Positions 1 to 64,000 of a stretch of DNA of 64,000 nt are shown piece by piece. Numbering within the stretch: position 1 is the stretch's first letter; each line of letters opens with the position of its first letter. The notes under the pieces were generated by a model. The model saw only the letters and a list, made by a program, of their open reading frames with translations. It was not told the DNA's origin and ran no database searches. Source of the stretch: Methylomonas aurea (GTDB lineage Bacteria > Pseudomonadota > Gammaproteobacteria > Methylococcales > Methylomonadaceae). The position numbers and the translations under genes are program-made. The DNA lies in NCBI RefSeq assembly GCF_024505045.1, contig NZ_JANIBM010000008.1:124001-188000 (forward strand). The letters are read 5' to 3'.

Positions 1-500
1 GAAATAATGAAATTCAAACTTTTGTTCAGGATGCGCGGAAACGGGTGGGCCGAATCCAAACCCACCGGCGTCAGAATCGGCAGCAATTCCTCGTTGAAGT
101 ATTTTTCCAGCCAGGCCTTTTGCGACGGCGACCAGCGGTCGCGACGCAGGAAGCGGATGTTTTCGCTTTCCAACTTAGGAATTAAGATTTCGTTCAGCAC
201 CCGGTACTGTTCGGCCACCAGTTCGTGCGCTTTTTGCGAAATTTTCTCGAACTGTTCGTTGATGGTCAGGCCGTCGGCGCTGACCAGATTGGGGTCCATT
301 TCCGCCATCTGCAACAAGCTGGCGACGCGCACTTCGTAAAACTCGTCGAGGTTGGAACAGGATATGCATAGGTAATTCAGGCGCTCCAGCAGCGGCAGCC
401 TTTCGTCCAACGCTTGCGCCAGCACCCGGACGTTGAATTCCAGCAGGCTGTGTTCGCGGTTCAGGTAGAGTTCGGGACTCGTCAAATCGATGGATTCCAT
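1..500 (-). CDS. ppk1: Polyphosphate kinase 1, N-terminal part (gene runs off the left edge)
   Basis: Reading the minus strand from the ATG at 500 gives an open frame to the window edge, 166 codons with no stop. The translation starts MESIDLTSPELYLNREHSLL and continues with a LERL..L....SNLDEFYEVRVA block and then ILTPVGLDSAHPFPRI. This is the N domain of PPK1, which polymerises the gamma phosphate of ATP into polyphosphate at the membrane. The catalytic histidines lie beyond the edge and cannot be checked. No strong Shine-Dalgarno precedes the ATG. The gene is divergent from cysM with about 120 bp between the starts. Confidence 0.9.
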   Translation of the reverse strand, partial: MESIDLTSPELYLNREHSLLEFNVRVLAQALDERLPLLERLNYLCISCSNLDEFYEVRVASLLQMAEMDPNLVSADGLTINEQFEKISQKAHELVAEQYRVLNEILIPKLESENIRFLRRDRWSPSQKAWLEKYFNEELLPILTPVGLDSAHPFPRILNKSLNFII

Positions 501-530
501 GTCTGCTGCGGGTTGGATTGGGGTGATTGG

Positions 531-536
531 ATTATA
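531..536 (-). promoter_or_regulatory. Possible -10 box for ppk1
   Basis: A perfect TATAAT on the minus strand, 31 bp upstream of the ppk1 start. No good -35 element is present at the right distance (ACCCAA), so the call rests on the hexamer and its position in the divergent gap. Confidence 0.3.
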
Positions 537-585
537 AAGGAAAACTTTTAGGCTTGGGTTACAGCGGCGCTCCAGCCCTCGAACT

Positions 586-594
586 TGCTATAAT
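586..594 (+). promoter_or_regulatory. Extended -10 promoter for cysM
   Basis: TGCTATAAT is an extended -10 element (TGn-TATAAT). It would start transcription near 601, giving a leader of about 23 nt before the cysM ATG at 624. No good -35 is visible, which is usual for extended -10 promoters. Confidence 0.5.
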
Positions 595-623
595 CGCCGC
601 GATAACGCAAACGGATACCATTG

Positions 624-1514
624 ATGAACTTCCCAACCATTGAGACTTTTGTCGGAAATACGCCATTGGTGCGCCTGCAACGTCTGCCGGTGGCCGGCGG
701 CAACACCGTTTTATTGAAGTTGGAAGGCAATAACCCGGCCGGTTCGGTCAAGGACAGGCCGGCCGTGAGCATGATCAAACATGCCGAAGCCCGCGGCGAG
801 ATCAAGCCCGGCGATCGACTGATCGAAGCGACCAGCGGCAATACCGGTATCGCATTGGCGATGGCCGCGGCGATCAAGGGCTATAAAATGACCTTGATCA
901 TGCCCGACAACATGAGTGCGGAACGGATCGCGTCGATGAAAGCTTATGGCGCCGAGATCATTTTGACACCGGCAAAACAAAGCATGGAAGGCGCGATCGA
1001 TTTGGCGCGGGCGATGGAAGCGCGCGGCGAAGGCCGGATTTTGGACCAGTTTGCCAATCCCGATAACCCGCGTGCGCACTACGAAGGTACCGGCCCGGAA
1101 ATTTGGCGCGACACCGATGGCAAAGTGACCCATTTCGTCAGTTCGATGGGGACTACCGGCACGATTATGGGGACTTCGAGGTATCTTAAGGAGCAAAATC
1201 CGGATATTCAAATCGTCGGCGTGCAGCCGGCAGGCGAATCGAAGATACCCGGCATCCGCCGCTGGCCGCAGGAATATCTGCCGAAAATCTACGACGCCCG
1301 CCGCGTAGACCGGATCATCGAAGTCGAGCAATTGGATGCGGAAAACACCACGCGCAGTCTGGCGGCGGTGGAAGGTATTTTTGCCGGCGTCTCGTCCGGC
1401 GGCGCCGTGTTTGCCGCATTGAAATTGGCCGAGCAAGTCGAAAACAGCTTGATCGTCACCATCGTCTGCGACCGAGGCGACCGCTATTTGTCGACCGGCG
1501 TATTTCCGACCTGA
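624..1514 (+). CDS. cysM: Cysteine synthase B (O-acetylserine sulfhydrylase, CysM type)
   Basis: 296 residues of the PLP fold-type II family. It makes cysteine from O-acetylserine and sulfide or thiosulfate in the cytoplasm. The PLP lysine is K43 in NPAGSVKDRP. The phosphate-binding loop EATSGNTGIALAM and the late motifs GVSSGGAV and CDRGDRYLSTG are all present. IPGIRRWPxEYLP and the GNNPAGSVKDR form point to CysM rather than CysK. I start at the ATG at 624. A TTG one codon earlier (621) is possible but adds only one residue. The gene is followed by rlmD after 86 bp, an order seen in other gammaproteobacteria. Confidence 0.95.
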   Translation: MNFPTIETFVGNTPLVRLQRLPVAGGNTVLLKLEGNNPAGSVKDRPAVSMIKHAEARGEIKPGDRLIEATSGNTGIALAMAAAIKGYKMTLIMPDNMSAERIASMKAYGAEIILTPAKQSMEGAIDLARAMEARGEGRILDQFANPDNPRAHYEGTGPEIWRDTDGKVTHFVSSMGTTGTIMGTSRYLKEQNPDIQIVGVQPAGESKIPGIRRWPQEYLPKIYDARRVDRIIEVEQLDAENTTRSLAAVEGIFAGVSSGGAVFAALKLAEQVENSLIVTIVCDRGDRYLSTGVFPT

Positions 1515-1600
1515 ACCACCTCTTTTAAACTATCCGTCTTCGCATCCTGTCATGTCGGGTTGCGCTCTACCGAGCGGCCCCGACCTAACTTCTACTGATA

Positions 1601-2923
1601 ATGGCCCACAAGAAAAAACTTCCGCTCGAACCCGTCACCGTAACCATCGAATCACTGTCCCACGACGGCCGCGGCGTCAGCCACGTCAACGGCAAAGTGG
1701 TATTCATCGACGAAGCCTTGCCCGGAGAAACCCTGGATTTCGTCTATACCGACAGCCGCCGCGATTATGCCGAAGGCAAAGTCGTCGAATTGCACGACCG
1801 CAACCCGCATCGGGTCGAGCCGGCTTGTCCGCATTTCGGCCGTTGCGGCGGTTGCAGTTTTCAGCATGTCGACGACGCCGAGCAAATTCATTTCAAGGAA
1901 GAATTGTTGCGCGACCAGTTCCGTCGGATCGGTAAGCTGGAAATCCCGCAAATCTGGGAAGCGTTGACCGGGCCGCATTGGGGTTACCGGCGTAAAGCCA
2001 GGATGGGCGTGAAATGGGTGGCGAAGAAGGGTAGGGTGTTGGTCGGCTTTCGCGAACGGCGCAATCCGTTTTTGGCGGAAATCGATAGCTGCAAAGTCAT
2101 GCATCCTATCGTCGGCGAAAATCTGTTGGCCTTGGGCGAGATGATTGCCGGTCTGTCGATCAAGGACAAGATTCCGCAGATTGAAGTCGCGATCGGCGAT
2201 AACGACTGCGTGCTGGCGGTGCGGGTGTTGGAACCGCCTAGCGCGGCCGACCAGCAGCGCATGCGCGAATATGCCGAAAAGCTGGGGGTGACGATTTGTC
2301 TGCAACCGAAAGGCCCGGACAGCATTGTGCCGTTGGACGGGGAAGCTGAAGTCGTGCCGAGTTATGCCTTGGCCGAGCAGAGCGTCAAATTCAATTTCCG
2401 CCCGGCGATGTTCACTCAAGTGAACTATGAAATTAACCGGAAGATGGTGACTCGGGCCATTGAGGCCTTGGATTTGGGCAAAGACGACCGGGTGCTGGAT
2501 TTGTTTTGCGGCCTGGGCAATTTCACCTTGCCATTGGCGACCCGCGCCGGCCACGTCGTCGGCGTGGAGGGCGATTTGCCGTTGGTCAACCATGCCAGGG
2601 AAAATGCCCGTCTCAACAATCTGCAGAATGTCGAGTTTCACGTCGCCGATTTGAGCAAGGACGTCAAGGACCTGCCGTGGTGCAAGCAGAAATTCGATAA
2701 AGTCCTGCTCGACCCGTCGCGGGCCGGTGCGTCCGAGGTTTTGCACAATTTCAAGCACTGGCGGCCGGAACGTATCGTTTATGTGTCCTGCAACCCGTCG
2801 ACACTGGCTCGCGACGCCGGTATTCTGGTCAACGAACTCGGCTACAAATTGGTCAAAGCCGGCGTGATGGACATGTTCCCGCAGACCGCCCACGTCGAAT
2901 CGATTGCATTGTTTGTGAAATGA
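1601..2923 (+). CDS. rlmD: 23S rRNA (uracil-1939-C5) methyltransferase RlmD
   Basis: 440 residues. An N-terminal TRAM domain (about residues 10-65) is followed by the 4Fe-4S cysteines C76, C82 and C85 in CPHFGRCGGC, with the fourth probably in IDSCKVMHP. The C-terminal Rossmann methyltransferase has the SAM motif DLFCGLGNFTLPLA, LLDPSRAG, and the catalytic cysteine near residue 397 in VSCNPSTLARD. It uses SAM to make m5U1939 in 23S rRNA. All key residues are visible, which separates RlmD/RumA from TrmA (no Fe-S cluster). Its stop overlaps the start of the next gene as ATGA. Confidence 0.95.
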   Translation: MAHKKKLPLEPVTVTIESLSHDGRGVSHVNGKVVFIDEALPGETLDFVYTDSRRDYAEGKVVELHDRNPHRVEPACPHFGRCGGCSFQHVDDAEQIHFKEELLRDQFRRIGKLEIPQIWEALTGPHWGYRRKARMGVKWVAKKGRVLVGFRERRNPFLAEIDSCKVMHPIVGENLLALGEMIAGLSIKDKIPQIEVAIGDNDCVLAVRVLEPPSAADQQRMREYAEKLGVTICLQPKGPDSIVPLDGEAEVVPSYALAEQSVKFNFRPAMFTQVNYEINRKMVTRAIEALDLGKDDRVLDLFCGLGNFTLPLATRAGHVVGVEGDLPLVNHARENARLNNLQNVEFHVADLSKDVKDLPWCKQKFDKVLLDPSRAGASEVLHNFKHWRPERIVYVSCNPSTLARDAGILVNELGYKLVKAGVMDMFPQTAHVESIALFVK

Positions 2924-3417
2924 CGGATGCGTCGGCGGCTTGCTTGATCGATGTCTCGATCGCCGAACAGCGCTTGCGTTTGCTGCAAGCTGGCGCGGTC
3001 GTTGCCGATTATCCGGTATCGACGGCAAAAAATGGTCCCGGCGAAAGAAAGGGCAGTTATTGTACGCCGACTGGCTGGCACCGGATTCGCGCCAAGATCG
3101 GCGCCGGTTTGCCGATTAACAGCGTGTTCAAGGCTCGGCGTCCGACCGGTGAGATTTACAGTCCCGAATTGTCGATTCAACAGCCGCAACGCGACTGGGT
3201 TTTGAGCCGAATTCTGTGGTTGGGCGGTTTGGAGCCCGGCAAGAACCGTTACGGCGAGGTCGATAGTGGCTGGCGGTATATCTATATCCACGGCACGCCG
3301 GACGAATTGATGAACGGACAACCGGAGTCGCACGGTTGCGTGCGGATGAACAATGCCGACGTGATCGCCTTGTTCGATGCGGTGCCGGTCGGTTGCCGGG
3401 TTTTTATTCATGTCTGA
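2920..3417 (+). CDS. L,D-transpeptidase-family (YkuD) protein without a signal peptide
   Basis: 165 residues that are essentially a single YkuD domain. It carries the HGT...SHGCVRM signature with the catalytic cysteine near residue 140. The family cross-links peptidoglycan or anchors proteins to it from outside the inner membrane. Here the N-terminus (MTDASAACLIDVSIAEQRL) has no hydrophobic segment or signal peptide, so export is unclear. The start overlaps the rlmD stop (ATGA), which supports translational coupling and this start. An upstream export-competent start is excluded by that overlap. The function is inferred from the domain only. Confidence 0.8.
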   Translation: MTDASAACLIDVSIAEQRLRLLQAGAVVADYPVSTAKNGPGERKGSYCTPTGWHRIRAKIGAGLPINSVFKARRPTGEIYSPELSIQQPQRDWVLSRILWLGGLEPGKNRYGEVDSGWRYIYIHGTPDELMNGQPESHGCVRMNNADVIALFDAVPVGCRVFIHV

Positions 3418-3489
3418 GCCTCGTATCCGAGATATTACGGGCACTTTAAAACACCGAATGGTGCCTGCCGTTCTCGGCGTGCTGATTGT

Positions 3490-4293
3490 ATGAATCGCAT
3501 CGTTTTAGGTATCGAATACGACGGCAGCGCCTACGCTGGCTGGCAATGGCAGCAGGGCAAACGCACCCTGCAAGGCGAACTGGAGCGGGCCTTGAGCAAA
3601 ATCGCCTGCGCGCCGGTCATTGTCGTGTGCGCGGGCCGGACCGATGCCGGCGTCCATGCGCTGGAACAGGTGGTGCATTTCGATAGCCCGGTACAGCGCG
3701 ATTTGCGCGGCTGGTTGATGGGTGGCAACAGCCATTTGCCGGACGACATCCGGATTACCTGGGCGCAGCCGGCAGTTGCCGACTTTCATGCCAGGTACAG
3801 CGCCATTGCCCGAGCTTACCGCTATGTGATTTTGAACCGGCCGACAAAATCGGCCCTGCTGCGCAATCAGGCGACGTGGTGCTACTGGCCGCTGGACGAG
3901 CAGCGTATGCACCGAGCCGCGCAGCATTTGCTCGGCGAACACGATTTTTCCTCGTTTCGCGCTCAAAGCTGCCAATCGGTCAGTCCGAACCGTTTGATGT
4001 ACTTCATCGACGTCTACCGCGACGGCGAGAAAGTGCTGATCGACTTATGCGCCAATGCCTTTTTACATCACATGGTGCGCAATATAGCCGGTGTATTGAT
4101 CGAAATCGGTAGCGGTAAACAGCCTGAGGATTGGACTGCCGAGCTATTGGTCGCCAAGGACCGTACTCGGGCGGCAATGACGGCACCGCCCAACGGCCTG
4201 CATCTGGCCGCGGTGTATTACCCAGGCCAATACGGTATTGCCAAACATCCGCTTTTCGATAAGTTGCCGGCTAACGCCAAGCGGTTTGACTGA
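3490..4293 (+). CDS. truA: tRNA pseudouridine(38-40) synthase TruA
   Basis: 267 residues, the usual TruA length. The catalytic aspartate is D52 in CAGRTDAGVHAL. Further family blocks are LRGWLMGGNSHLPDDI, FHARYSAIARAYRY and FLHHMVRNIAGVLIEIG. It isomerises U38, U39 and U40 in the anticodon stem-loop of many tRNAs. It is probably co-transcribed with rlmD and the YkuD gene (72 bp gap). A tRNA-Leu gene with its own promoter follows. Confidence 0.95.
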   Translation: MNRIVLGIEYDGSAYAGWQWQQGKRTLQGELERALSKIACAPVIVVCAGRTDAGVHALEQVVHFDSPVQRDLRGWLMGGNSHLPDDIRITWAQPAVADFHARYSAIARAYRYVILNRPTKSALLRNQATWCYWPLDEQRMHRAAQHLLGEHDFSSFRAQSCQSVSPNRLMYFIDVYRDGEKVLIDLCANAFLHHMVRNIAGVLIEIGSGKQPEDWTAELLVAKDRTRAAMTAPPNGLHLAAVYYPGQYGIAKHPLFDKLPANAKRFD

Positions 4294-4353
4294 CGCAAAC
4301 GGTTTGGCCAGTGTTTGCCGGACGGAGTCAGTCAATCGTTTTTTAGGCAGGTG

Positions 4354-4382
4354 TTGACATCTACGCTGGCGATCTATACAAT
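4354..4382 (+). promoter_or_regulatory. Sigma-70 promoter of tRNA-Leu(CAG)
   Basis: TTGACA (4354-4359), a 17-bp spacer and TACAAT (4377-4382). This is one of the best consensus promoters in the window. The expected start near 4389 lies 13 bp before the mature tRNA 5' end. Confidence 0.8.
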
Positions 4383-4401
4383 GGCGACTTCACTTGACTC
4401 A

Positions 4402-4488
4402 GCCGAGGTGGTGAAATTGGTAGACGCGCTAGCTTCAGGTGCTAGTGGGGGTAACCCCGTGGAGGTTCAAGTCCTCTCCTCGGCACCA
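4402..4488 (+). tRNA. tRNA-Leu (anticodon CAG)
   Basis: An 87-nt class II tRNA. The acceptor arms GCCGAGG (4402-4408) and CCTCGGC (4478-4484) pair fully, followed by discriminator A and an encoded CCA (4486-4488). The anticodon stem-loop is CTAGC-TTCAGGT-GCTAG, giving anticodon CAG for CUG codons. The long variable arm (GGGGGTAACCCC region) and the TTCAAGT T-loop fit leucine tRNAs. Confidence 0.95.
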
Positions 4489-4520
4489 TTTATTTTTCCC
4501 GGATAAATGGTCTTTTCTTC
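4486..4520 (+). terminator. Rho-independent terminator fused to the tRNA 3' end
   Basis: CCATTTAT (4486-4493) pairs perfectly with ATAAATGG (4503-4510), followed by TCTTTTCTTC. The 5' arm of the hairpin begins with the encoded CCA of the tRNA, so the mature tRNA end and the terminator share three bases. The downstream strand to 4703 holds no other feature that I can support. Confidence 0.7.
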
Positions 4521-4703
4521 TTCAGTTTTTTGTCCTTTTAGCTGGTAGGTAGGCTGTTCGCAATTTGCGTGTCAGCACCAATTGCCAGTGAATAAATTCC
4601 GGATTTCCTTTCGTTTCCCTGTGCTTGTTGTTTCCGGCGGAGTACGCGTGCCAGCTTGGCTGGGCCGTTATACTGGGCTATTAGCGAGGCGTCAGAGGCC
4701 GGA

Positions 4704-5591
4704 TTATTTCAATTCGGCTAGTAGTTGATCTATCAATCGGGTGGCTTGGCCTAGGTAGCCGGGGCCGAATAAATTCAAATGGTTGAGTATGTGGTAAAGG
4801 TTGTACAAGTTTTTACGGACTTGGTAACCTGTATCCAGGCGGTAGTGTGCTTGGTAGGCGGCGTAAAATTCCCGCGCGAAACCGCCGAACAATTCGGTCA
4901 TGGCGATATCCGCTTCGCGGTCGCCGTAATAGCAGGCCGGATCGAACATTACCGGCTTCCCCTGGCTGTCGGCGGCAGCGTTGCCGCCCCATAAATCGCC
5001 ATGCAACATGGATGGCTGCGGCCGATAGTTATCGAACAGGCTAGCCAGCCCTTCCTGAAGTTTTTCTCCCTGTTTTTGCAATGCGCCGCAATGGCCGTTT
5101 TCGGCGGCAAGTTGCAATTGCTTGCCTAGACGCTGGTCGCGCCAAAATTCCATCCAGTCATGATGCCTCGGGTTGTATTGAGGAGTTGAGCCTATGGTGT
5201 TGTCGATGCTCCAGCCAAAGTAGGCTTGCGGTTGGAGGTGCATGCGGGCCAGTTGTTCGCCGAATAGTGCGGCAGCACCGGCTGACAAGGAGCGCAGTTC
5301 GATGTATTCCAAAACCAAGTAGGCGTATTGCTGATGCTGACCATGGCAGACCACATTCGGGATGCGAACAGCGCCGATACCGGCCAATTCGGTCAAGCCG
5401 ACGGCTTCGGCAGCAAACATGTCGGCCAATTCCGCTCGGTTAAGTTTGATAAACCAGTCGATACCCTGGCTTTGTAACCGATAAGCGGAATTGATGTCGC
5501 CGCCGCCGACGCTAGTCAGGCGAGCTTCGGCCAGATTTTGTCCGGTCGATTGCGCCAGATGCCGTATCAAGGGTTGCAAGCGGTCCGACAT
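4704..5591 (-). CDS. Fructosamine-3-kinase family protein (ketosamine kinase, YniA-like)
   Basis: 295 residues with the protein-kinase-like fold of the fructosamine kinase family. VGGGDINSAYRL is the nucleotide loop, K49 in WFIKLN the likely ATP lysine, HGDLWGGN (residues 197-204) the catalytic loop, and FDPACYYGDREADIAM carries the metal aspartate D217 and the family signature. Members phosphorylate sugar adducts on proteins so that they fall off (deglycation). The gene lies 10 bp downstream of glnS on the same strand, so the two are probably co-transcribed. The substrate cannot be told from sequence. Confidence 0.85.
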   Translation of the reverse strand: MSDRLQPLIRHLAQSTGQNLAEARLTSVGGGDINSAYRLQSQGIDWFIKLNRAELADMFAAEAVGLTELAGIGAVRIPNVVCHGQHQQYAYLVLEYIELRSLSAGAAALFGEQLARMHLQPQAYFGWSIDNTIGSTPQYNPRHHDWMEFWRDQRLGKQLQLAAENGHCGALQKQGEKLQEGLASLFDNYRPQPSMLHGDLWGGNAAADSQGKPVMFDPACYYGDREADIAMTELFGGFAREFYAAYQAHYRLDTGYQVRKNLYNLYHILNHLNLFGPGYLGQATRLIDQLLAELK

Positions 5592-5601
5592 CTGCAGGTC
5601 C

Positions 5602-7266
5602 TTATTTTCCCCAGCTGTCGCGTAACGTCACGGTGCGATTGAATACCAGCTTCTCGGGCTTGCTATCGACGTAGTCCAGATAAAAATATCCGGTGCGTTC
5701 GAATTGGTAACGCGTGTCCGGCGTCGGCTTGGCTAAGCTGGCTTCCAGGCGGCAGTCGCTAAGAATTTCCAGTGAGTTGGGATTGATGCCGTCCAGGAAA
5801 TTATCCAGCGTGTCCGGGTTGGGGTGGCTGAACAAGCGGTCGTATAAGCGCAGCTCTGCCGCGATGGAATGCGCCTCGGATACCCAATGGATAACGCCTT
5901 TGACTTTGCGGCCTTCCGGGTTCTTGCCCAAGGTTGCGGGGTCGTGGCTGCAAATGAGTTCGACAACGTTGCCGGCAGCGTCTTTGATTACCTCATCGCA
6001 TTTGATGACATAGGAACCGCGCAAACGAACTTCGCCGCCCGGTACCAGGCGTTTGAAGTCTTTGGGCGGGTTTTCCATGAAGTCGTCTTGTTCGATCAAT
6101 ATGACTTTGCCGAACGGCACTTCGCGGCTACCCATTTCCGGTTTTTGCGGATGGTTGGCAATCTGATAGGTTTCAGTTTTGCCGTCTTCCCAGTTGCTAA
6201 TAGTGACTTTTAGCGGCCGCAACACCGCCATCGCTCGCGGTGCGCGTTCGTTCAAATCTTCGCGGATACAGTTTTCCAGCACCCCCATTTCGATCCAGGA
6301 ATCGTTTTTGGTCACGCCGATCCGTTCGCAGAAATCGCGAATCGCTTCCGGGGTAAAACCGGCGCGGCGAAGGCCGGAAATGGTCGGCATCCGCGGATCG
6401 TCCCAGCCGGAAACATGCTTCTCGGTGACCAATTGCAGCAGTTTGCGCTTGCTGACGATGGTGTATTCCAATTGCAGGCGGGCGAATTCGATTTGTTGCG
6501 GATGGCAAGGCGTGTTCAATTTATCCAACACCCAGTCGTACAAAGGCCGATGGTCTTCGAACTCCAGTGTACAGATCGAATGGGTGATGCCTTCCAGCAT
6601 GTCAGACAAGCAATGGGTGTAGTCGTACATCGGGTAGATGCACCAAGCGTCTCCGGTGCGGTGGTGGTGTACCCGACGGATGCGGTAGATCACCGGATCG
6701 CGCATGTTGATATTCGGCGACGCCATATCGATTTTGGCGCGCAGCACATATTGGCCGTCGCTGAATTCGCCGGCGCGCATGCGTTGGAATAAATCCAGGT
6801 TGTCTTCGATACTGCGATCGCGATCCGGGCTTGGCTTTCCCGGCTGAGTCAGCGTACCTCGATCCTGGCGCATTTGCTCCGCGCTGGAGCTGTCGACATA
6901 GGCGTCGCCTTGTTTGATCAGTTGCACAGCGTAGTCGTAGAGCTGTTCGAAATAATCCGAGGCGTGGAACTTACCCGCCCATTTGAACCCAAGCCAAGCT
7001 ACGTCTCGTTCGATCGATTCCATGTATTCCACGCTTTCCTTTTCGGGATTGGTGTCGTCGAAGCGCAAATTACAGGTGCCATTGTTCTCCAGCGCCAGCG
7101 TGAAATTCAGACAGATCGATTTGGCGTGACCGATATGCAGATAGCCGTTAGGCTCCGGAGGAAAGCGCGTGGCGACTCGGCCGTTGTTTTTGTTGGACGC
7201 CAAATCGGCGGCAATGATGTGGCGAATGAAATTAGGCGCGGCAGTGCTGGTATCGGAGGCGGACAT
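5602..7266 (-). CDS. glnS: Glutaminyl-tRNA synthetase
   Basis: 554 residues, class I synthetase. The HIGH motif lies in [15 protein letters not shown] (residues 36-50) and the KMSKS-type loop is VSKRK near residue 276. The C-terminal anticodon-binding beta-barrels are complete. [10 protein letters not shown] and [15 protein letters not shown] are typical of GlnRS rather than GluRS. It charges tRNA-Gln directly, so no GatCAB route is needed for Gln. It is divergent from rpoH. A weak promoter (TTTACT, 18 bp, TAAAAT on the minus strand, 7330-7359) lies about 65 bp upstream. Confidence 0.97.
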
Positions 7267-7430
7267 TTTCGGTTAAGGGTTGAAGTTTTAGATTTTTTGC
7301 GAGAACGCCATTAAATCGGGCGGTCTTCCATTTTAACGAGTTTGTCGCGAGCCAGTAAAGATGAATGCAAAGCGGAGCAAAAAGCGGAAAATTGATTATC
7401 GTATTGATATATAAGGAAATTATTAAATTA

Positions 7431-7457
7431 TTAGCACTCTTGTTAAACGAGTGCTAG
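7431..7457 (+). promoter_or_regulatory. CIRCE operator (HrcA binding site) upstream of rpoH
   Basis: TTAGCACTC (7431-7439), exactly 9 bp of spacer, then GAGTGCTAG (7449-7457). The CIRCE consensus is TTAGCACTC-N9-GAGTGCTAA, so 17 of 18 arm bases match and the spacer is exact. It sits 41 bp upstream of the rpoH ATG. HrcA represses through this element in many bacteria, normally at groESL or dnaK. hrcA itself is not in the window. Confidence 0.88.
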
Positions 7458-7498
7458 AATTCGGACATGTCTAATTTTTCAGAAGAATCGAGGGTGAT

Positions 7499-8353
7499 AT
7501 GAGTAACAGCTTGACTTTGCCCATCAATTTATCGGTTGGGACTTTTGATTCATATTTGAACCTAATCGCGCAGATGCCTAAGCTCAGCGCCGAACAAGAG
7601 CATGAATTGGCTCTACGTTACCGCGATCGAGGCGATTTGGAAGCCGCCCGCGAACTGGTGATGTCGAACCTGCGCTTTGTCGTACACGTGGCGCGCGGTT
7701 ATTCCGGATATGGCTTGCCGATGGCAGACATTGTGCAAGAAGGCAATATAGGTTTGATGAAGGCGGTGAAACGATTCGATCCCGACATGGGCGTACGCTT
7801 GGTGTCGTTCGCGGTACATTGGATCAAGGCGGAAATTCACGAATACGTCATTCGTAACTGGCGTATCGTCAAGGTCGCCACTACCAAAGCGCAGCGTAAA
7901 TTATTTTTCAATCTGCGCAAATTCAAAAAAGAATTGAGCTATCTTACGCGGGAAGATGCCGAAGCGATTGCCGAAAATCTGGATGTAGACGTAAAAACCG
8001 TCTACGAGATGGAACGGCGGTTGGACGGTCGTGACGTGGGATTGGAGCCTAACGGCGACGGCGACGACGATCAGGCACAGGCACCGATTGCCTACCTGGA
8101 ACAACACGGCGCCGACCCGGCATTAATGCTGGAAGCTTCCGATTGGGAAGGCCGTAAGGAGGAGTTGTTGATGGACGCAATGGCCGAGTTGGACGACAGA
8201 AGCCGGGATATCTTGTCCAGCCGTTGGCTGGTCGACGAAAAAGCGACTTTGCACGAGCTCGCTGACCGTTACCAAGTATCCGCCGAGCGCATCCGGCAAC
8301 TTGAGCAAAATGCCATGAAGAAGCTCAGGGCTGCCGTAACGCTCGAAGCTTAG
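7499..8353 (+). CDS. rpoH: RNA polymerase heat-shock sigma factor RpoH (sigma-32)
   Basis: 284 residues. Region 2 is complete (DIVQEGNIGLMKAVKRFDP, then WIKAEIHEYVIRNWRIVK). The RpoH box QRKLFFNLR, diagnostic for sigma-32, is near residues 131-139. Region 4 ends LHELADRYQVSAERIRQLEQ. It directs core polymerase to heat-shock promoters. The ATG at 7499 has an upstream GAGGG-like Shine-Dalgarno. A CIRCE operator lies in the leader or promoter, so HrcA may add a layer of control. tRNA-Leu(CAA) follows from its own promoter. Confidence 0.96.
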   Translation: MSNSLTLPINLSVGTFDSYLNLIAQMPKLSAEQEHELALRYRDRGDLEAARELVMSNLRFVVHVARGYSGYGLPMADIVQEGNIGLMKAVKRFDPDMGVRLVSFAVHWIKAEIHEYVIRNWRIVKVATTKAQRKLFFNLRKFKKELSYLTREDAEAIAENLDVDVKTVYEMERRLDGRDVGLEPNGDGDDDQAQAPIAYLEQHGADPALMLEASDWEGRKEELLMDAMAELDDRSRDILSSRWLVDEKATLHELADRYQVSAERIRQLEQNAMKKLRAAVTLEA

Positions 8354-8362
8354 AAAAAATAT

Positions 8363-8390
8363 TTGCAATTTCTGAAAACATCGGTATAAT
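8363..8390 (+). promoter_or_regulatory. Sigma-70 promoter of tRNA-Leu(CAA)
   Basis: TTGCAA (8363-8368), a 16-bp spacer and a perfect TATAAT (8385-8390). Start expected near 8397, six bases before the tRNA. Confidence 0.75.
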
Positions 8391-8402
8391 GACGCTTTCT
8401 TT

Positions 8403-8489
8403 GCCGGGGTGGTGAAACTGGTAGACGCGCCGGATTCAAAATCCGGTTCCCGCGAGGGAGTGTCGGTTCGATTCCGACCCTCGGTACCA
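8403..8489 (+). tRNA. tRNA-Leu (anticodon CAA)
   Basis: An 87-nt class II tRNA. Acceptor arms GCCGGGG (8403-8409) and CCTCGGT (8479-8485) pair with two G-U wobbles. Discriminator A and encoded CCA (8487-8489) follow. The anticodon stem-loop CCGGA-TTCAAAA-TCCGG gives anticodon CAA for UUG codons. A small hairpin CTACTC-ATTCA-GAGTAG (8491-8507) directly follows and may mark the trailer for processing. Confidence 0.95.
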
Positions 8490-8522
8490 CCTACTCATTC
8501 AGAGTAGTTCAAAGAAATTCAA

Positions 8523-8557
8523 AAACCCGCGAGCCGCATGGCTTAGCGGGTTTTTTA
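8523..8557 (+). terminator. Rho-independent terminator after tRNA-Leu(CAA)
   Basis: AAACCCGC (8523-8530) pairs with GCGGGTTT (8546-8553). An inner AGCC/GGCT stem closes the loop, and a run of six T follows. Downstream, 8560-8579 is a perfect tandem 10-mer GTTCAACGAA, of unknown meaning. Confidence 0.85.
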
Positions 8558-8659
8558 TTGTTCAACGAAGTTCAACGAAATGCAGGGACATACACCCAAA
8601 AGTGTGTCCTTATACATAACGCCCCTAACTGATTTGTCAACACTAAACTGGACACATAG

Positions 8660-9523
8660 TTAAGCGGCTTGATGCCGCAATTCATAATTAACCGGAGACA
8701 GATAGCCATTGGCGGAATGCAGTCGCTCTCGGTTGTAAAACACTTCGATATATTCGAACACCGCTTGTTTAACCTGAGCGCGGGTCTGGAAAGTCTGTTG
8801 GTGAATCAGCTCGGTTTTCAACGTGTGAAAGAAACTCTCCGAAACCGCGTTATCCCAACAGATATCTTTTCGACTCATGCTTTGTCGAATGCCGTGTTGT
8901 TTAAGTAAAGTTCGATGGCTTTCTGAAGCCTATTGGCTACCCCGGTCGGTATGCCATAGCAAGCCTTTGCTGGGCTTGCGTTTCCAGATAGCCATCAACA
9001 GCGCATCGTTAACCCATTGGGTTTTCATATGCTCGGCCATCGACCAGTCAACGATCTGGCGAGAAAACAAGTCGATCACCACCGCCAACTACAACTAGCC
9101 TTCCTGGGTATAGATGTAAGTAATATCGCCCACATAGACTTGGTTTGCCTGATCAACCGCGAACTGACGATCCAGATGATTGGGCGCAATCGGTAGATCA
9201 TGCTTGGAGTCGGTGGTGACGTTAAATCGGCGTTTAGTTTTACACATCAATCCAGCTTCTCTCATTAAACTACCAATTCGCCGTCGCCGCACGGATTGAC
9301 CTTGATGGGACAGGGCAGTTTTGATCCGTCGGGTACCATAACTGCGTCGGCTTTTTTCGAAGGCTTGATGAACCAGGTTACTCAGTTGTTCATCCTCTCG
9401 CTGCCGTGGCGAGGGGCGGCGATGCTGTCAGGCGTAATAGGCGCTTGGCGACACTTGCAACAACCGACACATCCCTGCGACGCTGAATTCCGCCGTATGC
9501 TTTTGAATCCAGGCGCACTTTAC
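8660..9523 (-). pseudogene. IS3-family transposase OrfB (DDE integrase), broken by four nonsense codons
   Basis: Reading the minus strand from 9523 to 8660 gives one continuous frame of 288 codons with no frameshift but four internal stops: TGA at 9430-9428, TAG at 9097-9095, TAG at 9091-9089 and TAG at 8932-8930. Around them the protein is a normal Orf[92 protein letters not shown] and [16 protein letters not shown]. From the family pattern, two stops replace Trp and two replace Tyr. The DDE residues themselves appear intact. Confidence 0.85.
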
Positions 9524-9849
9524 CGTTGCTCTTTGGCAAAGTACCCATAGGGCATAAATACGCGGCGGCCTTTTTACCCACAGGGCACAAGTAATAAATC
9601 GCGCTCCTCGGTCAGTCGGGCCACCTCTTTTTTGAGACGCTTGAGTTCATCACAAAGATGATCATCGGTTCTGACCGGATGACCTGGGGATTGGCGTCTG
9701 GAATATTTACCAATCCAGGTATGCAGCGTATTCACGTTAATCCCTAAATCATGGGCAACCTGGGCAACAGATTTGTCTGACTCATTCGCCAGCTTAACGG
9801 CACAGGCTCTGAATTCGGCTGTATAAATATTCGGTTTTTCCCGGCTCAT
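9520..9849 (-). pseudogene. IS3-family OrfA (helix-turn-helix), interrupted by two short insertions
   Basis: From the ATG at 9849 the frame reads MSREKPNIYTAEFRACAVKL, then VAQVAHDLGINVNTLHTWIG (helix-turn-helix) and a leucine-zipper-like LKRLKKEVARLTEERDLL. A 16-bp insertion (9576-9591) then shifts the frame and stops it at 9574. Past a second, ~17-bp insertion (about 9541-9557) the expected family ending FAKEQR and stop TAA (9522-9520) reappear. The two insertions add 33 bp in total. An upstream in-frame ATG at 9894 exists, but the family start is the internal one. Confidence 0.8.
9542..9590 (+). repeat. Two copies of a short palindromic 15-mer inside the IS
   Basis: TACCCATAGGGCATAA (9542-9557) and TACCCACAGGGCACAA (9575-9590) differ at two transition sites only and are 17 bp apart. 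Each contains an inverted repeat (ACCC/GGGc). Both interrupt otherwise conserved orfA codons, so they were inserted after the IS was already here or in its recent ancestor. I saw no third copy in the window. Confidence 0.7.
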
Positions 9850-9970
9850 TGGGATCACACTCAATTTTAGGCATTGTATAAGTGTGTCCGGCAAAGTGTA
9901 ACCACATCAGATGGGTGTGGCGGCGGCCGTTGCCACGCTTGGCCGATCAAGAAATCCGACCGATAACGGT

Positions 9971-9999
9971 TTGGCCTTATCCTTGGCCTGTGTGATAAT
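9971..9999 (+). promoter_or_regulatory. Possible promoter of the gltA-sdh operon
   Basis: TTGGCC (9971-9976), a 17-bp spacer and GATAAT (9994-9999), 45 bp upstream of the gltA ATG. Match to consensus is moderate in both hexamers. Confidence 0.4.
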
Positions 10000-10044
10000 C
10001 GTTTTCGACTGCTAAGCTTCTGCTATCAGAATACTGAGGAAACC

Positions 10045-11373
10045 ATGTCAAACGATACTTTAACGGTCAGGCATAACGCTACCGGGAAAGAAGTGGAATA
10101 TCCGTTGTTGAAGGGGTCTTTGGGTGCAGATACCGCGGACATTCGTTCCCTGAACAAGGATTTGGGTTGTTTCACTTACGATCCCGGTTTTATTGCCACC
10201 GCAAGTTGTAAAAGCAAAATCACCTATATCGACGGCGATAAGGGCATCTTGTTGTACCGTGGCTATCCGATTGAGCAGTTGGCCGAGAACTGCGAATTCA
10301 CCGAAGTGGCCTACTTGTTGATGAATGGCGAGTTGCCGGACCAGACCCAGTTGCGCGACTTCAACGAGGAAATCGGCGACCGTGCCACGATTCACGAATC
10401 GCTACGCAAGTTCTTCGACGGCTTTCATTATGATGCCCATCCGATGGCGATGCTGGTTGGCGTGGTCGGTTCTTTGTCGGCGTTCTACCATAGCGATTTG
10501 AATATCAAAGATCCCGACAGCAGACGGATCTGCGCGGCAAGACTTCTCGGCAAGATGCCGACCATCGCTGCAGCCTCTTACCGGCATTCGGTCGGTCGGC
10601 CCTTCGTCTATCCGCGCATGGATTTGAGCTACTGCGAAAACTTTCTGAATATGATGTTTTCGCGTTCGTCGCAAAATTACATTGACCAGAACCACTACAT
10701 CGATCCCAATCTGGTCAAGGCATTGAACCTGTTGTTTATTCTGCATGCCGACCACGAGCAAAACGCCAGTACCTCGACGGTAAGGATGGCCGGCAGCACC
10801 GGCGCCAATCCTTACGCCTGCGTCGCAGCCGGGATTGCCGCGTTGTGGGGGCCGGCCCACGGCGGCGCCAACGAAGCGGTATTGAATATGTTGGCGCAAA
10901 TCGGCAGCGTCGAGAACGTACCGAAATACATCGCCAAGGCCAAGGACCATAACGACCCGTTTCGACTTATGGGTTTTGGGCATCGGGTTTACAAGAACTT
11001 TGATCCGCGGGCGACCATCATCCGCAAAACCTGCTACGAGGTACTCAACCGCACCCAGACCAACGACCCGTTGTTCGAGCTTGCTTTGGCTTTGGAAGAG
11101 TACGCCTTGAAAGACGAGTATTTCATCGAGAAAAAGCTCTACCCCAACGTCGATTTCTACTCGGGCATCATCTACAAAGCACTTCATATTCCGGTGGATA
11201 TGTTTACCGTAATGTTCGCTATTGCCCGTACCGCGGGATGGGTCGCGCATTGGCTGGAAATGATGGAGGAAGCTGTTACACCGATCAGTCGGCCCAGGCA
11301 GCTTTACGTCGGGCCGCCGCGCCGGGATTTTGTTGCGATCGCGGATCGCCAACCGTTCGTTAAACCGCTATGA
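10045..11373 (+). CDS. gltA: Citrate synthase (type II, hexameric)
   Basis: 442 residues. Condenses acetyl-CoA and oxaloacetate to citrate. The catalytic histidines lie in [15 protein letters not shown] and [11 protein letters not shown], with [13 protein letters not shown] and the aspartate in YPNVDFYSG completing the active site. The N-terminal extension with C..D.GF.ATASC is typical of the NADH-sensitive gammaproteobacterial type. It is the first gene of an operon with the succinate dehydrogenase genes, the reverse of the E. coli divergent arrangement. The start has a GAGGAAA Shine-Dalgarno. Its stop overlaps the next gene (ATGA). Confidence 0.96.
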
Positions 11374-11543
11374 AAATATCACAGGCTAACAACGCTCAGG
11401 TGGCCGTCGAAGAGGCTACCGAATCAACACCGGCTGCAGCCGAGCCAGCGCCGCCCAAGCCGGAAGAATTCAACGGCCCGAAAGGCCCGGAACCCACTCG
11501 CTTTGGAGATTGGGAGCGTAAGGGGCGTTGCGTCGATTTTTAA
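11370..11543 (+). CDS. SDHAF4/DUF1674-type succinate dehydrogenase assembly factor
   Basis: A 57-residue gene too short for most ORF calls, overlapping the gltA stop as ATGA. The N-terminal half is a disordered Ala/Pro/Glu-rich stretch. The C-terminus [20 protein letters not shown] then CVDF is the conserved DUF1674 signature. In eukaryotes and some bacteria this family binds flavinylated SdhA and helps it meet SdhB. Position directly before sdhC in an sdh operon supports the role, which is inferred from family and context. Confidence 0.85.
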
Positions 11544-11579
11544 CGCCGTATTTATTTCAAACTCAAGATAGGGTCAATT

Positions 11580-11951
11580 ATGTCCGCTAACCGACCGCTT
11601 TCCCCTCATTTACAGGTCTACCGGTTGCCCCTCACCGGGTTGGTATCGATCACGCACCGGATGACCGGCGTGTTTTTGTCGATGGGCCTGGTGTTGTTCG
11701 TGTACGTCTTGTTTGCCATTGCCGCCGGCGAAAACGCCTATCTGGCGATGCAGGCTTTCATGTCCTTTTGGTTATTCAAACTGGTGTACTGGGGCTTTAT
11801 TTACGCGCTGTTTTTTCATTTGGTCCATGGGATTCGGCATTTGATCTGGGATGTCGGCAAGACTTTCGAGCGGGCGACGCTGGATAAATTTGCAGTTTAC
11901 GAACTGGCGTGTTCGGCGTCGCTGACACTATTGACGTTTATCGTTTCCTGA
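11580..11951 (+). CDS. sdhC: Succinate dehydrogenase cytochrome b556 subunit
   Basis: 123 residues with three transmembrane helices (about 30-52, 65-85 and 105-122). SPHLQVYRLPLTGLVSITHR is the N-terminal SdhC signature carrying the quinone-site serine and arginine. The haem ligand histidine lies in HLVHGIRHLIWD. It anchors SdhAB to the inner membrane with SdhD and reduces quinone. Confidence 0.95.
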   Translation: MSANRPLSPHLQVYRLPLTGLVSITHRMTGVFLSMGLVLFVYVLFAIAAGENAYLAMQAFMSFWLFKLVYWGFIYALFFHLVHGIRHLIWDVGKTFERATLDKFAVYELACSASLTLLTFIVS

Positions 11952-11966
11952 TTAGGGAGGATAGTT

Positions 11967-12347
11967 ATGGGTTACAAAGCCTGCGTGGAAAAAGCCGCCG
12001 ATTTTTTCTCGGTGCACAGCGGATCGGGCCATTTTTGGTACCAGCGGGTGACCGCGGTTGCGTTGGTGCCTTTGTCGATATGGCTGTTGGTGTTACTGCA
12101 CAAAGCTTTGAATGCGCCTTATGCGGACACCGTGGCTTGGTTATCGTCGCCGTTCAACACCTTGGCTATTATCGCTTGGACCGTTGCGGTGGTTTACCAT
12201 GCCGCTTTGGGGGTGCAGGTAGTGATCGAGGACTACGTCTCGACGATTCCGGTGCGGCATTTGGCGATTCGGGCCACCAATCTGACTTTTTTGGTTTTGG
12301 GTATCGCTGCGTTACTCGCGATCGTCATTATTCTTCTGGCAAGGTAA
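11967..12347 (+). CDS. sdhD: Succinate dehydrogenase hydrophobic membrane anchor subunit
   Basis: 126 residues, three membrane segments. The second haem-ligand region is VYHAALGVQVVIEDYV, and the N-terminal SGSGHFWYQRVTAVALVP matches SdhD. It starts 15 bp after sdhC with an AGGGAGG Shine-Dalgarno. Confidence 0.93.
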   Translation: MGYKACVEKAADFFSVHSGSGHFWYQRVTAVALVPLSIWLLVLLHKALNAPYADTVAWLSSPFNTLAIIAWTVAVVYHAALGVQVVIEDYVSTIPVRHLAIRATNLTFLVLGIAALLAIVIILLAR

Positions 12348-12350
12348 AAC

Positions 12351-14135
12351 ATGGCCTCAGCATATAACATCATTGAACACCAGCATGACGTCGTCGTGGT
12401 TGGCGCCGGCGGAGCCGGTTTGCGGGCAACTTTCGGCATGGTGGAAAAGGGGCTGAAAACCGCTTGCATCACTAAGGTGTTCCCGACCCGCAGCCATACG
12501 GTAGCGGCGCAGGGCGGTATCAGTGCCGCATTGGGCAACATGGGCGAGGACGATTGGCGGTTTCATATGTACGACACCGTCAAAGGTTCGGATTGGCTGG
12601 GCGACCAGGACGCTATCGAATACATGTGTCGCGAGGCGATTCCGGCCATCATCGAATTGGAGCACTACGGCGTACCGTTTTCACGCACTGCGGAAGGCAA
12701 AATCTATCAGCGCGCGTTCGGCGGCATGTCGACCCATTACGGTAAGGCCCAGGCGCAACGCACTTGCGCGGCGGCCGACGTCACCGGCCACGCCATTCTG
12801 CACACGCTGTACCAGCAGGCTTTAAAGCATAACGCCGAATTCTTCGTCGAATACATTGCGCTGGATCTGATCATGGAGGACGGCGAATGCCGCGGCGTAC
12901 TGGCTTGGTGTCTGGACGACGGCTCCATTCATCTGTTCCGCGGCCACCAGACCGTGCTGGCAACCGGCGGTTACGGCCGGGCGTTTTTCTCCTGTACCTC
13001 GGCACATACGGTGACCGGTGACGGTAACGGTATGGTGTTACGGGCCGGCTTGCCGTTGCAGGATATGGAGTTCGTGCAGTTCCACCCGACCGGCATCTAC
13101 GGTTCCGGTTGTTTGATCACGGAAGGTGCCAGAGGCGAGGGCGGCTATCTGACCAATTCCGAAGGCGAACGGTTCATGCCCAATTACGCGCCGAACGCTA
13201 AGGACTTGGCGTCGCGCGATGTGGTTAGCCGGGCGATCACGATGGAAGTCAACGCCGGTCGCGGCGTCGGTCCGAAAAAAGATCACGCGTTGCTGCATTT
13301 GGAACACCTCGATCCGGCGATCATTCACGAACGCCTGCCCGGTATCGCCGAAACCGCGCGCATCTTTGCCGGCGTCGATGTCACCAAACAGCCGATTCCG
13401 GTGATTCCGACCGTGCATTACAACATGGGCGGCATTCCGACCAACTACAAAGCCGAAGTCGTGACCTTGAGGGATGGCGATCCCGACAGCGTGGTCCCGG
13501 GCCTGATGGCGATCGGCGAAACGGCTTGTGTCTCGGTACATGGCGCCAACCGGTTGGGATCCAATTCTTTACTGGATTTGGTAGTCTTCGGCCGGGCTGC
13601 CGCGATTCGGGCCACCGAATTGATCAAGCCGGGCATGCCGCATAAACCGTTGGCGAAAGACGCCTGCGACAAAGCCTTATCGCGTTTCGATGGCATTCGC
13701 CATGCCAACGGCAGCAGAAAGACTGCGGAGATTCGCTTGGACATGCAAACCACGATGCAGGCCAAGGCGGCGGTATTCCGTACCGCCGAGACTTTACAGG
13801 AAGGCGTGGAACGCATCGGAGAGATTGCAGCATCGTTCGGCGATGTCAAAGTCGGCGATAAATCGTTGATCTGGAATACCGATTTGGTGGAAACCCTGGA
13901 GCTGGATAATCTGTTGGGCCAAGCCCAAGTCACGATTGCTGCCGCCGCCAATCGGAAAGAAAGTCGTGGCGGCCACGCCCGCGAGGATTTCCCACAGCGC
14001 GACGACAAAAATTGGCTGAAGCACACATTGACTTGGCGCCAGGATAACCAAGTTAAAATCGATTACCGTCCTGTGCATTTATATACGCTGACCGACGAAG
14101 TGGAAGTCGTGGCGCCGAAAGAGAGGGTCTACTAA
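12351..14135 (+). CDS. sdhA: Succinate dehydrogenase flavoprotein subunit
   Basis: 594 residues. The Rossmann motif [14 protein letters not shown] is near residues 14-28. The covalent-FAD histidine is H49 in [11 protein letters not shown]. Active-site residues lie in [30 protein letters not shown] and [15 protein letters not shown]. It oxidises succinate to fumarate on the cytoplasmic face. The stop shares bases with the sdhB start (TAATG), implying coupled translation. SdhE (below) should insert the FAD. Confidence 0.97.
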
Positions 14136-14917
14136 TGGTTGAATTTACTTTGCCCAGAAACTCTGTCGTCAAAAAAGGCAAGCTTTACAAAGCGGACGGT
14201 GCGACGAATATCCGCCTGGTTCAAGTCTACCGCTGGGATCCCGACTCGGGAGAAAATCCGCGGATCGATAGTTACGAAATCGATATGGACCACTGCGGAC
14301 CGATGGTGTTGGACGCGATCTTGAAGATCAAGAACGAAATCGATAGCAGTCTGACCTTTCGCCGCTCCTGCCGGGAAGGGGTCTGCGGTTCGTGCGCGAT
14401 GAACATCAACGGCAAGAATACGCTGGCCTGCATCAAGGCGATCAGCGATTACCAAGGCACCATCAAGATATTCCCATTGCCGCATATGTCGGTAATCAAG
14501 GATTTGGTGGCCGACATGAGCCATTTTTTCGAGCAGTATGCATCGATCAAACCCTGGCTGACGGCTTCCAGCGAAGCGCCGGCAGACAGCGAACGGTTGC
14601 AAAGCCGGGAAGATCGGGCCAAATTGGACGGTTTGTACGAATGTGTGCTGTGCGCCAGTTGTTCGACCAGTTGCCCGAGTTATTGGTGGAACAGCGATAA
14701 GTATCTTGGGCCGGCGATTTTGTTGCAAGCGTACCGCTGGCTGGCGGATAGCCGCGACGACAACGACAAGGAACGCCTCGACGAATTGGACGAATCGTTC
14801 AAGTTGTACCGGTGCCATACCATCATGAACTGTACCGACACTTGTCCGAAAGGTTTGAATCCGGCCAAGGCTATTGCGGAAATCAAGAAACGGCTGGTAG
14901 AACGCGACCATTTGTGA
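14135..14917 (+). CDS. sdhB: Succinate dehydrogenase iron-sulfur subunit
   Basis: 260 residues. The 2Fe-2S ligands are in [21 protein letters not shown]-type spacing near residue 75. The 4Fe-4S ligands lie in [13 protein letters not shown], and the 3Fe-4S region in [17 protein letters not shown]. It passes electrons from FAD to quinone. The sequence is a little longer than E. coli SdhB. Confidence 0.96.
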
Positions 14918-15201
14918 GCGAATTGAATAAACTGCGCTGGCGTTGCCGGCGCGGTACCCTCGAATTGGATTTGCTATTGCTCCGCTATCTGGAGCACGCT
15001 TATCTGTCTGCAACATCGGATCAGCAACAGGCCTTTCTCCGTATATTGGATTTGGAAGACATTGAGCTGATGCCTTACCTTATGGCGGACCGGCTACCGG
15101 CCGACGTCGATCTGGCGCAACTGGTTATTGCCATCCGCACCTTACCTGCCGCACTGGAAATGGTCGAACAAGCCGTAACCGTTAACGGCGCATCGAATTA
15201 A
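14914..15201 (+). CDS. sdhE: FAD assembly factor SdhE
   Basis: 95 residues from a GTG at 14914 that overlaps the sdhB stop (GTGA). The family motif RGTLELD, near residue 13, corresponds to the RGxxE needed for flavinylation of SdhA. The rest ([26 protein letters not shown]) is the compact helical SdhE fold. The longer in-frame ORF upstream lies inside sdhB and is not credible. Operon position supports the role. Confidence 0.9.
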
Positions 15202-15234
15202 TTAACGTCGATTATTCTATCTTGAATTATTTTG

Positions 15235-15250
15235 GGGGCCGGGAGGCCCC
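15235..15250 (+). terminator. GC-rich hairpin after sdhE, possible weak terminator
   Basis: GGGGCC-GGGA-GGCCCC forms a perfect 6-bp stem with a tetraloop between sdhE and queA. Only a poor T-run follows (GGATGCTTTATTG), so termination may be partial. Confidence 0.35.
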
Positions 15251-15277
15251 GGATGCTTTATTGTTGCCGAAATTATC

Positions 15278-16297
15278 ATGAAAAAGAGTGACTTCAATTA
15301 CCGGTTGCCGGAAGAATTGATTGCCCAGTACCCGTTAGCGGAGCGTAGCGCTAGCCGCATGTTGCACATGGATAAACTTAGCGGGGCAGTGTCCGACCGC
15401 CAGTTCACCGATTTGCTCGAGTTGTTGTCGGCGGACGACTTGTTGGTATTCAACGATACCAAGGTGATACCCGCCCGCGTTTTCGGCCGCAAAGCCAGCG
15501 GCGGTAAGGTCGAGATTTTGATCGAGCGTATCGAAGACCAGCAGCAGGCCTTGGCTCATATCAAGGCCAGCAAGTCGCCGAAGGCAGGATCCCGGATAGA
15601 GCTGGAGGCTGGCTATTGTTTCGAAGTCGTCGGCCGGGAGGCGGATCTATTCCGTTTGCGCTTGCCTGGCCCTACTGGCGTACTGGATCTGCTGACAGAC
15701 GTGGGGCATATTCCGCTACCGCCTTATATCGACCGCAATGATGAAAATAGCGACCTCGAACGTTATCAGACCGTTTTCGCCGAACGCGCCGGTGCCGTTG
15801 CGGCGCCAACCGCCGGCCTACATTTCGACCAAACGATGTTGGACAGGCTGGAACAGAAAGGTTTGCAGCGGACTTTCGTTACCTTGCACGTCGGCAGCGG
15901 CACGTTCAGGCCGGTGCGAGTGGAGGACCTGAGCCAACACACTATGCATAAAGAGTTTTACAGCGTATCGCAAAGCACTGTCGATGCCGTCGCAGCGGCG
16001 CGGGCACGAGGCGGGCGGGTGGTCGCGGTGGGTACCACCGCAGTCCGGGCGTTGGAGTCTGCGTCGACCGGCGGGCAACTGGCGGCTGGAGTCGGCGATA
16101 CCGATTTATTCATTACGCCCGGTTACCGGTTTAAATCGGTCGACGCATTGTTCACCAATTTCCATTTGCCGGAGTCGACACTGCTGATGTTGGTGTCGGC
16201 ATTTGCCGATTACGACGCGGTGATGGCTGCGTACCGGCATGCGATAGAACAGCGTTATCGATTTTTCAGTTATGGCGATGCGATGTTGATTAGTTGA
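15278..16297 (+). CDS. queA: S-adenosylmethionine:tRNA ribosyltransferase-isomerase
   Basis: 339 residues, full QueA length. Starts [20 protein letters not shown]; carries [44 protein letters not shown] and [17 protein letters not shown]. It transfers the ribosyl part of SAM to preQ1 in tRNA to make epoxyqueuosine. The usual neighbour tgt is not in the window. It converges on the pilus operon, with 42 bp between the stops. Confidence 0.96.
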
Positions 16298-16339
16298 ATG
16301 TTGGTACGAAAACTATCCAACCAGTGTTTATAGGTGCGG

Positions 16340-16771
16340 TTATTTTTTCCAGCAGCTGTTGGCGTCCAATGATGCGGATGCCACGGTCTTTTGGCCTAGT
16401 TGATCGATAGATAATGACCCGCATTTATCACCGCTCATACTTCGTCCGGAGACAGGGGTAGCCGTAATCGTGTAAGTCGTAGCAGCCAATGTGGCGCTAA
16501 TATTGTATAAAGCAGTGCCGGTTTTAGGGGAAGCGGTAAACGGTAATGCTATGTCGTTTCCAGCGGAGTCTTTATTGTATTTATTACTCTCCGTGAAATT
16601 TCTTTCCAGGAACTGGGCGTTTTCCAAAAGGATGGCTTTTGCCTCCGTTCTGTTACCCCTGTGAACGTATTCTGAGTAAGACGGAATTGCGATCGCTGCG
16701 AGAATACCGATTATTCCCACGGTTACCATTAGTTCTATTAAGGTAATGCCATGTTGCAATGTATATTTCAT
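16340..16771 (-). CDS. pilE: Type IV minor pilin PilE
   Basis: 143 residues with a class III prepilin leader: MKYTLQHG is cut before [20 protein letters not shown], with the essential Glu at +5. The C-terminal half contains the cysteine pair of the pilin disulfide loop (DKCGSL...ANSCW). It is the last gene of the minor-pilin operon, 14 bp downstream of pilY1, the standard fimT-pilV-pilW-pilX-pilY1-pilE order. The product is probably a priming pilin at the pilus tip rather than the major pilin. Confidence 0.88.
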
Positions 16772-16785
16772 AAATTGTTATATAT

Positions 16786-19700
16786 TTACTGAATCTGTAG
16801 CCAGTATAGCCGGTTGGCTGTACCCGCGGAGGCTGTTTGCCCTTTATTTTTAATCGATTCTATATTGCTACTGGTGCCGGAGCCTTCTTTTACGGCTATG
16901 CCGGTTCCTTCCTTATCCAACCAAACCAAAGACTTCACCATACCTACAGAGAATTGCGCACCGGAAGCGGTATTTCCACTGGGCAATGTATCCTTACTAT
17001 CAAATTTATCGTCATTATTTAAATCGAATGACGAAGTTGCGGTTGCTCCGCCGGTCTTGAAATCTACTTCCATTAGCCAACTGGTACCGCCCGGACTACA
17101 AGGGTCCGAAGATGGAATTGCCGTCAAAAATATGATGCGGTCTAATTTTAATAAAGCGCTGGAAATAACTCTCTCGCCTTGAGCGGTGCCCGAAGATGGC
17201 AACAAATCCATATACCAGCCGCGTTTAGTGCTGTAATCCACAGAGTTTGCCGAGGTTCCCCTTAGGTTGTATTGGTAGGTTATCAGGCATTCGTTAGTTG
17301 GCGTTAGCGGGTCATCAGTGCAGTCGGTAATAGTTCTGGTTGTGCCTTTAGTGATTTCTTCGTTAATAGTTTGAGCAACTAAATTACTGCGTGTTACTGT
17401 GCCTGTTGTAGACGGTTTGTCCCAAATCGCGTAAAAACTTTGCACCTCGGCATTAGTTACATCCGTAGTTGTTAAGTATCTGCCAGTGCCAAAAAAAACC
17501 AAGATGCCGCCGTCGGAATGAGCGCCCAAGACCGGCTGCGCGGTAATTGGTTGAGTAACACCGGTCGTTCGTTCGGCGGTAAACAAAGGCACGCCAGCAT
17601 TTGCTAATCCCCAGCCGGTTGAAGAAGTACTAGTTAAATCAAACTTCCAAAGGTTTCCCTGCAGATCCCCGGCGTAGACGTAGTCAATGATTTTATCGCC
17701 GTTACTATCGTATAGTTTGGGCGTGGACAGCCCGTTACCGGTGCTCGTGTTGGTCGGTATTTTCTTGATTAAAGTACCGGTGTTTAAATTAACGATATAA
17801 AGAAAGGCTTTTTCGGCGGCGCTATTGTAGCCGTTGCCGAAAATGGCTACCCAGGTGCCGTCATTGAGCAGACCTATTTGAGGCTGGCTGTAGGTTAAGC
17901 CCAATGCGTTAATATCGGTTGTGCCAACGTTTCCGGTATCGGCGTCTGTTCCTTGGTATTCCCACAAAACATCTGCGGCGGGGCTGAAGGCACCCGGATT
18001 TGAAATATTCAGAGCATAAATCGATTTACCGCCCTTATTTAAACCTCCGACCAGTACCGTTTTCCAAGAGCCATTCAAATACGCATCGCTGATAGTCGGA
18101 GAGCCGTCCACATAATAGGTATGAGCATAATCCGTGTCGGTTAGCTTGCTTAGATTGTTATAAGTCCCGGCCGGTACGTAGGCAAGAATCTCTTTGCCGG
18201 AATTGATATTTCCTGTGTCAGCCCGAAACCCGTGCAACATGCCGTCATTGGCGCCGACATAAACCATCGGAATGCGAGGTGTGGAACCGCTGGTTTTGTT
18301 GGTTACGAACTGGAGATAAGTCGATTGTCCTGGGGTCGATGTCGGTAAATGCTCATACCCGTAGCTTTCATTTTTGGTGAATAACGGGTCGGAATCGATT
18401 ACGTCTGCCAATGTAGTGCTGTTACGATTTCGGAATGTTCCTCCGTTGCGCACTTCGAAGCTAGCGTCGCCTCTGATCCAATTCAACCGGTTTTGGCCTG
18501 TGGTAGTCGAGCCGAGAACGCCGGAGGAACTGGTCTGCAGATTGGTTTGTTGGCCAGCGCTTAGGTTGTCCCAAAGAAAAGTGGTGCCTACCGATTGGTT
18601 AAACGTGTATATGTTGCGCGCCGTTGCGGCTGGAATCAGCGTGCCGGCGTCCCAATTGGCGTCGTTAATATCCAATCTACCATCGCTATTGACGTCGACA
18701 ACAAAACCAGAGCTATTCACTGGAAAATTGAATAAATGGCCGCTCCAATCCGTCGAGTTGAACTGAGCCTGGTATAACATCGTGCCGCTTTGTATGCTGG
18801 TCGAGTTTGCCGCTGCAGCGGAGGCGGCTGCCGTGCGTTTCAGAACGTCATCAAGCGCGCTTTTAAGGGATGTTTCCAGATTTTTTGGATCGATTGCAAA
18901 GAAATAACGATCGGGTTTGTCATCGAGGTTGCTATCCCATTCCGCCTTGGCGTTTGGCTTATTGTCGTTATTGGCATCGATAAAACCTCCCCACTTGGCG
19001 GCATAATAGAGCGGTTGTTGCAAACTGTTCGCTGAACTCGAACCAATCGTATAGGTTACCGAGGTTGCCGCATCGCTGGTGTTACAGTTTGCGCATGCGG
19101 TGGTGCCTTGGGGATCGGTGTAATCGTAAGTGTTGATGCCGGAATGGGCGTGGAATCCATCCTTGGTTGTCCCGCTGATGATGTAACCAAAACCCATTGG
19201 ATAGGGAGTTGACTGGGCTATGACGTCGGTAGTGATAGTGGCTTGAGTCGAGGTGACCGAATAGCTCAGAATGCCCCATTGATCTTGGTCGAAATCGCCG
19301 CCTTGTTCGCTGTCTTCCCAATTTATATAGAGTTTGCCTGTGTTCGTCGTCGCCGTGCTGGACTGGCTGACGATCTTGAAATCGACGATTGCACAGTTTC
19401 CGCCGATATCGGTGTTTTGGCATGCCGGTAAAATAGTCACGGTTTTTGTTGAACTGCCCGGCACTGGCACTACGATTTTGGGAACCTGCGGAGATAAAGC
19501 GACTCCGTAAGTGGTGACGAGCTGTTTACCTTGCAAATCGGACCGAATATCGTTGGTGTGAGAGTAATGCGCCAAGCCCGCCATATGATACGAGCCCGAG
19601 AGTCGGGGGGCGTCCGGGCATGTGCCTCGTACGTCGCTCAAATTGCTGACGGTTTTGGCAGTACACAACTGGTTATTATTGAATCCGTTTTCTCCGACGA

Positions 19701-21735
19701 AGAAACTATTGCCCGGAATGTTTTCTCCGGTACCCACTGTGTTCGTCAAGGTATTCATGTCGGAAGCACCTAAATCGGTCACAGCACCCAGTTCGTCGCC
19801 GTCGTATGAACTGGTACTAGCATTGAATTGAATGATGTTTTGGGTGGCGCACCACTGGGCCGGAATCACCGGATCGCTGACAGATGCGGTGGTGAGGCCG
19901 GAGATGTAGCCGGAGTCGTCAACGTTAAACGTCGATGATGCGGATTTGCCAGCCAGATAACGCAAGGATGCCAATAGAATTTCGGACTGGGGGTTGCCCC
20001 AGTTGTTACACGATCCGTTCGAGAATGTGTTCAGACCCCAGCTGCAACCGGCACTGCCTGTGACGCCAAAATAAGTACCGTCATCGTGGCGGTAACCATA
20101 AATCCTCACCTTATTGAGCGTGTTGATGATCGCGCCAGTAGTAGGTGCGGTTTTGAAAGTGCCGTTCGTGGATACGTTAATTTCATCGGATAACGACGAG
20201 GCATTTTTACGCAGTACCCCACCGGATTTGTTTTTACCGTAAGAACCTGTCATCAGGCCGAAGCGTACTTTGTTGTCATCGCCGTAAGTTTGTAATAAAC
20301 CAATCGGCTTGCGAGTTCCGTCAGGGTAAATTTTGCAGTTTTCGGTGCCGATGTAATTTGAGTCACAGACTTTGATTTTTGCAGAGTAGTCCTGCGAACC
20401 TAAGCCTTGGCTCGATTTGGATGGATTGTCACTTTGCGCGCTTATGCCGGAACTAGACGATACGTTACCGTTGGAAGCTGCCTTTTCTTCCGACCAGCGA
20501 CATTGCCATCGCTCATTAGAGGCCCATAAAGAATAATTGCCCTTTGCTACCCGGATTAAGGGATCGTCAGTGACGTTTTGCGATAAAGTGGTGCTAGAAA
20601 CCGTTGTGTTACATAGTGTGATACCGCTGGCAACCTCGGTTGACGTAAATGGCGTCAGTTGTGTTAAGTCTGAGCCGCTATAAAATTTAGCGAAACTATG
20701 GGCGTCATTTGGCAGATAGCTGCGCTGTAATACTGTTGTGCCGGCAACTGGGCCGGTGGTGGTAGTGGTGGTCGAGGTGGTCGTGGATTCGTAAGGCGTG
20801 GTACTGGTGGATGTAAACGTTTTAGTATAGGTGTTGGTATAAGGCCTTACTCTGGTACTACACATGCCCCCACCTAAAGAATCGTTCCGGCTAGTAACGG
20901 TGTAAGTGGTTGTATAGGTTTTTGTGTAGAACGTCGAAGTGGTTCTATTGAAAGAGGTGTTGTAGCTTGTGGTATACGTAGTTGTGGTTACGGTGCCCAG
21001 CGGCGTGTCGGTATAAGTAGTTATCGCAGTGCTATTAGTCGGAGTGCTATTGGTCGGCGTCCCATCCGTTGTTGGGCCATTTTGAGTCGCACTGGCAGCA
21101 GAGTCTGCGCTAGGTGCCGATTCCGGACTGGTTATAGGCAGTAGAGAGCAAAGGGTATTCGGCCCGTTATACCTTGATCCTTGGCTGGTATTGGTTAAGG
21201 TCGTATCCGTCAACGTATAAGCGCTAGCAGGCGATGCGGAGCCGGTCGCAACGGGGGTGGATGTGACCGGTGGCGTTGTGGTCGTGGTAGTGCTTGATGT
21301 ATTACCGGTATCGGTCGAACGCAGCCCTCCGTACAGAATCTTCCGGATCGTATCCATCCGAGTCATGCTGGCCCAATTCAGAAAGTTTCCGCTCCAGGCC
21401 CCGCTGCAATATTTGTTGCTGGTTGTGGTACTCGGCTCGAATCTTTTGTTGGTTGTGCTGTAGGTATAGCATTTGTAACTATCAAAATAGCCGTAGTAAT
21501 CGAAACTATGCTTGTACGATGTTTCTGGAGTGCCGTCATTGTCGAGGTCCGAGTAATCGTCGAAGGCTTTGAACGATAGCTGGTGGTCTTTGGATATGTT
21601 CAGCATTAATATCGGCGTAGTCGACGACGTCAAAAATAGAGGCGTATCGGCTAGATTGAGTTGTGCGGCCCGACTTCCGAATGATATGGCCGCTAACACA
21701 GCTATCGGCAGTAATTTGGTAAACCTATTTTTCAT
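16786..21735 (-). CDS. pilY1: Type IV pilus tip-associated adhesin PilY1, very large
   Basis: 1,649 residues against about 1,160 in P. aeruginosa. A Sec signal peptide (residues 1-23, ending SRAA) leads to the mature N-terminus. Several calcium-loop-like DxDxDG motifs are visible (DLDNDGTPE near 64; DVNSDGRLDINDANWD; DANNDNKPN; DSNGDKIIDYVYAGD in the C-terminal propeller). The propeller also has VYVGANDGMLHGFRADTG, a PilY1 hallmark. Residues about 142-334 are an extreme Thr/Ser/Tyr-rich stretch not expected in the family. PilY1 sits at the pilus tip, controls extension and retraction, and can act in adhesion and surface sensing. Confidence 0.92.
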   Translation of the reverse strand: MKNRFTKLLPIAVLAAISFGSRAAQLNLADTPLFLTSSTTPILMLNISKDHQLSFKAFDDYSDLDNDGTPETSYKHSFDYYGYFDSYKCYTYSTTNKRFEPSTTTSNKYCSGAWSGNFLNWASMTRMDTIRKILYGGLRSTDTGNTSSTTTTTTPPVTSTPVATGSASPASAYTLTDTTLTNTSQGSRYNGPNTLCSLLPITSPESAPSADSAASATQNGPTTDGTPTNSTPTNSTAITTYTDTPLGTVTTTTYTTSYNTSFNRTTSTFYTKTYTTTYTVTSRNDSLGGGMCSTRVRPYTNTYTKTFTSTSTTPYESTTTSTTTTTTGPVAGTTVLQRSYLPNDAHSFAKFYSGSDLTQLTPFTSTEVASGITLCNTTVSSTTLSQNVTDDPLIRVAKGNYSLWASNERWQCRWSEEKAASNGNVSSSSGISAQSDNPSKSSQGLGSQDYSAKIKVCDSNYIGTENCKIYPDGTRKPIGLLQTYGDDNKVRFGLMTGSYGKNKSGGVLRKNASSLSDEINVSTNGTFKTAPTTGAIINTLNKVRIYGYRHDDGTYFGVTGSAGCSWGLNTFSNGSCNNWGNPQSEILLASLRYLAGKSASSTFNVDDSGYISGLTTASVSDPVIPAQWCATQNIIQFNASTSSYDGDELGAVTDLGASDMNTLTNTVGTGENIPGNSFFVGENGFNNNQLCTAKTVSNLSDVRGTCPDAPRLSGSYHMAGLAHYSHTNDIRSDLQGKQLVTTYGVALSPQVPKIVVPVPGSSTKTVTILPACQNTDIGGNCAIVDFKIVSQSSTATTNTGKLYINWEDSEQGGDFDQDQWGILSYSVTSTQATITTDVIAQSTPYPMGFGYIISGTTKDGFHAHSGINTYDYTDPQGTTACANCNTSDAATSVTYTIGSSSANSLQQPLYYAAKWGGFIDANNDNKPNAKAEWDSNLDDKPDRYFFAIDPKNLETSLKSALDDVLKRTAAASAAAANSTSIQSGTMLYQAQFNSTDWSGHLFNFPVNSSGFVVDVNSDGRLDINDANWDAGTLIPAATARNIYTFNQSVGTTFLWDNLSAGQQTNLQTSSSGVLGSTTTGQNRLNWIRGDASFEVRNGGTFRNRNSTTLADVIDSDPLFTKNESYGYEHLPTSTPGQSTYLQFVTNKTSGSTPRIPMVYVGANDGMLHGFRADTGNINSGKEILAYVPAGTYNNLSKLTDTDYAHTYYVDGSPTISDAYLNGSWKTVLVGGLNKGGKSIYALNISNPGAFSPAADVLWEYQGTDADTGNVGTTDINALGLTYSQPQIGLLNDGTWVAIFGNGYNSAAEKAFLYIVNLNTGTLIKKIPTNTSTGNGLSTPKLYDSNGDKIIDYVYAGDLQGNLWKFDLTSTSSTGWGLANAGVPLFTAERTTGVTQPITAQPVLGAHSDGGILVFFGTGRYLTTTDVTNAEVQSFYAIWDKPSTTGTVTRSNLVAQTINEEITKGTTRTITDCTDDPLTPTNECLITYQYNLRGTSANSVDYSTKRGWYMDLLPSSGTAQGERVISSALLKLDRIIFLTAIPSSDPCSPGGTSWLMEVDFKTGGATATSSFDLNNDDKFDSKDTLPSGNTASGAQFSVGMVKSLVWLDKEGTGIAVKEGSGTSSNIESIKNKGQTASAGTANRLYWLQIQ

Positions 21736-21766
21736 GGCGGTTGTCCTGAAAATCAGTTGTGCGACC

Positions 21767-22378
21767 TTAGGGAGTGACGCTAAACATGGCTTGTAAAATT
21801 ACGATTACACTGCTATCGCCCCCTATAGCCCTTGCCGTGACTCGGTATTTTTCAGTTGTTCCTTCGTTAGTCATCCTTTCGACAACATACATGGGCTGTG
21901 CCGCTATTTGGTTAAGTGCAACAGGGGCAGTACGCGCATTAGCGTCCGACCAGGTAAATTGTTGGGTGGCGCCGTTGCAATCGGCGGCTCCGGTTCCGTT
22001 CCAATAACTGGCGTTGTTGGGTAAGCAAACATTGATCGCCTTTAGGCCCGGGCCAGTAACTGTGCCGCTGGTGTTATTAGCCGGAAGCGGAATTAATGAA
22101 CGAATATTGGCGCCAGTCGTTAAATTGCTTTCGACGTATTTAAGTGCCGCTTCAGCAGCTTGTAACGCGAGATCCTGATTGCGGCTGTTGCCGGCCATGC
22201 GTTCTTCCAGCGTACTCATCTGAGCTACGTTAACCCCGAGAACTGAAAGCATGATCAAAAAAATCAGAGCGGTGAATAAGGTGGCGCCGGTTTGCCGGGT
22301 TAACGGGGACATCGCTACCCGCAAAGTAGGCTGCCATCCGGGCCGATTTTTAGCGTCAAAGCGGAGTAACCTTTTCAT
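21767..22378 (-). CDS. pilX: Type IV pilus assembly protein PilX
   Basis: 203 residues. The pilin-like N-terminal helix GATLFTALIFLIMLSVLGV is followed by the PilX signature STLEERMAGNSRNQDLALQ and AAEAAL. From the ATG at 22378 (overlapping the pilW stop as ATGA) the leader would be 31 residues, long for a prepilin. The internal ATG at 22312 (MSPLTRQTG) would give a normal 9-residue leader. I keep the overlap start but the choice is open. Confidence 0.88.
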   Translation of the reverse strand: MKRLLRFDAKNRPGWQPTLRVAMSPLTRQTGATLFTALIFLIMLSVLGVNVAQMSTLEERMAGNSRNQDLALQAAEAALKYVESNLTTGANIRSLIPLPANNTSGTVTGPGLKAINVCLPNNASYWNGTGAADCNGATQQFTWSDANARTAPVALNQIAAQPMYVVERMTNEGTTEKYRVTARAIGGDSSVIVILQAMFSVTP

Positions 22379-23541
22379 AACCGATTTTTAATGGCAATCG
22401 TGGTCGTGAATACTTTGCGCAGTAAGTAGTCGGTGGGAGTCACCGTCTCCCCGGTGTCCTCGCTGTCGCCGTCGCCGTTCTTGTCTATCGAATATCGCTG
22501 AGGAGAAGAGGTTATGCCTTGTTCATCTTGGCGCGACACCATCAACAGACTTACCCTGATACCGAGCACTTTAGACCAGTCGGCTACAGCGTCTGCCGTA
22601 ACGTACGCGTCCACGGCTTTGTCGGTTCCGGTGTCTACCGCGTAGGATATTTGCATGTCCTGAACGCCTTCGATCAGTTCTTCTGCGGTATTGGTTGGCG
22701 AACCGCCGGAAGTGGATAACACCTGACGGTACAAGGATGGTTGGTTGCTGGCGTTATTACGGAGGTAGTAAGTGGTCGCGCTAAGCCGAAACAATCGCGA
22801 ACCGGCATCGAAAGTATCGGAGGTGCCGTCTGGACAGGAACCAATCGGACTGCCAAGGCCTTTTCGGCTGTTTCCCGCATTGCAAGGCGATACGGCATTA
22901 TGTTGAATCAGGCTATGCCCGCAGTTGCCGTTACTGTTTAAGGTGCAGTCTTTGGTATTCTGAAACAATGCTATCCGCGAGCAGTCGGCTTTAGCCGCAA
23001 TCAAAATCTGGCCTTGTTTGATATCGTGGTTAGCGGTCAGCGTAAACTGCGGTGGTGTCGAGGCCGGGGTATGGGAAGAGACTATATATTCTTGAGTGTT
23101 GTCGGCGTGCAAGATCGTTACCGCATCACCGGCTATGACATTTCCTACTACACCGTTGATACCAGTCGGAAAAGCGCTCCAAGCCGTAGCGCTGGCTTTT
23201 TCGTAACCGATTAGCGGTTGCCCTATTAGATTTTTGTCCCAATCCGTACTGTTAACTAGAACGTTTATATCGCCGCCGGCAGCCGAGTTGACCGGACAAC
23301 CTCTAAATCCGGCCATGCGCATGTCTTTTTCAAGGATATGGAAGGCTGTACGGGCACCTTCTTGCATCCGGGCCAATACATCTTGGCTGCGGAAGCTTTG
23401 CCGGGAGGCCAGCAACACATATCCGATTGCGGCTATGATGACCAAGCCGACAGTCAACGAAACCATCAATTCTATCAACGTAACGCCCAACATAGCGTTG
23501 GGTAGCGGCTTTAACACGGTTAATTTCGGGCTGCTATTCAT
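22375..23541 (-). CDS. pilW: Type IV pilus assembly protein PilW
   Basis: 388 residues. Prepilin cleavage is expected before VTLIELMVSLTVGLVIIAA (GVTLIELM, residues 19-26). VLLASRQSFRSQDVLARMQE and AFHILEKDMRMAGFRGC follow the PilW pattern. A long C-terminal pseudopilin domain contains several cysteines. It overlaps pilV upstream (4 bp) and pilX downstream (4 bp), so the block is translationally coupled. Confidence 0.9.
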   Translation of the reverse strand: MNSSPKLTVLKPLPNAMLGVTLIELMVSLTVGLVIIAAIGYVLLASRQSFRSQDVLARMQEGARTAFHILEKDMRMAGFRGCPVNSAAGGDINVLVNSTDWDKNLIGQPLIGYEKASATAWSAFPTGINGVVGNVIAGDAVTILHADNTQEYIVSSHTPASTPPQFTLTANHDIKQGQILIAAKADCSRIALFQNTKDCTLNSNGNCGHSLIQHNAVSPCNAGNSRKGLGSPIGSCPDGTSDTFDAGSRLFRLSATTYYLRNNASNQPSLYRQVLSTSGGSPTNTAEELIEGVQDMQISYAVDTGTDKAVDAYVTADAVADWSKVLGIRVSLLMVSRQDEQGITSSPQRYSIDKNGDGDSEDTGETVTPTDYLLRKVFTTTIAIKNRL

Positions 23542-24062
23542 ATCACGCTTTGAGTAGTAAAAACTGTAGGCGTAATAGTGCCGTCAGCAGCGCCTTTTAC
23601 TACTTCGCTCCAGCGAATGTTAATTGTGACGTTCCCACCGCCATCGACTGTTACTTGGCCGTCACCGTTAGGCAGGGATTTTTCCAAATTCGCTTTCCAG
23701 TTTCTCAGTTCCACGTGCTGGATTGCTGAGCCGCTGGGTACGCTTTCACTTGGAGTACTGCCAGTGGGGGCATAGTTGATCGTGAAATTTCCGGCAACGG
23801 CCTGGGCACGATTCAATCTCAAACGCTCCAATATGTCGTAACTCAGCAGCGTCGCTTGGCTCCTTAGAAAAGCACTGTGACTCGCTTTCGCTGATAAAGC
23901 TATAACCCCGGCCTGGCCCAGTAAGCCCAACGAAACTATAAGCATCGTGACAAGAATTTCGATCAGGCTGCTGCCTTGTTGCCTAAGGCGTCGCAGAGTA
24001 ATTCGTTTCCTATTGACACTTAACATTTGTAGTTTTGCCGTTAAGGTTATGGTGATGTACAT
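23538..24062 (-). CDS. pilV: Type IV pilus modification/minor pilin PilV
   Basis: 174 residues. The class III signal is QQGSSLIEILVTMLIVSLGL, with the conserved Glu five residues after the cut, then LGLLGQAGVIALSAKAS and SYDILERLRLNRAQA as in PilV. The start at 24062 overlaps fimT by 16 bp. An internal ATG at 24026 gives a shorter leader (MLSVNRKRITLRRLRQQG). Neither has a good Shine-Dalgarno. Confidence 0.87.
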   Translation of the reverse strand: MYITITLTAKLQMLSVNRKRITLRRLRQQGSSLIEILVTMLIVSLGLLGQAGVIALSAKASHSAFLRSQATLLSYDILERLRLNRAQAVAGNFTINYAPTGSTPSESVPSGSAIQHVELRNWKANLEKSLPNGDGQVTVDGGGNVTINIRWSEVVKGAADGTITPTVFTTQSVI

Positions 24063-24643
24063 GATGTTAGGCCGTCCGGTATGCCGTCACTGTTGGCATC
24101 TTGACCAAGGCGGACCCGGCCCACCGTATTGACAATGATTTGCTTGGCAGTGCCTCGTTCCGGAATGTTGTTGCCGTCCGAATTATCGCAAATTGCAAAA
24201 GAGCCGAACGTGTTGCTCTCTCCGGTTGGGCTATAACTGATATATGTCGAGAAATTGTTGGCTCTCAACGTAAAGTTGGTAGGTAAAGGCTCATAGATCC
24301 TTAAATTACAGTCTTCATTCGCTTCGCAAAGATTGTTATCTCCGTCGTCGTTGAAGGCGTTGGTATTGCTTGAAGACGAGCGGTCGATATCGACGAAAAC
24401 CTGCCAACCGTCTTCCCAGTTCGTGCCCGATTTACGAACGACGACGATTTTGCCGCGCTTTACCGCCTCGCTACGGGCGAAATTCAAAGAGGTGATTAAT
24501 TGGTTTGCCGTACTGGTCAATCGGCTGTTTCTGATGGCCGTGACAAAGCTAGGAACCGCGATAGCCGATAAAATGCCAACTATCGTCACCACCGTAAGTA
24601 ACTCGATCAGTGTGAATCCTAGGAGGGATGAGGGTTTTCTCAT
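24047..24643 (-). CDS. fimT: GspH/FimT family pseudopilin
   Basis: 198 residues. The leader MRKPSSLLG is cut before FTLIELLTVVTIVGILSAIA. SRLTSTANQLITSLNFARSE followed by AVKRG is the FimT/GspH signature, and the C-terminal GspH domain is complete. Aspartate-rich DGDNNLCEANED and DANSDGIPDG look like calcium-binding loops, echoing PilY1. First gene of the minor-pilin operon and divergent from the chemosensory operon. Confidence 0.88.
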   Translation of the reverse strand: MRKPSSLLGFTLIELLTVVTIVGILSAIAVPSFVTAIRNSRLTSTANQLITSLNFARSEAVKRGKIVVVRKSGTNWEDGWQVFVDIDRSSSSNTNAFNDDGDNNLCEANEDCNLRIYEPLPTNFTLRANNFSTYISYSPTGESNTFGSFAICDNSDGNNIPERGTAKQIIVNTVGRVRLGQDANSDGIPDGLTSCTSP

Positions 24644-24707
24644 AGGTCGGAGTGTCTCCAGCTTTCCTGCGCGGTTCTTTGTGAAGCCGGATGGAAGATA
24701 GCACAGT

Positions 24708-24736
24708 ATTAAACAAAGTTATGAGAGCTGAAACAA
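24708..24736 (-). promoter_or_regulatory. Possible promoter of the pilus operon
   Basis: On the minus strand TTGTTT (24736-24731), 17 bp of spacer and TTTAAT (24713-24708), 65 bp upstream of fimT. The -10 is good (5 of 6), the -35 weak (3 of 6). In the whole 255-bp divergent gap I found no convincing sigma-54 or sigma-28 site. Confidence 0.3.
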
Positions 24737-24898
24737 AATTCGGCTGAGCCTCGCAAGAACGGATTTCAGTAACTACACTGTTAAGCGAGCTTGGCTAAAA
24801 TTCCCCTGTCTCGGAATTGCCCCCGGAGCTTGGCGATCCGGCCAATACGGCAATTTCGGCTAAGTAATTAACGAGTCTTAAATTTGGAGGAAATAATT

Positions 24899-25261
24899 GT
24901 GGCGACGATTCTTGCCGTAGACGATTCGGCATCGATGAGACAAATGGTGGCGTTTACCTTGAAAGGGGCTGGTTTCAGCGTAGTGGAGGCCGTCGATGGC
25001 GTGGATGCTTTGAATAAAGCCAAGGCGCAGGTATTCGATTGTGTGGTGACCGATGTCAATATGCCCAACAAAGACGGAATCGAATTGATCAGGGAATTGC
25101 GCGCGCTGCCCAATTACAAATTCACGCCGATGCTGATGTTAACCACCGAGGCCGGCGCGGATAAAAAACAACAGGGTAAGGATGCCGGGGCCACCGGATG
25201 GATCGTAAAGCCGTTCAATCCCGACCAATTGCTGAAAACGATCAAGAAGGTCATGGGTTAA
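24899..25261 (+). CDS. cheY: CheY-type single-domain response regulator
   Basis: 120 residues, a lone receiver domain. Acidic pair D8-D9 (VDDS), phosphoacceptor D52 in VTDVNMPNKDG, switch threonine in LTTEAG, and lysine in IVKPF are all present. I start at the GTG at 24899, which follows a GGAGG Shine-Dalgarno (24886-24890). The longer frame from a TTG would place that Shine-Dalgarno inside the gene. First gene of the chemosensory operon; it should carry the output of the CheA encoded next. Confidence 0.88.
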   Translation: MATILAVDDSASMRQMVAFTLKGAGFSVVEAVDGVDALNKAKAQVFDCVVTDVNMPNKDGIELIRELRALPNYKFTPMLMLTTEAGADKKQQGKDAGATGWIVKPFNPDQLLKTIKKVMG

Positions 25262-25301
25262 GTTTTCGCTAGCGTCTGGGCAATCAATTCTGGGTGGTTG
25301 T

Positions 25302-27392
25302 ATGGCAATCGATATGGCGCAATTCCATCAGGTGTTCTTCGAGGAAAGCTTCGAAGGGCTCGATGCGATGGAGTCCGGTTTGCTGAATATGGATATCGGC
25401 GACGTCGATGCCGAGGACATCAACACCATTTTCCGTGCCGCCCACTCGATAAAAGGCGGGAGCGGTACGTTCGGTTTTACCGCGGTATCCGACTTTACCC
25501 ATGTCATGGAGACCTTGCTCGACGAGATGCGCGACGGCCGGCGCAAAGTGACCCAGCCAGCCGTCGACGTCTTGCTTGGCTCGGTCGATTGTTTGCGCGA
25601 TATGCTGCAGTCCATCCGCGACGGCGGGCAAGTCGACCAATCCGTAGTCTCGGCGCACAAATTGGCTTTAGATAGTGAATTGCGCAATTCCGCGAATGGT
25701 GCCAATGGCTCTTCTGCTCTCGAACCGTTGCCGTCCGTTAGCCCGATAACGCCAGCCGATGATGGTGCTGAGTTGGAAATTTGCGGGTGGAGCATTGCCT
25801 TCAGCCCGCATCTAAATCTACTGAAAACCGGAAACGAGCCGGTCAGAATGCTCAGAGAGCTGGCAGGTTTGGGGGAGCTGACAACCACCGTCGATTTACA
25901 AGGCGTACCCAGTCTTTACGATCTCGACCCGGAGGAATGTCATTTATCCTGGAAATTACATGTTGCCGGAAATATTTCCGCCGCGGAAATCGACGAGATA
26001 TTCGATTGGGTAGAAGACGATTGTGACTTGGCCAAACAGCCAATCTACAAGACTGAAATGCCGTTGCAGGCTTTGCAAAGTGAAGGCACGCTGAGCGCCA
26101 ACGATGTCAACACAAGCGCTGCTCCCGTAAATAAGCCCACGGAGGAGAATGTTGCAGGGGCAGAAATCCAGCCGCAGGATGCCAAAGCGCCTAAAAAGGA
26201 AGAAGCTAAAGCCGCCGGGAAAGGTTCCAGTTCGATTCGGGTCGACACCGGCAAGATCGACACATTGATTAATATGGTCGGCGAATTAGTCATCACCCAG
26301 TCGATGCTGAGCCTGCTGGGTGAGCATTTCGAAATGAACAAACTCGACCAGTTAAAAAACGGCTTGTCGCAATTGGAACGCCACACCCGCGAATTGCAGG
26401 AAAGCGTGATGAATATCCGGATGTTGCCGATTAGCTTCGTCTTCAGCCGGTTCCCGCGCTTGGCACATGACATCAGTACCAAGCTCGGCAAAAAAATCGA
26501 GCTCAAATTGGTCGGCGAAAATACCGAGGTGGATAAAACCGTGGTGGAATTGCTAAGCGATCCCTTGGTGCATCTGGTTCGGAACAGTCTTGACCATGGC
26601 ATAGAAATGCCCGAAGTGCGCATTGCGGCCGGCAAACCGGAAACCGGCACCGTTACGCTGGAGGCCTACCACCGCGGCGGCAATATCGTGATAGAAGTGT
26701 CGGACGACGGCAAAGGTTTGGATAAAGACAAGTTACGCGCTAAAGCCATCGAGAAAGGTTTGATCGATGCCGACGCCGTACTGAGCGAGAAACAGACCTA
26801 CGAATTGATCTTCATGCCCGGCTTTTCGACGGCGGAAAAATTGACCGATATTTCCGGCCGCGGCGTCGGCATGGATGTCGTGCGGCGCAACATTCAGGCC
26901 TTGGGCGGCGATATAGAAATTTTATCCGAGTTAGGCAAAGGTTCGACTATTTCCATCCATTTACCGCTGACGTTGGCGATTCTGGACGGCCAATCGATTG
27001 CCGTTGGCGACGAAACCTATATCTTGCCGCTGGGTTCGATTATCGAATCGCTGCACGTCAAGGAAGAAAGGATCAACAGGGTCGTCGGGAAAGGCGAAAC
27101 CTTTTTGTTGCGCGGCCAATACCTTCCCATCATCCGCATCCACGAAATTTTCAACGTGCCTGGTGCCAAGACCACCAAGTTGACGGAAGGCCTGATTGTC
27201 GTTGTTGAAGGGCAAGGTGTACGTTGCGGCTTGTTTGTCGACGACTTGCTCGGCCAGCAGCAAGTGGTGATTAAATCGCTCGAAGCCAATTACCGGCGAG
27301 TTGAAGGTATCTCAGGTGCCACCATTTTGGGAGATGGTTCGGTGGCTTTGATTTTAGATATTCCGGGTTTGGTCCGTTTATCCAGCCAATGA
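25302..27392 (+). CDS. cheA: Chemotaxis histidine kinase CheA
   Basis: 696 residues. The Hpt domain carries the phosphorylated H48 in FRAAHSIKGGSGTFGF. A poorly conserved P2 and linker follow (about 110-300), then the P3 dimerisation helix pair (DTLINMVGELVITQSML). The ATPase has HLVRNSLDHGIE, DDGKGLD and GRGVGMDVV, and a C-terminal CheW-like P5 domain begins after STISIHLPLTLAI. It phosphorylates CheY and CheB in response to receptor state. Lies 40 bp after cheY. Confidence 0.95.
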   Translation: MAIDMAQFHQVFFEESFEGLDAMESGLLNMDIGDVDAEDINTIFRAAHSIKGGSGTFGFTAVSDFTHVMETLLDEMRDGRRKVTQPAVDVLLGSVDCLRDMLQSIRDGGQVDQSVVSAHKLALDSELRNSANGANGSSALEPLPSVSPITPADDGAELEICGWSIAFSPHLNLLKTGNEPVRMLRELAGLGELTTTVDLQGVPSLYDLDPEECHLSWKLHVAGNISAAEIDEIFDWVEDDCDLAKQPIYKTEMPLQALQSEGTLSANDVNTSAAPVNKPTEENVAGAEIQPQDAKAPKKEEAKAAGKGSSSIRVDTGKIDTLINMVGELVITQSMLSLLGEHFEMNKLDQLKNGLSQLERHTRELQESVMNIRMLPISFVFSRFPRLAHDISTKLGKKIELKLVGENTEVDKTVVELLSDPLVHLVRNSLDHGIEMPEVRIAAGKPETGTVTLEAYHRGGNIVIEVSDDGKGLDKDKLRAKAIEKGLIDADAVLSEKQTYELIFMPGFSTAEKLTDISGRGVGMDVVRRNIQALGGDIEILSELGKGSTISIHLPLTLAILDGQSIAVGDETYILPLGSIIESLHVKEERINRVVGKGETFLLRGQYLPIIRIHEIFNVPGAKTTKLTEGLIVVVEGQGVRCGLFVDDLLGQQQVVIKSLEANYRRVEGISGATILGDGSVALILDIPGLVRLSSQ

Positions 27393-27402
27393 CTTTTGCG
27401 CA

Positions 27403-27936
27403 ATGACTATGACTGATGAGGCCGTAACTATCAATCCCGAACAAGGCGAGACTGCTAAGAGTCAGGAAAATCAGTTGCAATTCCTGAGTTTCTCCTTGGG
27501 GCGAGAAGAATATGGGGTGGATATTTTGCGAGTTCAAGAAATTAGGAGTTGGGAACCTGTATCGAGGATTCCTAACGTTCCGTCTTATGAGAAAGGGGTT
27601 GTCAACCTGCGAGGTGCCATCGTTCCGATCATCGATTTGAGAGAACGATTTCAGTTGGGCCATAGCCAATATACCGCGCTCACAGTGGTTGTGGTGTTGC
27701 AGGTCAGAATCGAGGAGAGGACTAGAATTATGGGTGTTGTGGTCGATTCGGTTTCCGATGTGATCAACATAGATAGAAAGAATATTCAGACTGCTCCGGA
27801 TTTTGGAGCCAAAGTGAGCACCCAATTTATAACCGGCCTTGCCGCCGTGGGCGGCCGAATGGTCATGCTTTTGGACGTCGACAAACTACTGTCGCTTGAT
27901 GGTGTTTCTGATGAATATGACAGTTCGAACAAATAA
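27403..27936 (+). CDS. cheW: Chemotaxis adaptor protein CheW (first copy)
   Basis: 177 residues with about 25 extra N-terminal residues before the CheW domain (LQFLSFSLGREEYGVDILRV, GVVNLRGAIVPIIDLRERF, MVMLLDVDKLL). It couples receptor to CheA. It is 10 bp after cheA. A second ATG six bases downstream is an equally good start. A second CheW gene is encoded after the receptor. Confidence 0.92.
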   Translation: MTMTDEAVTINPEQGETAKSQENQLQFLSFSLGREEYGVDILRVQEIRSWEPVSRIPNVPSYEKGVVNLRGAIVPIIDLRERFQLGHSQYTALTVVVVLQVRIEERTRIMGVVVDSVSDVINIDRKNIQTAPDFGAKVSTQFITGLAAVGGRMVMLLDVDKLLSLDGVSDEYDSSNK

Positions 27937-27969
27937 AACAAAAGAATTAGCGGCTAAGGAGCGTTCAAA

Positions 27970-30900
27970 ATGAAGGTAAACCATCCGGTAACTGACCGTG
28001 AAGTCTTGATGAAGGAAGGCACCATCCTGGTTACTAAGACCGATTTGAAAGGTCGGATAGTCTATGCGAATGAAGCCTTTATCGAAATTAGCGGATTCTC
28101 GAAAGATGAACTGCTCGGCCAGAACCATAATATCGTTCGTCATCCGGATATGCCTCCCGAGGCCTTCGCCGACTTGTGGAGCACGATTGCCAAGGGCAGA
28201 CCGTGGAGAAATTTAGTAAAAAATCGTTGTAAATCCGGTGATTACTATTGGGTGGAAGCAAATGTTTCGCCGATTTTCGAACAAGGCAGAGTAACGGGTT
28301 ACGTTTCCGCTCGCTACGCGCCCAGCCGCGAACAAATCCGTGCTGCGGAAATGTTGTACGAGAATGTTCGGAACAAAAAAGCTCAAATCAGAGCAGAACG
28401 CTTCATCGACAAAATCAATTTTATCGACCGATTAGGAATTTCCGCGAAGTTGGCCTTATTAGCCGCATTGCTACTACTACCTGGCCTGATTTTGCTCGGC
28501 ACGGTCGATCACGATAAAAACGTGAATATCGAGTTTGCAAGGAAGGAAATAAGCGGTATCGACTATTTGATGCCGCTGAAGCAAGTATTGGTTCAATTCA
28601 GCGAACATCGCACTGCCAGCTATGGCTTGTTAACAGCAGCCGCTAATCGCGATTCAGTCGGCTTGGATCAGATCGGAAAGCGAGTCGCCGAGGCGATTAG
28701 AACGATGGATGCTGTCGATGCCGAATTGGGCGCCCAGTTAAACAGCTCCGATGCTTGGCGCCAAATCAAGAGTGATTGGATGGTACTCGAGCAACAAAAC
28801 ATTGCTCAATTGACAGCTCAAGCCAGTTTAGCCAAGCACAACGAGGTGATCGAAAAAGTTACCGATCTGATGGTCCAGGTGAGTGACCAATCGAATTTGA
28901 CGCTCGATCCCGAAGTCGCTTCTTACTACTTAATGAATCTTGTAACCATTCGGCTTCCGGAGCTGATGGACCATGTCAGCGAGCATATGGCGAATGCGGC
29001 GGCCGTAGCTCGAGCAGGCGGGGCTATGGATCAGCAAGCGAAAATACAAATGGCCGTCCTAGATCAGCATATCGCTGAAAGGCTCGGAGAAACCGAACAC
29101 GATCTGTTAGTTGCTTCTACTGCTGATTCCGAATTAAAGACTGGGCTGAGCGGCAAGCAGGATACTTTATTTTCTGAAACAGCTAAGTTTTCCGACTTGG
29201 TCAAGCAAAATTTATATCTTGCCCAGGTGGTAAATATCTCGGCCGATCGCGTTACAGCTTCCGGTATCTCGGCGTTGCAATCGATTTATGCATTCTATGA
29301 TGCGGCTAGTCCACTCTTGAAGGGAATACTGCAGAAACGGATTGATGGCATTCAGCAGCAAAAATATACTCAATTTGCTGCAGTAATCGGTGTGATTGCA
29401 GTTGTCCTGTTGATCGGCTTTGCAATCATTCGTCACATCACCTCCAATCTGCGAAACGTTAACCAAGTGTTTTCCAAAATCACCGAGGGTAATTTCCGCA
29501 GCGCTATCGACTTGGATGGCTATGATGAGTTGGGTGATTTGTTGCGCAGTTTGCAAATGATGCAGGTCAATCTGAATGTCGATATCTCCGATACGCGGGA
29601 GCGAGCGATTAAATCGACCCGGGTCGAGCGTGCTCTGGATAACGTCAGTTCTTGCGTAATGCTGGCGAACAATAATTTGGAAATCATCTACATGAACAAA
29701 GCGGTTGCCGAACTGTTCAAAAATGCCGAGCAGGATATCAAGCAACAATTACCAGGCTTCGATGCGGCCAAGTTGATGGGAGCAAATATCGATCAATTTC
29801 ATAAAAATCCTAGCCATCAGCGCGGTATGCTTGCCAAACTAGACTCAACGCATAAATCAAGTCTGGAAATCGGTAGTCGTTACATGAACATCGTTGCCAA
29901 TCCGGTCGTCGATGCTGACGGTAACCGGATTGGTACGGTGGTCGAGTGGCTAGACAGGACCCACGAGGTAAAGATAGAACGGGAGATAGCGGATATCGTG
30001 GAAGCGGTGAAAGCCGGAGAACTGTCCAACCGCATCGATCTGAGCAATAAGCAAGGCTTTTTCGCCACACTTAGCGCCGGTATCAACGAACTAACCGATG
30101 TGATTGAAAATGTGTTCAACGATATCGGCAGCACGATGCAAAGCATGGCTGAAGGCGATTTGACCAACCGTATAGAACGCGATTATCAAGGCACATATTT
30201 GACTTGCAAAAACGATATCAATGCCACCATCGACAAACTGAACGAAATCTTCGGCCAAGTCAGCGAGTCTGCGCATTTCATCAACAATTCTTCGCAAGAG
30301 ATTGCCAGCGGCAACAATAATTTATCGCAACGCGCGGAGCAGCAGGCAGCTAACTTGGAGCAAACCGCGGCGAGCATGGAAGAACTCACCAGCACAGTGA
30401 AAAACAATGCCGACAACGCCCAGCAAGCCAATTTGCTGGCCAACAACGCCAAGGAATTGGCCGAAAAAGGCGGCAATGTGGTCAAAGCCGCCGTATCGGC
30501 GATGCAGGAGATTAACGAAAGCAGCAATAAAATTGCCGACATCATCGGCGTGATCGACGAAATTGCCTTCCAGACCAATTTGCTGGCGTTGAATGCGTCG
30601 GTGGAAGCGGCCAGAGCCGGCGAACAAGGGCGTGGCTTTTCAGTGGTCGCCACCGAAGTTCGGAATCTGGCGCAGCGTAGCGCGACTGCGGCCAGAGAAA
30701 GTAAGGAATTGATCCAGAACAGTGTGCAAAAGGTTCGGGCCGGTACCGAGTTCGTCAATGAAACCGGCAAGGCGCTCACCGAAATCGTTGCAGGCGTCAA
30801 GAAGGTCGGGGACATCGTGGCGCAAATCGCCGACGCCAGTATCGAGCAGTCTGCCGGCATCGGCCAAGTCAACCAAGCCGTGGCGCAGATGGACGAAATC

Positions 30901-31161
30901 ACTCAGCAAAATGCCGCGTTAGCCGAAGAAGCCTCGGCGGCGAGCATCTCTATGAGCGATTTGTCTACCAATATGGTGGAAATGCTAGCGTTTTTTAAGA
31001 CCGACAAAAATGCCGGCCAGCACCAAGCCGTTCATCGCGGCCACGCTACCGGCGTGGCGAGGACCGAGTCTTCCCGTCCGGCACCGGCTGCAGCATCGAG
31101 TAGCCAACCGGCATTTGTCTCGAGGTCTAACGATGCGGACGACGAATGGCAGGATTTTTGA
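27970..31161 (+). CDS. Methyl-accepting chemotaxis protein with Aer-type PAS, second PAS and HAMP domains
   Basis: 1,063 residues. Residues 15-120 form a PAS closely like the FAD-PAS of Aer (VRHPDMPPEAFADLW, with N34, R57, H58 and W70 at the Aer FAD positions). TM1 is at about 161-179, followed by a roughly 290-residue helical periplasmic domain, TM2 at about 468-488, then HAMP. A second PAS follows (SCVMLANNNLEIIYMNKAV, then FHKNPSHQRGML), a HAMP-like linker, and the signalling domain with [20 protein letters not shown]. The C-terminus DDEWQDF resembles the WxxF tether that binds CheR or CheB. Likely an energy or redox receptor; the ligand is unknown. Confidence 0.92.
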   Translation: MKVNHPVTDREVLMKEGTILVTKTDLKGRIVYANEAFIEISGFSKDELLGQNHNIVRHPDMPPEAFADLWSTIAKGRPWRNLVKNRCKSGDYYWVEANVSPIFEQGRVTGYVSARYAPSREQIRAAEMLYENVRNKKAQIRAERFIDKINFIDRLGISAKLALLAALLLLPGLILLGTVDHDKNVNIEFARKEISGIDYLMPLKQVLVQFSEHRTASYGLLTAAANRDSVGLDQIGKRVAEAIRTMDAVDAELGAQLNSSDAWRQIKSDWMVLEQQNIAQLTAQASLAKHNEVIEKVTDLMVQVSDQSNLTLDPEVASYYLMNLVTIRLPELMDHVSEHMANAAAVARAGGAMDQQAKIQMAVLDQHIAERLGETEHDLLVASTADSELKTGLSGKQDTLFSETAKFSDLVKQNLYLAQVVNISADRVTASGISALQSIYAFYDAASPLLKGILQKRIDGIQQQKYTQFAAVIGVIAVVLLIGFAIIRHITSNLRNVNQVFSKITEGNFRSAIDLDGYDELGDLLRSLQMMQVNLNVDISDTRERAIKSTRVERALDNVSSCVMLANNNLEIIYMNKAVAELFKNAEQDIKQQLPGFDAAKLMGANIDQFHKNPSHQRGMLAKLDSTHKSSLEIGSRYMNIVANPVVDADGNRIGTVVEWLDRTHEVKIEREIADIVEAVKAGELSNRIDLSNKQGFFATLSAGINELTDVIENVFNDIGSTMQSMAEGDLTNRIERDYQGTYLTCKNDINATIDKLNEIFGQVSESAHFINNSSQEIASGNNNLSQRAEQQAANLEQTAASMEELTSTVKNNADNAQQANLLANNAKELAEKGGNVVKAAVSAMQEINESSNKIADIIGVIDEIAFQTNLLALNASVEAARAGEQGRGFSVVATEVRNLAQRSATAARESKELIQNSVQKVRAGTEFVNETGKALTEIVAGVKKVGDIVAQIADASIEQSAGIGQVNQAVAQMDEITQQNAALAEEASAASISMSDLSTNMVEMLAFFKTDKNAGQHQAVHRGHATGVARTESSRPAPAAASSSQPAFVSRSNDADDEWQDF

Positions 31162-31205
31162 TCAGAGTCCGCGATAGGTCGGCCTCTATACAAGGAAAAT
31201 AAGCG

Positions 31206-31682
31206 ATGGCAACGAATAAACAGGTTGAACAGTTCCTGACGTTCGAGTTGGCCGGCGACGCTTACGGTATCGATATCTTGAAAGTCCAGGAAATCAGGGG
31301 TTGGGAGCCGATCCGGAAAATTCCGAATGCGCCGGCCTTTGTCAAAGGCGCGCTGAATTTACGCGGAACGATTGTGCCGATTATCGATTTGCGCGAACGG
31401 TTTCAGATGGAAAAAGCCGAATATACCCCCGTTACCGTTGTGATCGTGTTGAGCATCGATACACTGGCAGGCCCTAGCGTGATGGGCGTCGTCGCCGATA
31501 CCGTTTCCGACGTATTGGACATCGATCCGACAGATATAAAACAGGCGCCGAATTTGGGAACCAAAATCAACACCGAATACATGCGCGGCATGTACGTCGG
31601 TAAAAAGAACATGGTCATGCTGTTGGATGTCGACAGGTTATTGAATCCTGAAGAGTTTATCGATATCTCCAGTTTGCAATGA
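31206..31682 (+). CDS. cheW: Chemotaxis adaptor protein CheW (second copy)
   Basis: 158 residues, a single CheW domain (FLTFELAGDAYGIDILKVQE, GALNLRGTIVPIIDLRERF, NMVMLLDVDRLL). It is closely related to the first CheW but lacks its N-terminal extension and is diverged through the middle. It has an AAGGA Shine-Dalgarno. The stop overlaps the parA start (ATGA). Confidence 0.92.
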   Translation: MATNKQVEQFLTFELAGDAYGIDILKVQEIRGWEPIRKIPNAPAFVKGALNLRGTIVPIIDLRERFQMEKAEYTPVTVVIVLSIDTLAGPSVMGVVADTVSDVLDIDPTDIKQAPNLGTKINTEYMRGMYVGKKNMVMLLDVDRLLNPEEFIDISSLQ

Positions 31683-32440
31683 AACCGAAAATCATAGCCG
31701 TGCTGAATCAAAAAGGCGGCGTCGGTAAAACTACGACCTCGGTCAATCTGACCCACGCGTTGGCCCGGATGGGCAAAACGGTGACCGTGATCGATCTGGA
31801 CCCGCAAAGCCATTTGGCCGTATCCCTCGGAGTCGTGGCGCCGCAGCAGGGCGGTATCGACGAGGTGATGCTGGCCGATTGCGAGTTACCGAGCCGGTTG
31901 CTACCGGTAAGAAAGAATCTGAATCTGGTCTTATCCGGACCGCGCTTGCAGGAGATCGAACAGCTCAGCGAAGGCGGCTCCTGCCGTGGCGATTTATTGA
32001 AAAAGGCGTTGGACTCTTGCCCATCGGATCAGGATTTCGTTTTTATCGATTGCCCGCCTTCGTCCGGCGTGTTGGTTGCCAATGCGCTGTTCGCCGCCGA
32101 CGAGATTTTGATTCCGATGACCAGCGATTATCTGGTTTTGCAGGGCTTGTCGCATTTAATGGGCACTATCAAGAAGTTCGAATCGGCATTGAAGCGGCAA
32201 TATCGTTTCTCGCTGGTCATGTCGCGCTACATTCCGACGCGGCGCTTGTCCAGAGAGGTATTGGAACTGGTCAAAAACTACTTTCCCGGCAAAATACTGG
32301 CGACGCCGATACGCGAGACGGCGTTGCTGGCCGAGTGTCCTAGTTTTGGCAAGACTATTTTTGAGTATCGTCCAGGCTGCCGCTCGGCGCGGGATTTCAC
32401 CGAGTTGGCCAAAGACTTTTTGGAAAATAGGGTGATGTAA
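31679..32440 (+). CDS. ParA/MinD-like ATPase of the chemosensory operon
   Basis: 253 residues. Deviant Walker A QKGGVGKTT at residues 11-19, switch I DLDPQSHLAV, Walker B VFIDCPPSSG. In other proteobacteria, ParA homologues inside che operons (ParC, PpfA) place chemosensory arrays at poles or spread cytoplasmic clusters. It starts on the cheW stop (ATGA) and ends on the STAS start (TAATG), so all three are coupled. The role in array positioning is inferred from context. Confidence 0.88.
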   Translation: MKPKIIAVLNQKGGVGKTTTSVNLTHALARMGKTVTVIDLDPQSHLAVSLGVVAPQQGGIDEVMLADCELPSRLLPVRKNLNLVLSGPRLQEIEQLSEGGSCRGDLLKKALDSCPSDQDFVFIDCPPSSGVLVANALFAADEILIPMTSDYLVLQGLSHLMGTIKKFESALKRQYRFSLVMSRYIPTRRLSREVLELVKNYFPGKILATPIRETALLAECPSFGKTIFEYRPGCRSARDFTELAKDFLENRVM

Positions 32441-32940
32441 TGGCCGAGAACGGCGAGAACAGTTTAATAGGTTACGATCCGCTGGCCTGGATGAAAGGTA
32501 ATCCCGGCGACGGGCAAACCGGCTCAGCGGCGCGGGCGGTCGAATTTGCCGGCCACATAGCGGCAGAGGTGCCGCTACAGGATGTCGACCACTGTGTGGT
32601 CGCCGAATCCGCTAGCCCAGTGCCCGAACCAGAGTGGCAGACGGCAGGAAAAGGTACGCTGGTGCTGGAACCTTTATTGAATATCCAGGGTGTCGCTCGC
32701 TTGCACCAGGAAATGATGCAGATGTTGAACCAGTATGATGCTCTCGATATAGACGCGTCAGCAGTAACTAGCATCGATACTTCGACGCTGCAACTGCTAT
32801 TGGTTTTGAAGCGCACGGCCGCCGGTTTGCAGAAGGTGGTGACTATCGATTTTCCCTCCGAAAGATTTATCGAGGCTGCGCAGTTATTGGGCGTTTCGGA
32901 AATGTTGGAAGTCGATGCCGCCGCGTCTGGCTTTTTCTAG
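32440..32940 (+). CDS. STAS-domain protein with a GYDPLAWM N-terminal motif
   Basis: 166 residues. A C-terminal STAS domain (about 75-166, LDIDASAVTSIDTSTLQLLL) has serine/threonine residues at the usual phosphorylation point. The N-terminal ~70 residues are low complexity except for LIGYDPLAWM at 9-18. No anti-sigma partner is encoded nearby. As it is locked between parA and cheR it probably works in array assembly or positioning. That is an inference. Starts on the parA stop (TAATG). Confidence 0.72.
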   Translation: MAENGENSLIGYDPLAWMKGNPGDGQTGSAARAVEFAGHIAAEVPLQDVDHCVVAESASPVPEPEWQTAGKGTLVLEPLLNIQGVARLHQEMMQMLNQYDALDIDASAVTSIDTSTLQLLLVLKRTAAGLQKVVTIDFPSERFIEAAQLLGVSEMLEVDAAASGFF

Positions 32941-32975
32941 CGATTCCGGCTCTGTACGCGAAGGCTGCGGCCAAG

Positions 32976-33812
32976 ATGAAAGAGAACACTCGCGAATTCG
33001 AATATACCCAGGCGGATTTCGATATTCTTCGCAAAATTTCCAATCAACACTCGGGGATCTTGGTGCCGGACGATAAGTTCGACATGTTCTATTCGCGGCT
33101 GGCGAAACGGCTCAGACTATTGGGGCTCGGCAGTTTTAAGGAATATTGCCAGTATTTAACCGAGAATCCGGCCGATGAATTCACTGAATTCATCAATGCT
33201 GTTACAACCAATCTGACTTCGTTCTTTCGCGAAAACCACCATTTTGAATATTTGAATAAAACCGTGGTCCCGGAGCTGTTGAAAAAGAAAGCCGCGGTTA
33301 GACAGGTCAAAATTTGGTCGGCCGGTTGTTCGACCGGGGAAGAGCCTTATTCGTTGGCGATGGCGCTGAAAGAGAGTTTGCCGGCCGGTTGGGAGTTGAA
33401 AATACTGGCTACCGATCTCGACACCAATGTGTTGGCGGCCGCTGCCGATGGTGTTTACAGCGCGGATCGGGTCGCCGGCATCGGCGAGCAGCGCCTGAAA
33501 CGCTGGTTTCAACGAGGTAGCGGCCGGCAGGCAAACAAGGTCAGAGTCAAGCCGGAATTACGCGCGGCGGTCACGTTCAGACAGCTGAACCTGATGCGGG
33601 AGTGGCCGATGCGAGGCCGTTTCGATGCCATCTTTTGCCGCAACGTACTGATTTATTTCGATCGGGCAACCAAAACGATGCTCGTCGAACGCTATGCTCG
33701 CCTGCTCGAATCGGGCGGCTATCTTTTCATCGGCCATTCCGAATCGCTACATCAACTCGATACGGCCTTCGAACCGATCGGAAATACCATTTACCGGAAG
33801 TCAACCAAGTGA
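32976..33812 (+). CDS. cheR: Chemotaxis protein methyltransferase CheR
   Basis: 278 residues. N-terminal helical CheR_N domain, then the SAM-binding core WSAGCSTGEEPYSLAM, LATDLDTNVLAAA and DAIFCRNVLIYFD. It methylates receptor glutamates with SAM for adaptation. There is no TPR or beta-subdomain extension. Its TGA overlaps the cheD GTG. Confidence 0.95.
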   Translation: MKENTREFEYTQADFDILRKISNQHSGILVPDDKFDMFYSRLAKRLRLLGLGSFKEYCQYLTENPADEFTEFINAVTTNLTSFFRENHHFEYLNKTVVPELLKKKAAVRQVKIWSAGCSTGEEPYSLAMALKESLPAGWELKILATDLDTNVLAAAADGVYSADRVAGIGEQRLKRWFQRGSGRQANKVRVKPELRAAVTFRQLNLMREWPMRGRFDAIFCRNVLIYFDRATKTMLVERYARLLESGGYLFIGHSESLHQLDTAFEPIGNTIYRKSTK

Positions 33813-34447
33813 GCCATACTCGGATTATAGAAAAACCGCCTATTGCCGGGTTCGAGGGCATTAACCGCTACTGGGACCAAGAGAACCAAATCGTCGCAGC
33901 GAAGTTGATGCCGGGCGATTATTACGTTACCAACGGCGATGAAATGATCACGACGGTACTCGGTTCCTGCGTGGCCGCCTGCATTCGCGATTGCGAAACC
34001 GGAGTCGGCGGTATGAACCATTTCATGTTGCCGGAAACCAGCGGTAGCCGTTTGACTGCCCGCGACGAAGCCGTGGTCGGCAATGCGTTGCGCTATGGCA
34101 ACTATGCGATGGAACACCTGATCAATACCATCCTGCAAAACGGGGGTAAGCGCAAAAATCTAGAGGTCAAGTTGTTTGGCGGCGGCAAAATCATCGCCTC
34201 GCTGGGTAATGTCGGCTCCCGCAACGTCAAATTCGTATTGAATTATGTCGATACTGAGGCATTGAAACTGGTCTCTCACGACTTGGGCGATATCTATCCG
34301 CGTAAAGTCAACTTCTTTCCACTTAGCGGACGCGTCAGAATGAAAAAAATCAAGGATCTACATAACCAGACCATTTTTCTGCGCGAGAAACAATACAGCT
34401 ACAGTATCAAAGACGCGCCGGTCGAAGGCAGCGTCGAACTGTTCTAG
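33809..34447 (+). CDS. cheD: Chemoreceptor glutamine deamidase CheD
   Basis: 212 residues from the GTG at 33809 (GTGA overlap with cheR). Catalytic Cys in VLGSCVAACI and His in GGMNHFMLPE, with KLFGGGKI and the SRNVKFVLNYV block. It deamidates receptor glutamines to glutamates so that CheR can methylate them. The longer frame reading upstream lies inside cheR and is not used. The C-terminus is GSVELF, a tail shared with two other proteins in this region. Confidence 0.93.
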   Translation: MSHTRIIEKPPIAGFEGINRYWDQENQIVAAKLMPGDYYVTNGDEMITTVLGSCVAACIRDCETGVGGMNHFMLPETSGSRLTARDEAVVGNALRYGNYAMEHLINTILQNGGKRKNLEVKLFGGGKIIASLGNVGSRNVKFVLNYVDTEALKLVSHDLGDIYPRKVNFFPLSGRVRMKKIKDLHNQTIFLREKQYSYSIKDAPVEGSVELF

Positions 34448-34455
34448 GAGCGGGA

Positions 34456-35514
34456 GTGGCAAAAATAAAACTGCTGATCGTCGACGACTCGGCGCTGATC
34501 AGGCAAATGTTGACGCAGATATTCAACGAAGCCGGCGATATCGAGGTGGTCGGTACCGCCGGCGATCCGTTGATTGCACGCGATAAAATCAAGGCCTTGA
34601 ATCCCGATGTGCTGACGCTGGATGTGGAAATGCCGCGCATGGACGGTCTGACCTTTCTGCGAAACCTGATGCGGCTGCGGCCGATGCCGGTGGTAATGAT
34701 TTCGACGCTCACCGAAAAAGGGGCCGAGGTCACGTTGGAGGCTCTGGCGTTGGGCGCGGTCGATTTCGTCGCCAAGCCCAAAGTCGAGGTGTCGCAAGGT
34801 TTAAGAGCGTATGCGGACGAAATCGTCGGCAAAATCCGCATGGCGGCACAGGCAAAGGTCAAGGGCTTGGAGACGCCGAATGCCCGCGCAATCACCAGCC
34901 AGCCGAACGCTTCGGCACACACCGTTATGAAAAAACATTTCAAGACTACCCATAAAATCGTCGCACTCGGTTCCTCCACCGGAGGTACCGAAGCGATCAA
35001 AAACTTGGTTAGGACTTTACCGCGGACGGCGCCGGCGATCGTCATCGCTCAGCACCTGCCGTTAGCGTTCAGCGCGTCGTTTGCCAAACACGTCAATGAC
35101 GCCACCGAAATGACTGTGGGGCTGGCCCAGGACGGACAGCCGATATTGCCGGGTCACGTTTACATTGCGCCCGGAGATCGCCATCTGCTGGTGGCCCGCG
35201 ACGGCGCTCGTTATATTTGCCGTCTGGACGACGGTCCGCCGGTGAATCGACATAAACCGTCGGTCGAGGTTTTGTTCCGCTCCGCCGCGCATAACGTCGG
35301 CGGTAACGCGATTGGTGTGATGCTGACCGGGATGGGCGCCGATGGCGCGAAGGCGATGAAGGAGATGCGCGACGCCGGAGCCATCAATATCGTGCAGGAC
35401 GAGGCCTCCAGCGTGGTATGGGGCATGCCCGGCGAAGCCTTCAGGCTGGGAGCAGCGCATCATGTGTTATCCTTGGACAAAATCGCAGAAAAAATTTTGG
35501 CATTAGCGGAATAA
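34456..35514 (+). CDS. cheB: Chemotaxis response regulator protein-glutamate methylesterase CheB
   Basis: 352 residues from a GTG with a GGAGCGGGAG leader. Receiver domain with D10, D11 and phosphoacceptor D56 in [11 protein letters not shown]. The methylesterase triad is the Ser in GSSTGGTEA, His in IAQHLP, and Asp in [10 protein letters not shown]. Removes methyl groups from receptors once phosphorylated by CheA. Confidence 0.95.
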
Positions 35515-35521
35515 GTTCATT

Positions 35522-36724
35522 ATGGTGCAGTTCCTAAAAGATAACGGCGTATTAGTCGGCTCGACCTTTATGGTGCTGATGCTGCCGCTAGTCTTTTCCG
35601 ATATCAGGGTGTACTGGGGAGCGAGCGCCGTGATCAGCCTGTTGTGGATGCTTCGGACCTTTCGCGCTCAGGCCGTTTCCGCGCTGCCGCAAACCGGGCA
35701 AAGTCATCGATATGAAGTCGATATGTCCAGAGCGGTAGATGGTTATCTGGTCAATCTGGCTGATTGTATCGAACAGGAAAGCGATCGCTTTCGGGCCGAA
35801 CTGGAACAGTTAAAATCCATGTTGGCGGATGCGGTCAGAACCATGTCCAATAGTTTTAACAACTTGCATACGTTGACCAGCGGACAATCGTCCGTGGTCT
35901 GCTCTTTAGTGTCAGATCTGGAAGGCAGTGTAGAGGGTGGCAGCCAAACGATCAATTTCACCCGATTTACCCACGAAACCGACAATGTGCTGCAATTCTT
36001 CATTGACCATGTCCTGCAAATCAGTAAGCAAAGCGTGGAGATGGTCGCGGTCATCAACGATGTGGGCGGGCATATGGCTCACGTCGAAAAGCTGTTGGGC
36101 GACGTACAGAAGATAGCCGACCAGACCAACCTGCTGGCGCTGAACGCAGCGATAGAGGCGGCGCGGGCAGGGGAGGCCGGTAGAGGCTTCGCCGTCGTGG
36201 CCGGCGAGGTCCGTAACCTTTCGAAAAACTCCGATAAATTCAGTGAAGAAATCAAGGCGGTCGTCAAGGCTTCCAAGGAAAACATTCGCGATGCACAAAA
36301 CATGATCGAAGTCATGGCTTCGAAGGGCATGAACGTCGCGATTAGTTCCAAAGCCAATATCGACAAAATGATGGATGATATCGGCATCATCAATGCCAAT
36401 ATTGCCAAAAACGTGGATGAGATTTCTCAGTTGACCAGCCAGATCGAAATCAGCGTCGGCAACGCCGTCAGGGGGCTGCAATTCGAAGATATGGCCCGTC
36501 AGTTGATCGAACATATGCAAGGCCATCTGGAACATTTTATTGCGTTGAAAGACGAGGTCGCGATTGGCATGGCCATGTTCAAAGCCGATAACCGCGCGGA
36601 CTGGCAATTGCAACTCGGGCAGGGTGCCGACCGTTTAAGGCAGATGAAACATCAATGGCAGACCCTTAAATCCCGCGTCGTCTCGCAATCGTCGATGGAC
36701 GAGGGCGACGTGGATTTGTTTTGA
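35522..36724 (+). CDS. Membrane MCP-like protein with a CheZ-like DxxxQ helix
   Basis: 400 residues. Two close N-terminal membrane helices (about 8-27 and 32-48) leave almost no periplasmic part. No HAMP is seen. A coiled coil leads to a receptor-type hairpin ([20 protein letters not shown] near 200-219, [15 protein letters not shown]). After it comes [14 protein letters not shown] (about 319-332), whose FxDxxxQ spacing matches the D143/Q147 catalytic pair of CheZ (FQDLTGQ). The protein ends GDVDLF. It may be a receptor-like scaffold that also removes phosphate from CheY. That function is an inference from two motifs. Confidence 0.7.
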
Positions 36725-36762
36725 GTCGGCTGCTGCGCAGATTATTACAATGAGGAAAAACT

Positions 36763-37062
36763 ATGGGGATTGATGCAAGAGTCGACTCGGGCTTGTTACA
36801 AATAAAAGTCAGCGGAAAATTCGATTTCGGTGTGCATAACGAGTTTCGGGAAGCGGTTAAATTGCTCGAAGGTGGCTTGAAACAAATAGAAGTCGATTTG
36901 GCGGGGACCGATTATATGGATAGCTCGGCGCTGGGAATGCTGTTGGTGCTGCGCGATAAAATCGGTGGCGACAAATCGGCGATAAGAATAAAAAACGCCC
37001 GTGCCGAAGTAAAAAAAATTCTGGAAATCGCCAACTTCGATAAGCTGTTTTCTTTGGTTTAA
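36763..37062 (+). CDS. STAS-domain anti-sigma-factor-antagonist-like protein
   Basis: 99 residues, a stand-alone STAS domain. TDYMDSSALGMLLVLRD carries the conserved serine that is phosphorylated in SpoIIAA-type proteins. It is 38 bp after the MCP/CheZ-like gene and closes the chemosensory operon. Its partner kinase or phosphatase is not in the window. Confidence 0.85.
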   Translation: MGIDARVDSGLLQIKVSGKFDFGVHNEFREAVKLLEGGLKQIEVDLAGTDYMDSSALGMLLVLRDKIGGDKSAIRIKNARAEVKKILEIANFDKLFSLV

Positions 37063-37125
37063 GCCGTTTCTATTTCTCGTCCGGTAAGTTGGAGCCGGCT
37101 CTTGCCGGATCTGCGTCAGCCCTTC

Positions 37126-38226
37126 ATGAACCCTTATAGCGACAACTCCAGTTATAGCGCCGTCCGCCATTTCTTCAGGCGTTTCTTCCCCGATTCGCAA
37201 GTAGCCGCTCTGGCAATCATATTGCTTGGCGGCTTTTTGTTGATCTACAGCCTACTGGGGCTGTTGATGCCGGTATTTGTTGCGGTGGTGTTGGCCTATC
37301 TGCTGGAAGGGCTGGTTACCAAACTGGAAATGCGCGGCGTGGCCCGACTAATCGCGGTTCATCTGGTGTTTTTTGCCTTCATGGCGGTGCTGGGCTTTGT
37401 GTTGTTCGTATTGGTGCCGATGGTATCGGAACAAACCGTACAACTGGTGCAGCATATCCCGGAAATCGTGTCCAGAACCCAGGCGGAGATCATGCGTTTT
37501 CCGGAACGCCACCCCGAGTTGATTTCGGAAAGCCGAATCCGGGAAATCATGTTCTCGATTCAGCAGGATTTGCTTAAATACGGCCAGGACCTCATTTCCG
37601 GTTCCGCACAATCCGTCGTCAGTTTGGTCGCCGTAGTCATTTATTTGTTTCTAGTGCCGTTGATGGTGTTTTTCTTTTTGAAAGACAAGCACCTGCTACT
37701 GGGCTGGCTGCTGCAATTCCTGCCGTCCGATACCAGCCTCAGCCTTCGGGTCTGGCAGGAGGTAGACAAACAAATCTCCAACTACGTGCGCGGCAAGTTC
37801 GTCGAGGTTTTCATCTTATGGGCGATCAGCTATCTGGTGTTTTGGTGGCTGGGTCTGAATTACGCGATGCTGCTGGCGGTGTTGATGGGCCTGTCTGTGG
37901 TGATTCCTTATGTCGGCGCTACCTTGGTCACCTTTCCGGTGCTGGGCGTGGCTTATGTGCAATGGGGTGTCGGCGGCGGCGACCATTTCATGTATGTGTT
38001 CATCGCTTATTCGGTGATTCAGGCACTGGATGGCGTGATATTGGTGCCGTTACTGTTTTCGGAAGCGGTGAATTTGCATCCGGTGGCGATTATCGTCGCC
38101 ATTTTGTTCTTCGGCGGCCTGTGGGGGTTTTGGGGCGTGTTTTTTGCAATCCCATTGGCCACGCTGGTTAAAGCCGTGTTAACCGCGTGGCCGCGCTGGG
38201 ATGCCAACGGAACGTTGGCTGGATAG
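37126..38226 (+). CDS. AI-2E family transporter (PerM/YdiK-like)
   Basis: 366 residues with seven to eight hydrophobic segments and a soluble helical loop (about 100-160) between membrane halves. This is the typical UPF0118/AI-2E exporter layout. VPLLFSEAVNLHPVAIIVAI followed by LFFGGLWGFWGVFFAIP is the C-terminal signature. I start at the ATG at 37126 rather than a TTG at 37102, because residues before it lack homology-like character. The substrate is unknown; family members have been linked to AI-2 export or ion antiport. Convergent with phoH. Confidence 0.82.
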   Translation: MNPYSDNSSYSAVRHFFRRFFPDSQVAALAIILLGGFLLIYSLLGLLMPVFVAVVLAYLLEGLVTKLEMRGVARLIAVHLVFFAFMAVLGFVLFVLVPMVSEQTVQLVQHIPEIVSRTQAEIMRFPERHPELISESRIREIMFSIQQDLLKYGQDLISGSAQSVVSLVAVVIYLFLVPLMVFFFLKDKHLLLGWLLQFLPSDTSLSLRVWQEVDKQISNYVRGKFVEVFILWAISYLVFWWLGLNYAMLLAVLMGLSVVIPYVGATLVTFPVLGVAYVQWGVGGGDHFMYVFIAYSVIQALDGVILVPLLFSEAVNLHPVAIIVAILFFGGLWGFWGVFFAIPLATLVKAVLTAWPRWDANGTLAG

Positions 38227-38227
38227 C

Positions 38228-39640
38228 TTACAAGTTGTCCGAGGCGAAATCGGCCAGACGCGATCTTTCGCCGCGGCGCAAGGTGATGTGAGCGCTGTTG
38301 GGCCAGTTTTTAAAGCGGTCCACCACGTAGGTCAAGCCTGAACTGGTGGCGGTCAGGTAAGGCGTATCGATCTGCGCCAAATTGCCGATACAGATGATTT
38401 TGGTACCCGGTCCGGCGCGGGTGATCAAGGTTTTCAATTGCTTCGGCGTCAGGTTTTGCGCTTCGTCAATAATTAGATAGCGGTTCAGGAAGGTGCGGCC
38501 GCGCATGAAATTCAATGAGCGGATTTTTACCCGGTTCATCAACACGTTTTGCGAAGCGCCTTGTTCCCATTCGGTGTTGCCGGCCCGGCTACCCAGCAAT
38601 TCCAGATTGTCCATCAACGCGCCCATCCACGGCGCCATCTTTTCCTCCTCGCTTCCGGGTAGAAAACCGATGTCCTGGCCGACTGGCATGGTCTCGCGAG
38701 TCATGATGATTTCCTGGTATAGCTTCTGTTCCAAGGTCAGAGACAGGCCGGCCGCCAAGGCCAACAGGGTCTTGCCGGTGCCGGCCGAGCCGATTAAGGT
38801 CACGAAATCCACGTCCGGGTCCATCAACGCATTCAACGCAAAATTTTGTTCCCGGTTTTTGGCGAAGATGCCCCAGATATTGTTGTGTTTGGTGCGGAAG
38901 TCCCTGGCCAATTGCAGTACCGCGGTCTCGCCGTCGCGGCTTTTAACGATGGCCTCGAAATTGTCCTCGCCCTCCATGTACAGGTATTGGTTCGGATACC
39001 ATTCGCTGACCGCCGGCCCGCTGATTCGGTAGTAGGTGTTGTTGTTTTCCTGCCAGGATTCCATCTTGCCGCCGTTCTCGTCCCAGAAATCGGCCTCCAG
39101 CGCCAAACTGCCGCTGTACAGCAAGTCGATGTCTTCGATGGTCTGGTCGTTATGGTAATCCTCGGCGTTGATTTGCAGGGCCGCGGCTTTGATGCGCATA
39201 TTGATGTCCTTGGACACCAAAATCACGTTGACGTCTGGATACTCCTTGCTCAAAGCCAGCATAATGCTGAGGATGGAGTTGTCGGCGATTTGGCCTGGCA
39301 GATCGGCCGGTAACAGATGCGACAACTGCCGGGTTTGGAAAAACAGGCGGCCGTCGAATTCGCGCTCGCCGGCCAGCCCGTGTTCGATGCGCGACAGCGG
39401 CAGGCCGTCCTTGATCGATTGCTGGTCGGCGTCGCGGATCAGCTCGTCCAAAAACCGGCTGACTTGGCGCACGTTGCGCGATACGTCGGATAGGCCTTTC
39501 TTGGCGTGGTCCAATTCTTCCAGCACCACCATCGGAATGAATACATTGTGCTCCTGAAACCGGAAGATCGACGTCGGATCGTGCATCAGCACGTTGGTGT
39601 CCAGGACGAACAATTTTTTGCCGGCGGATTCTATATTCAT
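38228..39640 (-). CDS. PhoH family protein with N-terminal PIN domain
   Basis: 470 residues. An N-terminal PIN ribonuclease-like domain starts at KLFVLDTNVLMHDPTSIFRF, with further acidic residues in VILVSKDINMRIKA. A PhoH ATPase follows, with Walker [17 protein letters not shown] (near 285), MTRETMPVGQDIGFLPG and LIIDEAQNLTPKQLKTLITR. PIN-PhoH proteins are ATP-driven RNA-acting enzymes in the cases studied. Single-gene unit; the next gene on the other side is divergent. Confidence 0.9.
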   Translation of the reverse strand: MNIESAGKKLFVLDTNVLMHDPTSIFRFQEHNVFIPMVVLEELDHAKKGLSDVSRNVRQVSRFLDELIRDADQQSIKDGLPLSRIEHGLAGEREFDGRLFFQTRQLSHLLPADLPGQIADNSILSIMLALSKEYPDVNVILVSKDINMRIKAAALQINAEDYHNDQTIEDIDLLYSGSLALEADFWDENGGKMESWQENNNTYYRISGPAVSEWYPNQYLYMEGEDNFEAIVKSRDGETAVLQLARDFRTKHNNIWGIFAKNREQNFALNALMDPDVDFVTLIGSAGTGKTLLALAAGLSLTLEQKLYQEIIMTRETMPVGQDIGFLPGSEEEKMAPWMGALMDNLELLGSRAGNTEWEQGASQNVLMNRVKIRSLNFMRGRTFLNRYLIIDEAQNLTPKQLKTLITRAGPGTKIICIGNLAQIDTPYLTATSSGLTYVVDRFKNWPNSAHITLRRGERSRLADFASDNL

Positions 39641-39904
39641 GGTTTCCCTGTCTAGGTGGGTTGGGTATTTGACGGCGTGGACACGCGTTACTCCCCGTCT
39701 TTCTACTCCATACGGCGCGCAATCGTCAACCGGGCCGAAGCTGCGGTTCGCCCGCTGCCGTGCAAATGCAGGTCGCCGCGAGCGTGCCGAAGTCTGCCAG
39801 TTTCCTATAATTAAGCCGACGCCATGCCGTACCGCAGAGTCGGTTACAATATCCGCGGTTGGCTGTCGATTCCGAATCGATACACTTATTTCCAGGATTG
39901 CTTT

Positions 39905-40444
39905 ATGAACTATTCAGCATCAAACCAGCCCGACTTGGATTGGAGCCAAATCAGGGAGACGATTAAGCTGTTGACCGTGTCGGTGGTTCAGGTCGAAAGT
40001 AGCATCAAAGACGGCGACGAATCGGTCAATGAATTGGCCAGCACCTTTACGCTGATGGTCGACGATATGCAAAAGATTCAGGAAATATTGGCCAGAGTCG
40101 CTCCGGACGCGGCAACGGTCGCGGCGTTGGGTTATTGCGAATCGATGCAGGAAAAGATCAACCGGGCGATCGTGGCGTTTCAGTTTTACGACCGGATGCA
40201 GCAGTGTCTGCAGCACGTGTCGAACAACCTAAGAGGCTTGTCCGAGATTATCGATACCCCGCACAGGCTTTACAATCCGATGGAATGGCACAAATTTCAG
40301 GAAAGTATTCGCAGCCGTTACACGATGGAGTCCGAAAAAGTCATGTTCGACGCCATTCACCAAGGTAAGAGTATCGACGAGGCACTGCAATTGTTCGCAC
40401 AGGCGAACCGGCAAAGCAGCCCCGACGAAATCGAACTGTTTTAA
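39905..40444 (+). CDS. CheZ-like chemotaxis phosphatase candidate
   Basis: 179 residues from the ATG at 39905, all helical. VAFQFYDRMQQCLQHVSNNL holds D96 and Q100 in the DxxxQ spacing of CheZ (FQDLTGQ), on an amphipathic helix. MVDDMQKIQEILARVAPDAA precedes it. The C-terminus DEIELF matches the tails of CheD and of the MCP/CheZ-like hybrid. It lies 2.8 kb from the chemosensory operon and likely dephosphorylates its CheY. A longer frame from 39824 is possible but has no start as good. A 15-bp dyad TCGATT-CCG-AATCGA lies upstream (39866-39880). Confidence 0.65.
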   Translation: MNYSASNQPDLDWSQIRETIKLLTVSVVQVESSIKDGDESVNELASTFTLMVDDMQKIQEILARVAPDAATVAALGYCESMQEKINRAIVAFQFYDRMQQCLQHVSNNLRGLSEIIDTPHRLYNPMEWHKFQESIRSRYTMESEKVMFDAIHQGKSIDEALQLFAQANRQSSPDEIELF

Positions 40445-40473
40445 CCTTTCATAAGCTTGAATAAACATTTGAA

Positions 40474-41199
40474 ATGAAAAACCAATCTTTGTTGTTAGCC
40501 CTCGCGCTGTTGTCTATTTTAGGAACCGGCTGTAGCAACGTGTCGGAACCGCCGGTAGCCGGTAGCGCACCGGCCAAAAAAACAGCGAAAAAGCCAGCGG
40601 CAAAGGCGCCTGCCACAGCCGCCGCGCCGAAAAAGCCGGCAACTAATGCCAGCCCGACCGCGACCTACGCGATCGACAGCGGCCCCAGCAGCATTAAAGT
40701 CGAGCCTAATTTGCCAGCCTTCCGTGCCGAACCGTTGATGCCGCCGGCCGACGTACCGCCGCCACAGCCCGGAGCGGCGGCCCCGGCCGCGCCGGCCAAT
40801 CCTACGACCGCCTTGGTCAATGTGCCTGCGCCAAAATACGCGGTCGAAGAAGCCGCGATTCCGAGTGGGACGCCGCCTGCCGTGCTGGCGCTGGTTACCG
40901 AAGCCGACCGCAGCCGCAACAGCGGCGACCTGGATGCCGCCGTGGTCGTGATGGAACGCGCTTTGCGCATCGATGCCCGCAATCCGACTTTAACCTACAA
41001 ACTGGCGCAATTACGTCTGAAGCAGAACAAGCCGCAACTCGCCGAAGAGCTGGCCGGCAAGGCGGCGCTGCTGGCCGGCGGCAATCTGGACCTGAAGCGT
41101 AAAAGCTGGATGCTGATCGCCGAAGCCCGCAATATGCAGCAGAACCCGCAAGGCGCCAAAGAAGCCAAGGCTAAGGCTGAAAGCTTTTTCGGGCACTAA
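40474..41199 (+). CDS. TPR-containing lipoprotein
   Basis: 241 residues. A signal peptide ends in lipobox LGTGC (Cys near residue 20). A long Ala/Pro/Lys-rich disordered linker runs to about residue 125, then one or two TPR units (AVLALVTEADRSRNSGDLDA, AVVVMERALRIDARNPTL). Probably anchored in the outer membrane or inner leaflet as a spacer-type lipoprotein. Function unknown. Possibly co-transcribed with the yoaA/dinG-type gene 32 bp downstream. Confidence 0.8.
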   Translation: MKNQSLLLALALLSILGTGCSNVSEPPVAGSAPAKKTAKKPAAKAPATAAAPKKPATNASPTATYAIDSGPSSIKVEPNLPAFRAEPLMPPADVPPPQPGAAAPAAPANPTTALVNVPAPKYAVEEAAIPSGTPPAVLALVTEADRSRNSGDLDAAVVVMERALRIDARNPTLTYKLAQLRLKQNKPQLAEELAGKAALLAGGNLDLKRKSWMLIAEARNMQQNPQGAKEAKAKAESFFGH

Positions 41200-41231
41200 T
41201 CGTCCCGGAGTTCTGAGGAGTCTGTTGCAGC

Positions 41232-43139
41232 GTGAGTACACTGGCGGAAGTGTTTGGCAGCGATGGCGCGTTGGCCGGCGTCATCGCCGGTTACTCGCCG
41301 CGCGCGGCCCAGATCGAGATGGCGGAAAAAATCGCTTACGCCATCGAATCGCAACAGAACCTGATCGCCGAGGCCGGCACCGGCACCGGTAAGACCTTCG
41401 CCTACCTGATTCCGGCCATCCTGTCCGGCAAACGCGTGATCGTGTCGACCGGCACCAAAAATCTGCAAGACCAGTTGTTCAACAAAGATCTGCCGCTGAT
41501 ACGCAAAGCCCTGACGAAACGGCCTTTTAAAGCCAGCTTGTTGAAAGGCCGGGCCAATTATTTGTGTACCTACCGATTGGAACAGGCGCTGAATTCCGCC
41601 TTCGGCTACAGCCACGAAGAGGCGACGGCGTTGTCGCAAATCAAGGCCTGGTCGAGACGTACCAAAACCGGCGACGTCTCGGAAGTGGCCGATGTCCACG
41701 ACGGCGACCCGGTCTGGTTTCACGCCACGTCCACCACCGACAACTGCCTGGGCCAGAATTGTCCGGATTATGCCGACTGTTTTCTGACCAAAGCCCGCAA
41801 ACAGGCGCAGGAGGCCGATATTGTCGTGGTCAACCACCATTTGCTGTGTGCGGACTGGTCGATTCGCGAGACTGGATTCGGCGAATTGCTGCCCGACGCC
41901 GATGTCGTCGTCATCGACGAAGCTCATCAATTGGCCGACACCGCCTCGAATTTCTTGGGCGTGACCATCAGCGGCAAACAGTTGACCGATCTGGCCGACG
42001 ATACCTTGGCCGAATATTTTACCGATGCCAAGGACATGCCGGACCTGCGCACCGCCTGCGAGGATTTGCAGCATGAAGTCAAGGACATGCGTTTGGCCTT
42101 TGGGTTGGAGCTGAGGCGCGGCGACTGGCAGGAGATCGAAAGTAATCCGAAAATCGCCGGCGCGTTGGAATCCTTGCAAAAGCAATTGGCTCGGCTGACC
42201 GACCAATTGGAGCGGGCTTCGGTGCGCAGCAAAGGCCTGGAGTCCTGCTTCGATCGCGCCGAGGCGCTGGATGCGCAACTGGATACCTTGATTAGCGACA
42301 AGGACGGCCAATGGATCAAATGGTACGAGACCTACAGCAAGTCGTTCACGCTGAGCCGGACCCCGCTGGATATCGCCAAGGAATTCCGCGGCTTTATGGC
42401 CAGGCATAAAGCCACCTGGATATTTACATCGGCGACGCTCAGCGTGGCCAACAATTTCGTGCATTTCGCCAAGAGCTTGGGCTTGAGCGGTGCGTTGAGC
42501 CAAAGCTGGGACAGCCCGTTCGATTATCCGAACCAGGCCTTGTTTTACCACCCCAAGGGCCTGCCGCAACCGAGCGATCCTGACTTTACCGACAAAATCG
42601 TCGATTTTGCGTTGCCGGTGCTGGAAGCCAGCCGGGGCAGGGCATTTTTTCTGTTCACCAGCCACCGGGCGTTGCAGCGCGCCGCGCAATTGCTGGAAGG
42701 CAAACTCGAACACCCGTTGCTGGTACAAGGTACCAAGTCCAAAGGTGTGTTGTTGGACCAGTTCAAGGAACTCGGCAATGCGGTGCTGTTGGCCACCGCC
42801 AGCTTTTGGGAAGGCGTTGACGTGCGCGGCGATGCCTTGTCCTGCGTGATTATCGACAAGCTGCCGTTTGCATCGCCGGGCGATCCGGTATTGAAGGCCC
42901 GGATGAGCGCAATGGAGAAGCAGGGGCGTAACCCGTTTTTCGAACACCAATTGCCCAGTGCCATCATCATGCTGCGCCAGGGCGTAGGCCGCTTGATCCG
43001 CGACGTCAACGACCGCGGCGTGTTGATGGTTTGCGATCCGCGCTTGTTGAAACGCTCCTACGGCCAGATGTTTTTGGATAGTGTGCCTGCCATGAAGCGC
43101 AGCCGGGATATCGCCGACGTCCGCCAATTTTTTGCATAA
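41232..43139 (+). CDS. yoaA: ATP-dependent DNA helicase, DinG/YoaA family
   Basis: 635 residues, start GTG. Superfamily 2 XPD-like helicase. Walker A AEAGTGTGKTFAYLIP (near 45), Walker B/DEAH in VVVIDEAHQLADTASNF, and motif VI GVGRLIRDVNDRG. Four cysteines spaced C...C-x4-C-x5-C (in NYLCTYR and DNCLGQNCPDYADCF) form the 4Fe-4S domain. There is no N-terminal exonuclease. The length and motifs fit YoaA rather than DinG (about 715 residues), with the order yoaA-tsaB conserved in enterobacteria. Confidence 0.9.
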   Translation: MSTLAEVFGSDGALAGVIAGYSPRAAQIEMAEKIAYAIESQQNLIAEAGTGTGKTFAYLIPAILSGKRVIVSTGTKNLQDQLFNKDLPLIRKALTKRPFKASLLKGRANYLCTYRLEQALNSAFGYSHEEATALSQIKAWSRRTKTGDVSEVADVHDGDPVWFHATSTTDNCLGQNCPDYADCFLTKARKQAQEADIVVVNHHLLCADWSIRETGFGELLPDADVVVIDEAHQLADTASNFLGVTISGKQLTDLADDTLAEYFTDAKDMPDLRTACEDLQHEVKDMRLAFGLELRRGDWQEIESNPKIAGALESLQKQLARLTDQLERASVRSKGLESCFDRAEALDAQLDTLISDKDGQWIKWYETYSKSFTLSRTPLDIAKEFRGFMARHKATWIFTSATLSVANNFVHFAKSLGLSGALSQSWDSPFDYPNQALFYHPKGLPQPSDPDFTDKIVDFALPVLEASRGRAFFLFTSHRALQRAAQLLEGKLEHPLLVQGTKSKGVLLDQFKELGNAVLLATASFWEGVDVRGDALSCVIIDKLPFASPGDPVLKARMSAMEKQGRNPFFEHQLPSAIIMLRQGVGRLIRDVNDRGVLMVCDPRLLKRSYGQMFLDSVPAMKRSRDIADVRQFFA

Positions 43140-43151
43140 CGAGGAAAGGCT

Positions 43152-43841
43152 TTGAAGTTACTAGCGGTAGAAACCTCGACCGACGCCTGCTCGGCGGCAT
43201 TGTTCATCAACGGCGAAATTCGGGAAGAATTTGCCATCGCGCCGCGCGAGCACACCAAGTTGATCCTGCCGATGATCGACAGTCTGATGGCCGAGGCGCA
43301 ACTGCGGCCGCAACAGTTGGATGCCGTCGCCGTCAGCCGTGGTCCCGGCTCGTTTACCGGTGTCCGCATCGCCGGCGGCGTGGTGCAGGGTATCGCCTAC
43401 GGCGCCGATTTGCCGGTGGCGCCAGTATCGACGCTGGCCGCGATCGCTCAAGATTTCTTCAATAAGCGGAACGATCCCGAAATTGCATTCACGGCGATGG
43501 ATGCGCGGATGGGCGAGATTTTCTGGGGCGTTTATCGGCGCAGCGACTTGGGCTTGGCCGAATTGCTCGGCGCCGAAGCGGTCACACCCGCCTCGGATAT
43601 TCAGGTCGGCGATGAATCCGGCTTTGGCGTCGGCTCCGGCTGGCCGGTTTACGCCGAGTCGCTGGCGCAGCGATTGGGCCAGCGACTGCTGGCCGTCGAA
43701 GCCGAAGATATCTGGCCGCATGCCGCCTGCATCGCCCAACTCGGCGCTTATCTGTGCGCTAACGGCGGCGCGGTGCCGGTCGAGCGGGCCATGCCGGTTT
43801 ACCTGCGCGATAAGGTCGCGAAAAAGCAGTCGGAAAGGTAA
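43152..43841 (+). CDS. tsaB: tRNA threonylcarbamoyladenosine biosynthesis protein TsaB
   Basis: 229 residues from a TTG that has a GAGGAAAGG Shine-Dalgarno. LLAVETSTDACSAAL, REHTKLILPMID and AVSRGPGSFTGVRIAGGV are the TsaB signature. It is the ASKHA-fold scaffold partner of TsaD and TsaE in making t6A37 in ANN-decoding tRNAs. It lies 12 bp after yoaA, the same pairing as in E. coli. Confidence 0.93.
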   Translation: MKLLAVETSTDACSAALFINGEIREEFAIAPREHTKLILPMIDSLMAEAQLRPQQLDAVAVSRGPGSFTGVRIAGGVVQGIAYGADLPVAPVSTLAAIAQDFFNKRNDPEIAFTAMDARMGEIFWGVYRRSDLGLAELLGAEAVTPASDIQVGDESGFGVGSGWPVYAESLAQRLGQRLLAVEAEDIWPHAACIAQLGAYLCANGGAVPVERAMPVYLRDKVAKKQSER

Positions 43842-43959
43842 TAAATTAACGGATTCAGTAATTTAAGTTATGTTCGTTGGTCGGCATGGCAAATGTCCGG
43901 CAAGGTTTTCCGCCGCTTGTGCGGTACAATGGCGCTCTTTAAGCCGACTTCTTCAGCCC

Positions 43960-44580
43960 ATGGCGCAATATTTCGAAATCCACCCGAAGAATCCGCAACC
44001 GCGCTTGATTCAACAAACGTTGAATATTCTGCGCGACGGCGGCGTGATCGCCTATCCGACCGATACCTCATACGCGCTGGGCTGCCAGATAGGCGATAAG
44101 GCGGCGATGGATACCATCCGCACCATTCGCCGGCTGGACGACAACCATAATTTCACGTTGATTTGTACCGATTTATCGCAGGTATCGACCTTTACCAAAA
44201 TGGGTAACGATGCCCACCGGCTGATCAAAAAACTAACGCCGGGGCCGTTCACGTTTTTGCTGGATGCGACGCGGGAAGTCCCGCGCCGGCTGCAACATCC
44301 GAAAAAGAAAACCATCGGCGTGCGTATCCCCGATCATGTCATCGCCCAGACTTTGGTGGAACAATTGGGCGAGCCGTTGCTGACTACGACCTTGATCATG
44401 CCCGGCGAAACCGATGCGCTGTCCGATCCTTACGAAATTAGGCAGCGGTTAGAGAAAGAGCTGGCTCTTGTCATCGATGGCGGCGTGATCGAACACCAAC
44501 CGACCACGGTGATCGCCTGCGGCGACAAAACCATCGAAATAGTCAGGCAAGGTATCGGTATCGCGCCGATGTTGGAGTAA
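43960..44580 (+). CDS. yciO: YciO-family L-threonylcarbamoyladenylate synthase-like protein
   Basis: 206 residues, start ATG at 43960. The frame extends upstream but shows no family match there. MAQYFEIHPKNPQPRLIQQT, GGVIAYPTDTSYALGCQIGD, HNFTLICTDLS and KKKTIGVRIPDH follow YciO closely. YciO is the paralogue of TsaC, which makes threonylcarbamoyl-AMP. YciO activity in t6A synthesis is weak in the cases known. Direct neighbourhood with tsaB is suggestive. Confidence 0.88.
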   Translation: MAQYFEIHPKNPQPRLIQQTLNILRDGGVIAYPTDTSYALGCQIGDKAAMDTIRTIRRLDDNHNFTLICTDLSQVSTFTKMGNDAHRLIKKLTPGPFTFLLDATREVPRRLQHPKKKTIGVRIPDHVIAQTLVEQLGEPLLTTTLIMPGETDALSDPYEIRQRLEKELALVIDGGVIEHQPTTVIACGDKTIEIVRQGIGIAPMLE

Positions 44581-44585
44581 ATACA

Positions 44586-45239
44586 ATGATGGACGAATTA
44601 ACTCTGGTGCAGCGCATCGTGGTCTGGATCTTGCCGGTGATTTTTGCGATTACCGTGCATGAAGTCGCCCACGGTTGGGTTGCCAAGCTATTGGGTGACA
44701 ATACCGCGGCATCGCAAGGCCGGTTAACGGTGAATCCGCTCAAGCATATCGATATCTTGGGAACTCTGATCATTCCCGGTCTGTTGCTGTTGACATTCAC
44801 CGGCTTCGTATTCGGTTGGGCCAAGCCGGTGCCGGTCGATCCGCGCAATTTCAAGAAACCGTTGCAGGGTATGGCGTGGGTGGCCTTGGCCGGACCGGTG
44901 TCCAACCTGTTGATGGCTGCGGCCTGGGCGCTGATCGCCAGGCTGGGCGTGTTGCTGGAAATCGAGTTTATATCGATGCCTTTTATCTACAGCGGCGTGG
45001 CCGGCATCAGCATCAATCTGGTATTGGCCTTGATCAATATGTTGCCGATTCCGCCGCTGGACGGCAGCCGGATATTGTCCGGTATGCTGCCGCATTACTG
45101 GGCCTGGCAATATAACCGCCTGGAACGTTTCGGCTTTGTGATTTTGCTGATTCTGTTGGCGACCGATGTCTTGAAGTACATCTTGGCCTACCCGTTGTAT
45201 TACGCCCAGCAATTGTTTTTTAGTCTGGCGGGAATTTAG
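44586..45239 (+). CDS. Site-2 protease family (M50) membrane metalloprotease
   Basis: 217 residues with about five membrane segments. Zinc motif HEVAHG (residues ~20-25) and the second metal-site motif NMLPIPPLDGSRI. It is a compact site-2 protease without a PDZ domain, so not RseP. The gene is sandwiched between yciO (5 bp) and scpA (2 bp), an arrangement seen widely in gammaproteobacteria. Substrate unknown. Confidence 0.9.
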   Translation: MMDELTLVQRIVVWILPVIFAITVHEVAHGWVAKLLGDNTAASQGRLTVNPLKHIDILGTLIIPGLLLLTFTGFVFGWAKPVPVDPRNFKKPLQGMAWVALAGPVSNLLMAAAWALIARLGVLLEIEFISMPFIYSGVAGISINLVLALINMLPIPPLDGSRILSGMLPHYWAWQYNRLERFGFVILLILLATDVLKYILAYPLYYAQQLFFSLAGI

Positions 45240-45241
45240 GT

Positions 45242-46063
45242 TTGAACGAAACCGCGTTAGCCGTCGAGTCGGCGCCGGCCCCGTTGGCCCTGGTCCAAGG
45301 GCAGCCGTTCCAGGAACTGCCGGAAGACCTCTACATTCCGCCCGATGCGCTGGAAGTGTTTCTCGATGCATTCGAAGGGCCGCTGGACTTGCTGCTCTAT
45401 TTGATCCGCCGCCAGAATCTGGATATTCTCGATATTCCGATTGCGCAGATCACTCGGCAATACATCGCCTATATCGAAATGATGGAAAACCTGCGCTTGG
45501 AGCTGGCCGCCGAATATTTGGTCATGGCGGCCTTGCTGGCCGAAATAAAATCGCGGATGTTGTTGCCGCGCCAGCCGGAGAGCGAGGAAGAGGAAGAAGA
45601 CCCCAGGGCGTTTTTGATCCGTAAATTGCAGGAATACGAGGCGATCAAGAAAGTTGCCGAAGAAATCGATCTATTGCCCAGAAACGAGCGCGACACCTTC
45701 GAATTCGGCGTCGACACCTCAACGGTCAACGTTCGGCAGATTCTGCCGGACGTGGAACTCAGGGAATTATTGCTGGCCTTTCAGGACGTGTTGAAACGTG
45801 CCGAACGGCTCAGCCACCACCACATAACCAAAGAGCCTCTATCAGTCCGTGAACGAATGGCAGCCATTTTGGAAAAACTTAACCGAACAGATATCCTCCC
45901 TTTCCCAGCGTGTTTTACCCGAGGTGAAGGAAAAAACGGGGTGGTTGTCGCGTTTCTTGCCATCCTTGAACTCTCCAAGGAGCGAGTCATCGACATCTTC
46001 CAGCCCGAACCCTACGCCGGCATCCACGTCCGCTTCCGAGTCAATAGCAGCACTGGCGATTGA
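45242..46063 (+). CDS. scpA: Segregation and condensation protein A
   Basis: 273 residues from a TTG two bases after the protease stop. LDAFEGPLDLLLYLIRRQNL starts the kleisin N-domain, EYLVMAALLAEIKSRMLLP follows, and the winged-helix C-domain ends AFLAILELSKERVIDIFQPE. It bridges SMC heads with ScpB in chromosome condensation. An acidic run ESEEEEEDP lies between the domains. The ScpB frame opens inside its last 215 bp. Confidence 0.93.
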   Translation: MNETALAVESAPAPLALVQGQPFQELPEDLYIPPDALEVFLDAFEGPLDLLLYLIRRQNLDILDIPIAQITRQYIAYIEMMENLRLELAAEYLVMAALLAEIKSRMLLPRQPESEEEEEDPRAFLIRKLQEYEAIKKVAEEIDLLPRNERDTFEFGVDTSTVNVRQILPDVELRELLLAFQDVLKRAERLSHHHITKEPLSVRERMAAILEKLNRTDILPFPACFTRGEGKNGVVVAFLAILELSKERVIDIFQPEPYAGIHVRFRVNSSTGD

Positions 46064-46472
46064 GCCGCCGCCAACCGCCAACCTTGCCGACCATGTTAGT
46101 CAGCCATCTAAGCCCCGCGCACCGCGCAAACCGCGGACCAAGCCCGAGCCGGTCAAAATTTTGGTACCGGTCAAGCGGCGGGCAGTACGGTTTCCAACCG
46201 GCTGGAGCGGCCAACCTCGCGTCCAACCGGAGCCGCGCGAAATACCGACAAACCTTGCCAAACCGGCGGGTCGGCGTGCGGTACGCTTGCGGCCTACTTG
46301 GCAAAGCGATTGGCGTAAACCGGAAGTCGAGCAAATATCCGAGACTATTGCTATCCGCCGCCGCTCAACCCGCCTGCCGCCGCAATGGGCTGCCGTCATC
46401 CGCGCCAGCGAACACCAAGCCATCATCGTCGAACGCCATTTGCCGGCGCCGGAACGGGTTAAAGACTGCGAC
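46064..46472 (+). other. Open in-frame extension before ScpB with three RRxxRLPPxW-like repeats
   Basis: Between scpA and the ATG that begins the ScpB core, the ScpB frame stays open and reads a basic, Pro-rich sequence. It contains three related units: RRAVRFPTGW, RRAVRLRPTW and RRSTRLPPQW, about 37-40 residues apart. The protein motif is kept while the DNA differs, which argues for coding. Candidate starts are a GTG at 45849 (inside scpA) and TTGs at 46161 and about 46287. Confidence 0.55.
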
Positions 46473-47180
46473 ATGAACACCAAGCGCATCGTCGAAGCCA
46501 TTTTGTTCGCCGCCAATCGGCCGATGACCATCCGTCAGATTCAGGAAACCTTTCCGGAACTGGAACAGCCGGACACGCTGACGATTCAGATGGCCCTGGA
46601 AGACATCGCCCGCGATTACGCCGATCGACCGATCGGCCTCCGGCAACTGGCCAGCGGTTACCGGTTTCAGGTGCGTGAAGGCCTGTCGCCTTACGTGACG
46701 CGTTTGTTCGAGGAAAAACCGGCACGCTATTCGCGCGCATTGTTGGAAACTCTGGCCATTATCGCCTACCGCCAACCGGTGACGCGCGGCGAAATCGAAG
46801 ATATCCGCGGCGTCAGCGTCAGCAGTTCCATTATTCAGACTTTGCTGGAACGGGAGTGGATCCGGGTGATCGCGCATAAGGAGGTGCCGGGCCGGCCGGC
46901 CTTATTCGGCACCACCAAACAATTTCTGGATTATTTCAATTTAACTTCGTTGAACGAATTGCCGACCTTACAAGAAATCGCCGATTTCGATTTCGGTAAT
47001 CCGCCGCAACCGCAAACCGAGCAGGACCACAGTGAAAGACCGCAAACCGTCGAAACCGCAACAACCGTCAACCCGTCCCGACCACCGAAAGCCGATGGAA
47101 CCGAACCGCAAACCGAAGTCGACACCAGTGCGCAAGCCGAAACCGGCTCCGGCGGCGAAAAAAGTGTCACCTTCCACTGA
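46473..47180 (+). CDS. scpB: Segregation and condensation protein B (core; true start may be further upstream)
   Basis: 235 residues from the ATG at 46473. The family core is complete: IVEAILFAANRPMTIRQI, GYRFQVREGLSPYV, RALLETLAIIAYRQPVTRGE, RGVSVSSSIIQTLLEREWI and GRPALFGTTKQFLDYF. It forms tandem winged helices that bind ScpA. The C-terminal ~60 residues are a disordered Pro/Thr/Gln tail that overlaps the rluB start. The frame remains open upstream for more than 600 bp (see the extension feature), so the natural protein could be up to 443 residues. Confidence 0.9.
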   Translation: MNTKRIVEAILFAANRPMTIRQIQETFPELEQPDTLTIQMALEDIARDYADRPIGLRQLASGYRFQVREGLSPYVTRLFEEKPARYSRALLETLAIIAYRQPVTRGEIEDIRGVSVSSSIIQTLLEREWIRVIAHKEVPGRPALFGTTKQFLDYFNLTSLNELPTLQEIADFDFGNPPQPQTEQDHSERPQTVETATTVNPSRPPKADGTEPQTEVDTSAQAETGSGGEKSVTFH

Positions 47181-47928
47181 CAGCGTAACGGCGGCCGGCG
47201 AACGGATTCAAAAATTGCTGGCCCGCGCCGGTTTGGGCTCGCGGCGCGAAATCGAGCGCTGGATTGGCGAAGGTAAGCTATTGGTCAACGGCAATCCGGT
47301 GCAATTGGGCTACCATCTTAAGCCGGGCGATCATTTGCAGATCAACGGCCGCATCGTCAAATGGGAAAAATACGCCGAACAGCCGACCCGGGTGTTGGTT
47401 TACCACAAACCGGTCGGCGAGTTAGTCACGCGACGCGATCCGGAAGGCCGGCCGGTGATATTTACCCAACTGCCGCGGCTGCAAGTCGGGCGCTGGATTG
47501 CGGTCGGCCGGCTGGATATCAACACTTCCGGCTTGATTCTGGTCACCAACAACGGCGAATTGGCCAATCGCTTGATGCACCCGTCGCGCGAAGTCGAGCG
47601 GGAGTACGCGGTGCGCATTCTGGGCGAAGTCGACGATGCGATGCTGGAACGCTTGAAACAAGGTGTCGAGTTGGACGATGGCCCGGCGCATTTCGAAGAC
47701 GTCAGTTTCTACGCCGGCGAGGGCGCCAATAAGTGGTTCTACGCCACAGTAAAACAGGGACGCAACCGCTTGGTGCGGAGGCTATGGGAATCGCAAGGCG
47801 TCAAAGTCAGCCGCCTGATCCGGGTCCGCTACGGCGACATCACGCTGCCGGAGCGGGTCAGGGCGCATTCGTTTTATGAACTGGAGCCTAAGGAATTGCA
47901 GGGATTGATGGAGTTTGTGGGCTTATAG
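47032..47928 (+). CDS. rluB: 23S rRNA pseudouridine(2605) synthase RluB
   Basis: 298 residues from a GTG with AGGA just upstream. A K/R/P-rich tail (1-48) is followed by an S4 domain (IQKLLARAGLGSRREIERWI) and the RsuA/RluB catalytic domain with D in VGRLDINTSGLILVTNNGE, then VKQGRNRLVRRLWESQG. It makes pseudouridine 2605 in 23S rRNA. It overlaps scpB by 149 bp; ATG 47095 and GTG 47164 are shorter alternatives. Both overlapping ends are disordered. Confidence 0.9.
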   Translation: MKDRKPSKPQQPSTRPDHRKPMEPNRKPKSTPVRKPKPAPAAKKVSPSTDSVTAAGERIQKLLARAGLGSRREIERWIGEGKLLVNGNPVQLGYHLKPGDHLQINGRIVKWEKYAEQPTRVLVYHKPVGELVTRRDPEGRPVIFTQLPRLQVGRWIAVGRLDINTSGLILVTNNGELANRLMHPSREVEREYAVRILGEVDDAMLERLKQGVELDDGPAHFEDVSFYAGEGANKWFYATVKQGRNRLVRRLWESQGVKVSRLIRVRYGDITLPERVRAHSFYELEPKELQGLMEFVGL

Positions 47929-47954
47929 CTGCGTCGGATTATTCGGCTCTACAT

Positions 47955-48143
47955 TTGGCGAAGCCGATTGCCGCTAGGGAAAGCTGGTATCGCAACTCTA
48001 AGGTTGACGTTATTTACGGCGAGCGCCTAAAAATACCTGACGATGCCAAACTGCATGTCTTTGAGCACACCGAAGGGTATTGCAATCGCAAACGGCTTCA
48101 TTCCAAATTGGGAGACTTATCCACTGAAGCCTTTGAACTTAAG
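47955..48143 (+). pseudogene. Fragment of an IS3-type transposase (C-terminus only)
   Basis: The reading frame around 47980-48143 gives VDVIYGERLKIPDDAKLHVF then HTEGYCNRKRLHSKLGDLST, the last part of an IS3-family OrfB (compare FYNRKRLHSxLGYLSPxxF). No N-terminal part, catalytic DD residues or inverted ends were found nearby, so this is a relic of another IS than the one at 8.6 kb. The rest up to 48249 shows nothing else. Confidence 0.65.
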
Positions 48144-48249
48144 CAAGGTTCTTGGCGATCTGTCTGTAAAACTCAGGCAAGATCATCGAACGTAAAACCG
48201 GTTTTTGAAACGCGAATGTCAAAGATTGGCTGAGCCTGATAGGCTGTGC

Positions 48250-48687
48250 TTAGACGCCGATGTCTTCGTTCCAAAGTTCGGGGCGGGCGGCAATGAAATT
48301 CTGCATCAAATCGATGCAACTCTGATCTTGTACTATTTCCAGCTCCACACCTCGCTGCTGTAGTAGCTTTTCTTCGCCAACGAAGGTCTGGTTCTCGCCG
48401 ATTACGACACGCGGAATGCCGTATAACAAAATTGCGCCGCTGCACATCGCGCAAGGCGACAAGGTGGTGTAGAGCACGCTGTCGCGGTAAACCTGGGCCG
48501 GTAAACGGCCGGCATTTTCCAACGCGTCCATTTCGCCGTGCAGAATCGCGCTGCCGTGTTGCACGCGACGATTATGGCCGCGGCCGATGATGCGATTCTG
48601 GTAAACCAATACCGAACCGATCGGGATGCCGCCTTCCGCCAAACCTGCTTCGGCTTCGGCGATGGCGGCTTGCAGAAAGGGGTCCAT
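48250..48687 (-). CDS. Cytosine/nucleoside deaminase, closely like fungal cytosine deaminase (Fcy1)
   Basis: 145 residues of the CDA fold. Zinc ligands in LHGEMDALEN (with the catalytic Glu) and TTLSPCAMCSGAI. GGIPIGSVLV, GRGHNRRVQHGSAILHGE, YGIPRVVIGENQTF and the ending WNEDIGV match yeast Fcy1 block by block, more than they do TadA. Fcy1 converts cytosine to uracil. E. coli CodA is unrelated. Last gene of the ligA-thiD-thiE-dodecin operon (11 bp after dodecin). A role on thiamine-related pyrimidines is an alternative. Confidence 0.85.
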   Translation of the reverse strand: MDPFLQAAIAEAEAGLAEGGIPIGSVLVYQNRIIGRGHNRRVQHGSAILHGEMDALENAGRLPAQVYRDSVLYTTLSPCAMCSGAILLYGIPRVVIGENQTFVGEEKLLQQRGVELEIVQDQSCIDLMQNFIAARPELWNEDIGV

Positions 48688-48697
48688 ATCCGGTGGC

Positions 48698-48904
48698 TCA
48701 GTCCAGCGTGTAGCCGACTTTGATCGTCACTTGCCAGTGGGCGATTTTGCCGTCGGCGATATGGCCGCGGGTTTCGACGACCTCGAACCAGCGCATATTG
48801 GTCACCGATTCGCCGGCCTTGGCCACGGCGTTTTCCACCGCGTTTTCGATGCTGACGGTGGACGAGCCGGTTAATTCGATTTTTTGATAGACATGGTCTG
48901 GCAT
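48698..48904 (-). CDS. Dodecin (small flavin-binding protein)
   Basis: 68 residues from the ATG at 48904: starts [20 protein letters not shown] and ends [13 protein letters not shown]. The beta-alpha-beta-beta pattern, the motif [14 protein letters not shown] with the flavin-stacking Trp, and the Gln in WQVTIKVG identify dodecin. It assembles into a 12-mer that stores riboflavin or FMN. It lies 17 bp after thiE on the same strand. Confidence 0.9.
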
Positions 48905-48921
48905 GGCGGCCTCCGCAAAAA

Positions 48922-49533
48922 TTAAAACAATGCCTGGAAACGGCGCGCGGCTGCGAACGGATCGCCGTCGAATACGCCGCCGATAACGGCAACTAAGTCT
49001 GCACCGGCTGCCAATAACTGTCCAGCGTTTTCCGGCAAAATGCCGCCAATTGCGACGATAGGGACTTGCAAGCTGCGCTTGGCTGTTTGCAGCGTGCCGA
49101 TTTCGGCCGGCGCGGCCAATGGCTTGGACCCGGACGGAAAAAAGCGGCCGAAGGCGACGTAATCGGCGCCGGCCGCGACGGCCGCTGTCGCTCTGCCGAT
49201 GTCGTTGTAGCAGGACACGCCGATAATCGCGTCGGGCCCCAATGCGGCCCTGGCGGCCGCCAGGTCGCCGTCGTCGCGGCCCAAATGCACGCCGTCGGCA
49301 CCAACCGCCAGCGCCAATTCGACGCTGTCGTTGATTAATAGCGGCACCTGGTGCGCGTGGCAAACGGCCAACAGCGCGGCGGCCAGTTTGCCGGCATCCA
49401 GCGGATTTTTGTCGCGGTATTGAATGACGGCGGCACCGCCGCGTAACGCCGCTTCAACGTCTGCGACGACTTGAGCAATGGATTTGCCGTCCGGTTGGGT
49501 GATGGCGTATAGGCCTTTGCGAGGAAACTTCAT
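48922..49533 (-). CDS. thiE: Thiamine phosphate synthase
   Basis: 203 residues from the ATG at 49533, which overlaps the thiD stop (ATGA); an earlier in-frame start at 49545 lies in thiD. TIM-barrel signatures: [63 protein letters not shown] and [11 protein letters not shown]. It joins HMP-pyrophosphate and thiazole phosphate to give thiamine phosphate. Confidence 0.94.
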
Positions 49534-50309
49534 GTATCCACCCAAAATAGCCGGTCCGGATTATGTTGGCCTTTTCCGGGCAGGTAGGCTGCAGCCAGGG
49601 ATTGCCAGGTAAATTCCTGAGCTTCGCTGACGGCGGTGAACATGTCCAGGCCTTGGGCTAGCAACGCGGCAATCGTGCTAGCCAGCGTGCAGCCGGAGCC
49701 GTGGTAGTGGTGGGGCAGGCGTTCCCAATTGAAGGTTTGGTTGAGGGCGTCGGGCATGTATAAACGGTTGTGTACCAGCTCGGAGTTTTCGTGGGTGCCG
49801 GTGATTAGCACGTACTCGGCTCCGCGTTGTTGCAGCCAGTGTGCGCAATCGGCCAGATCGGTTTGACCGGAGAGGCGGCGGGCTTCATTGCTGTTGGGTG
49901 TGAGTAAGGTAGTGAGCGGCAGTAGTTCGGAGACGATTACGTCTATCAACTGCCGGCCGGCCAACTCGGTGCCGCCGCCGGCAGCCAGCACCGGGTCCAG
50001 TACCACCGGAACGGTCGGATATTGCCGCAATACCAGGGCAATCGCTCTGGCGATTTCGGCGTCGCCGATCAGGCCTATTTTGCACGCGGCAACTTCGAAG
50101 TCGTTTAACAGGGTTTCAGCTTGGCTGACAATATCCTCCGGACGCTGCGGAATCAGCTTTTTGACGTTGCGGCTGTCTTGTTCGGTCAACGCCGTGACGA
50201 TGCTGGCGGCGTGGCAGCGGTGGCTGGCGATGGCCTCGATATCGGCTTGAATCCCGGCGCCGCCGCTGGGGTCGTGGCCGGAAAAACACAATACGATCGG
50301 CCGGCTCAT
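49530..50309 (-). CDS. thiD: Hydroxymethylpyrimidine (phosphate) kinase
   Basis: 259 residues. GHDPSGGAGIQADIEAI is the ribokinase-fold HMP-binding start, VLDPVLAAGGGTEL and TLLTPNSNEARRLSG follow, and HHYHGSGCTLASTIAA is the catalytic anion hole region. It phosphorylates HMP and HMP-P for thiamine synthesis. It overlaps the ligA stop upstream and thiE downstream. No TPP riboswitch is visible; the genes sit inside an operon. Confidence 0.94.
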   Translation of the reverse strand: MSRPIVLCFSGHDPSGGAGIQADIEAIASHRCHAASIVTALTEQDSRNVKKLIPQRPEDIVSQAETLLNDFEVAACKIGLIGDAEIARAIALVLRQYPTVPVVLDPVLAAGGGTELAGRQLIDVIVSELLPLTTLLTPNSNEARRLSGQTDLADCAHWLQQRGAEYVLITGTHENSELVHNRLYMPDALNQTFNWERLPHHYHGSGCTLASTIAALLAQGLDMFTAVSEAQEFTWQSLAAAYLPGKGQHNPDRLFWVDT

Positions 50310-52261
50310 GCTGTGTCTCCATTCAGCAAGGCCAGAAATTCCTGCTCGCTGAGTACCGTGACGCCTTTTTCGCGGGCGGCGTTGGTTTTGTTGGCGCCGA
50401 CATTGTCGCCGGCCACCAAATAGTCGGTCTTGGCCGAAACCGAGCTGCCGACTTTGGCGCCCTTGGCTTTGGCTTGCTTGCTGAGTTCGTCGCGGCTGCC
50501 GCTGTGCAAAGTGCCGGTAAATACCAGGGTTTTGCCGGCCAACGGGTGCGCGTTTTCGTCGGGTTGCGCCTGACTGGCCTGTAAGTTAAATCCCAGTGCC
50601 ATTAAATTATCGAACAAGGGTTTGATATTGGCGAAGCCTTCGGTAATCACGGCGGCAGTCTTTTCGGCAAAGCCTTCGATCGCGACGATATCGGCTTCGC
50701 TCAGTTCGAAGATCGCTGGTAGCGGATAGTGGGCCAGCAAACGTTCGCAATTGCCCAAACCCATGCGGAACACGCCGAACGCGGCCAGGAAGCGCCAGTC
50801 TTCGACCGCTTCGCGCCGGCTGCGCAACAACTGGTCGACCAGATTTTGCGATTGTTTCGGGCCGAAGCCCATGTTTTCGAATTGCTCGGCGTTGAGGGCA
50901 TAGATTTGGTCGACGCGGCGGATACCGTGTTCGTACAGGCGTTTGATGCTGGCGGCGCCGAAACCGTCGTTGTTTTTCAATACCCTGAAGAAATGCTCCA
51001 TGCTGTTGCTGATTTGCGCCGGACACGCCAGGTTGTTCGGGCAGAGCAGGTAGTCGTTATCCCAAATCAAAGCGTGGCCGCAACTGGGGCAGGCCTCGGG
51101 GATGTCGGGTTCGGCCGGGCGGATGACGGCCTCTATTTTCGGAATTACCTCGCCGGAGCGCGCCAAGCGGATTAGCGCGCCGGGTCCTATGCCCTTGTCC
51201 AGCACCATTTTGTAATGGTGGGCCGTCGCCCGCGACAGCAGCGCACCGCTGAGTCGGGTCGGCTCCAGCTCGGCGACCGGTGTAATCCGGCCCGAGCGCG
51301 AGGTTTGCGGCACGATATGCAGAATTCTGACTTCGGCGGTTTCCAGGTTTTCCTTGTACGCCAACTGCCAGCGGTGGTGGTGGCGGGTGGCGCCTAAGTA
51401 AGTTTTCAATTCCTCGTCGGCGATTTCCAGAATCACGCCGTCGACATCGTAGTCGACTTTATGCCAGATGGTTTTGACGTGGCTCTCGAAGTCGGCGATC
51501 AATTCGGCCCAGGAGCCCGTCCACGTTGGCAGCAATGCAAACGGATAAAATACCGCGGCATGGTCGTTGATGGCTTGTTGGGCGTGTTCGTCCAAATCTT
51601 TTTCCTTGATCACGCTGGCCTGAAAATTCCGCGGGTTGTCGAAAAAGTCGGCCAAGTTCCGATCGAAATAACTGCGGCTGACCACGATTTCGCCGGCGCC
51701 CAGGCCGCGCTGGCCTTGGTTGGCAACTTGCAGGCCTCTCTCGAACACGCGGCTGATGTCCTGGCCTTTACGGCCGTCGCCGCGGGTATACAGCATCCGG
51801 CCGTCGTCGTAGGCGGCGTAACCGTCCAGTTTTGGCGTGATTTTGAATTGCAGGTCGGCAAAGTTCTTGCCCAGTTCTTCCGCTGCTTTTTCGATGCGTG
51901 CCGCCCAGCGTTCGACTTCGTCGCGGCTGTAAGCCTTGTCGGTGGATAGCATCATCACCGGCAGGTCGACGGTTTTACCGGCGAAGGCCGGTTCCGGTTC
52001 CACTTCGTGTAACAACGGATGCTCGGGTTGGCGCTGTTTCAGTTCGGCCAGAAACACGAAATCGTAGTCGCTGTCGCTGATCGCCGGTTCGCCGCCGCGG
52101 TAGAGGGCGTTGGCGACTTTTAGAAAGGCGACCAGTTCGCCGTCAGCGGCGGAGTCGATTTGCTGCGGATGGCGGCACAGCTCGCAAAAGCGGTGTTCAC
52201 CGATGTCCTGCAACTCGACTCCGGCTTGGCGGAGCAGATGTTTTTGGTTGTCGCTGAGCAT
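50306..52261 (-). CDS. ligA: NAD-dependent DNA ligase, divergent LigA
   Basis: 651 residues. The adenylated lysine is K144 in KITPKLDGYAAYDDG, followed by YTRGDGRKGQDIS. Domain Ia reads LYRGGEPAISDSDYD, where the usual YH pair before the loop is YR. OB fold, a four-Cys zinc finger (CPSCGHAL...CPNNLACPAQ), helix-hairpin-helix repeats and a C-terminal BRCT (GKTLVFTGTLHSGSRDEL) complete it. It seals nicks using NAD+. The sequence departs from standard LigA through the first 140 residues, so the organism may also have a second, canonical ligase elsewhere. Confidence 0.9.
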   Translation of the reverse strand: MLSDNQKHLLRQAGVELQDIGEHRFCELCRHPQQIDSAADGELVAFLKVANALYRGGEPAISDSDYDFVFLAELKQRQPEHPLLHEVEPEPAFAGKTVDLPVMMLSTDKAYSRDEVERWAARIEKAAEELGKNFADLQFKITPKLDGYAAYDDGRMLYTRGDGRKGQDISRVFERGLQVANQGQRGLGAGEIVVSRSYFDRNLADFFDNPRNFQASVIKEKDLDEHAQQAINDHAAVFYPFALLPTWTGSWAELIADFESHVKTIWHKVDYDVDGVILEIADEELKTYLGATRHHHRWQLAYKENLETAEVRILHIVPQTSRSGRITPVAELEPTRLSGALLSRATAHHYKMVLDKGIGPGALIRLARSGEVIPKIEAVIRPAEPDIPEACPSCGHALIWDNDYLLCPNNLACPAQISNSMEHFFRVLKNNDGFGAASIKRLYEHGIRRVDQIYALNAEQFENMGFGPKQSQNLVDQLLRSRREAVEDWRFLAAFGVFRMGLGNCERLLAHYPLPAIFELSEADIVAIEGFAEKTAAVITEGFANIKPLFDNLMALGFNLQASQAQPDENAHPLAGKTLVFTGTLHSGSRDELSKQAKAKGAKVGSSVSAKTDYLVAGDNVGANKTNAAREKGVTVLSEQEFLALLNGDTA

Positions 52262-52293
52262 GCGGAGGGAATTCGGATTAGGATAGGCCGGCG

Positions 52294-52299
52294 ATTATA
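52294..52299 (-). promoter_or_regulatory. Probable -10 box of the ligA operon
   Basis: A perfect TATAAT on the minus strand, about 33 bp upstream of the ligA ATG and just beyond the zur/sRNA terminator. The -35 region overlaps the T-run of the terminator and is poor. Confidence 0.45.
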
Positions 52300-52314
52300 G
52301 GAGGATCGTCGGGC

Positions 52315-52347
52315 AAAAAAAAGGCGGGAGAGTTAAACTCGCCCGCC
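52315..52347 (-). terminator. Strong rho-independent terminator between zur and ligA
   Basis: Minus strand: GGCGGG-c-GAGT-TTA-ACTC-t-CCCGCC (52347-52323) followed by eight T (52322-52315). Ten paired bases with one mismatch, short loop, long T-run. It ends zur transcripts and any shorter transcript from the region. Confidence 0.9.
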
Positions 52348-52400
52348 GAGCATCTATCTTTCAAGAGGATCATGTCGACGGTAGGAAAGCGTTCGACATG
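52315..52400 (-). ncRNA. Candidate ~85-nt small RNA downstream of an FNR-type box
   Basis: A possible transcript from about 52400 to 52315 on the minus strand. The 5' end would form CATGTCGA (52400-52393) paired with TCGACATG (52378-52371) around a 14-nt loop containing CTTTCCTACC. Then comes a linker with ATCCTCTTG and the terminator hairpin. A -10-like TAAACT (52411-52406) and an FNR-type dyad centred about 41.5 bp upstream complete the picture. The pyrimidine-rich loop and linker could pair with Shine-Dalgarno sequences. Alternative: this is only the zur 3' UTR. Confidence 0.45.
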
Positions 52401-52430
52401 GCTCTAGTTTAGGACTTTAACGTTATTCAG

Positions 52431-52448
52431 CATTGACCTGGGTCAATG
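52431..52448 (-). promoter_or_regulatory. FNR/ANR-type palindrome over the zur stop codon
   Basis: CATTGACC-TG-GGTCAATG, a perfect 8-bp inverted repeat. The inner core TTGAC-N4-GTCAA has the spacing of FNR/ANR boxes (TTGAT-N4-ATCAA and variants with GTCAA). It includes the zur stop codon. If it activates transcription leftward the centre lies at about -41.5. Confidence 0.55.
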
Positions 52449-52964
52449 TTCGTCGTCTTTTTCCGACGCGGCAGTCGCAGCGGGTTTACAGGACTTGCAT
52501 AATCCGTGAATTTCGATGGTTTTACGTTGCGGGACGAAGCCGGCGCCGCTTAATTCCGTGCTTAGCGCGCTCAATACGTCCGGGGCGGCGCGTTCTTCGA
52601 CGGTATGGCAGGCGGTGCAGATCAGCAAGAGCTGGTCGTGCTGGGTGCCGGAGCAATGGCAGCCGACGAAAGCATTCAGGCTTTCCACCCGGTGAATCAG
52701 GCCTTGTTCCAGTAAAAAATCCAGTGCCCGGTACACGGTCGAGGGTTTGGCGGCATCGTTGACCGGACGGATTTGGTCGAGCAAATCGTAAGCTTTGACG
52801 GCCTTATGGCTGTTCCAGATCAACTCCAGGATTTTATGACGGATCGGCGTCAACTGCACGCCGCGTGACAAGCAAAGCTGTTCCGCTACACTTATCGCAT
52901 TTCGAATGCACTGGTTGTGGTCGTGTTCCGGGTGGCTGATACGTTCGGGTTCTGATTCGGTCAT
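52443..52964 (-). CDS. zur: Fur family zinc uptake regulator Zur
   Basis: 173 residues. The winged helix contains LTPIRHKILELIW, AYDLLDQIRP and KPSTVYRALDFLLEQGLIHR, which follows E. coli Zur more than Fur. Metal sites: CHCSGTQHD, CTACHTVEE and HGLCKSCKP (two CxxC pairs for structural zinc). It represses zinc-uptake genes when zinc is bound. N-terminal His-rich SHPEHDH and C-terminal DDEH tails add possible metal ligands. Single gene, ended by a strong terminator. Confidence 0.9.
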   Translation of the reverse strand: MTESEPERISHPEHDHNQCIRNAISVAEQLCLSRGVQLTPIRHKILELIWNSHKAVKAYDLLDQIRPVNDAAKPSTVYRALDFLLEQGLIHRVESLNAFVGCHCSGTQHDQLLLICTACHTVEERAAPDVLSALSTELSGAGFVPQRKTIEIHGLCKSCKPAATAASEKDDEH

Positions 52965-53163
52965 TTGCGGGAAGGGTGATAAGGTTCATTCATTTGGCTG
53001 TCCGGCTTGTTTATAGTGCCAGCATCAACAGGCCATTTCAATTCATATCGAAGTTGTCTGCTGCTATGATGGTGTGGTGGCCGTTTGGGCGCCATAGTAT
53101 GGTTGTTGGATACATGGCCGGTGAGGGGCGCGGCGTGGTGGCAAGTATTTTTTGAGGCAATTG

Positions 53164-54402
53164 ATGAGAAGGATTACGTTCCTGGTTTATGCGATGTTAT
53201 GGCTAATGTTGCTTGGCCTGAACCTATACCAGCAAGTAATGGATACCAAACAGTACGCGCAAAATATCGCCACCCGCCAGGCTGAAATGTTTTTCGATCA
53301 CATTTTGCTGGTCAGAAAATGGAATGCTTCGCACGGCGGCGTCTATGTGCCGATCGATGCCGCTACTCAGCCCAATCCGTATCTGAAAGTACCGAACCGG
53401 GATCTGGAGACCAAGGAGGGGGTCAAACTAACCTTGATTAACCCGGCATTCATGACCCGGCAGTTGGCGGAAATGAGCAAAAGCCAAAGCGGGATCAATT
53501 TTCATATCACCAGCACCGAGCCGCTGCGGCCGGAAAACAAACCCGATAATTGGGAGGCTCAGGCTTTGGCCGCGTTTCAGAACGGTCTGAAAAGCGTCAG
53601 CGGTTCGGGCCTGATCGACGGCAAGCCTTTTTACCGTTATATGGCGCCGCTGCTGGTCGAACCGGCATGCTTGAAGTGCCACGATCAGGATGGCTATAAG
53701 TTGGGCGACGTCAGGGGCGGCGTCAGCGTCAATATACCCGCCGCGACGCTGGACAGTTTCGTCGACGAACGGGTCGACCATCTGGTCATCACCCATAGCA
53801 TCGTTGCGCTAATCGGTGTGATCGTGTTGTTACTGTCTTATCTGGCGCAGGCCCGGCTCAGCAAGCGCCTGGATAAGGCGCAGAGCCGCTTGCAACTGGC
53901 CTATCTGGATTCGCTGACGTTGTTGCCGAACCGGCGCTATTACGACGCCTTCGTCAAACGCGAATGGAAGCGGGCCTTACGGCACCAGTACCCGTTGTCG
54001 ATGATCATGATCGACATCGATTTTTTTAAATCCTACAACGACAATCTGGGCCATTTGGAAGGCGACCAGTGTCTGCGGCAAGTGGCGAGAACCTTGAAGC
54101 GGTTTTTCCGCCGGCCCGGCGATTTGATCGCCCGCTACGGCGGCGAGGAATTCTGCGTGGTGGCGGCTTGCGATGCCGAACAAATATTAGTGTTGGCGGA
54201 GATATTGCGCAAGGCGGTCGAGAATATGCGCATGCCGCATCCGGATTCGAAGATTTCCGAGTTCGTCACGATCAGCCTCGGCGTGGCGACCATCATTCCC
54301 GGCCACGATCAAGCTTTCGACGGTTTGTTGTATCGTGCCGACCAAGCCCTGTACGACGCCAAGGCCTCGGGCAGGAACCGGGTCGGACGTTATCGGGAAT
54401 AA
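53164..54402 (+). CDS. Diguanylate cyclase with periplasmic c-type haem (Tll0287/DUF3365-like) sensor
   Basis: 412 residues from the ATG at 53164, six bases after GAGG; the TTG at 53152 would put that Shine-Dalgarno inside the gene. TM1 is at residues 3-20. The periplasmic domain contains EPACLKCHDQDGYKLGDVRG, with a CxxCH haem-c motif near residue 169. TM2 is near 205-225. The GGDEF domain has DSLTLLPNRRYY, IDIDFFKSYND and RYGGEEF, with an RPGD inhibitory site just before it. It should make c-di-GMP in response to redox, gas or ligand at the haem. Confidence 0.9.
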   Translation: MRRITFLVYAMLWLMLLGLNLYQQVMDTKQYAQNIATRQAEMFFDHILLVRKWNASHGGVYVPIDAATQPNPYLKVPNRDLETKEGVKLTLINPAFMTRQLAEMSKSQSGINFHITSTEPLRPENKPDNWEAQALAAFQNGLKSVSGSGLIDGKPFYRYMAPLLVEPACLKCHDQDGYKLGDVRGGVSVNIPAATLDSFVDERVDHLVITHSIVALIGVIVLLLSYLAQARLSKRLDKAQSRLQLAYLDSLTLLPNRRYYDAFVKREWKRALRHQYPLSMIMIDIDFFKSYNDNLGHLEGDQCLRQVARTLKRFFRRPGDLIARYGGEEFCVVAACDAEQILVLAEILRKAVENMRMPHPDSKISEFVTISLGVATIIPGHDQAFDGLLYRADQALYDAKASGRNRVGRYRE

Positions 54403-54439
54403 GCAGCCGGCACCAGGTTGGGGCGCCGGCCGTTTTAGC

Positions 54440-57181
54440 TTATAACGGTTTAGTCTCCAGCAGTTTGGCGTGGGCGGCCGCCAGTCGGGCGACCGGAATC
54501 CGCGGCGCCGAGCAGGAGACGTAGTTCAAACCCAAATTGTGGACGAAACGGATCGAACGCGGATGGCCGCCGTGCTCGCCGCAAATGCCGATCTTCAATT
54601 CGGGGCGTTGTTGCCGGCCCAATTCCACCGCCATTTTCATCAGTTTGCCCAAGCCTTCGATATCCAGCGTTTCGAACGGGTTGTCTTCCAGTAATCCGGA
54701 CTCCTCGTACAGCGGCAGGAATTTGTTTTCGGCGTCTTCCCGCGAGAAGGAGAAGGTGGCCTGGGTCAAATCGTTGGTGCCGAACGAGAAGAAACTGGCC
54801 GTCGCCGCCAAACGGTCGGCACGGGTGCAGGCCCTGACGGTTTCGATCATCGTGCCGAATTTGAAATTCAGTTTGATTTTGTATTGGCTTTCGACCTCGT
54901 TCTGGATTTCGTCGACATAGCCTTTCACCTGTTTCAACTCTTGCACGGTAATGACTTGCGGCACCATGATTTCCGGCTCGACCGGGATGCGTTGCTTGAT
55001 GCAACGCGCCGCCGCTTCCAGAATGGAGCGAATCTGCATCTTGTAGATTTCCGGGTAACTCATGCCCAGGCGGACGCCGCGGTGGCCCAACATCGGATTG
55101 ACTTCGTACAGCTCCAGTACCTTGTCCAGCATCATCTGCTTCTTGGCAATCGCTTCCAGAATCACGTCTTCGTTCAACCTGTTGAACGGCGCCGGCAAAT
55201 CGCCGGCATTGGCCAAGGTGTCCAGCGTCACCCGTTGGCCTTTAACGATGGTCAGGTAATGTTTCAGCGCGTCCAGTTCGTCGGTGAGCTGGTGTTCGTT
55301 GGGCAGGAACTCGTGCATCGGCGGGTCCAGCAAACGGACGGTGACCGGATGCGGCGACATCGCTTCGAACAATTGCTCGAAGTCGTCGCGCTGGATCGGG
55401 AATAGTTTGGCCAGCGCTGCTTCCCGCTCTTCGGTATTGTGGGCCAGAATCATGTCGACCACTAGCGGCAGGCGGTCGGCAGCGTTGAACATACGTTCGG
55501 TACGGCACAGACCGATGCCTTTGGCGCCGTAGCTGACCGCAAGACGCGCTGTTTCCGGCGTGTCGACGTTGGCGTGTACCCGCAGGCGCGCCACTTCGTC
55601 GGCCCAACCCAGCAGCGTTTTCAAATCCTCCGAGAAACGGGGCGCGATGGTCGGGATCCGGCCCAGGTAAATGTTGCCGTTACTGCCGTCGATCGTGATC
55701 AGATCGCCTTCTTTAATGTGGATATCGCCGACGATAGCCAGCCGCGCCCGCACATCGACCTTGATGTCTTCGGCGCCGGCGACGCAAGCCTTGCCCATGC
55801 CCCGCGCCACCACCGCGGCGTGCGAAGTCTTGCCGCCACGACTGGTCAACACACCCTGAGCGGCGAAGAATCCGTGAATGTCCTCCGGTTTGGTTTCCTC
55901 CCGCAACAGAATCAAGTCCTGGCCGGTTTTACCCAGGCGCACCGCGGTATCGGCGTCGAACACGCAATGGCCGCAGGCTGCGCCAGGGGAGGCGGGGAGA
56001 CCGGTGGCGATGGGTTTGTTGTCGTGATCCGGCGCCAATTGCGGATGCAGCAATTGCTCCAATAACTCAGGGTTGATCCTTAGAAGTGCCTGCTCCTTGC
56101 TGATCAGGCCTTCCGCGACCATGTCGATCGAGGTTTTGACCATCGCTGCCGCGTTCATTTTGCCGTTGCGGGTTTGCAGGCAGTACAACACGCCGCGTTC
56201 GATGGTGTACTCGTAGTCCTGGACTTCGTGGTAATGCGCTTCCAGTTTGTTGCGCAATTCCACCAGTTGCCGGTATTGCTCCGGCATTTCCTTGGCCATT
56301 TCTTGCACCGGCTTCGGCGTGCGGATGCCGGCCACCACGTCTTCGCCCTGGGCGTTGACCAAGTATTCGCCGTACATCTCGTTCTCGCCGGTGCCGGGGT
56401 TACGGGTGAAGCCGACGCCGGTGGCGCAATCGTCGCCCATGTTGCCGAACACCATCGTCACTATATTGACTGCCGTGCCATTGGCGATGTCCGGCGTGAT
56501 GTGGAATTCTCTGCGGTAGTCGACCGCGCGCTTGCCCATCCAGGAGTTGAATACGGCGCAGATCGCAATCTCCAACTGCTGGTAGACGTCTTCCGGAAAC
56601 GGCCGGCCGGTTTCTTCATGCACGACCATCAAGAACAATTCGCTGATCTCTTGTAACTGGTCTGCACTGAGTGCGACGTCGGCCTTGATGCCGGCGGCGC
56701 GTTTGACGTTGTTGAAATGCGTGTCGAATTTCTCGTCTTCAATCCCGAGCGCGACCTTGCCGAACAGTTGAATGAAGCGGCGGTAAGCGTCGTAAGCGAA
56801 ACGCGGGTCGGAGGTTTCCTCGATCAAGCCGGCTAGGGTTTGTTTGTTCAACCCCAGATTCAGGATGGTGTCCATCATGCCTGGCATCGAAATCGCCGAA
56901 CCGGAACGCACCGAAACCAGCAGCGGGTCGCTGGCGCCGCCGAAATGTTTGCCGGTCACCCGCTCGATGTCGGCAATCTGGGCTCGCACTTCGTCCATCA
57001 AACCGTCCGGCAAGCGTTTTTGCTCCAAATAGCTAAGACAGGTCTGGGTGCTGATGACAAAACCCGGCGGCACGTTGAAGCCCATTTGGGTCATCTCGCA
57101 CAGATTGGCGCCTTTACCGCCCAGTAAGGCTTTATTTTTACCGTCGCCGGTGGTGAATGAGTAGCTGAATTGTGCAGTCAT
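54440..57181 (-). CDS. ppdK: Pyruvate, phosphate dikinase
   Basis: 913 residues from the ATG at 57181 (MTAQFSYSFTTGDGKNKALL); the frame extends to 57230 but without family sequence. ATP-grasp N-domain (GGKGANLCEMTQMGFNVPPG), swivelling domain with the phospho-His in LTSRGGKTSHAAVVARGMGK, and the PEP/pyruvate barrel ending SFGTNDLTQATFSFSRED and GICGEHGGHP. It interconverts pyruvate and PEP with ATP and phosphate. In PPi-using methanotrophs it works with PPi-dependent glycolysis (inference). Confidence 0.95.
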   Translation of the reverse strand: MTAQFSYSFTTGDGKNKALLGGKGANLCEMTQMGFNVPPGFVISTQTCLSYLEQKRLPDGLMDEVRAQIADIERVTGKHFGGASDPLLVSVRSGSAISMPGMMDTILNLGLNKQTLAGLIEETSDPRFAYDAYRRFIQLFGKVALGIEDEKFDTHFNNVKRAAGIKADVALSADQLQEISELFLMVVHEETGRPFPEDVYQQLEIAICAVFNSWMGKRAVDYRREFHITPDIANGTAVNIVTMVFGNMGDDCATGVGFTRNPGTGENEMYGEYLVNAQGEDVVAGIRTPKPVQEMAKEMPEQYRQLVELRNKLEAHYHEVQDYEYTIERGVLYCLQTRNGKMNAAAMVKTSIDMVAEGLISKEQALLRINPELLEQLLHPQLAPDHDNKPIATGLPASPGAACGHCVFDADTAVRLGKTGQDLILLREETKPEDIHGFFAAQGVLTSRGGKTSHAAVVARGMGKACVAGAEDIKVDVRARLAIVGDIHIKEGDLITIDGSNGNIYLGRIPTIAPRFSEDLKTLLGWADEVARLRVHANVDTPETARLAVSYGAKGIGLCRTERMFNAADRLPLVVDMILAHNTEEREAALAKLFPIQRDDFEQLFEAMSPHPVTVRLLDPPMHEFLPNEHQLTDELDALKHYLTIVKGQRVTLDTLANAGDLPAPFNRLNEDVILEAIAKKQMMLDKVLELYEVNPMLGHRGVRLGMSYPEIYKMQIRSILEAAARCIKQRIPVEPEIMVPQVITVQELKQVKGYVDEIQNEVESQYKIKLNFKFGTMIETVRACTRADRLAATASFFSFGTNDLTQATFSFSREDAENKFLPLYEESGLLEDNPFETLDIEGLGKLMKMAVELGRQQRPELKIGICGEHGGHPRSIRFVHNLGLNYVSCSAPRIPVARLAAAHAKLLETKPL

Positions 57182-57325
57182 TATCGCTCTTGTCGAAGTG
57201 GTGGAGGTCCATGGCTTGCAAGCCGGCACCGAGTTGCGCGGAGCAACGCCGCGGCCTGCAGGGGAATGCGGTTAAAATACCCTGACTTTTTACCGATTTT
57301 TTCAAGCTATGACAAGCAGAGCGGA

Positions 57326-58507
57326 ATGGATAGTTCGAACGTAATCATCATCGGAGCCGGTGCCTCCGGCTTGATGTGCGCCATAGAGGCCGGCAAACGC
57401 GGGCGTAAAGTGCGGGTGCTGGATCACGCCAACCGGCCCGGCAAAAAGATTTTGATGTCGGGCGGCGGTCGCTGCAATTTCACCAACTACAGCATCGAAG
57501 CCGAAAATTACATCTCGCATAACCCACATTTTTGCAAATCGGCGTTGAGCCGCTTTACGCAATGGGATTTCATCGATTTTGTACAGCGGCACCGGATCCC
57601 TTACCACGAGCGTTTGCACGGCCAATTGTTTTGCGACGACAGCGCCAAGGATATTCTGAACGCATTACTGGCCGAATGTCGCCAATACGGCGTGCTAATT
57701 GAATTGAACTGCCGGATCGACAAACTGCAAGCGGCCGCAAGCGGCGGCTTTGTCTTGCAAACCAGCCTCGGGGAACGCCGGGCGGAGAGTGTCGTGGTCG
57801 CCAGCGGCGGATTATCGATTCCGAAGATGGGGGCCACGCCGTTCGGCTACCGCGTCGCCGAGCAATTCGGCATCAAAGTCTGGCCGACTCGGGCCGGCCT
57901 GGTGCCGTTGACCTGGCAGGACGACGACAGCCAGCGTTTTGCGCCGCTATCCGGAATTGCCGTCCAGTGCCGAGTCGATTACGGCGGGCGCAGTTTCCGG
58001 GAAAACCTGTTGTTAACCCATAGAGGCTTGAGCGGTCCGGCAATTTTGCAGATCTCGTCGTATTGGCGGCCGGGGACCGAGCTATCGATCGATTTACTGC
58101 CGGACCATGATCTCGGCGAGCGTCTGCGAGCCGAACGCAGCGCCGGTGGCAAGGTCAAGTTATTGAATTTACTAGGAGAATATCTGCCAAAACGCTTGCT
58201 GCAAGCCTTGCTTGACCAGAATTTGCTGGCGGCTGTGGCGGCAAACTGTTCGGACAAACAAATCGCCGTGGTCGCCGAACGCTTGCATGGCTGGCGCGTC
58301 AAACCGAACGGCAGCGAAGGTTACCGCACCGCCGAAGTAACCGTCGGCGGCGTCGATTGCGATAGCGTGTCGTCGAAGACCATGCAATGCCTGCAGGTAC
58401 CGGATTTGTATTTTGTCGGTGAAGTGCTGGACGTGACCGGTTGGCTGGGCGGTTACAATTTTCAATGGGCCTGGTCCTCGGGCTGGTGTGCCGGCCAGTA
58501 CGTTTGA
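57326..58507 (+). CDS. HI0933/BaiN-family NAD(P)/FAD-dependent oxidoreductase
   Basis: 393 residues from the ATG at 57326. IIIGAGASGLMCAIEAGKRG is the FAD Rossmann loop, and KKILMSGGGRCNFTN is the hallmark of the family, followed by SVVVASGGLSIPKMGATPFG, LLTHRGLSGPAIL and VGEVLDVTGWLGGYNFQWAW. The family includes BaiN-type flavoproteins of unknown natural substrate in proteobacteria. Divergent from ppdK, with 144 bp between the starts. Confidence 0.9.
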   Translation: MDSSNVIIIGAGASGLMCAIEAGKRGRKVRVLDHANRPGKKILMSGGGRCNFTNYSIEAENYISHNPHFCKSALSRFTQWDFIDFVQRHRIPYHERLHGQLFCDDSAKDILNALLAECRQYGVLIELNCRIDKLQAAASGGFVLQTSLGERRAESVVVASGGLSIPKMGATPFGYRVAEQFGIKVWPTRAGLVPLTWQDDDSQRFAPLSGIAVQCRVDYGGRSFRENLLLTHRGLSGPAILQISSYWRPGTELSIDLLPDHDLGERLRAERSAGGKVKLLNLLGEYLPKRLLQALLDQNLLAAVAANCSDKQIAVVAERLHGWRVKPNGSEGYRTAEVTVGGVDCDSVSSKTMQCLQVPDLYFVGEVLDVTGWLGGYNFQWAWSSGWCAGQYV

Positions 58508-58645
58508 CGATTGTCGTGGTTATTGCGCTCCGATTTGGTTAGCTTTGCAATTTTCGACTTTGTCCGCCAAATCCACGCACTTGCCGCCGATCTGTTTCCG
58601 CAACACGCCGGTTGCTCTCAGCTGACCCTTGCGGATGTGTTACTT

Positions 58646-58686
58646 GAATACTCCACAAATTCCGGTAAAACTGGGTTAGAGTATTC
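58646..58686 (+). repeat. Inverted repeat upstream of the ftsH-like gene
   Basis: GAATACTC (58646-58653) and GAGTATTC (58679-58686), perfect 8-bp arms 25 bp apart, 33-73 bp before the ftsH ATG. An overlapping CTTGAA (58643-58648) resembles a sigma-32 -35 element, but no good CCCCAT-like -10 follows. It may be an operator or a leader stem. Confidence 0.4.
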
Positions 58687-58718
58687 GGAGAACAAACATT
58701 ATAACGAGGGCGAACGTC

Positions 58719-60647
58719 ATGATAGATAAGCAAAAAATCGGCGAGATTTACCGGCTTGCGGTCGAATGGCTAAACGCTGCCTGGGTTTGGCTGCAGGCGC
58801 GTTGGCGCGCTTTCAATGCCAAGAACGCAGATAACGCCGGCCAATCCGGTAACGAGGCGCCGCCGCAATCGCGGTTCTGGCTGTATCTGCTTCTGGGTAT
58901 TTTTTTGTTGTCGATTTTTGCCGGCGGCGAACGCATCCAGGGTAAAGAGATTCCCTACAGCCAGTTCATCAGCCTGGTCAACGAAGACAAAGTGGAAAAT
59001 GCCGTCGTTACGCAACGTTTCATCAACGGCACGTTGAAGCAGGAAGACAAGAAAATCGGCAAGCAATTTTTCACGATACCGCTGTGGGACGAGTCGTTGG
59101 TAAAAAACCTGCAGGCGCATAAGGTCGAGTATGTGGTCAGGAGCGGCGATAACTGGGCCAGCAGTTTGCTGTTCAATTGGATCATTCCGATCGCGATTTT
59201 TGCCGGCATCTGGATGTGGCTGTTACCGAAAATGGCTGGCGGAGGCGGCCGCGGTTTTTTGAATCTGGGCAACAAAATGCGCATTCAGCAGGAGACTTCA
59301 AAGACCACGTTCGACGACGTGGCCGGTGCCGACAGTGCCAAACAGGAACTGAAGGAAACCATCGAATTTTTAAAAGCGCCGGAAAAACTGCAAAAGCTGG
59401 GTGGGCGGATGCCGAAGGGCGTGCTGCTGGTGGGTTCGCCGGGTACCGGGAAAACCTTGCTGGCGCGGGCCGTTTCCGGCGAGGCCGGTGTGCCGTTCTT
59501 CAATATCAGCGCTTCCGAGTTCATTGAGCTGTTTGTCGGGGTCGGTGCCGCGCGAGTGCGGGATTTGTTCGAACAAGCTCGGCAAAAAGCTCCTTGCATC
59601 ATATTCATCGACGAATTGGATGCGATCGGCCGCTCTCGCGGCGGCCCGGTAGTGATGGGCGGCAACGACGAACGCGAACAGACTTTGAATCAATTATTGA
59701 CCGAAATGGACGGTTTCGACGCCACTTCCGGCGTTGTGGTGATGGCAGCGACCAACCGGCCGGAGATTCTCGACAAGGCCTTGTTGCGCGCCGGCCGCTT
59801 CGACCGGCAAATCGTGGTCGATAAGCCCGACCAACTGGATCGGGTGGCAATCCTGAAATTGCACACTCAAGGCATGCAACTGGACAAAGACGTCGATCTG
59901 GCCATCGTTGCCAAGCGCACGCCGGGCTTTGTCGGCGCCGATTTATCCAATATCGCCAACGAGGCGGCGATCCTGGCTGCTCGCGCCGGCCGCGACACCG
60001 TAAACATGGCCGATTTCGAAGCTGCCATCGATCGGGTCATGGCCGGGCCGGAAAAGAAAAACCGGGTACTCGGCCCGGAGGAAAAACGGCGGGTAGCTTA
60101 CCACGAAGCCGGACATGCCCTGGTTGCCGAAAACGTGCCGACCGGCCAGCCGGTGCACAAAATATCGATCATTCCGCGCGGCGTATCGGCGCTGGGATTT
60201 ACTTTGCAACTGCCGGTCGAAGAAAAATACCTGTCCACCGAAGCGGAACTGAAAGACCAGCTCGCCATACTGCTGGCAGGGCGGGTCGCCGAGCAACTGG
60301 CGTTGCAGAGCGTTTCCACCGGCGCCCAAAACGACCTGGAAAAAGCCAGCGAAATTGCCCGTAACATGGTGTGTTACTTGGGCATGAGTAAAAAACTGGG
60401 GCCGTTGATTTACGGCCAACGCCAACAACTGCAATTTCTGGCCGGCGATGTATCCAAACAACGTAACTACAGCGAAGAAACCGCGCGCGTGGTCGATGCC
60501 GAAATTCGCGCCCTGATTGAGGATGCAGAGCGTCGGGCGCAGCAGATTCTGACCGGCAAACGCGGCCATTTGGATAAACTCGCCGAATTGTTGCAAGACA
60601 AGGAAGTGATCCAGCGCGAGGAAATGCTGGAACTAATCGGCGGTTGA
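58719..60647 (+). CDS. ftsH: ATP-dependent zinc metalloprotease FtsH (paralogue)
   Basis: 642 residues. An unusual ~52-residue N-terminal extension with a Trp/Ala-rich amphipathic helix ([18 protein letters not shown]) precedes TM1 (about 54-70). TM2 is near 148-168. AAA domain with Walker A GSPGTGKT (about 238-245), [11 protein letters not shown], and the second region of homology [20 protein letters not shown]. The protease zinc motif HEAGH is near 461. It degrades membrane and soluble proteins. The usual ftsH neighbours (rlmE, folP, glmM) are absent, so I take it as a second copy. Confidence 0.9.
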
Positions 60648-60657
60648 CGCCGAGGCT

Positions 60658-60683
60658 GCCGCTTCGGGTTGGGCCGAAGCGGC
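60658..60683 (+). terminator. Perfect 10-bp hairpin after ftsH
   Basis: GCCGCTTCGG-GTTGGG-CCGAAGCGGC begins 11 bp after the ftsH stop. No T-run follows, so it may stabilise the 3' end or act with Rho rather than terminate by itself. Confidence 0.5.
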
Positions 60684-60771
60684 GGTGCGGTGCGGCCGAT
60701 GTTTCGGTGTCGCCATATCATACAAACCGGGACTCCGCCGCGGCTGCCGACTTGGAGTTTCCGATCAATGC

Positions 60772-60806
60772 TTCGACATTAAGATTATTAATGTTATTTT
60801 GTCGAA
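60772..60806 (+). repeat. Nested dyad in the ftsH-downstream interval
   Basis: TTCGACA (60772-60778) and TGTCGAA (60800-60806) enclose CATTAA-GATTA-TTAATG (60777-60793), itself a perfect dyad. Two interlocked inverted repeats in AT-rich DNA may be an operator or the remnant of a small mobile repeat. Confidence 0.35.
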
Positions 60807-60923
60807 ATATTTTACAAGCTATTGTTAGGCAATTGATTTGTTTTCATCGCCCGTGGCTTTATACAGGCGGGATGGCGCCGTTTTCCGTCGCTGACATAGT
60901 TCCGTAGCTCTAGTCGGAAATTT

Positions 60924-60969
60924 TTACACATTTCTGTAATAGATGTTTTTCGATGTGAGATCTATCACA
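60924..60969 (+). promoter_or_regulatory. Two CRP/FNR-family dyads 30 bp apart
   Basis: TTACA-N6-TGTAA (60924-60939, centre 60931.5) and TGTGA-N6-TCACA (60954-60969, centre 60961.5). The second is a perfect CRP core with an AT flank; the first has the same 5-6-5 geometry. The centres are exactly 30 bp, about three helical turns, apart. They lie 115 and 145 bp upstream of the small zinc-ribbon gene. Confidence 0.6.
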
Positions 60970-60987
60970 TAAAGTAGCTATTTTCTA

Positions 60988-61015
60988 TTGATTATTCAAA
61001 AAGTGCACATATTTT
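60988..61015 (+). promoter_or_regulatory. Possible promoter of the small zinc-ribbon gene
   Basis: TTGATT (60988-60993), a 16-bp spacer and TATTTT (61010-61015). The start would be near 61022, placing the nearer CRP-type dyad at about -60.5, close to the standard class I activation position. Confidence 0.4.
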
Positions 61016-61083
61016 GCTTAGTGTTCGGTGTGTAGGGAAAGTCTTATAAGAATTGTGAATTGAGCGATAGCGAGGCAAAGATT

Positions 61084-61245
61084 ATGGACACTAAGAAAAA
61101 CGACACGGTAAACAAAAATCACGGCGGCGACTGCAGCCACCCGTCTTTGGCGAAAGAATTCGTCTTGGGCTTGCCGACCGGCAATTTCGTCTGCGCCCAC
61201 TGTGGCCGGCCCTTGTCGTCGATAATAAGGGCTGACAGAAGATAA
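61084..61245 (+). CDS. Small zinc-ribbon-like protein, 53 residues
   Basis: Start ATG at 61084, eight bases after a GAGG Shine-Dalgarno; a TTG at 61060 is a weaker choice. The sequence has CSHPSLAKEFVLGLPTGNFV followed by CAHCGRPL, giving Cys/His and CxxC pairs about 20 residues apart, a typical zinc ribbon. No membrane segment or signal. The preceding 436 bp hold only regulatory-looking DNA, so the gene seems individually controlled. Function unknown. Confidence 0.65.
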   Translation: MDTKKNDTVNKNHGGDCSHPSLAKEFVLGLPTGNFVCAHCGRPLSSIIRADRR

Positions 61246-61351
61246 GTTTCCGCCGACGTGGACGACGGGCTGGGCGCTGCCGCGCTTAGCCTGCCGCTCC
61301 GCGAACTTGGCGCCGGCTCAAGCCGGCGACTGCCAACATGCCGCGTTTCGG

Positions 61352-62668
61352 TTAACGCTGCAACCGTTCCAATAATTTTCTTCCGGCTTTGCCGCTCCAG
61401 ATTTTTATCCTTGGCCACCGTACTGCCCAGGCGGCTTTTGCGAGTCCGGCGGCTCCGGCTACTTTGCTACGGATTTTGCCGGCCAGCGTCGGCCAATCGA
61501 GTTGGTGGTCCGCGATCCAGCCGTGCCGGTACAGCCAGTGCAGTAAACCGGAGACGAACAACAGGGCAGGGGTCAAGCCGGCGCAGAACCATAAAAACCG
61601 GCCGCCGGCGCCGAAGGCCTCGCCGGTATGGAGAGGCCACAGCCAGACCGTGAACGTCTGGCCCAGCGAAAACCGGTGCGGATTGCGGACGTCTCTGATC
61701 TGCCCGCTCCAGCGGTCGACCCAGACCGTAGTAAAGGGGTGGTGTTGGTTGATTTCGTCGCGCTGGCGCAGATTGACCCGATACACACCCAGTTCGCCAG
61801 CCGGCGTGGTGACCCGCCTGACCTCGGAACTGGGAAACGGCCCGCGGGCGACCAAAATCGCTTCGCCCACCGATACAGGCCGATCGTTCGGAACCGCGGT
61901 GCTGCGCACGTTGGGTCCGGCGTCGCCGTGGCCCATGCCTTCCGCCGATGTCAGGCTTTCCAGTAACGGCGGATAGGCCAAATGCAGGCCGGTGAACGCC
62001 AGCAACAGCAAAAATCCGGCCGCGGCCAAGCCCAACCAGCGGTGGAGGTCGAATATCAGCCCGATCAGGCTATTATCGCGGCGGACGCGGAAAGCGCCGG
62101 CCAGATTCCGCCAGCCCGGCCACCACAAATACAGGCCGCTAAGCGTAGACAGCATCAGCAGGCCGCCCAGAATGGCTGTCGCGCAACGGCCGGCGGCGTC
62201 CAGTTGCAGTTGGGCGTGCAAGTCCAGGACCCAGGTGGCGAAGGTTTGGCCCCACAAACGGCTGTCCAACACCGCTCCAGTGTAGGGGTTGATCGAAACC
62301 ATCAACGGAGCGTAAAACGCGTCGACGCTTTCTTTGGGTTTATCGAACCAGGCGGTTAGCGGCCGGTCCGGCGCGAGCGGCAGTTCCAGAGTCCAGGCGC
62401 CGTGGCGGTCGGGATGCGCGGTTCGCAACGAACCCAGGATTTTCTCCAGCGGCAGTGGCACACCATCTTGCGGAACTTCGATCCGCAGTTGCGGATTGAA
62501 CAGGCTGTCCAGTTGCTCGCGGTAAACGCTGAGGCTGCCGGTGAGGCCGATCAAGGCAAATACCAGACCCAGGCCCAGCGCCAACACCAGATGACATTGC
62601 CGCCAGAATTTTCTGGCGTTGACGATAAAGCGGGGGCGGACGATTAACGGGTAATGCGGTTCTGGCAT
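61352..62668 (-). CDS. PepSY-associated transmembrane protein (siderophore/iron-uptake type)
   Basis: 438 residues from the ATG at 62668; a TTG at 62713 would add 15 residues. Four membrane helices in the PepSY_TM arrangement: near residues 25-47 (VLALGLGLVFALIGLTGSL), about 165-190 with LSGLYLWWPGW, about 210-232 in LGLAAAGFLLLLAFTGLHLA, and near 365-385. His residues in FDLHRWLG and WVLDLHAQL are conserved. These proteins often accompany TonB receptors and may reduce ferric siderophores. No receptor gene lies next to it here, so the role is uncertain. Confidence 0.8.
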   Translation of the reverse strand: MPEPHYPLIVRPRFIVNARKFWRQCHLVLALGLGLVFALIGLTGSLSVYREQLDSLFNPQLRIEVPQDGVPLPLEKILGSLRTAHPDRHGAWTLELPLAPDRPLTAWFDKPKESVDAFYAPLMVSINPYTGAVLDSRLWGQTFATWVLDLHAQLQLDAAGRCATAILGGLLMLSTLSGLYLWWPGWRNLAGAFRVRRDNSLIGLIFDLHRWLGLAAAGFLLLLAFTGLHLAYPPLLESLTSAEGMGHGDAGPNVRSTAVPNDRPVSVGEAILVARGPFPSSEVRRVTTPAGELGVYRVNLRQRDEINQHHPFTTVWVDRWSGQIRDVRNPHRFSLGQTFTVWLWPLHTGEAFGAGGRFLWFCAGLTPALLFVSGLLHWLYRHGWIADHQLDWPTLAGKIRSKVAGAAGLAKAAWAVRWPRIKIWSGKAGRKLLERLQR

Positions 62669-62899
62669 AGCTGGGTTAGCGTTAAATTGCAGTGGTTGAT
62701 CAAGAAGGAGCAATCGGTGTCAATTGCTGCGTTTTCGTTTGGTTGACGGATACCGCCAAAAAATCGGCGCAGTTTAACGCGTTTCCCTGCCGCGGTTGGC
62801 CGAAAAATCGGCTAGACTGGCCGAATTGGTTGGCAGCGTAGGTTGCATGGTAGAGTACGAATTTGTCTCCCTTTCGTATATCCCCGGCGGAAATCCCCG

Positions 62900-64000
62900 A
62901 TGATCGGTTACAGCTTGGCGTTCTTTGTCGGTATTGTCGCGGTTCAGCAGTTTAGTCGGCTGCCGAATCTCTTGGAATGCGCCGGTTTGGCGGTTTGCGC
63001 ATTGCTGGCTTGCGCCCGCCGCCTTTACATGGTGTTGAGCTTGATGTTAGGTCTGGCATGGGCTTGCGCATTTGGTGCCTGGCGCATGGCGCAGCAACTG
63101 CCGGACCGTTACCAAAATGCCGAAATCGAAGTCGAGGGCTACATCGCCAGTTTGCCGCAAATACAAGAACACCGAACAGGTTTCGATTTTACGGTCACTC
63201 GAGCGCCGGACGACGTTCCGGACAAGATGCGTTTGTCCTGGTATACGCCGGAGTTCGAACTCAAGGCGGGACAAAGTTGGCGATTCCAGGTCAAGTTGCG
63301 AAAACCTCGCGGCCGCTTCAATCCCGGCGGCTTCGATTACGAAGCCTGGCTGTTTGCCAATCGTATCGGCGCGACGGGATATGTAAAGAGCAAGCCGTCG
63401 CCGCAACCGATCACCGGCGTCGCCAGTTTAGGCCGCTATCTGGCGGTCTGCCGCAGCCGGATTGCGGATAAAATCGACGCGGCGTTACCCGGCAGCCCCC
63501 AACTCGGCGTAATCAAAGCCTTGACGATCGGTACCCAGAACGCAGTCAGTCAGAACCAATGGCAGGTATTCCGCGTTACCGGCGTGGTGCATTTGATCGT
63601 CATTTCCGGCTCCCATATCGGCTTGTTGGCCGGCTGGGTTTATCTGGCAACGCGCCGGATCTGGGCCTGGTCTGGCATCCTCGCTATCGCGCCGCAACGG
63701 ATCGCCGCTCTGATCGCCTGGCTGTCGGCGCTGTTCTATGCCGGTCTGGCCGGCTTTTCGGCGCCGACGGAGCGGGCGCTGATCATGCTTGGAGTCGTGT
63801 TGGCGGCAATAGCCTGGCAACGCAATCCCGCCCCTGGCCAAGTACTGATTTGGGCATTACTGGCCGTAGTGGTTGCCGACCCGCTGGCGGTTTTGTCGGT
63901 TGGCTTCTGGTTGTCGTTTGCCGCCGTGGCGTTATTGCTCTACGTCTCGGCCGGGCGGTTGGGCCGCCCCGGCTATTGGCGGGAACTGGCCGCCGCGCAA
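62900..64000 (+). CDS. comEC: DNA internalization-related competence protein ComEC/Rec2, N-terminal part
   Basis: 367 codons from the ATG at 62900 to the window edge. N-terminal membrane helices, an OB-fold DUF4131 domain (about 70-175, with EVEGYIASLPQI and RGRFNPGGFDYEAWLFANRI), then the competence domain HLIVISGSHIGLLAGWVYLA and PTERALIMLGVVLAAIAW. ComEC is the inner-membrane channel for incoming single-stranded DNA. The metallo-beta-lactamase-like C-terminus lies beyond the window. Together with the pilus genes it fits a naturally competent organism. Divergent from the PepSY gene. Confidence 0.93.
   Translation, partial: MIGYSLAFFVGIVAVQQFSRLPNLLECAGLAVCALLACARRLYMVLSLMLGLAWACAFGAWRMAQQLPDRYQNAEIEVEGYIASLPQIQEHRTGFDFTVTRAPDDVPDKMRLSWYTPEFELKAGQSWRFQVKLRKPRGRFNPGGFDYEAWLFANRIGATGYVKSKPSPQPITGVASLGRYLAVCRSRIADKIDAALPGSPQLGVIKALTIGTQNAVSQNQWQVFRVTGVVHLIVISGSHIGLLAGWVYLATRRIWAWSGILAIAPQRIAALIAWLSALFYAGLAGFSAPTERALIMLGVVLAAIAWQRNPAPGQVLIWALLAVVVADPLAVLSVGFWLSFAAVALLLYVSAGRLGRPGYWRELAAAQ

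What the first reader, a model, noticed from the sequence alone, without database searches (positions are those of the whole stretch)
52315..52448. Candidate FNR/ANR-activated small RNA between zur and ligA
Seen: a perfect TTGAC-N4-GTCAA dyad (in 52431-52448) over the zur stop; a TAAACT hexamer at 52411-52406 (minus); a perfect 8-bp hairpin CATGTCGA/TCGACATG; a strong terminator with eight T at 52315. Known: FNR-family activators bind such boxes and work best centred at -41.5; small RNAs such as enterobacterial FnrS are FNR-controlled. Inferred: with the centre at -41.5 the start falls at about 52398, right at the hairpin, giving an ~85-nt RNA with two stems and a pyrimidine-rich loop (CTTTCCTACC) and linker (ATCCTC) able to pair with ribosome binding sites. 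ligA has its own TATAAT beyond the terminator.
Basis: partly seen in the sequence, partly recalled or inferred. Interest (0 to 1): 0.8.

Follow-up and report, generated by a model that had tools for sequence, protein, structure and literature searches.

The report
Low-oxygen-switched small RNA in methanotrophs
Between two genes of a methane-eating bacterium (Methylomonas) lies a conserved gene for an RNA of about 85 letters, with its own predicted switch for the low-oxygen regulator FNR; its design resembles known low-oxygen RNAs of other bacteria but its sequence is new, and its expression and targets are still untested.

Summary
An RNA-like element from about 52401 to the terminator is found in 36 of 37 genomes of the window's genus, and at another chromosomal place in 5 of 6 genomes of a second genus, g15. 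All 41 loci carry a perfect TTGAY-N4-RTCAA box centred about 41.5 bp before the predicted start, and a TANNNT -10 hexamer. The unit stays when zur (3 loci) or ligA (1 locus) is missing beside it. Hairpin 1 has some compensatory changes. The unpaired linker ATCCTCTTGAAAGATA is the most conserved part. The genome encodes an FNR with the Fe-S cysteine pattern and ExxSR helix, and Hfq. Rfam has no convincing match; outside the order none was found in the 365 genomes of the class sampled. Best reading: an FNR-activated, trans-acting sRNA, probably Hfq-assisted, that works like FnrS of E. coli or Neisseria but forms a new sequence family. Linker complementarity kept in 15 of 15 orthologues marks one candidate target; nifH and a Bcp peroxiredoxin are weaker. 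No expression data were available.

The parts
52433..52446 (-). FNR box TTGACCCAGGTCAA, centre about 41.5 bp upstream of the predicted start; core of an 18-bp perfect dyad 52431-52448; overlaps the zur stop codon
   Evidence: same box class at the same distance in 41 of 41 loci, 31 of 31 distinct sequences
52406..52411 (-). -10 hexamer TAAACT (TANNNT in relatives)
52315..52399 (-). predicted ~85-nt small RNA, starting at A52399 or T52398 and ending in the T run
   Evidence: 16 of 36 matches begin exactly at 52401 (query position 60); fold z -3.97 (52400-52315); models R1, R2
52371..52400 (-). 5' hairpin CATGTCGA..TCGACATG
   Evidence: pairs with changes on both sides
52355..52370 (-). unpaired linker ATCCTCTTGAAAGATA, most conserved stretch, probable seed
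52315..52347 (-). intrinsic terminator, stem GGCGGGCGAG..CTCTCCCGCC and eight T
   Evidence: alignments
52443..52964 (-). zur-like Fur-family regulator gene upstream
   Evidence: PF01475
50306..52261 (-). ligA (NAD-dependent DNA ligase) downstream; own TATAAT at 52299-52294

Best explanation
The segment is an independent gene for an ~85-nt regulatory RNA. Low oxygen restores the Fe-S cluster of FNR; the dimer binds the box at about -41.5 and recruits RNA polymerase at a -10-only (class II) promoter; transcription starts at about 52399 and stops at the T run. The RNA (5' hairpin, open linker UCCUCUUGAAAGAU, terminator with U tail) would be held by Hfq and pair through the linker with purine-rich ribosome-binding sites such as UCAAGAGGA, blocking translation of proteins not wanted without oxygen. 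Shown by sequence: gene architecture, conservation, some compensatory changes, presence of FNR and Hfq genes. Inferred: transcription, FNR binding, Hfq binding, targets and the sign of regulation.
For: 36 of 37 same-genus genomes, 16 of the 36 matches starting exactly at 52401; the one miss, G023, is 83% complete in 480 contigs. Box + -10 + spacing in 41 of 41 loci; in 35 distinct windows the eight half-site bases are 100% conserved against a mean of 0.53 over 40 bases upstream and 0.49 over 16 bases downstream, though single neighbouring columns reach 0.80-0.91. Non-syntenic copies with the same promoter in 5 of 6 g15 genomes. In the genus the unit persists without zur within about 1.45 kb in 3 loci and without ligA within 1.6 kb in 1. 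Compensatory pairs in hairpin 1. Of three CRP-family proteins over the cut-off, one is FNR-type, with C-x2-C-x5-C, a further Cys and ETVSR. Hfq present. Perfect 11-nt linker complement over the ribosome-binding site in 15 of 15 orthologues of one protein, 64-100% identical.
Against: No RNA data. Covariation is modest: 2 of 6 pairs with changes on both sides; of 500 shuffles, 68 reach that number, 493 the number of pair types and 4 the covariation score, and related sequences alone can give the last. The candidate target protein exists in only 15 of 37 genomes. Partners as good or better are found in 1059 start regions by linkers shuffled around UCCUCUU, so the target list is weak. The Bcp site is in only 13 of 30 orthologue loci. 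Three weaker CRP-type hits in the genome were not read.
Confidence: 0.82

Rival explanations
1. It is only the 3' untranslated tail and terminator of zur, with no promoter of its own (or an RNA cut from zur mRNA).
For: The zur end lies within 300 bases upstream in 32 of 36 same-genus loci, and in the window the box overlaps the zur stop.
Against: Three loci with full flank (L019, L027, L030) have no zur match upstream but keep the unit before ligA; the distance from zur match end to box varies from 0 to 216 bases while box-to-hairpin distance is fixed; g15 has the unit elsewhere, with box and -10.
Confidence: 0.06
2. Real small RNA, but the box is served by another CRP/FNR-family protein, so the signal is not oxygen through FNR.
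For: Two further CRP-family proteins lie over the Pfam cut-off and three weaker hits were not read; the window's half-site TTGAC is not the E. coli consensus TTGAT (recalled).
Against: The two others over the cut-off lack the N-terminal cysteine cluster and carry CRP-like SREM helices; relatives show plain TTGAT..ATCAA at the same place.
Confidence: 0.08
3. A leader or attenuator of ligA.
For: ligA starts within 450 bases downstream in 31 of 36 same-genus loci (four of the other five have flanks of 318-342 bases).
Against: A TATAAT-like hexamer follows the terminator in most rows of the alignment; in L021 no ligA match lies within 1.6 kb but the unit is kept, and none of 5 g15 loci has ligA in the stretch held.
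Confidence: 0.02
4. A leaderless message for a nine-residue peptide (MSNAFLPST), alone or as a second function (not exclusive of the best explanation).
For: The predicted RNA begins with AUG; 21 of 36 same-genus loci keep a 9-codon frame [MV]SxxFLPxT.
Against: Frame broken, different or not found in the other 15 of 36 and different in 5 of 5 g15 loci; changes include first and second codon positions; the gonococcal FnrS, which also starts AUG, gave no activity in a leaderless translational fusion (PMC3032703, passages).
Confidence: 0.04

Closest known systems
Neisseria FnrS (AniS)
   Same: FNR class II site, 5' stem-loop, unstructured middle, 3' terminator, transcript starting AUG (N. gonorrhoeae, PMC3032703, passages; the name AniS for the meningococcal one is recalled)
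   Different: Other locus and organism; sequences not aligned here
Enterobacterial FnrS (Rfam RF01796, accession recalled)
   Same: FNR class II promoter at -41.5 (PMC3032703, passages); represses functions dispensable without oxygen (PMC8139620, passages), which is the role proposed here
   Different: Not among Rfam matches; PMC3032703 states that no homologue outside Enterobacteriaceae had been observed
Pseudomonas aeruginosa SicX (PA1414)
   Same: Small RNA induced at low oxygen through an upstream Anr box; short seed pairs with a 5' UTR (PMC10247376, passages)
   Different: No homologues reported outside P. aeruginosa; activates ubiUVT; Hfq made no difference in the test reported

Membership tests
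FNR-activated trans-acting small RNA (general kind) | FNR-type box centred near -41.5 with a -10 hexamer | tested here: met
   41 of 41 loci; by sequence geometry, start not mapped
FNR-activated trans-acting small RNA (general kind) | Compact RNA with stem-loop and intrinsic terminator, independent of an ORF | tested here: met
   short frame not kept; unit independent of zur and ligA
FNR-activated trans-acting small RNA (general kind) | Host encodes oxygen-sensing FNR | tested here: met
   L176 ORF 1036-1743, cysteines and ETVSR helix; residue roles recalled
FNR-activated trans-acting small RNA (general kind) | Expression induced by low oxygen and dependent on fnr | not testable with these tools
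   no RNA data
FNR-activated trans-acting small RNA (general kind) | Base pairing with target mRNAs | tested here: inconclusive
   one conserved site, 15 of 15 orthologues; no enrichment over shuffled linkers
Enterobacterial FnrS (RF01796) | Match to the Rfam covariance model | tested here: not met
   not among matches at gathering nor among the 7 up to E 10 on 52290-52470
Neisseria FnrS/AniS | Sequence homology or shared locus | not tested
   its letters were not fetched; only the architecture was compared
Hfq-dependent small RNA | Hfq binding | not testable with these tools
   Hfq gene present; U tail present

The most novel reading that the evidence does not exclude
An oxygen-to-nitrogen and oxidative-defence RNA circuit of aerobic methanotrophs: FNR switches on this RNA when oxygen runs out, and its invariant linker shuts down messages with a UCAAGAGGA ribosome-binding site, among them nifH, a Bcp peroxiredoxin and the protein in the P450 operon. 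Other Methylococcales carry their own FNR-box RNAs at unrelated places with little alignable sequence (g15, possibly g47).
Probability: 0.15. Interest if true: 0.75.

Novelty: new member of a known kind. Interest (0 to 1): 0.55.

Why it matters
Methylomonas and its kin consume methane at the oxygen edge of lakes and soils (general knowledge), and a conserved FNR-driven RNA would be a post-transcriptional arm of their response to falling oxygen, in strains that can be grown and genetically altered. No methanotroph small RNA of this kind turned up in the searches made here (open-licence papers only, and only the top 15 and 10 rows).

Tried and rejected
Rfam matches below threshold (7 up to E 10, best L20 leader, E 0.12): the one shown for L20 leader scores mainly on the terminator; taken as chance. 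The zur loci of other genera read (L049-L057, L059), and L046 (a MAG titled Methylomonas), have no box or linker in the 420 bases after zur; that is absence at that place, not from the genome. G210 (E 0.003) has no box in the stretch read and is taken as chance. Of the pattern hits outside g1 and g15, those of G057 and one of two in G083 were read and do not look like the element; the second in G083, that in G191 and the extra one in G030 were not read. The control gave 1 match in 311 genomes. R2 at E 0.1 hit 97 of 311 genomes; apart from g1 and g15 the best was E 2e-4, and 19 of those weaker loci plus one weak g15 hit (G133) were read: 2 have an FNR box (g47), 10 are another g11 element, 8 look like chance. 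The pattern needs TCCTCTTT, so it could not match the Methylomonas form; it tests only the g15 form (0 of 369). Start-region ranking gave no clear regulon; the crude gene caller lost the P450-operon protein to an antisense ORF, so it was scored apart: 5, 17 and 30 of 1059 background regions score as low for three orthologues and 9 of 1059 for the other twelve. The conservation script anchors on the box; its 41 of 41 means that every locus found by the box-free models R1 and R2 passed. An earlier count gave the Bcp count as 14 and the control as 11; the tables show 13 of 30 and 10. Durand and Storz 2010 on FnrS is not held, so FnrS details come from two other papers and recall.

Full report
What is there. 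On the minus strand, between a Fur-family gene called zur (52443-52964; PF01475) and ligA (50306-52261), the sequence holds in order a perfect FNR-type dyad, a -10 hexamer, an 8-bp hairpin, an open linker and a strong terminator. The RNA segment folds to -29.1 kcal/mol, z -3.97, with 0 of 200 shuffles as stable. One copy of the box in one window would be weak evidence, and the general promoter and terminator scans did not list the unit.

Conservation in the genus. The 156-base query found a match in 36 of 37 genomes of the window's genus. Named records that carry the element include Methylomonas koyamae, M. methanica, M. fluvii and Methylomonas sp. LW13. The miss, G023, is 83% complete. In 16 of the 36 the match starts exactly at query position 60, that is 52401, the edge of the predicted RNA. 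An alignment of 31 distinct sequences shows the linker ATCCTCTTGAAAGATA almost unchanged while zur's last codons and the ligA leader drift. In 31 of 31 the box is a perfect TTGAY-N4-RTCAA, although many of these matches did not include it.

Independence from the neighbours. In 36 same-genus loci the zur end lies within 300 bases upstream in 32 and ligA starts within 450 bases downstream in 31; several of the loci without one or the other have short flanks. With full flank, three loci (L019, L027, L030) have no zur match within about 1.45 kb and one (L021) no ligA match within 1.6 kb, yet the unit is there. The gap from zur match end to box ranges from 0 to 216 bases. So the box is held in place by the RNA, not by zur.

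Second genus, other place. A covariance model of the RNA alone (R1) searched in 237 family genomes gave 40 with a match at E 0.01: 36 of the genus, three of g15 and G210, which looks like chance. With R2, 36 of 37 genus genomes and 5 of 6 g15 genomes score at E 1e-7 or better among 311 genomes of the order; in all 97 of 311 have some match at E 0.1, the rest weaker than 2e-4. R2 was built from these loci, so their scores are partly by construction; the independent point is the box, which is not in the model. The g15 copies follow a different conserved gene, have no zur or ligA in the stretches held, and have box, -10 and spacing in 5 of 5. In 369 genomes sampled from the class (4 of them in the order), only G000 itself matched R2 at E 1e-4. 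Plasmid records gave no match.

Promoter geometry. In 41 of 41 loci the box centre lies 38 or 39 bases before the CC of CCATG, and TANNNT starts 10 or 11 bases before it. Both place the start at the A or T of CCATG, 52399 or 52398, with the box at about -41.5. In 35 distinct genus windows the eight half-site bases are 100% conserved; the mean majority fraction is 0.53 over the 40 bases before and 0.49 over the 16 after, with a few columns just upstream at 0.80-0.91.

Structure. Six pairs of hairpin 1 form in 98.2% of cells; two pairs show changes on both sides. Against shuffles, 4 of 500 reach the covariation score, but 68 of 500 reach the number of such pairs and 493 of 500 the number of pair types, and relatedness alone can produce the first; covariation supports the hairpin without proving it. 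Sliding the partner strand by 1-3 columns drops pairing to 6-52%. With g15 added, three pairs have changes on both sides (101 of 500 shuffles reach this), on an alignment that is visibly imperfect for two g15 rows.

Regulator and chaperone. The genome has three CRP-family proteins over the Pfam cut-off and three weaker hits that were not read. One (L176, 235 aa) has CANCGLDNIC near its start, a further cysteine in ETMSFC and the helix LTRQEIGNHLGLALETVSRLL, which by recalled knowledge of E. coli FNR are the Fe-S ligands and the TTGAT-reading residues. The other two over the cut-off lack this cluster and helix. Hfq is present.

How it would act. The linker is the only long unpaired, nearly invariant part, so it is the likely seed; its complement is UAUCUUUCAAGAGGAU. 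TCAAGAGGA followed by ATG was searched in 12 genomes and 40 of the sites were read. nifH has the site in 5 of the 12 (nifH in the other 7 was not looked for). Bcp has it in 13 of 30 orthologue loci. A 445-aa protein without Pfam match, behind a cytochrome P450 gene, has ATAATAATTTCAAGAGGAC in 15 of 15 orthologues, even at 64% protein identity, while bases around it vary. That is an 11-base perfect complement over the ribosome-binding site. Against over-reading: TTTCAAGAGGA occurs 46 times in 15 genomes, 15 of them the RNA gene itself and 6 this protein, with 10 in the reversed control; in 1059 start regions from 1.2 Mb of G007, linkers shuffled around UCCUCUU find partners as good or better. 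Targets are therefore hypotheses.

Known kinds. FNR-driven small RNAs are known. E. coli FnrS has a class II site at -41.5 (PMC3032703, passages) and on overproduction represses more than 30 mRNAs of functions dispensable without oxygen (PMC8139620, passages). Gonococcal FnrS has the same plan and also starts AUG. SicX of P. aeruginosa is driven by Anr (PMC10247376, passages). This one works like them by architecture but does not match Rfam. Searches combining methanotroph or Methylomonas terms with small RNA terms found no report of it (listings only, apart from passages of PMC12607906, and PMC11072679). The library holds open-licence papers only.

Verdict. A genuine, conserved, so far undescribed (as far as searched) small RNA gene with an FNR-type promoter: a new family of a known kind. 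Probability that it is an independent FNR-controlled small RNA is about 0.82; the pairing mechanism is inferred and its targets are open.

Noticed in passing
L337, L338 (G302, G297, family f5, genus g47): A short C-rich RNA-like element with terminator (CCTCCTTCCTCG ... CCATTATCCTCTGGG) behind a perfect box TTGATGTAGATCAA; looks like another FNR-driven small RNA in another Methylococcales family.
   Followed up: partly
L328-L336, L346 (genus g11, 10 of the 20 stretches read): A different conserved short element with terminator, preceded by TGCGACAATATGTCACA, a palindrome recalling RegA/PrrA-type boxes (recalled), no FNR box: a second redox-type small RNA candidate.
   Followed up: partly
L252 1501-2838 and orthologues L253-L266: A 445-aa protein without Pfam match, downstream of a P450 gene, whose 5' region ATAATAATTTCAAGAGGAC is fully conserved in 15 of 15 orthologues.
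   Followed up: partly
L139 about 440 (G132): A second perfect FNR-type box lies between the small RNA and what looks like a tRNA-Ser gene (tRNA read by eye).
   Followed up: no
window 4402-4485 and 8403-8486, +: Two tRNA genes, the only Rfam matches at gathering score in the window.
   Followed up: no
window 53152-54402, +: An ORF that reads like a membrane sensor with a diguanylate cyclase domain, divergent from zur (named by eye).
   Followed up: no
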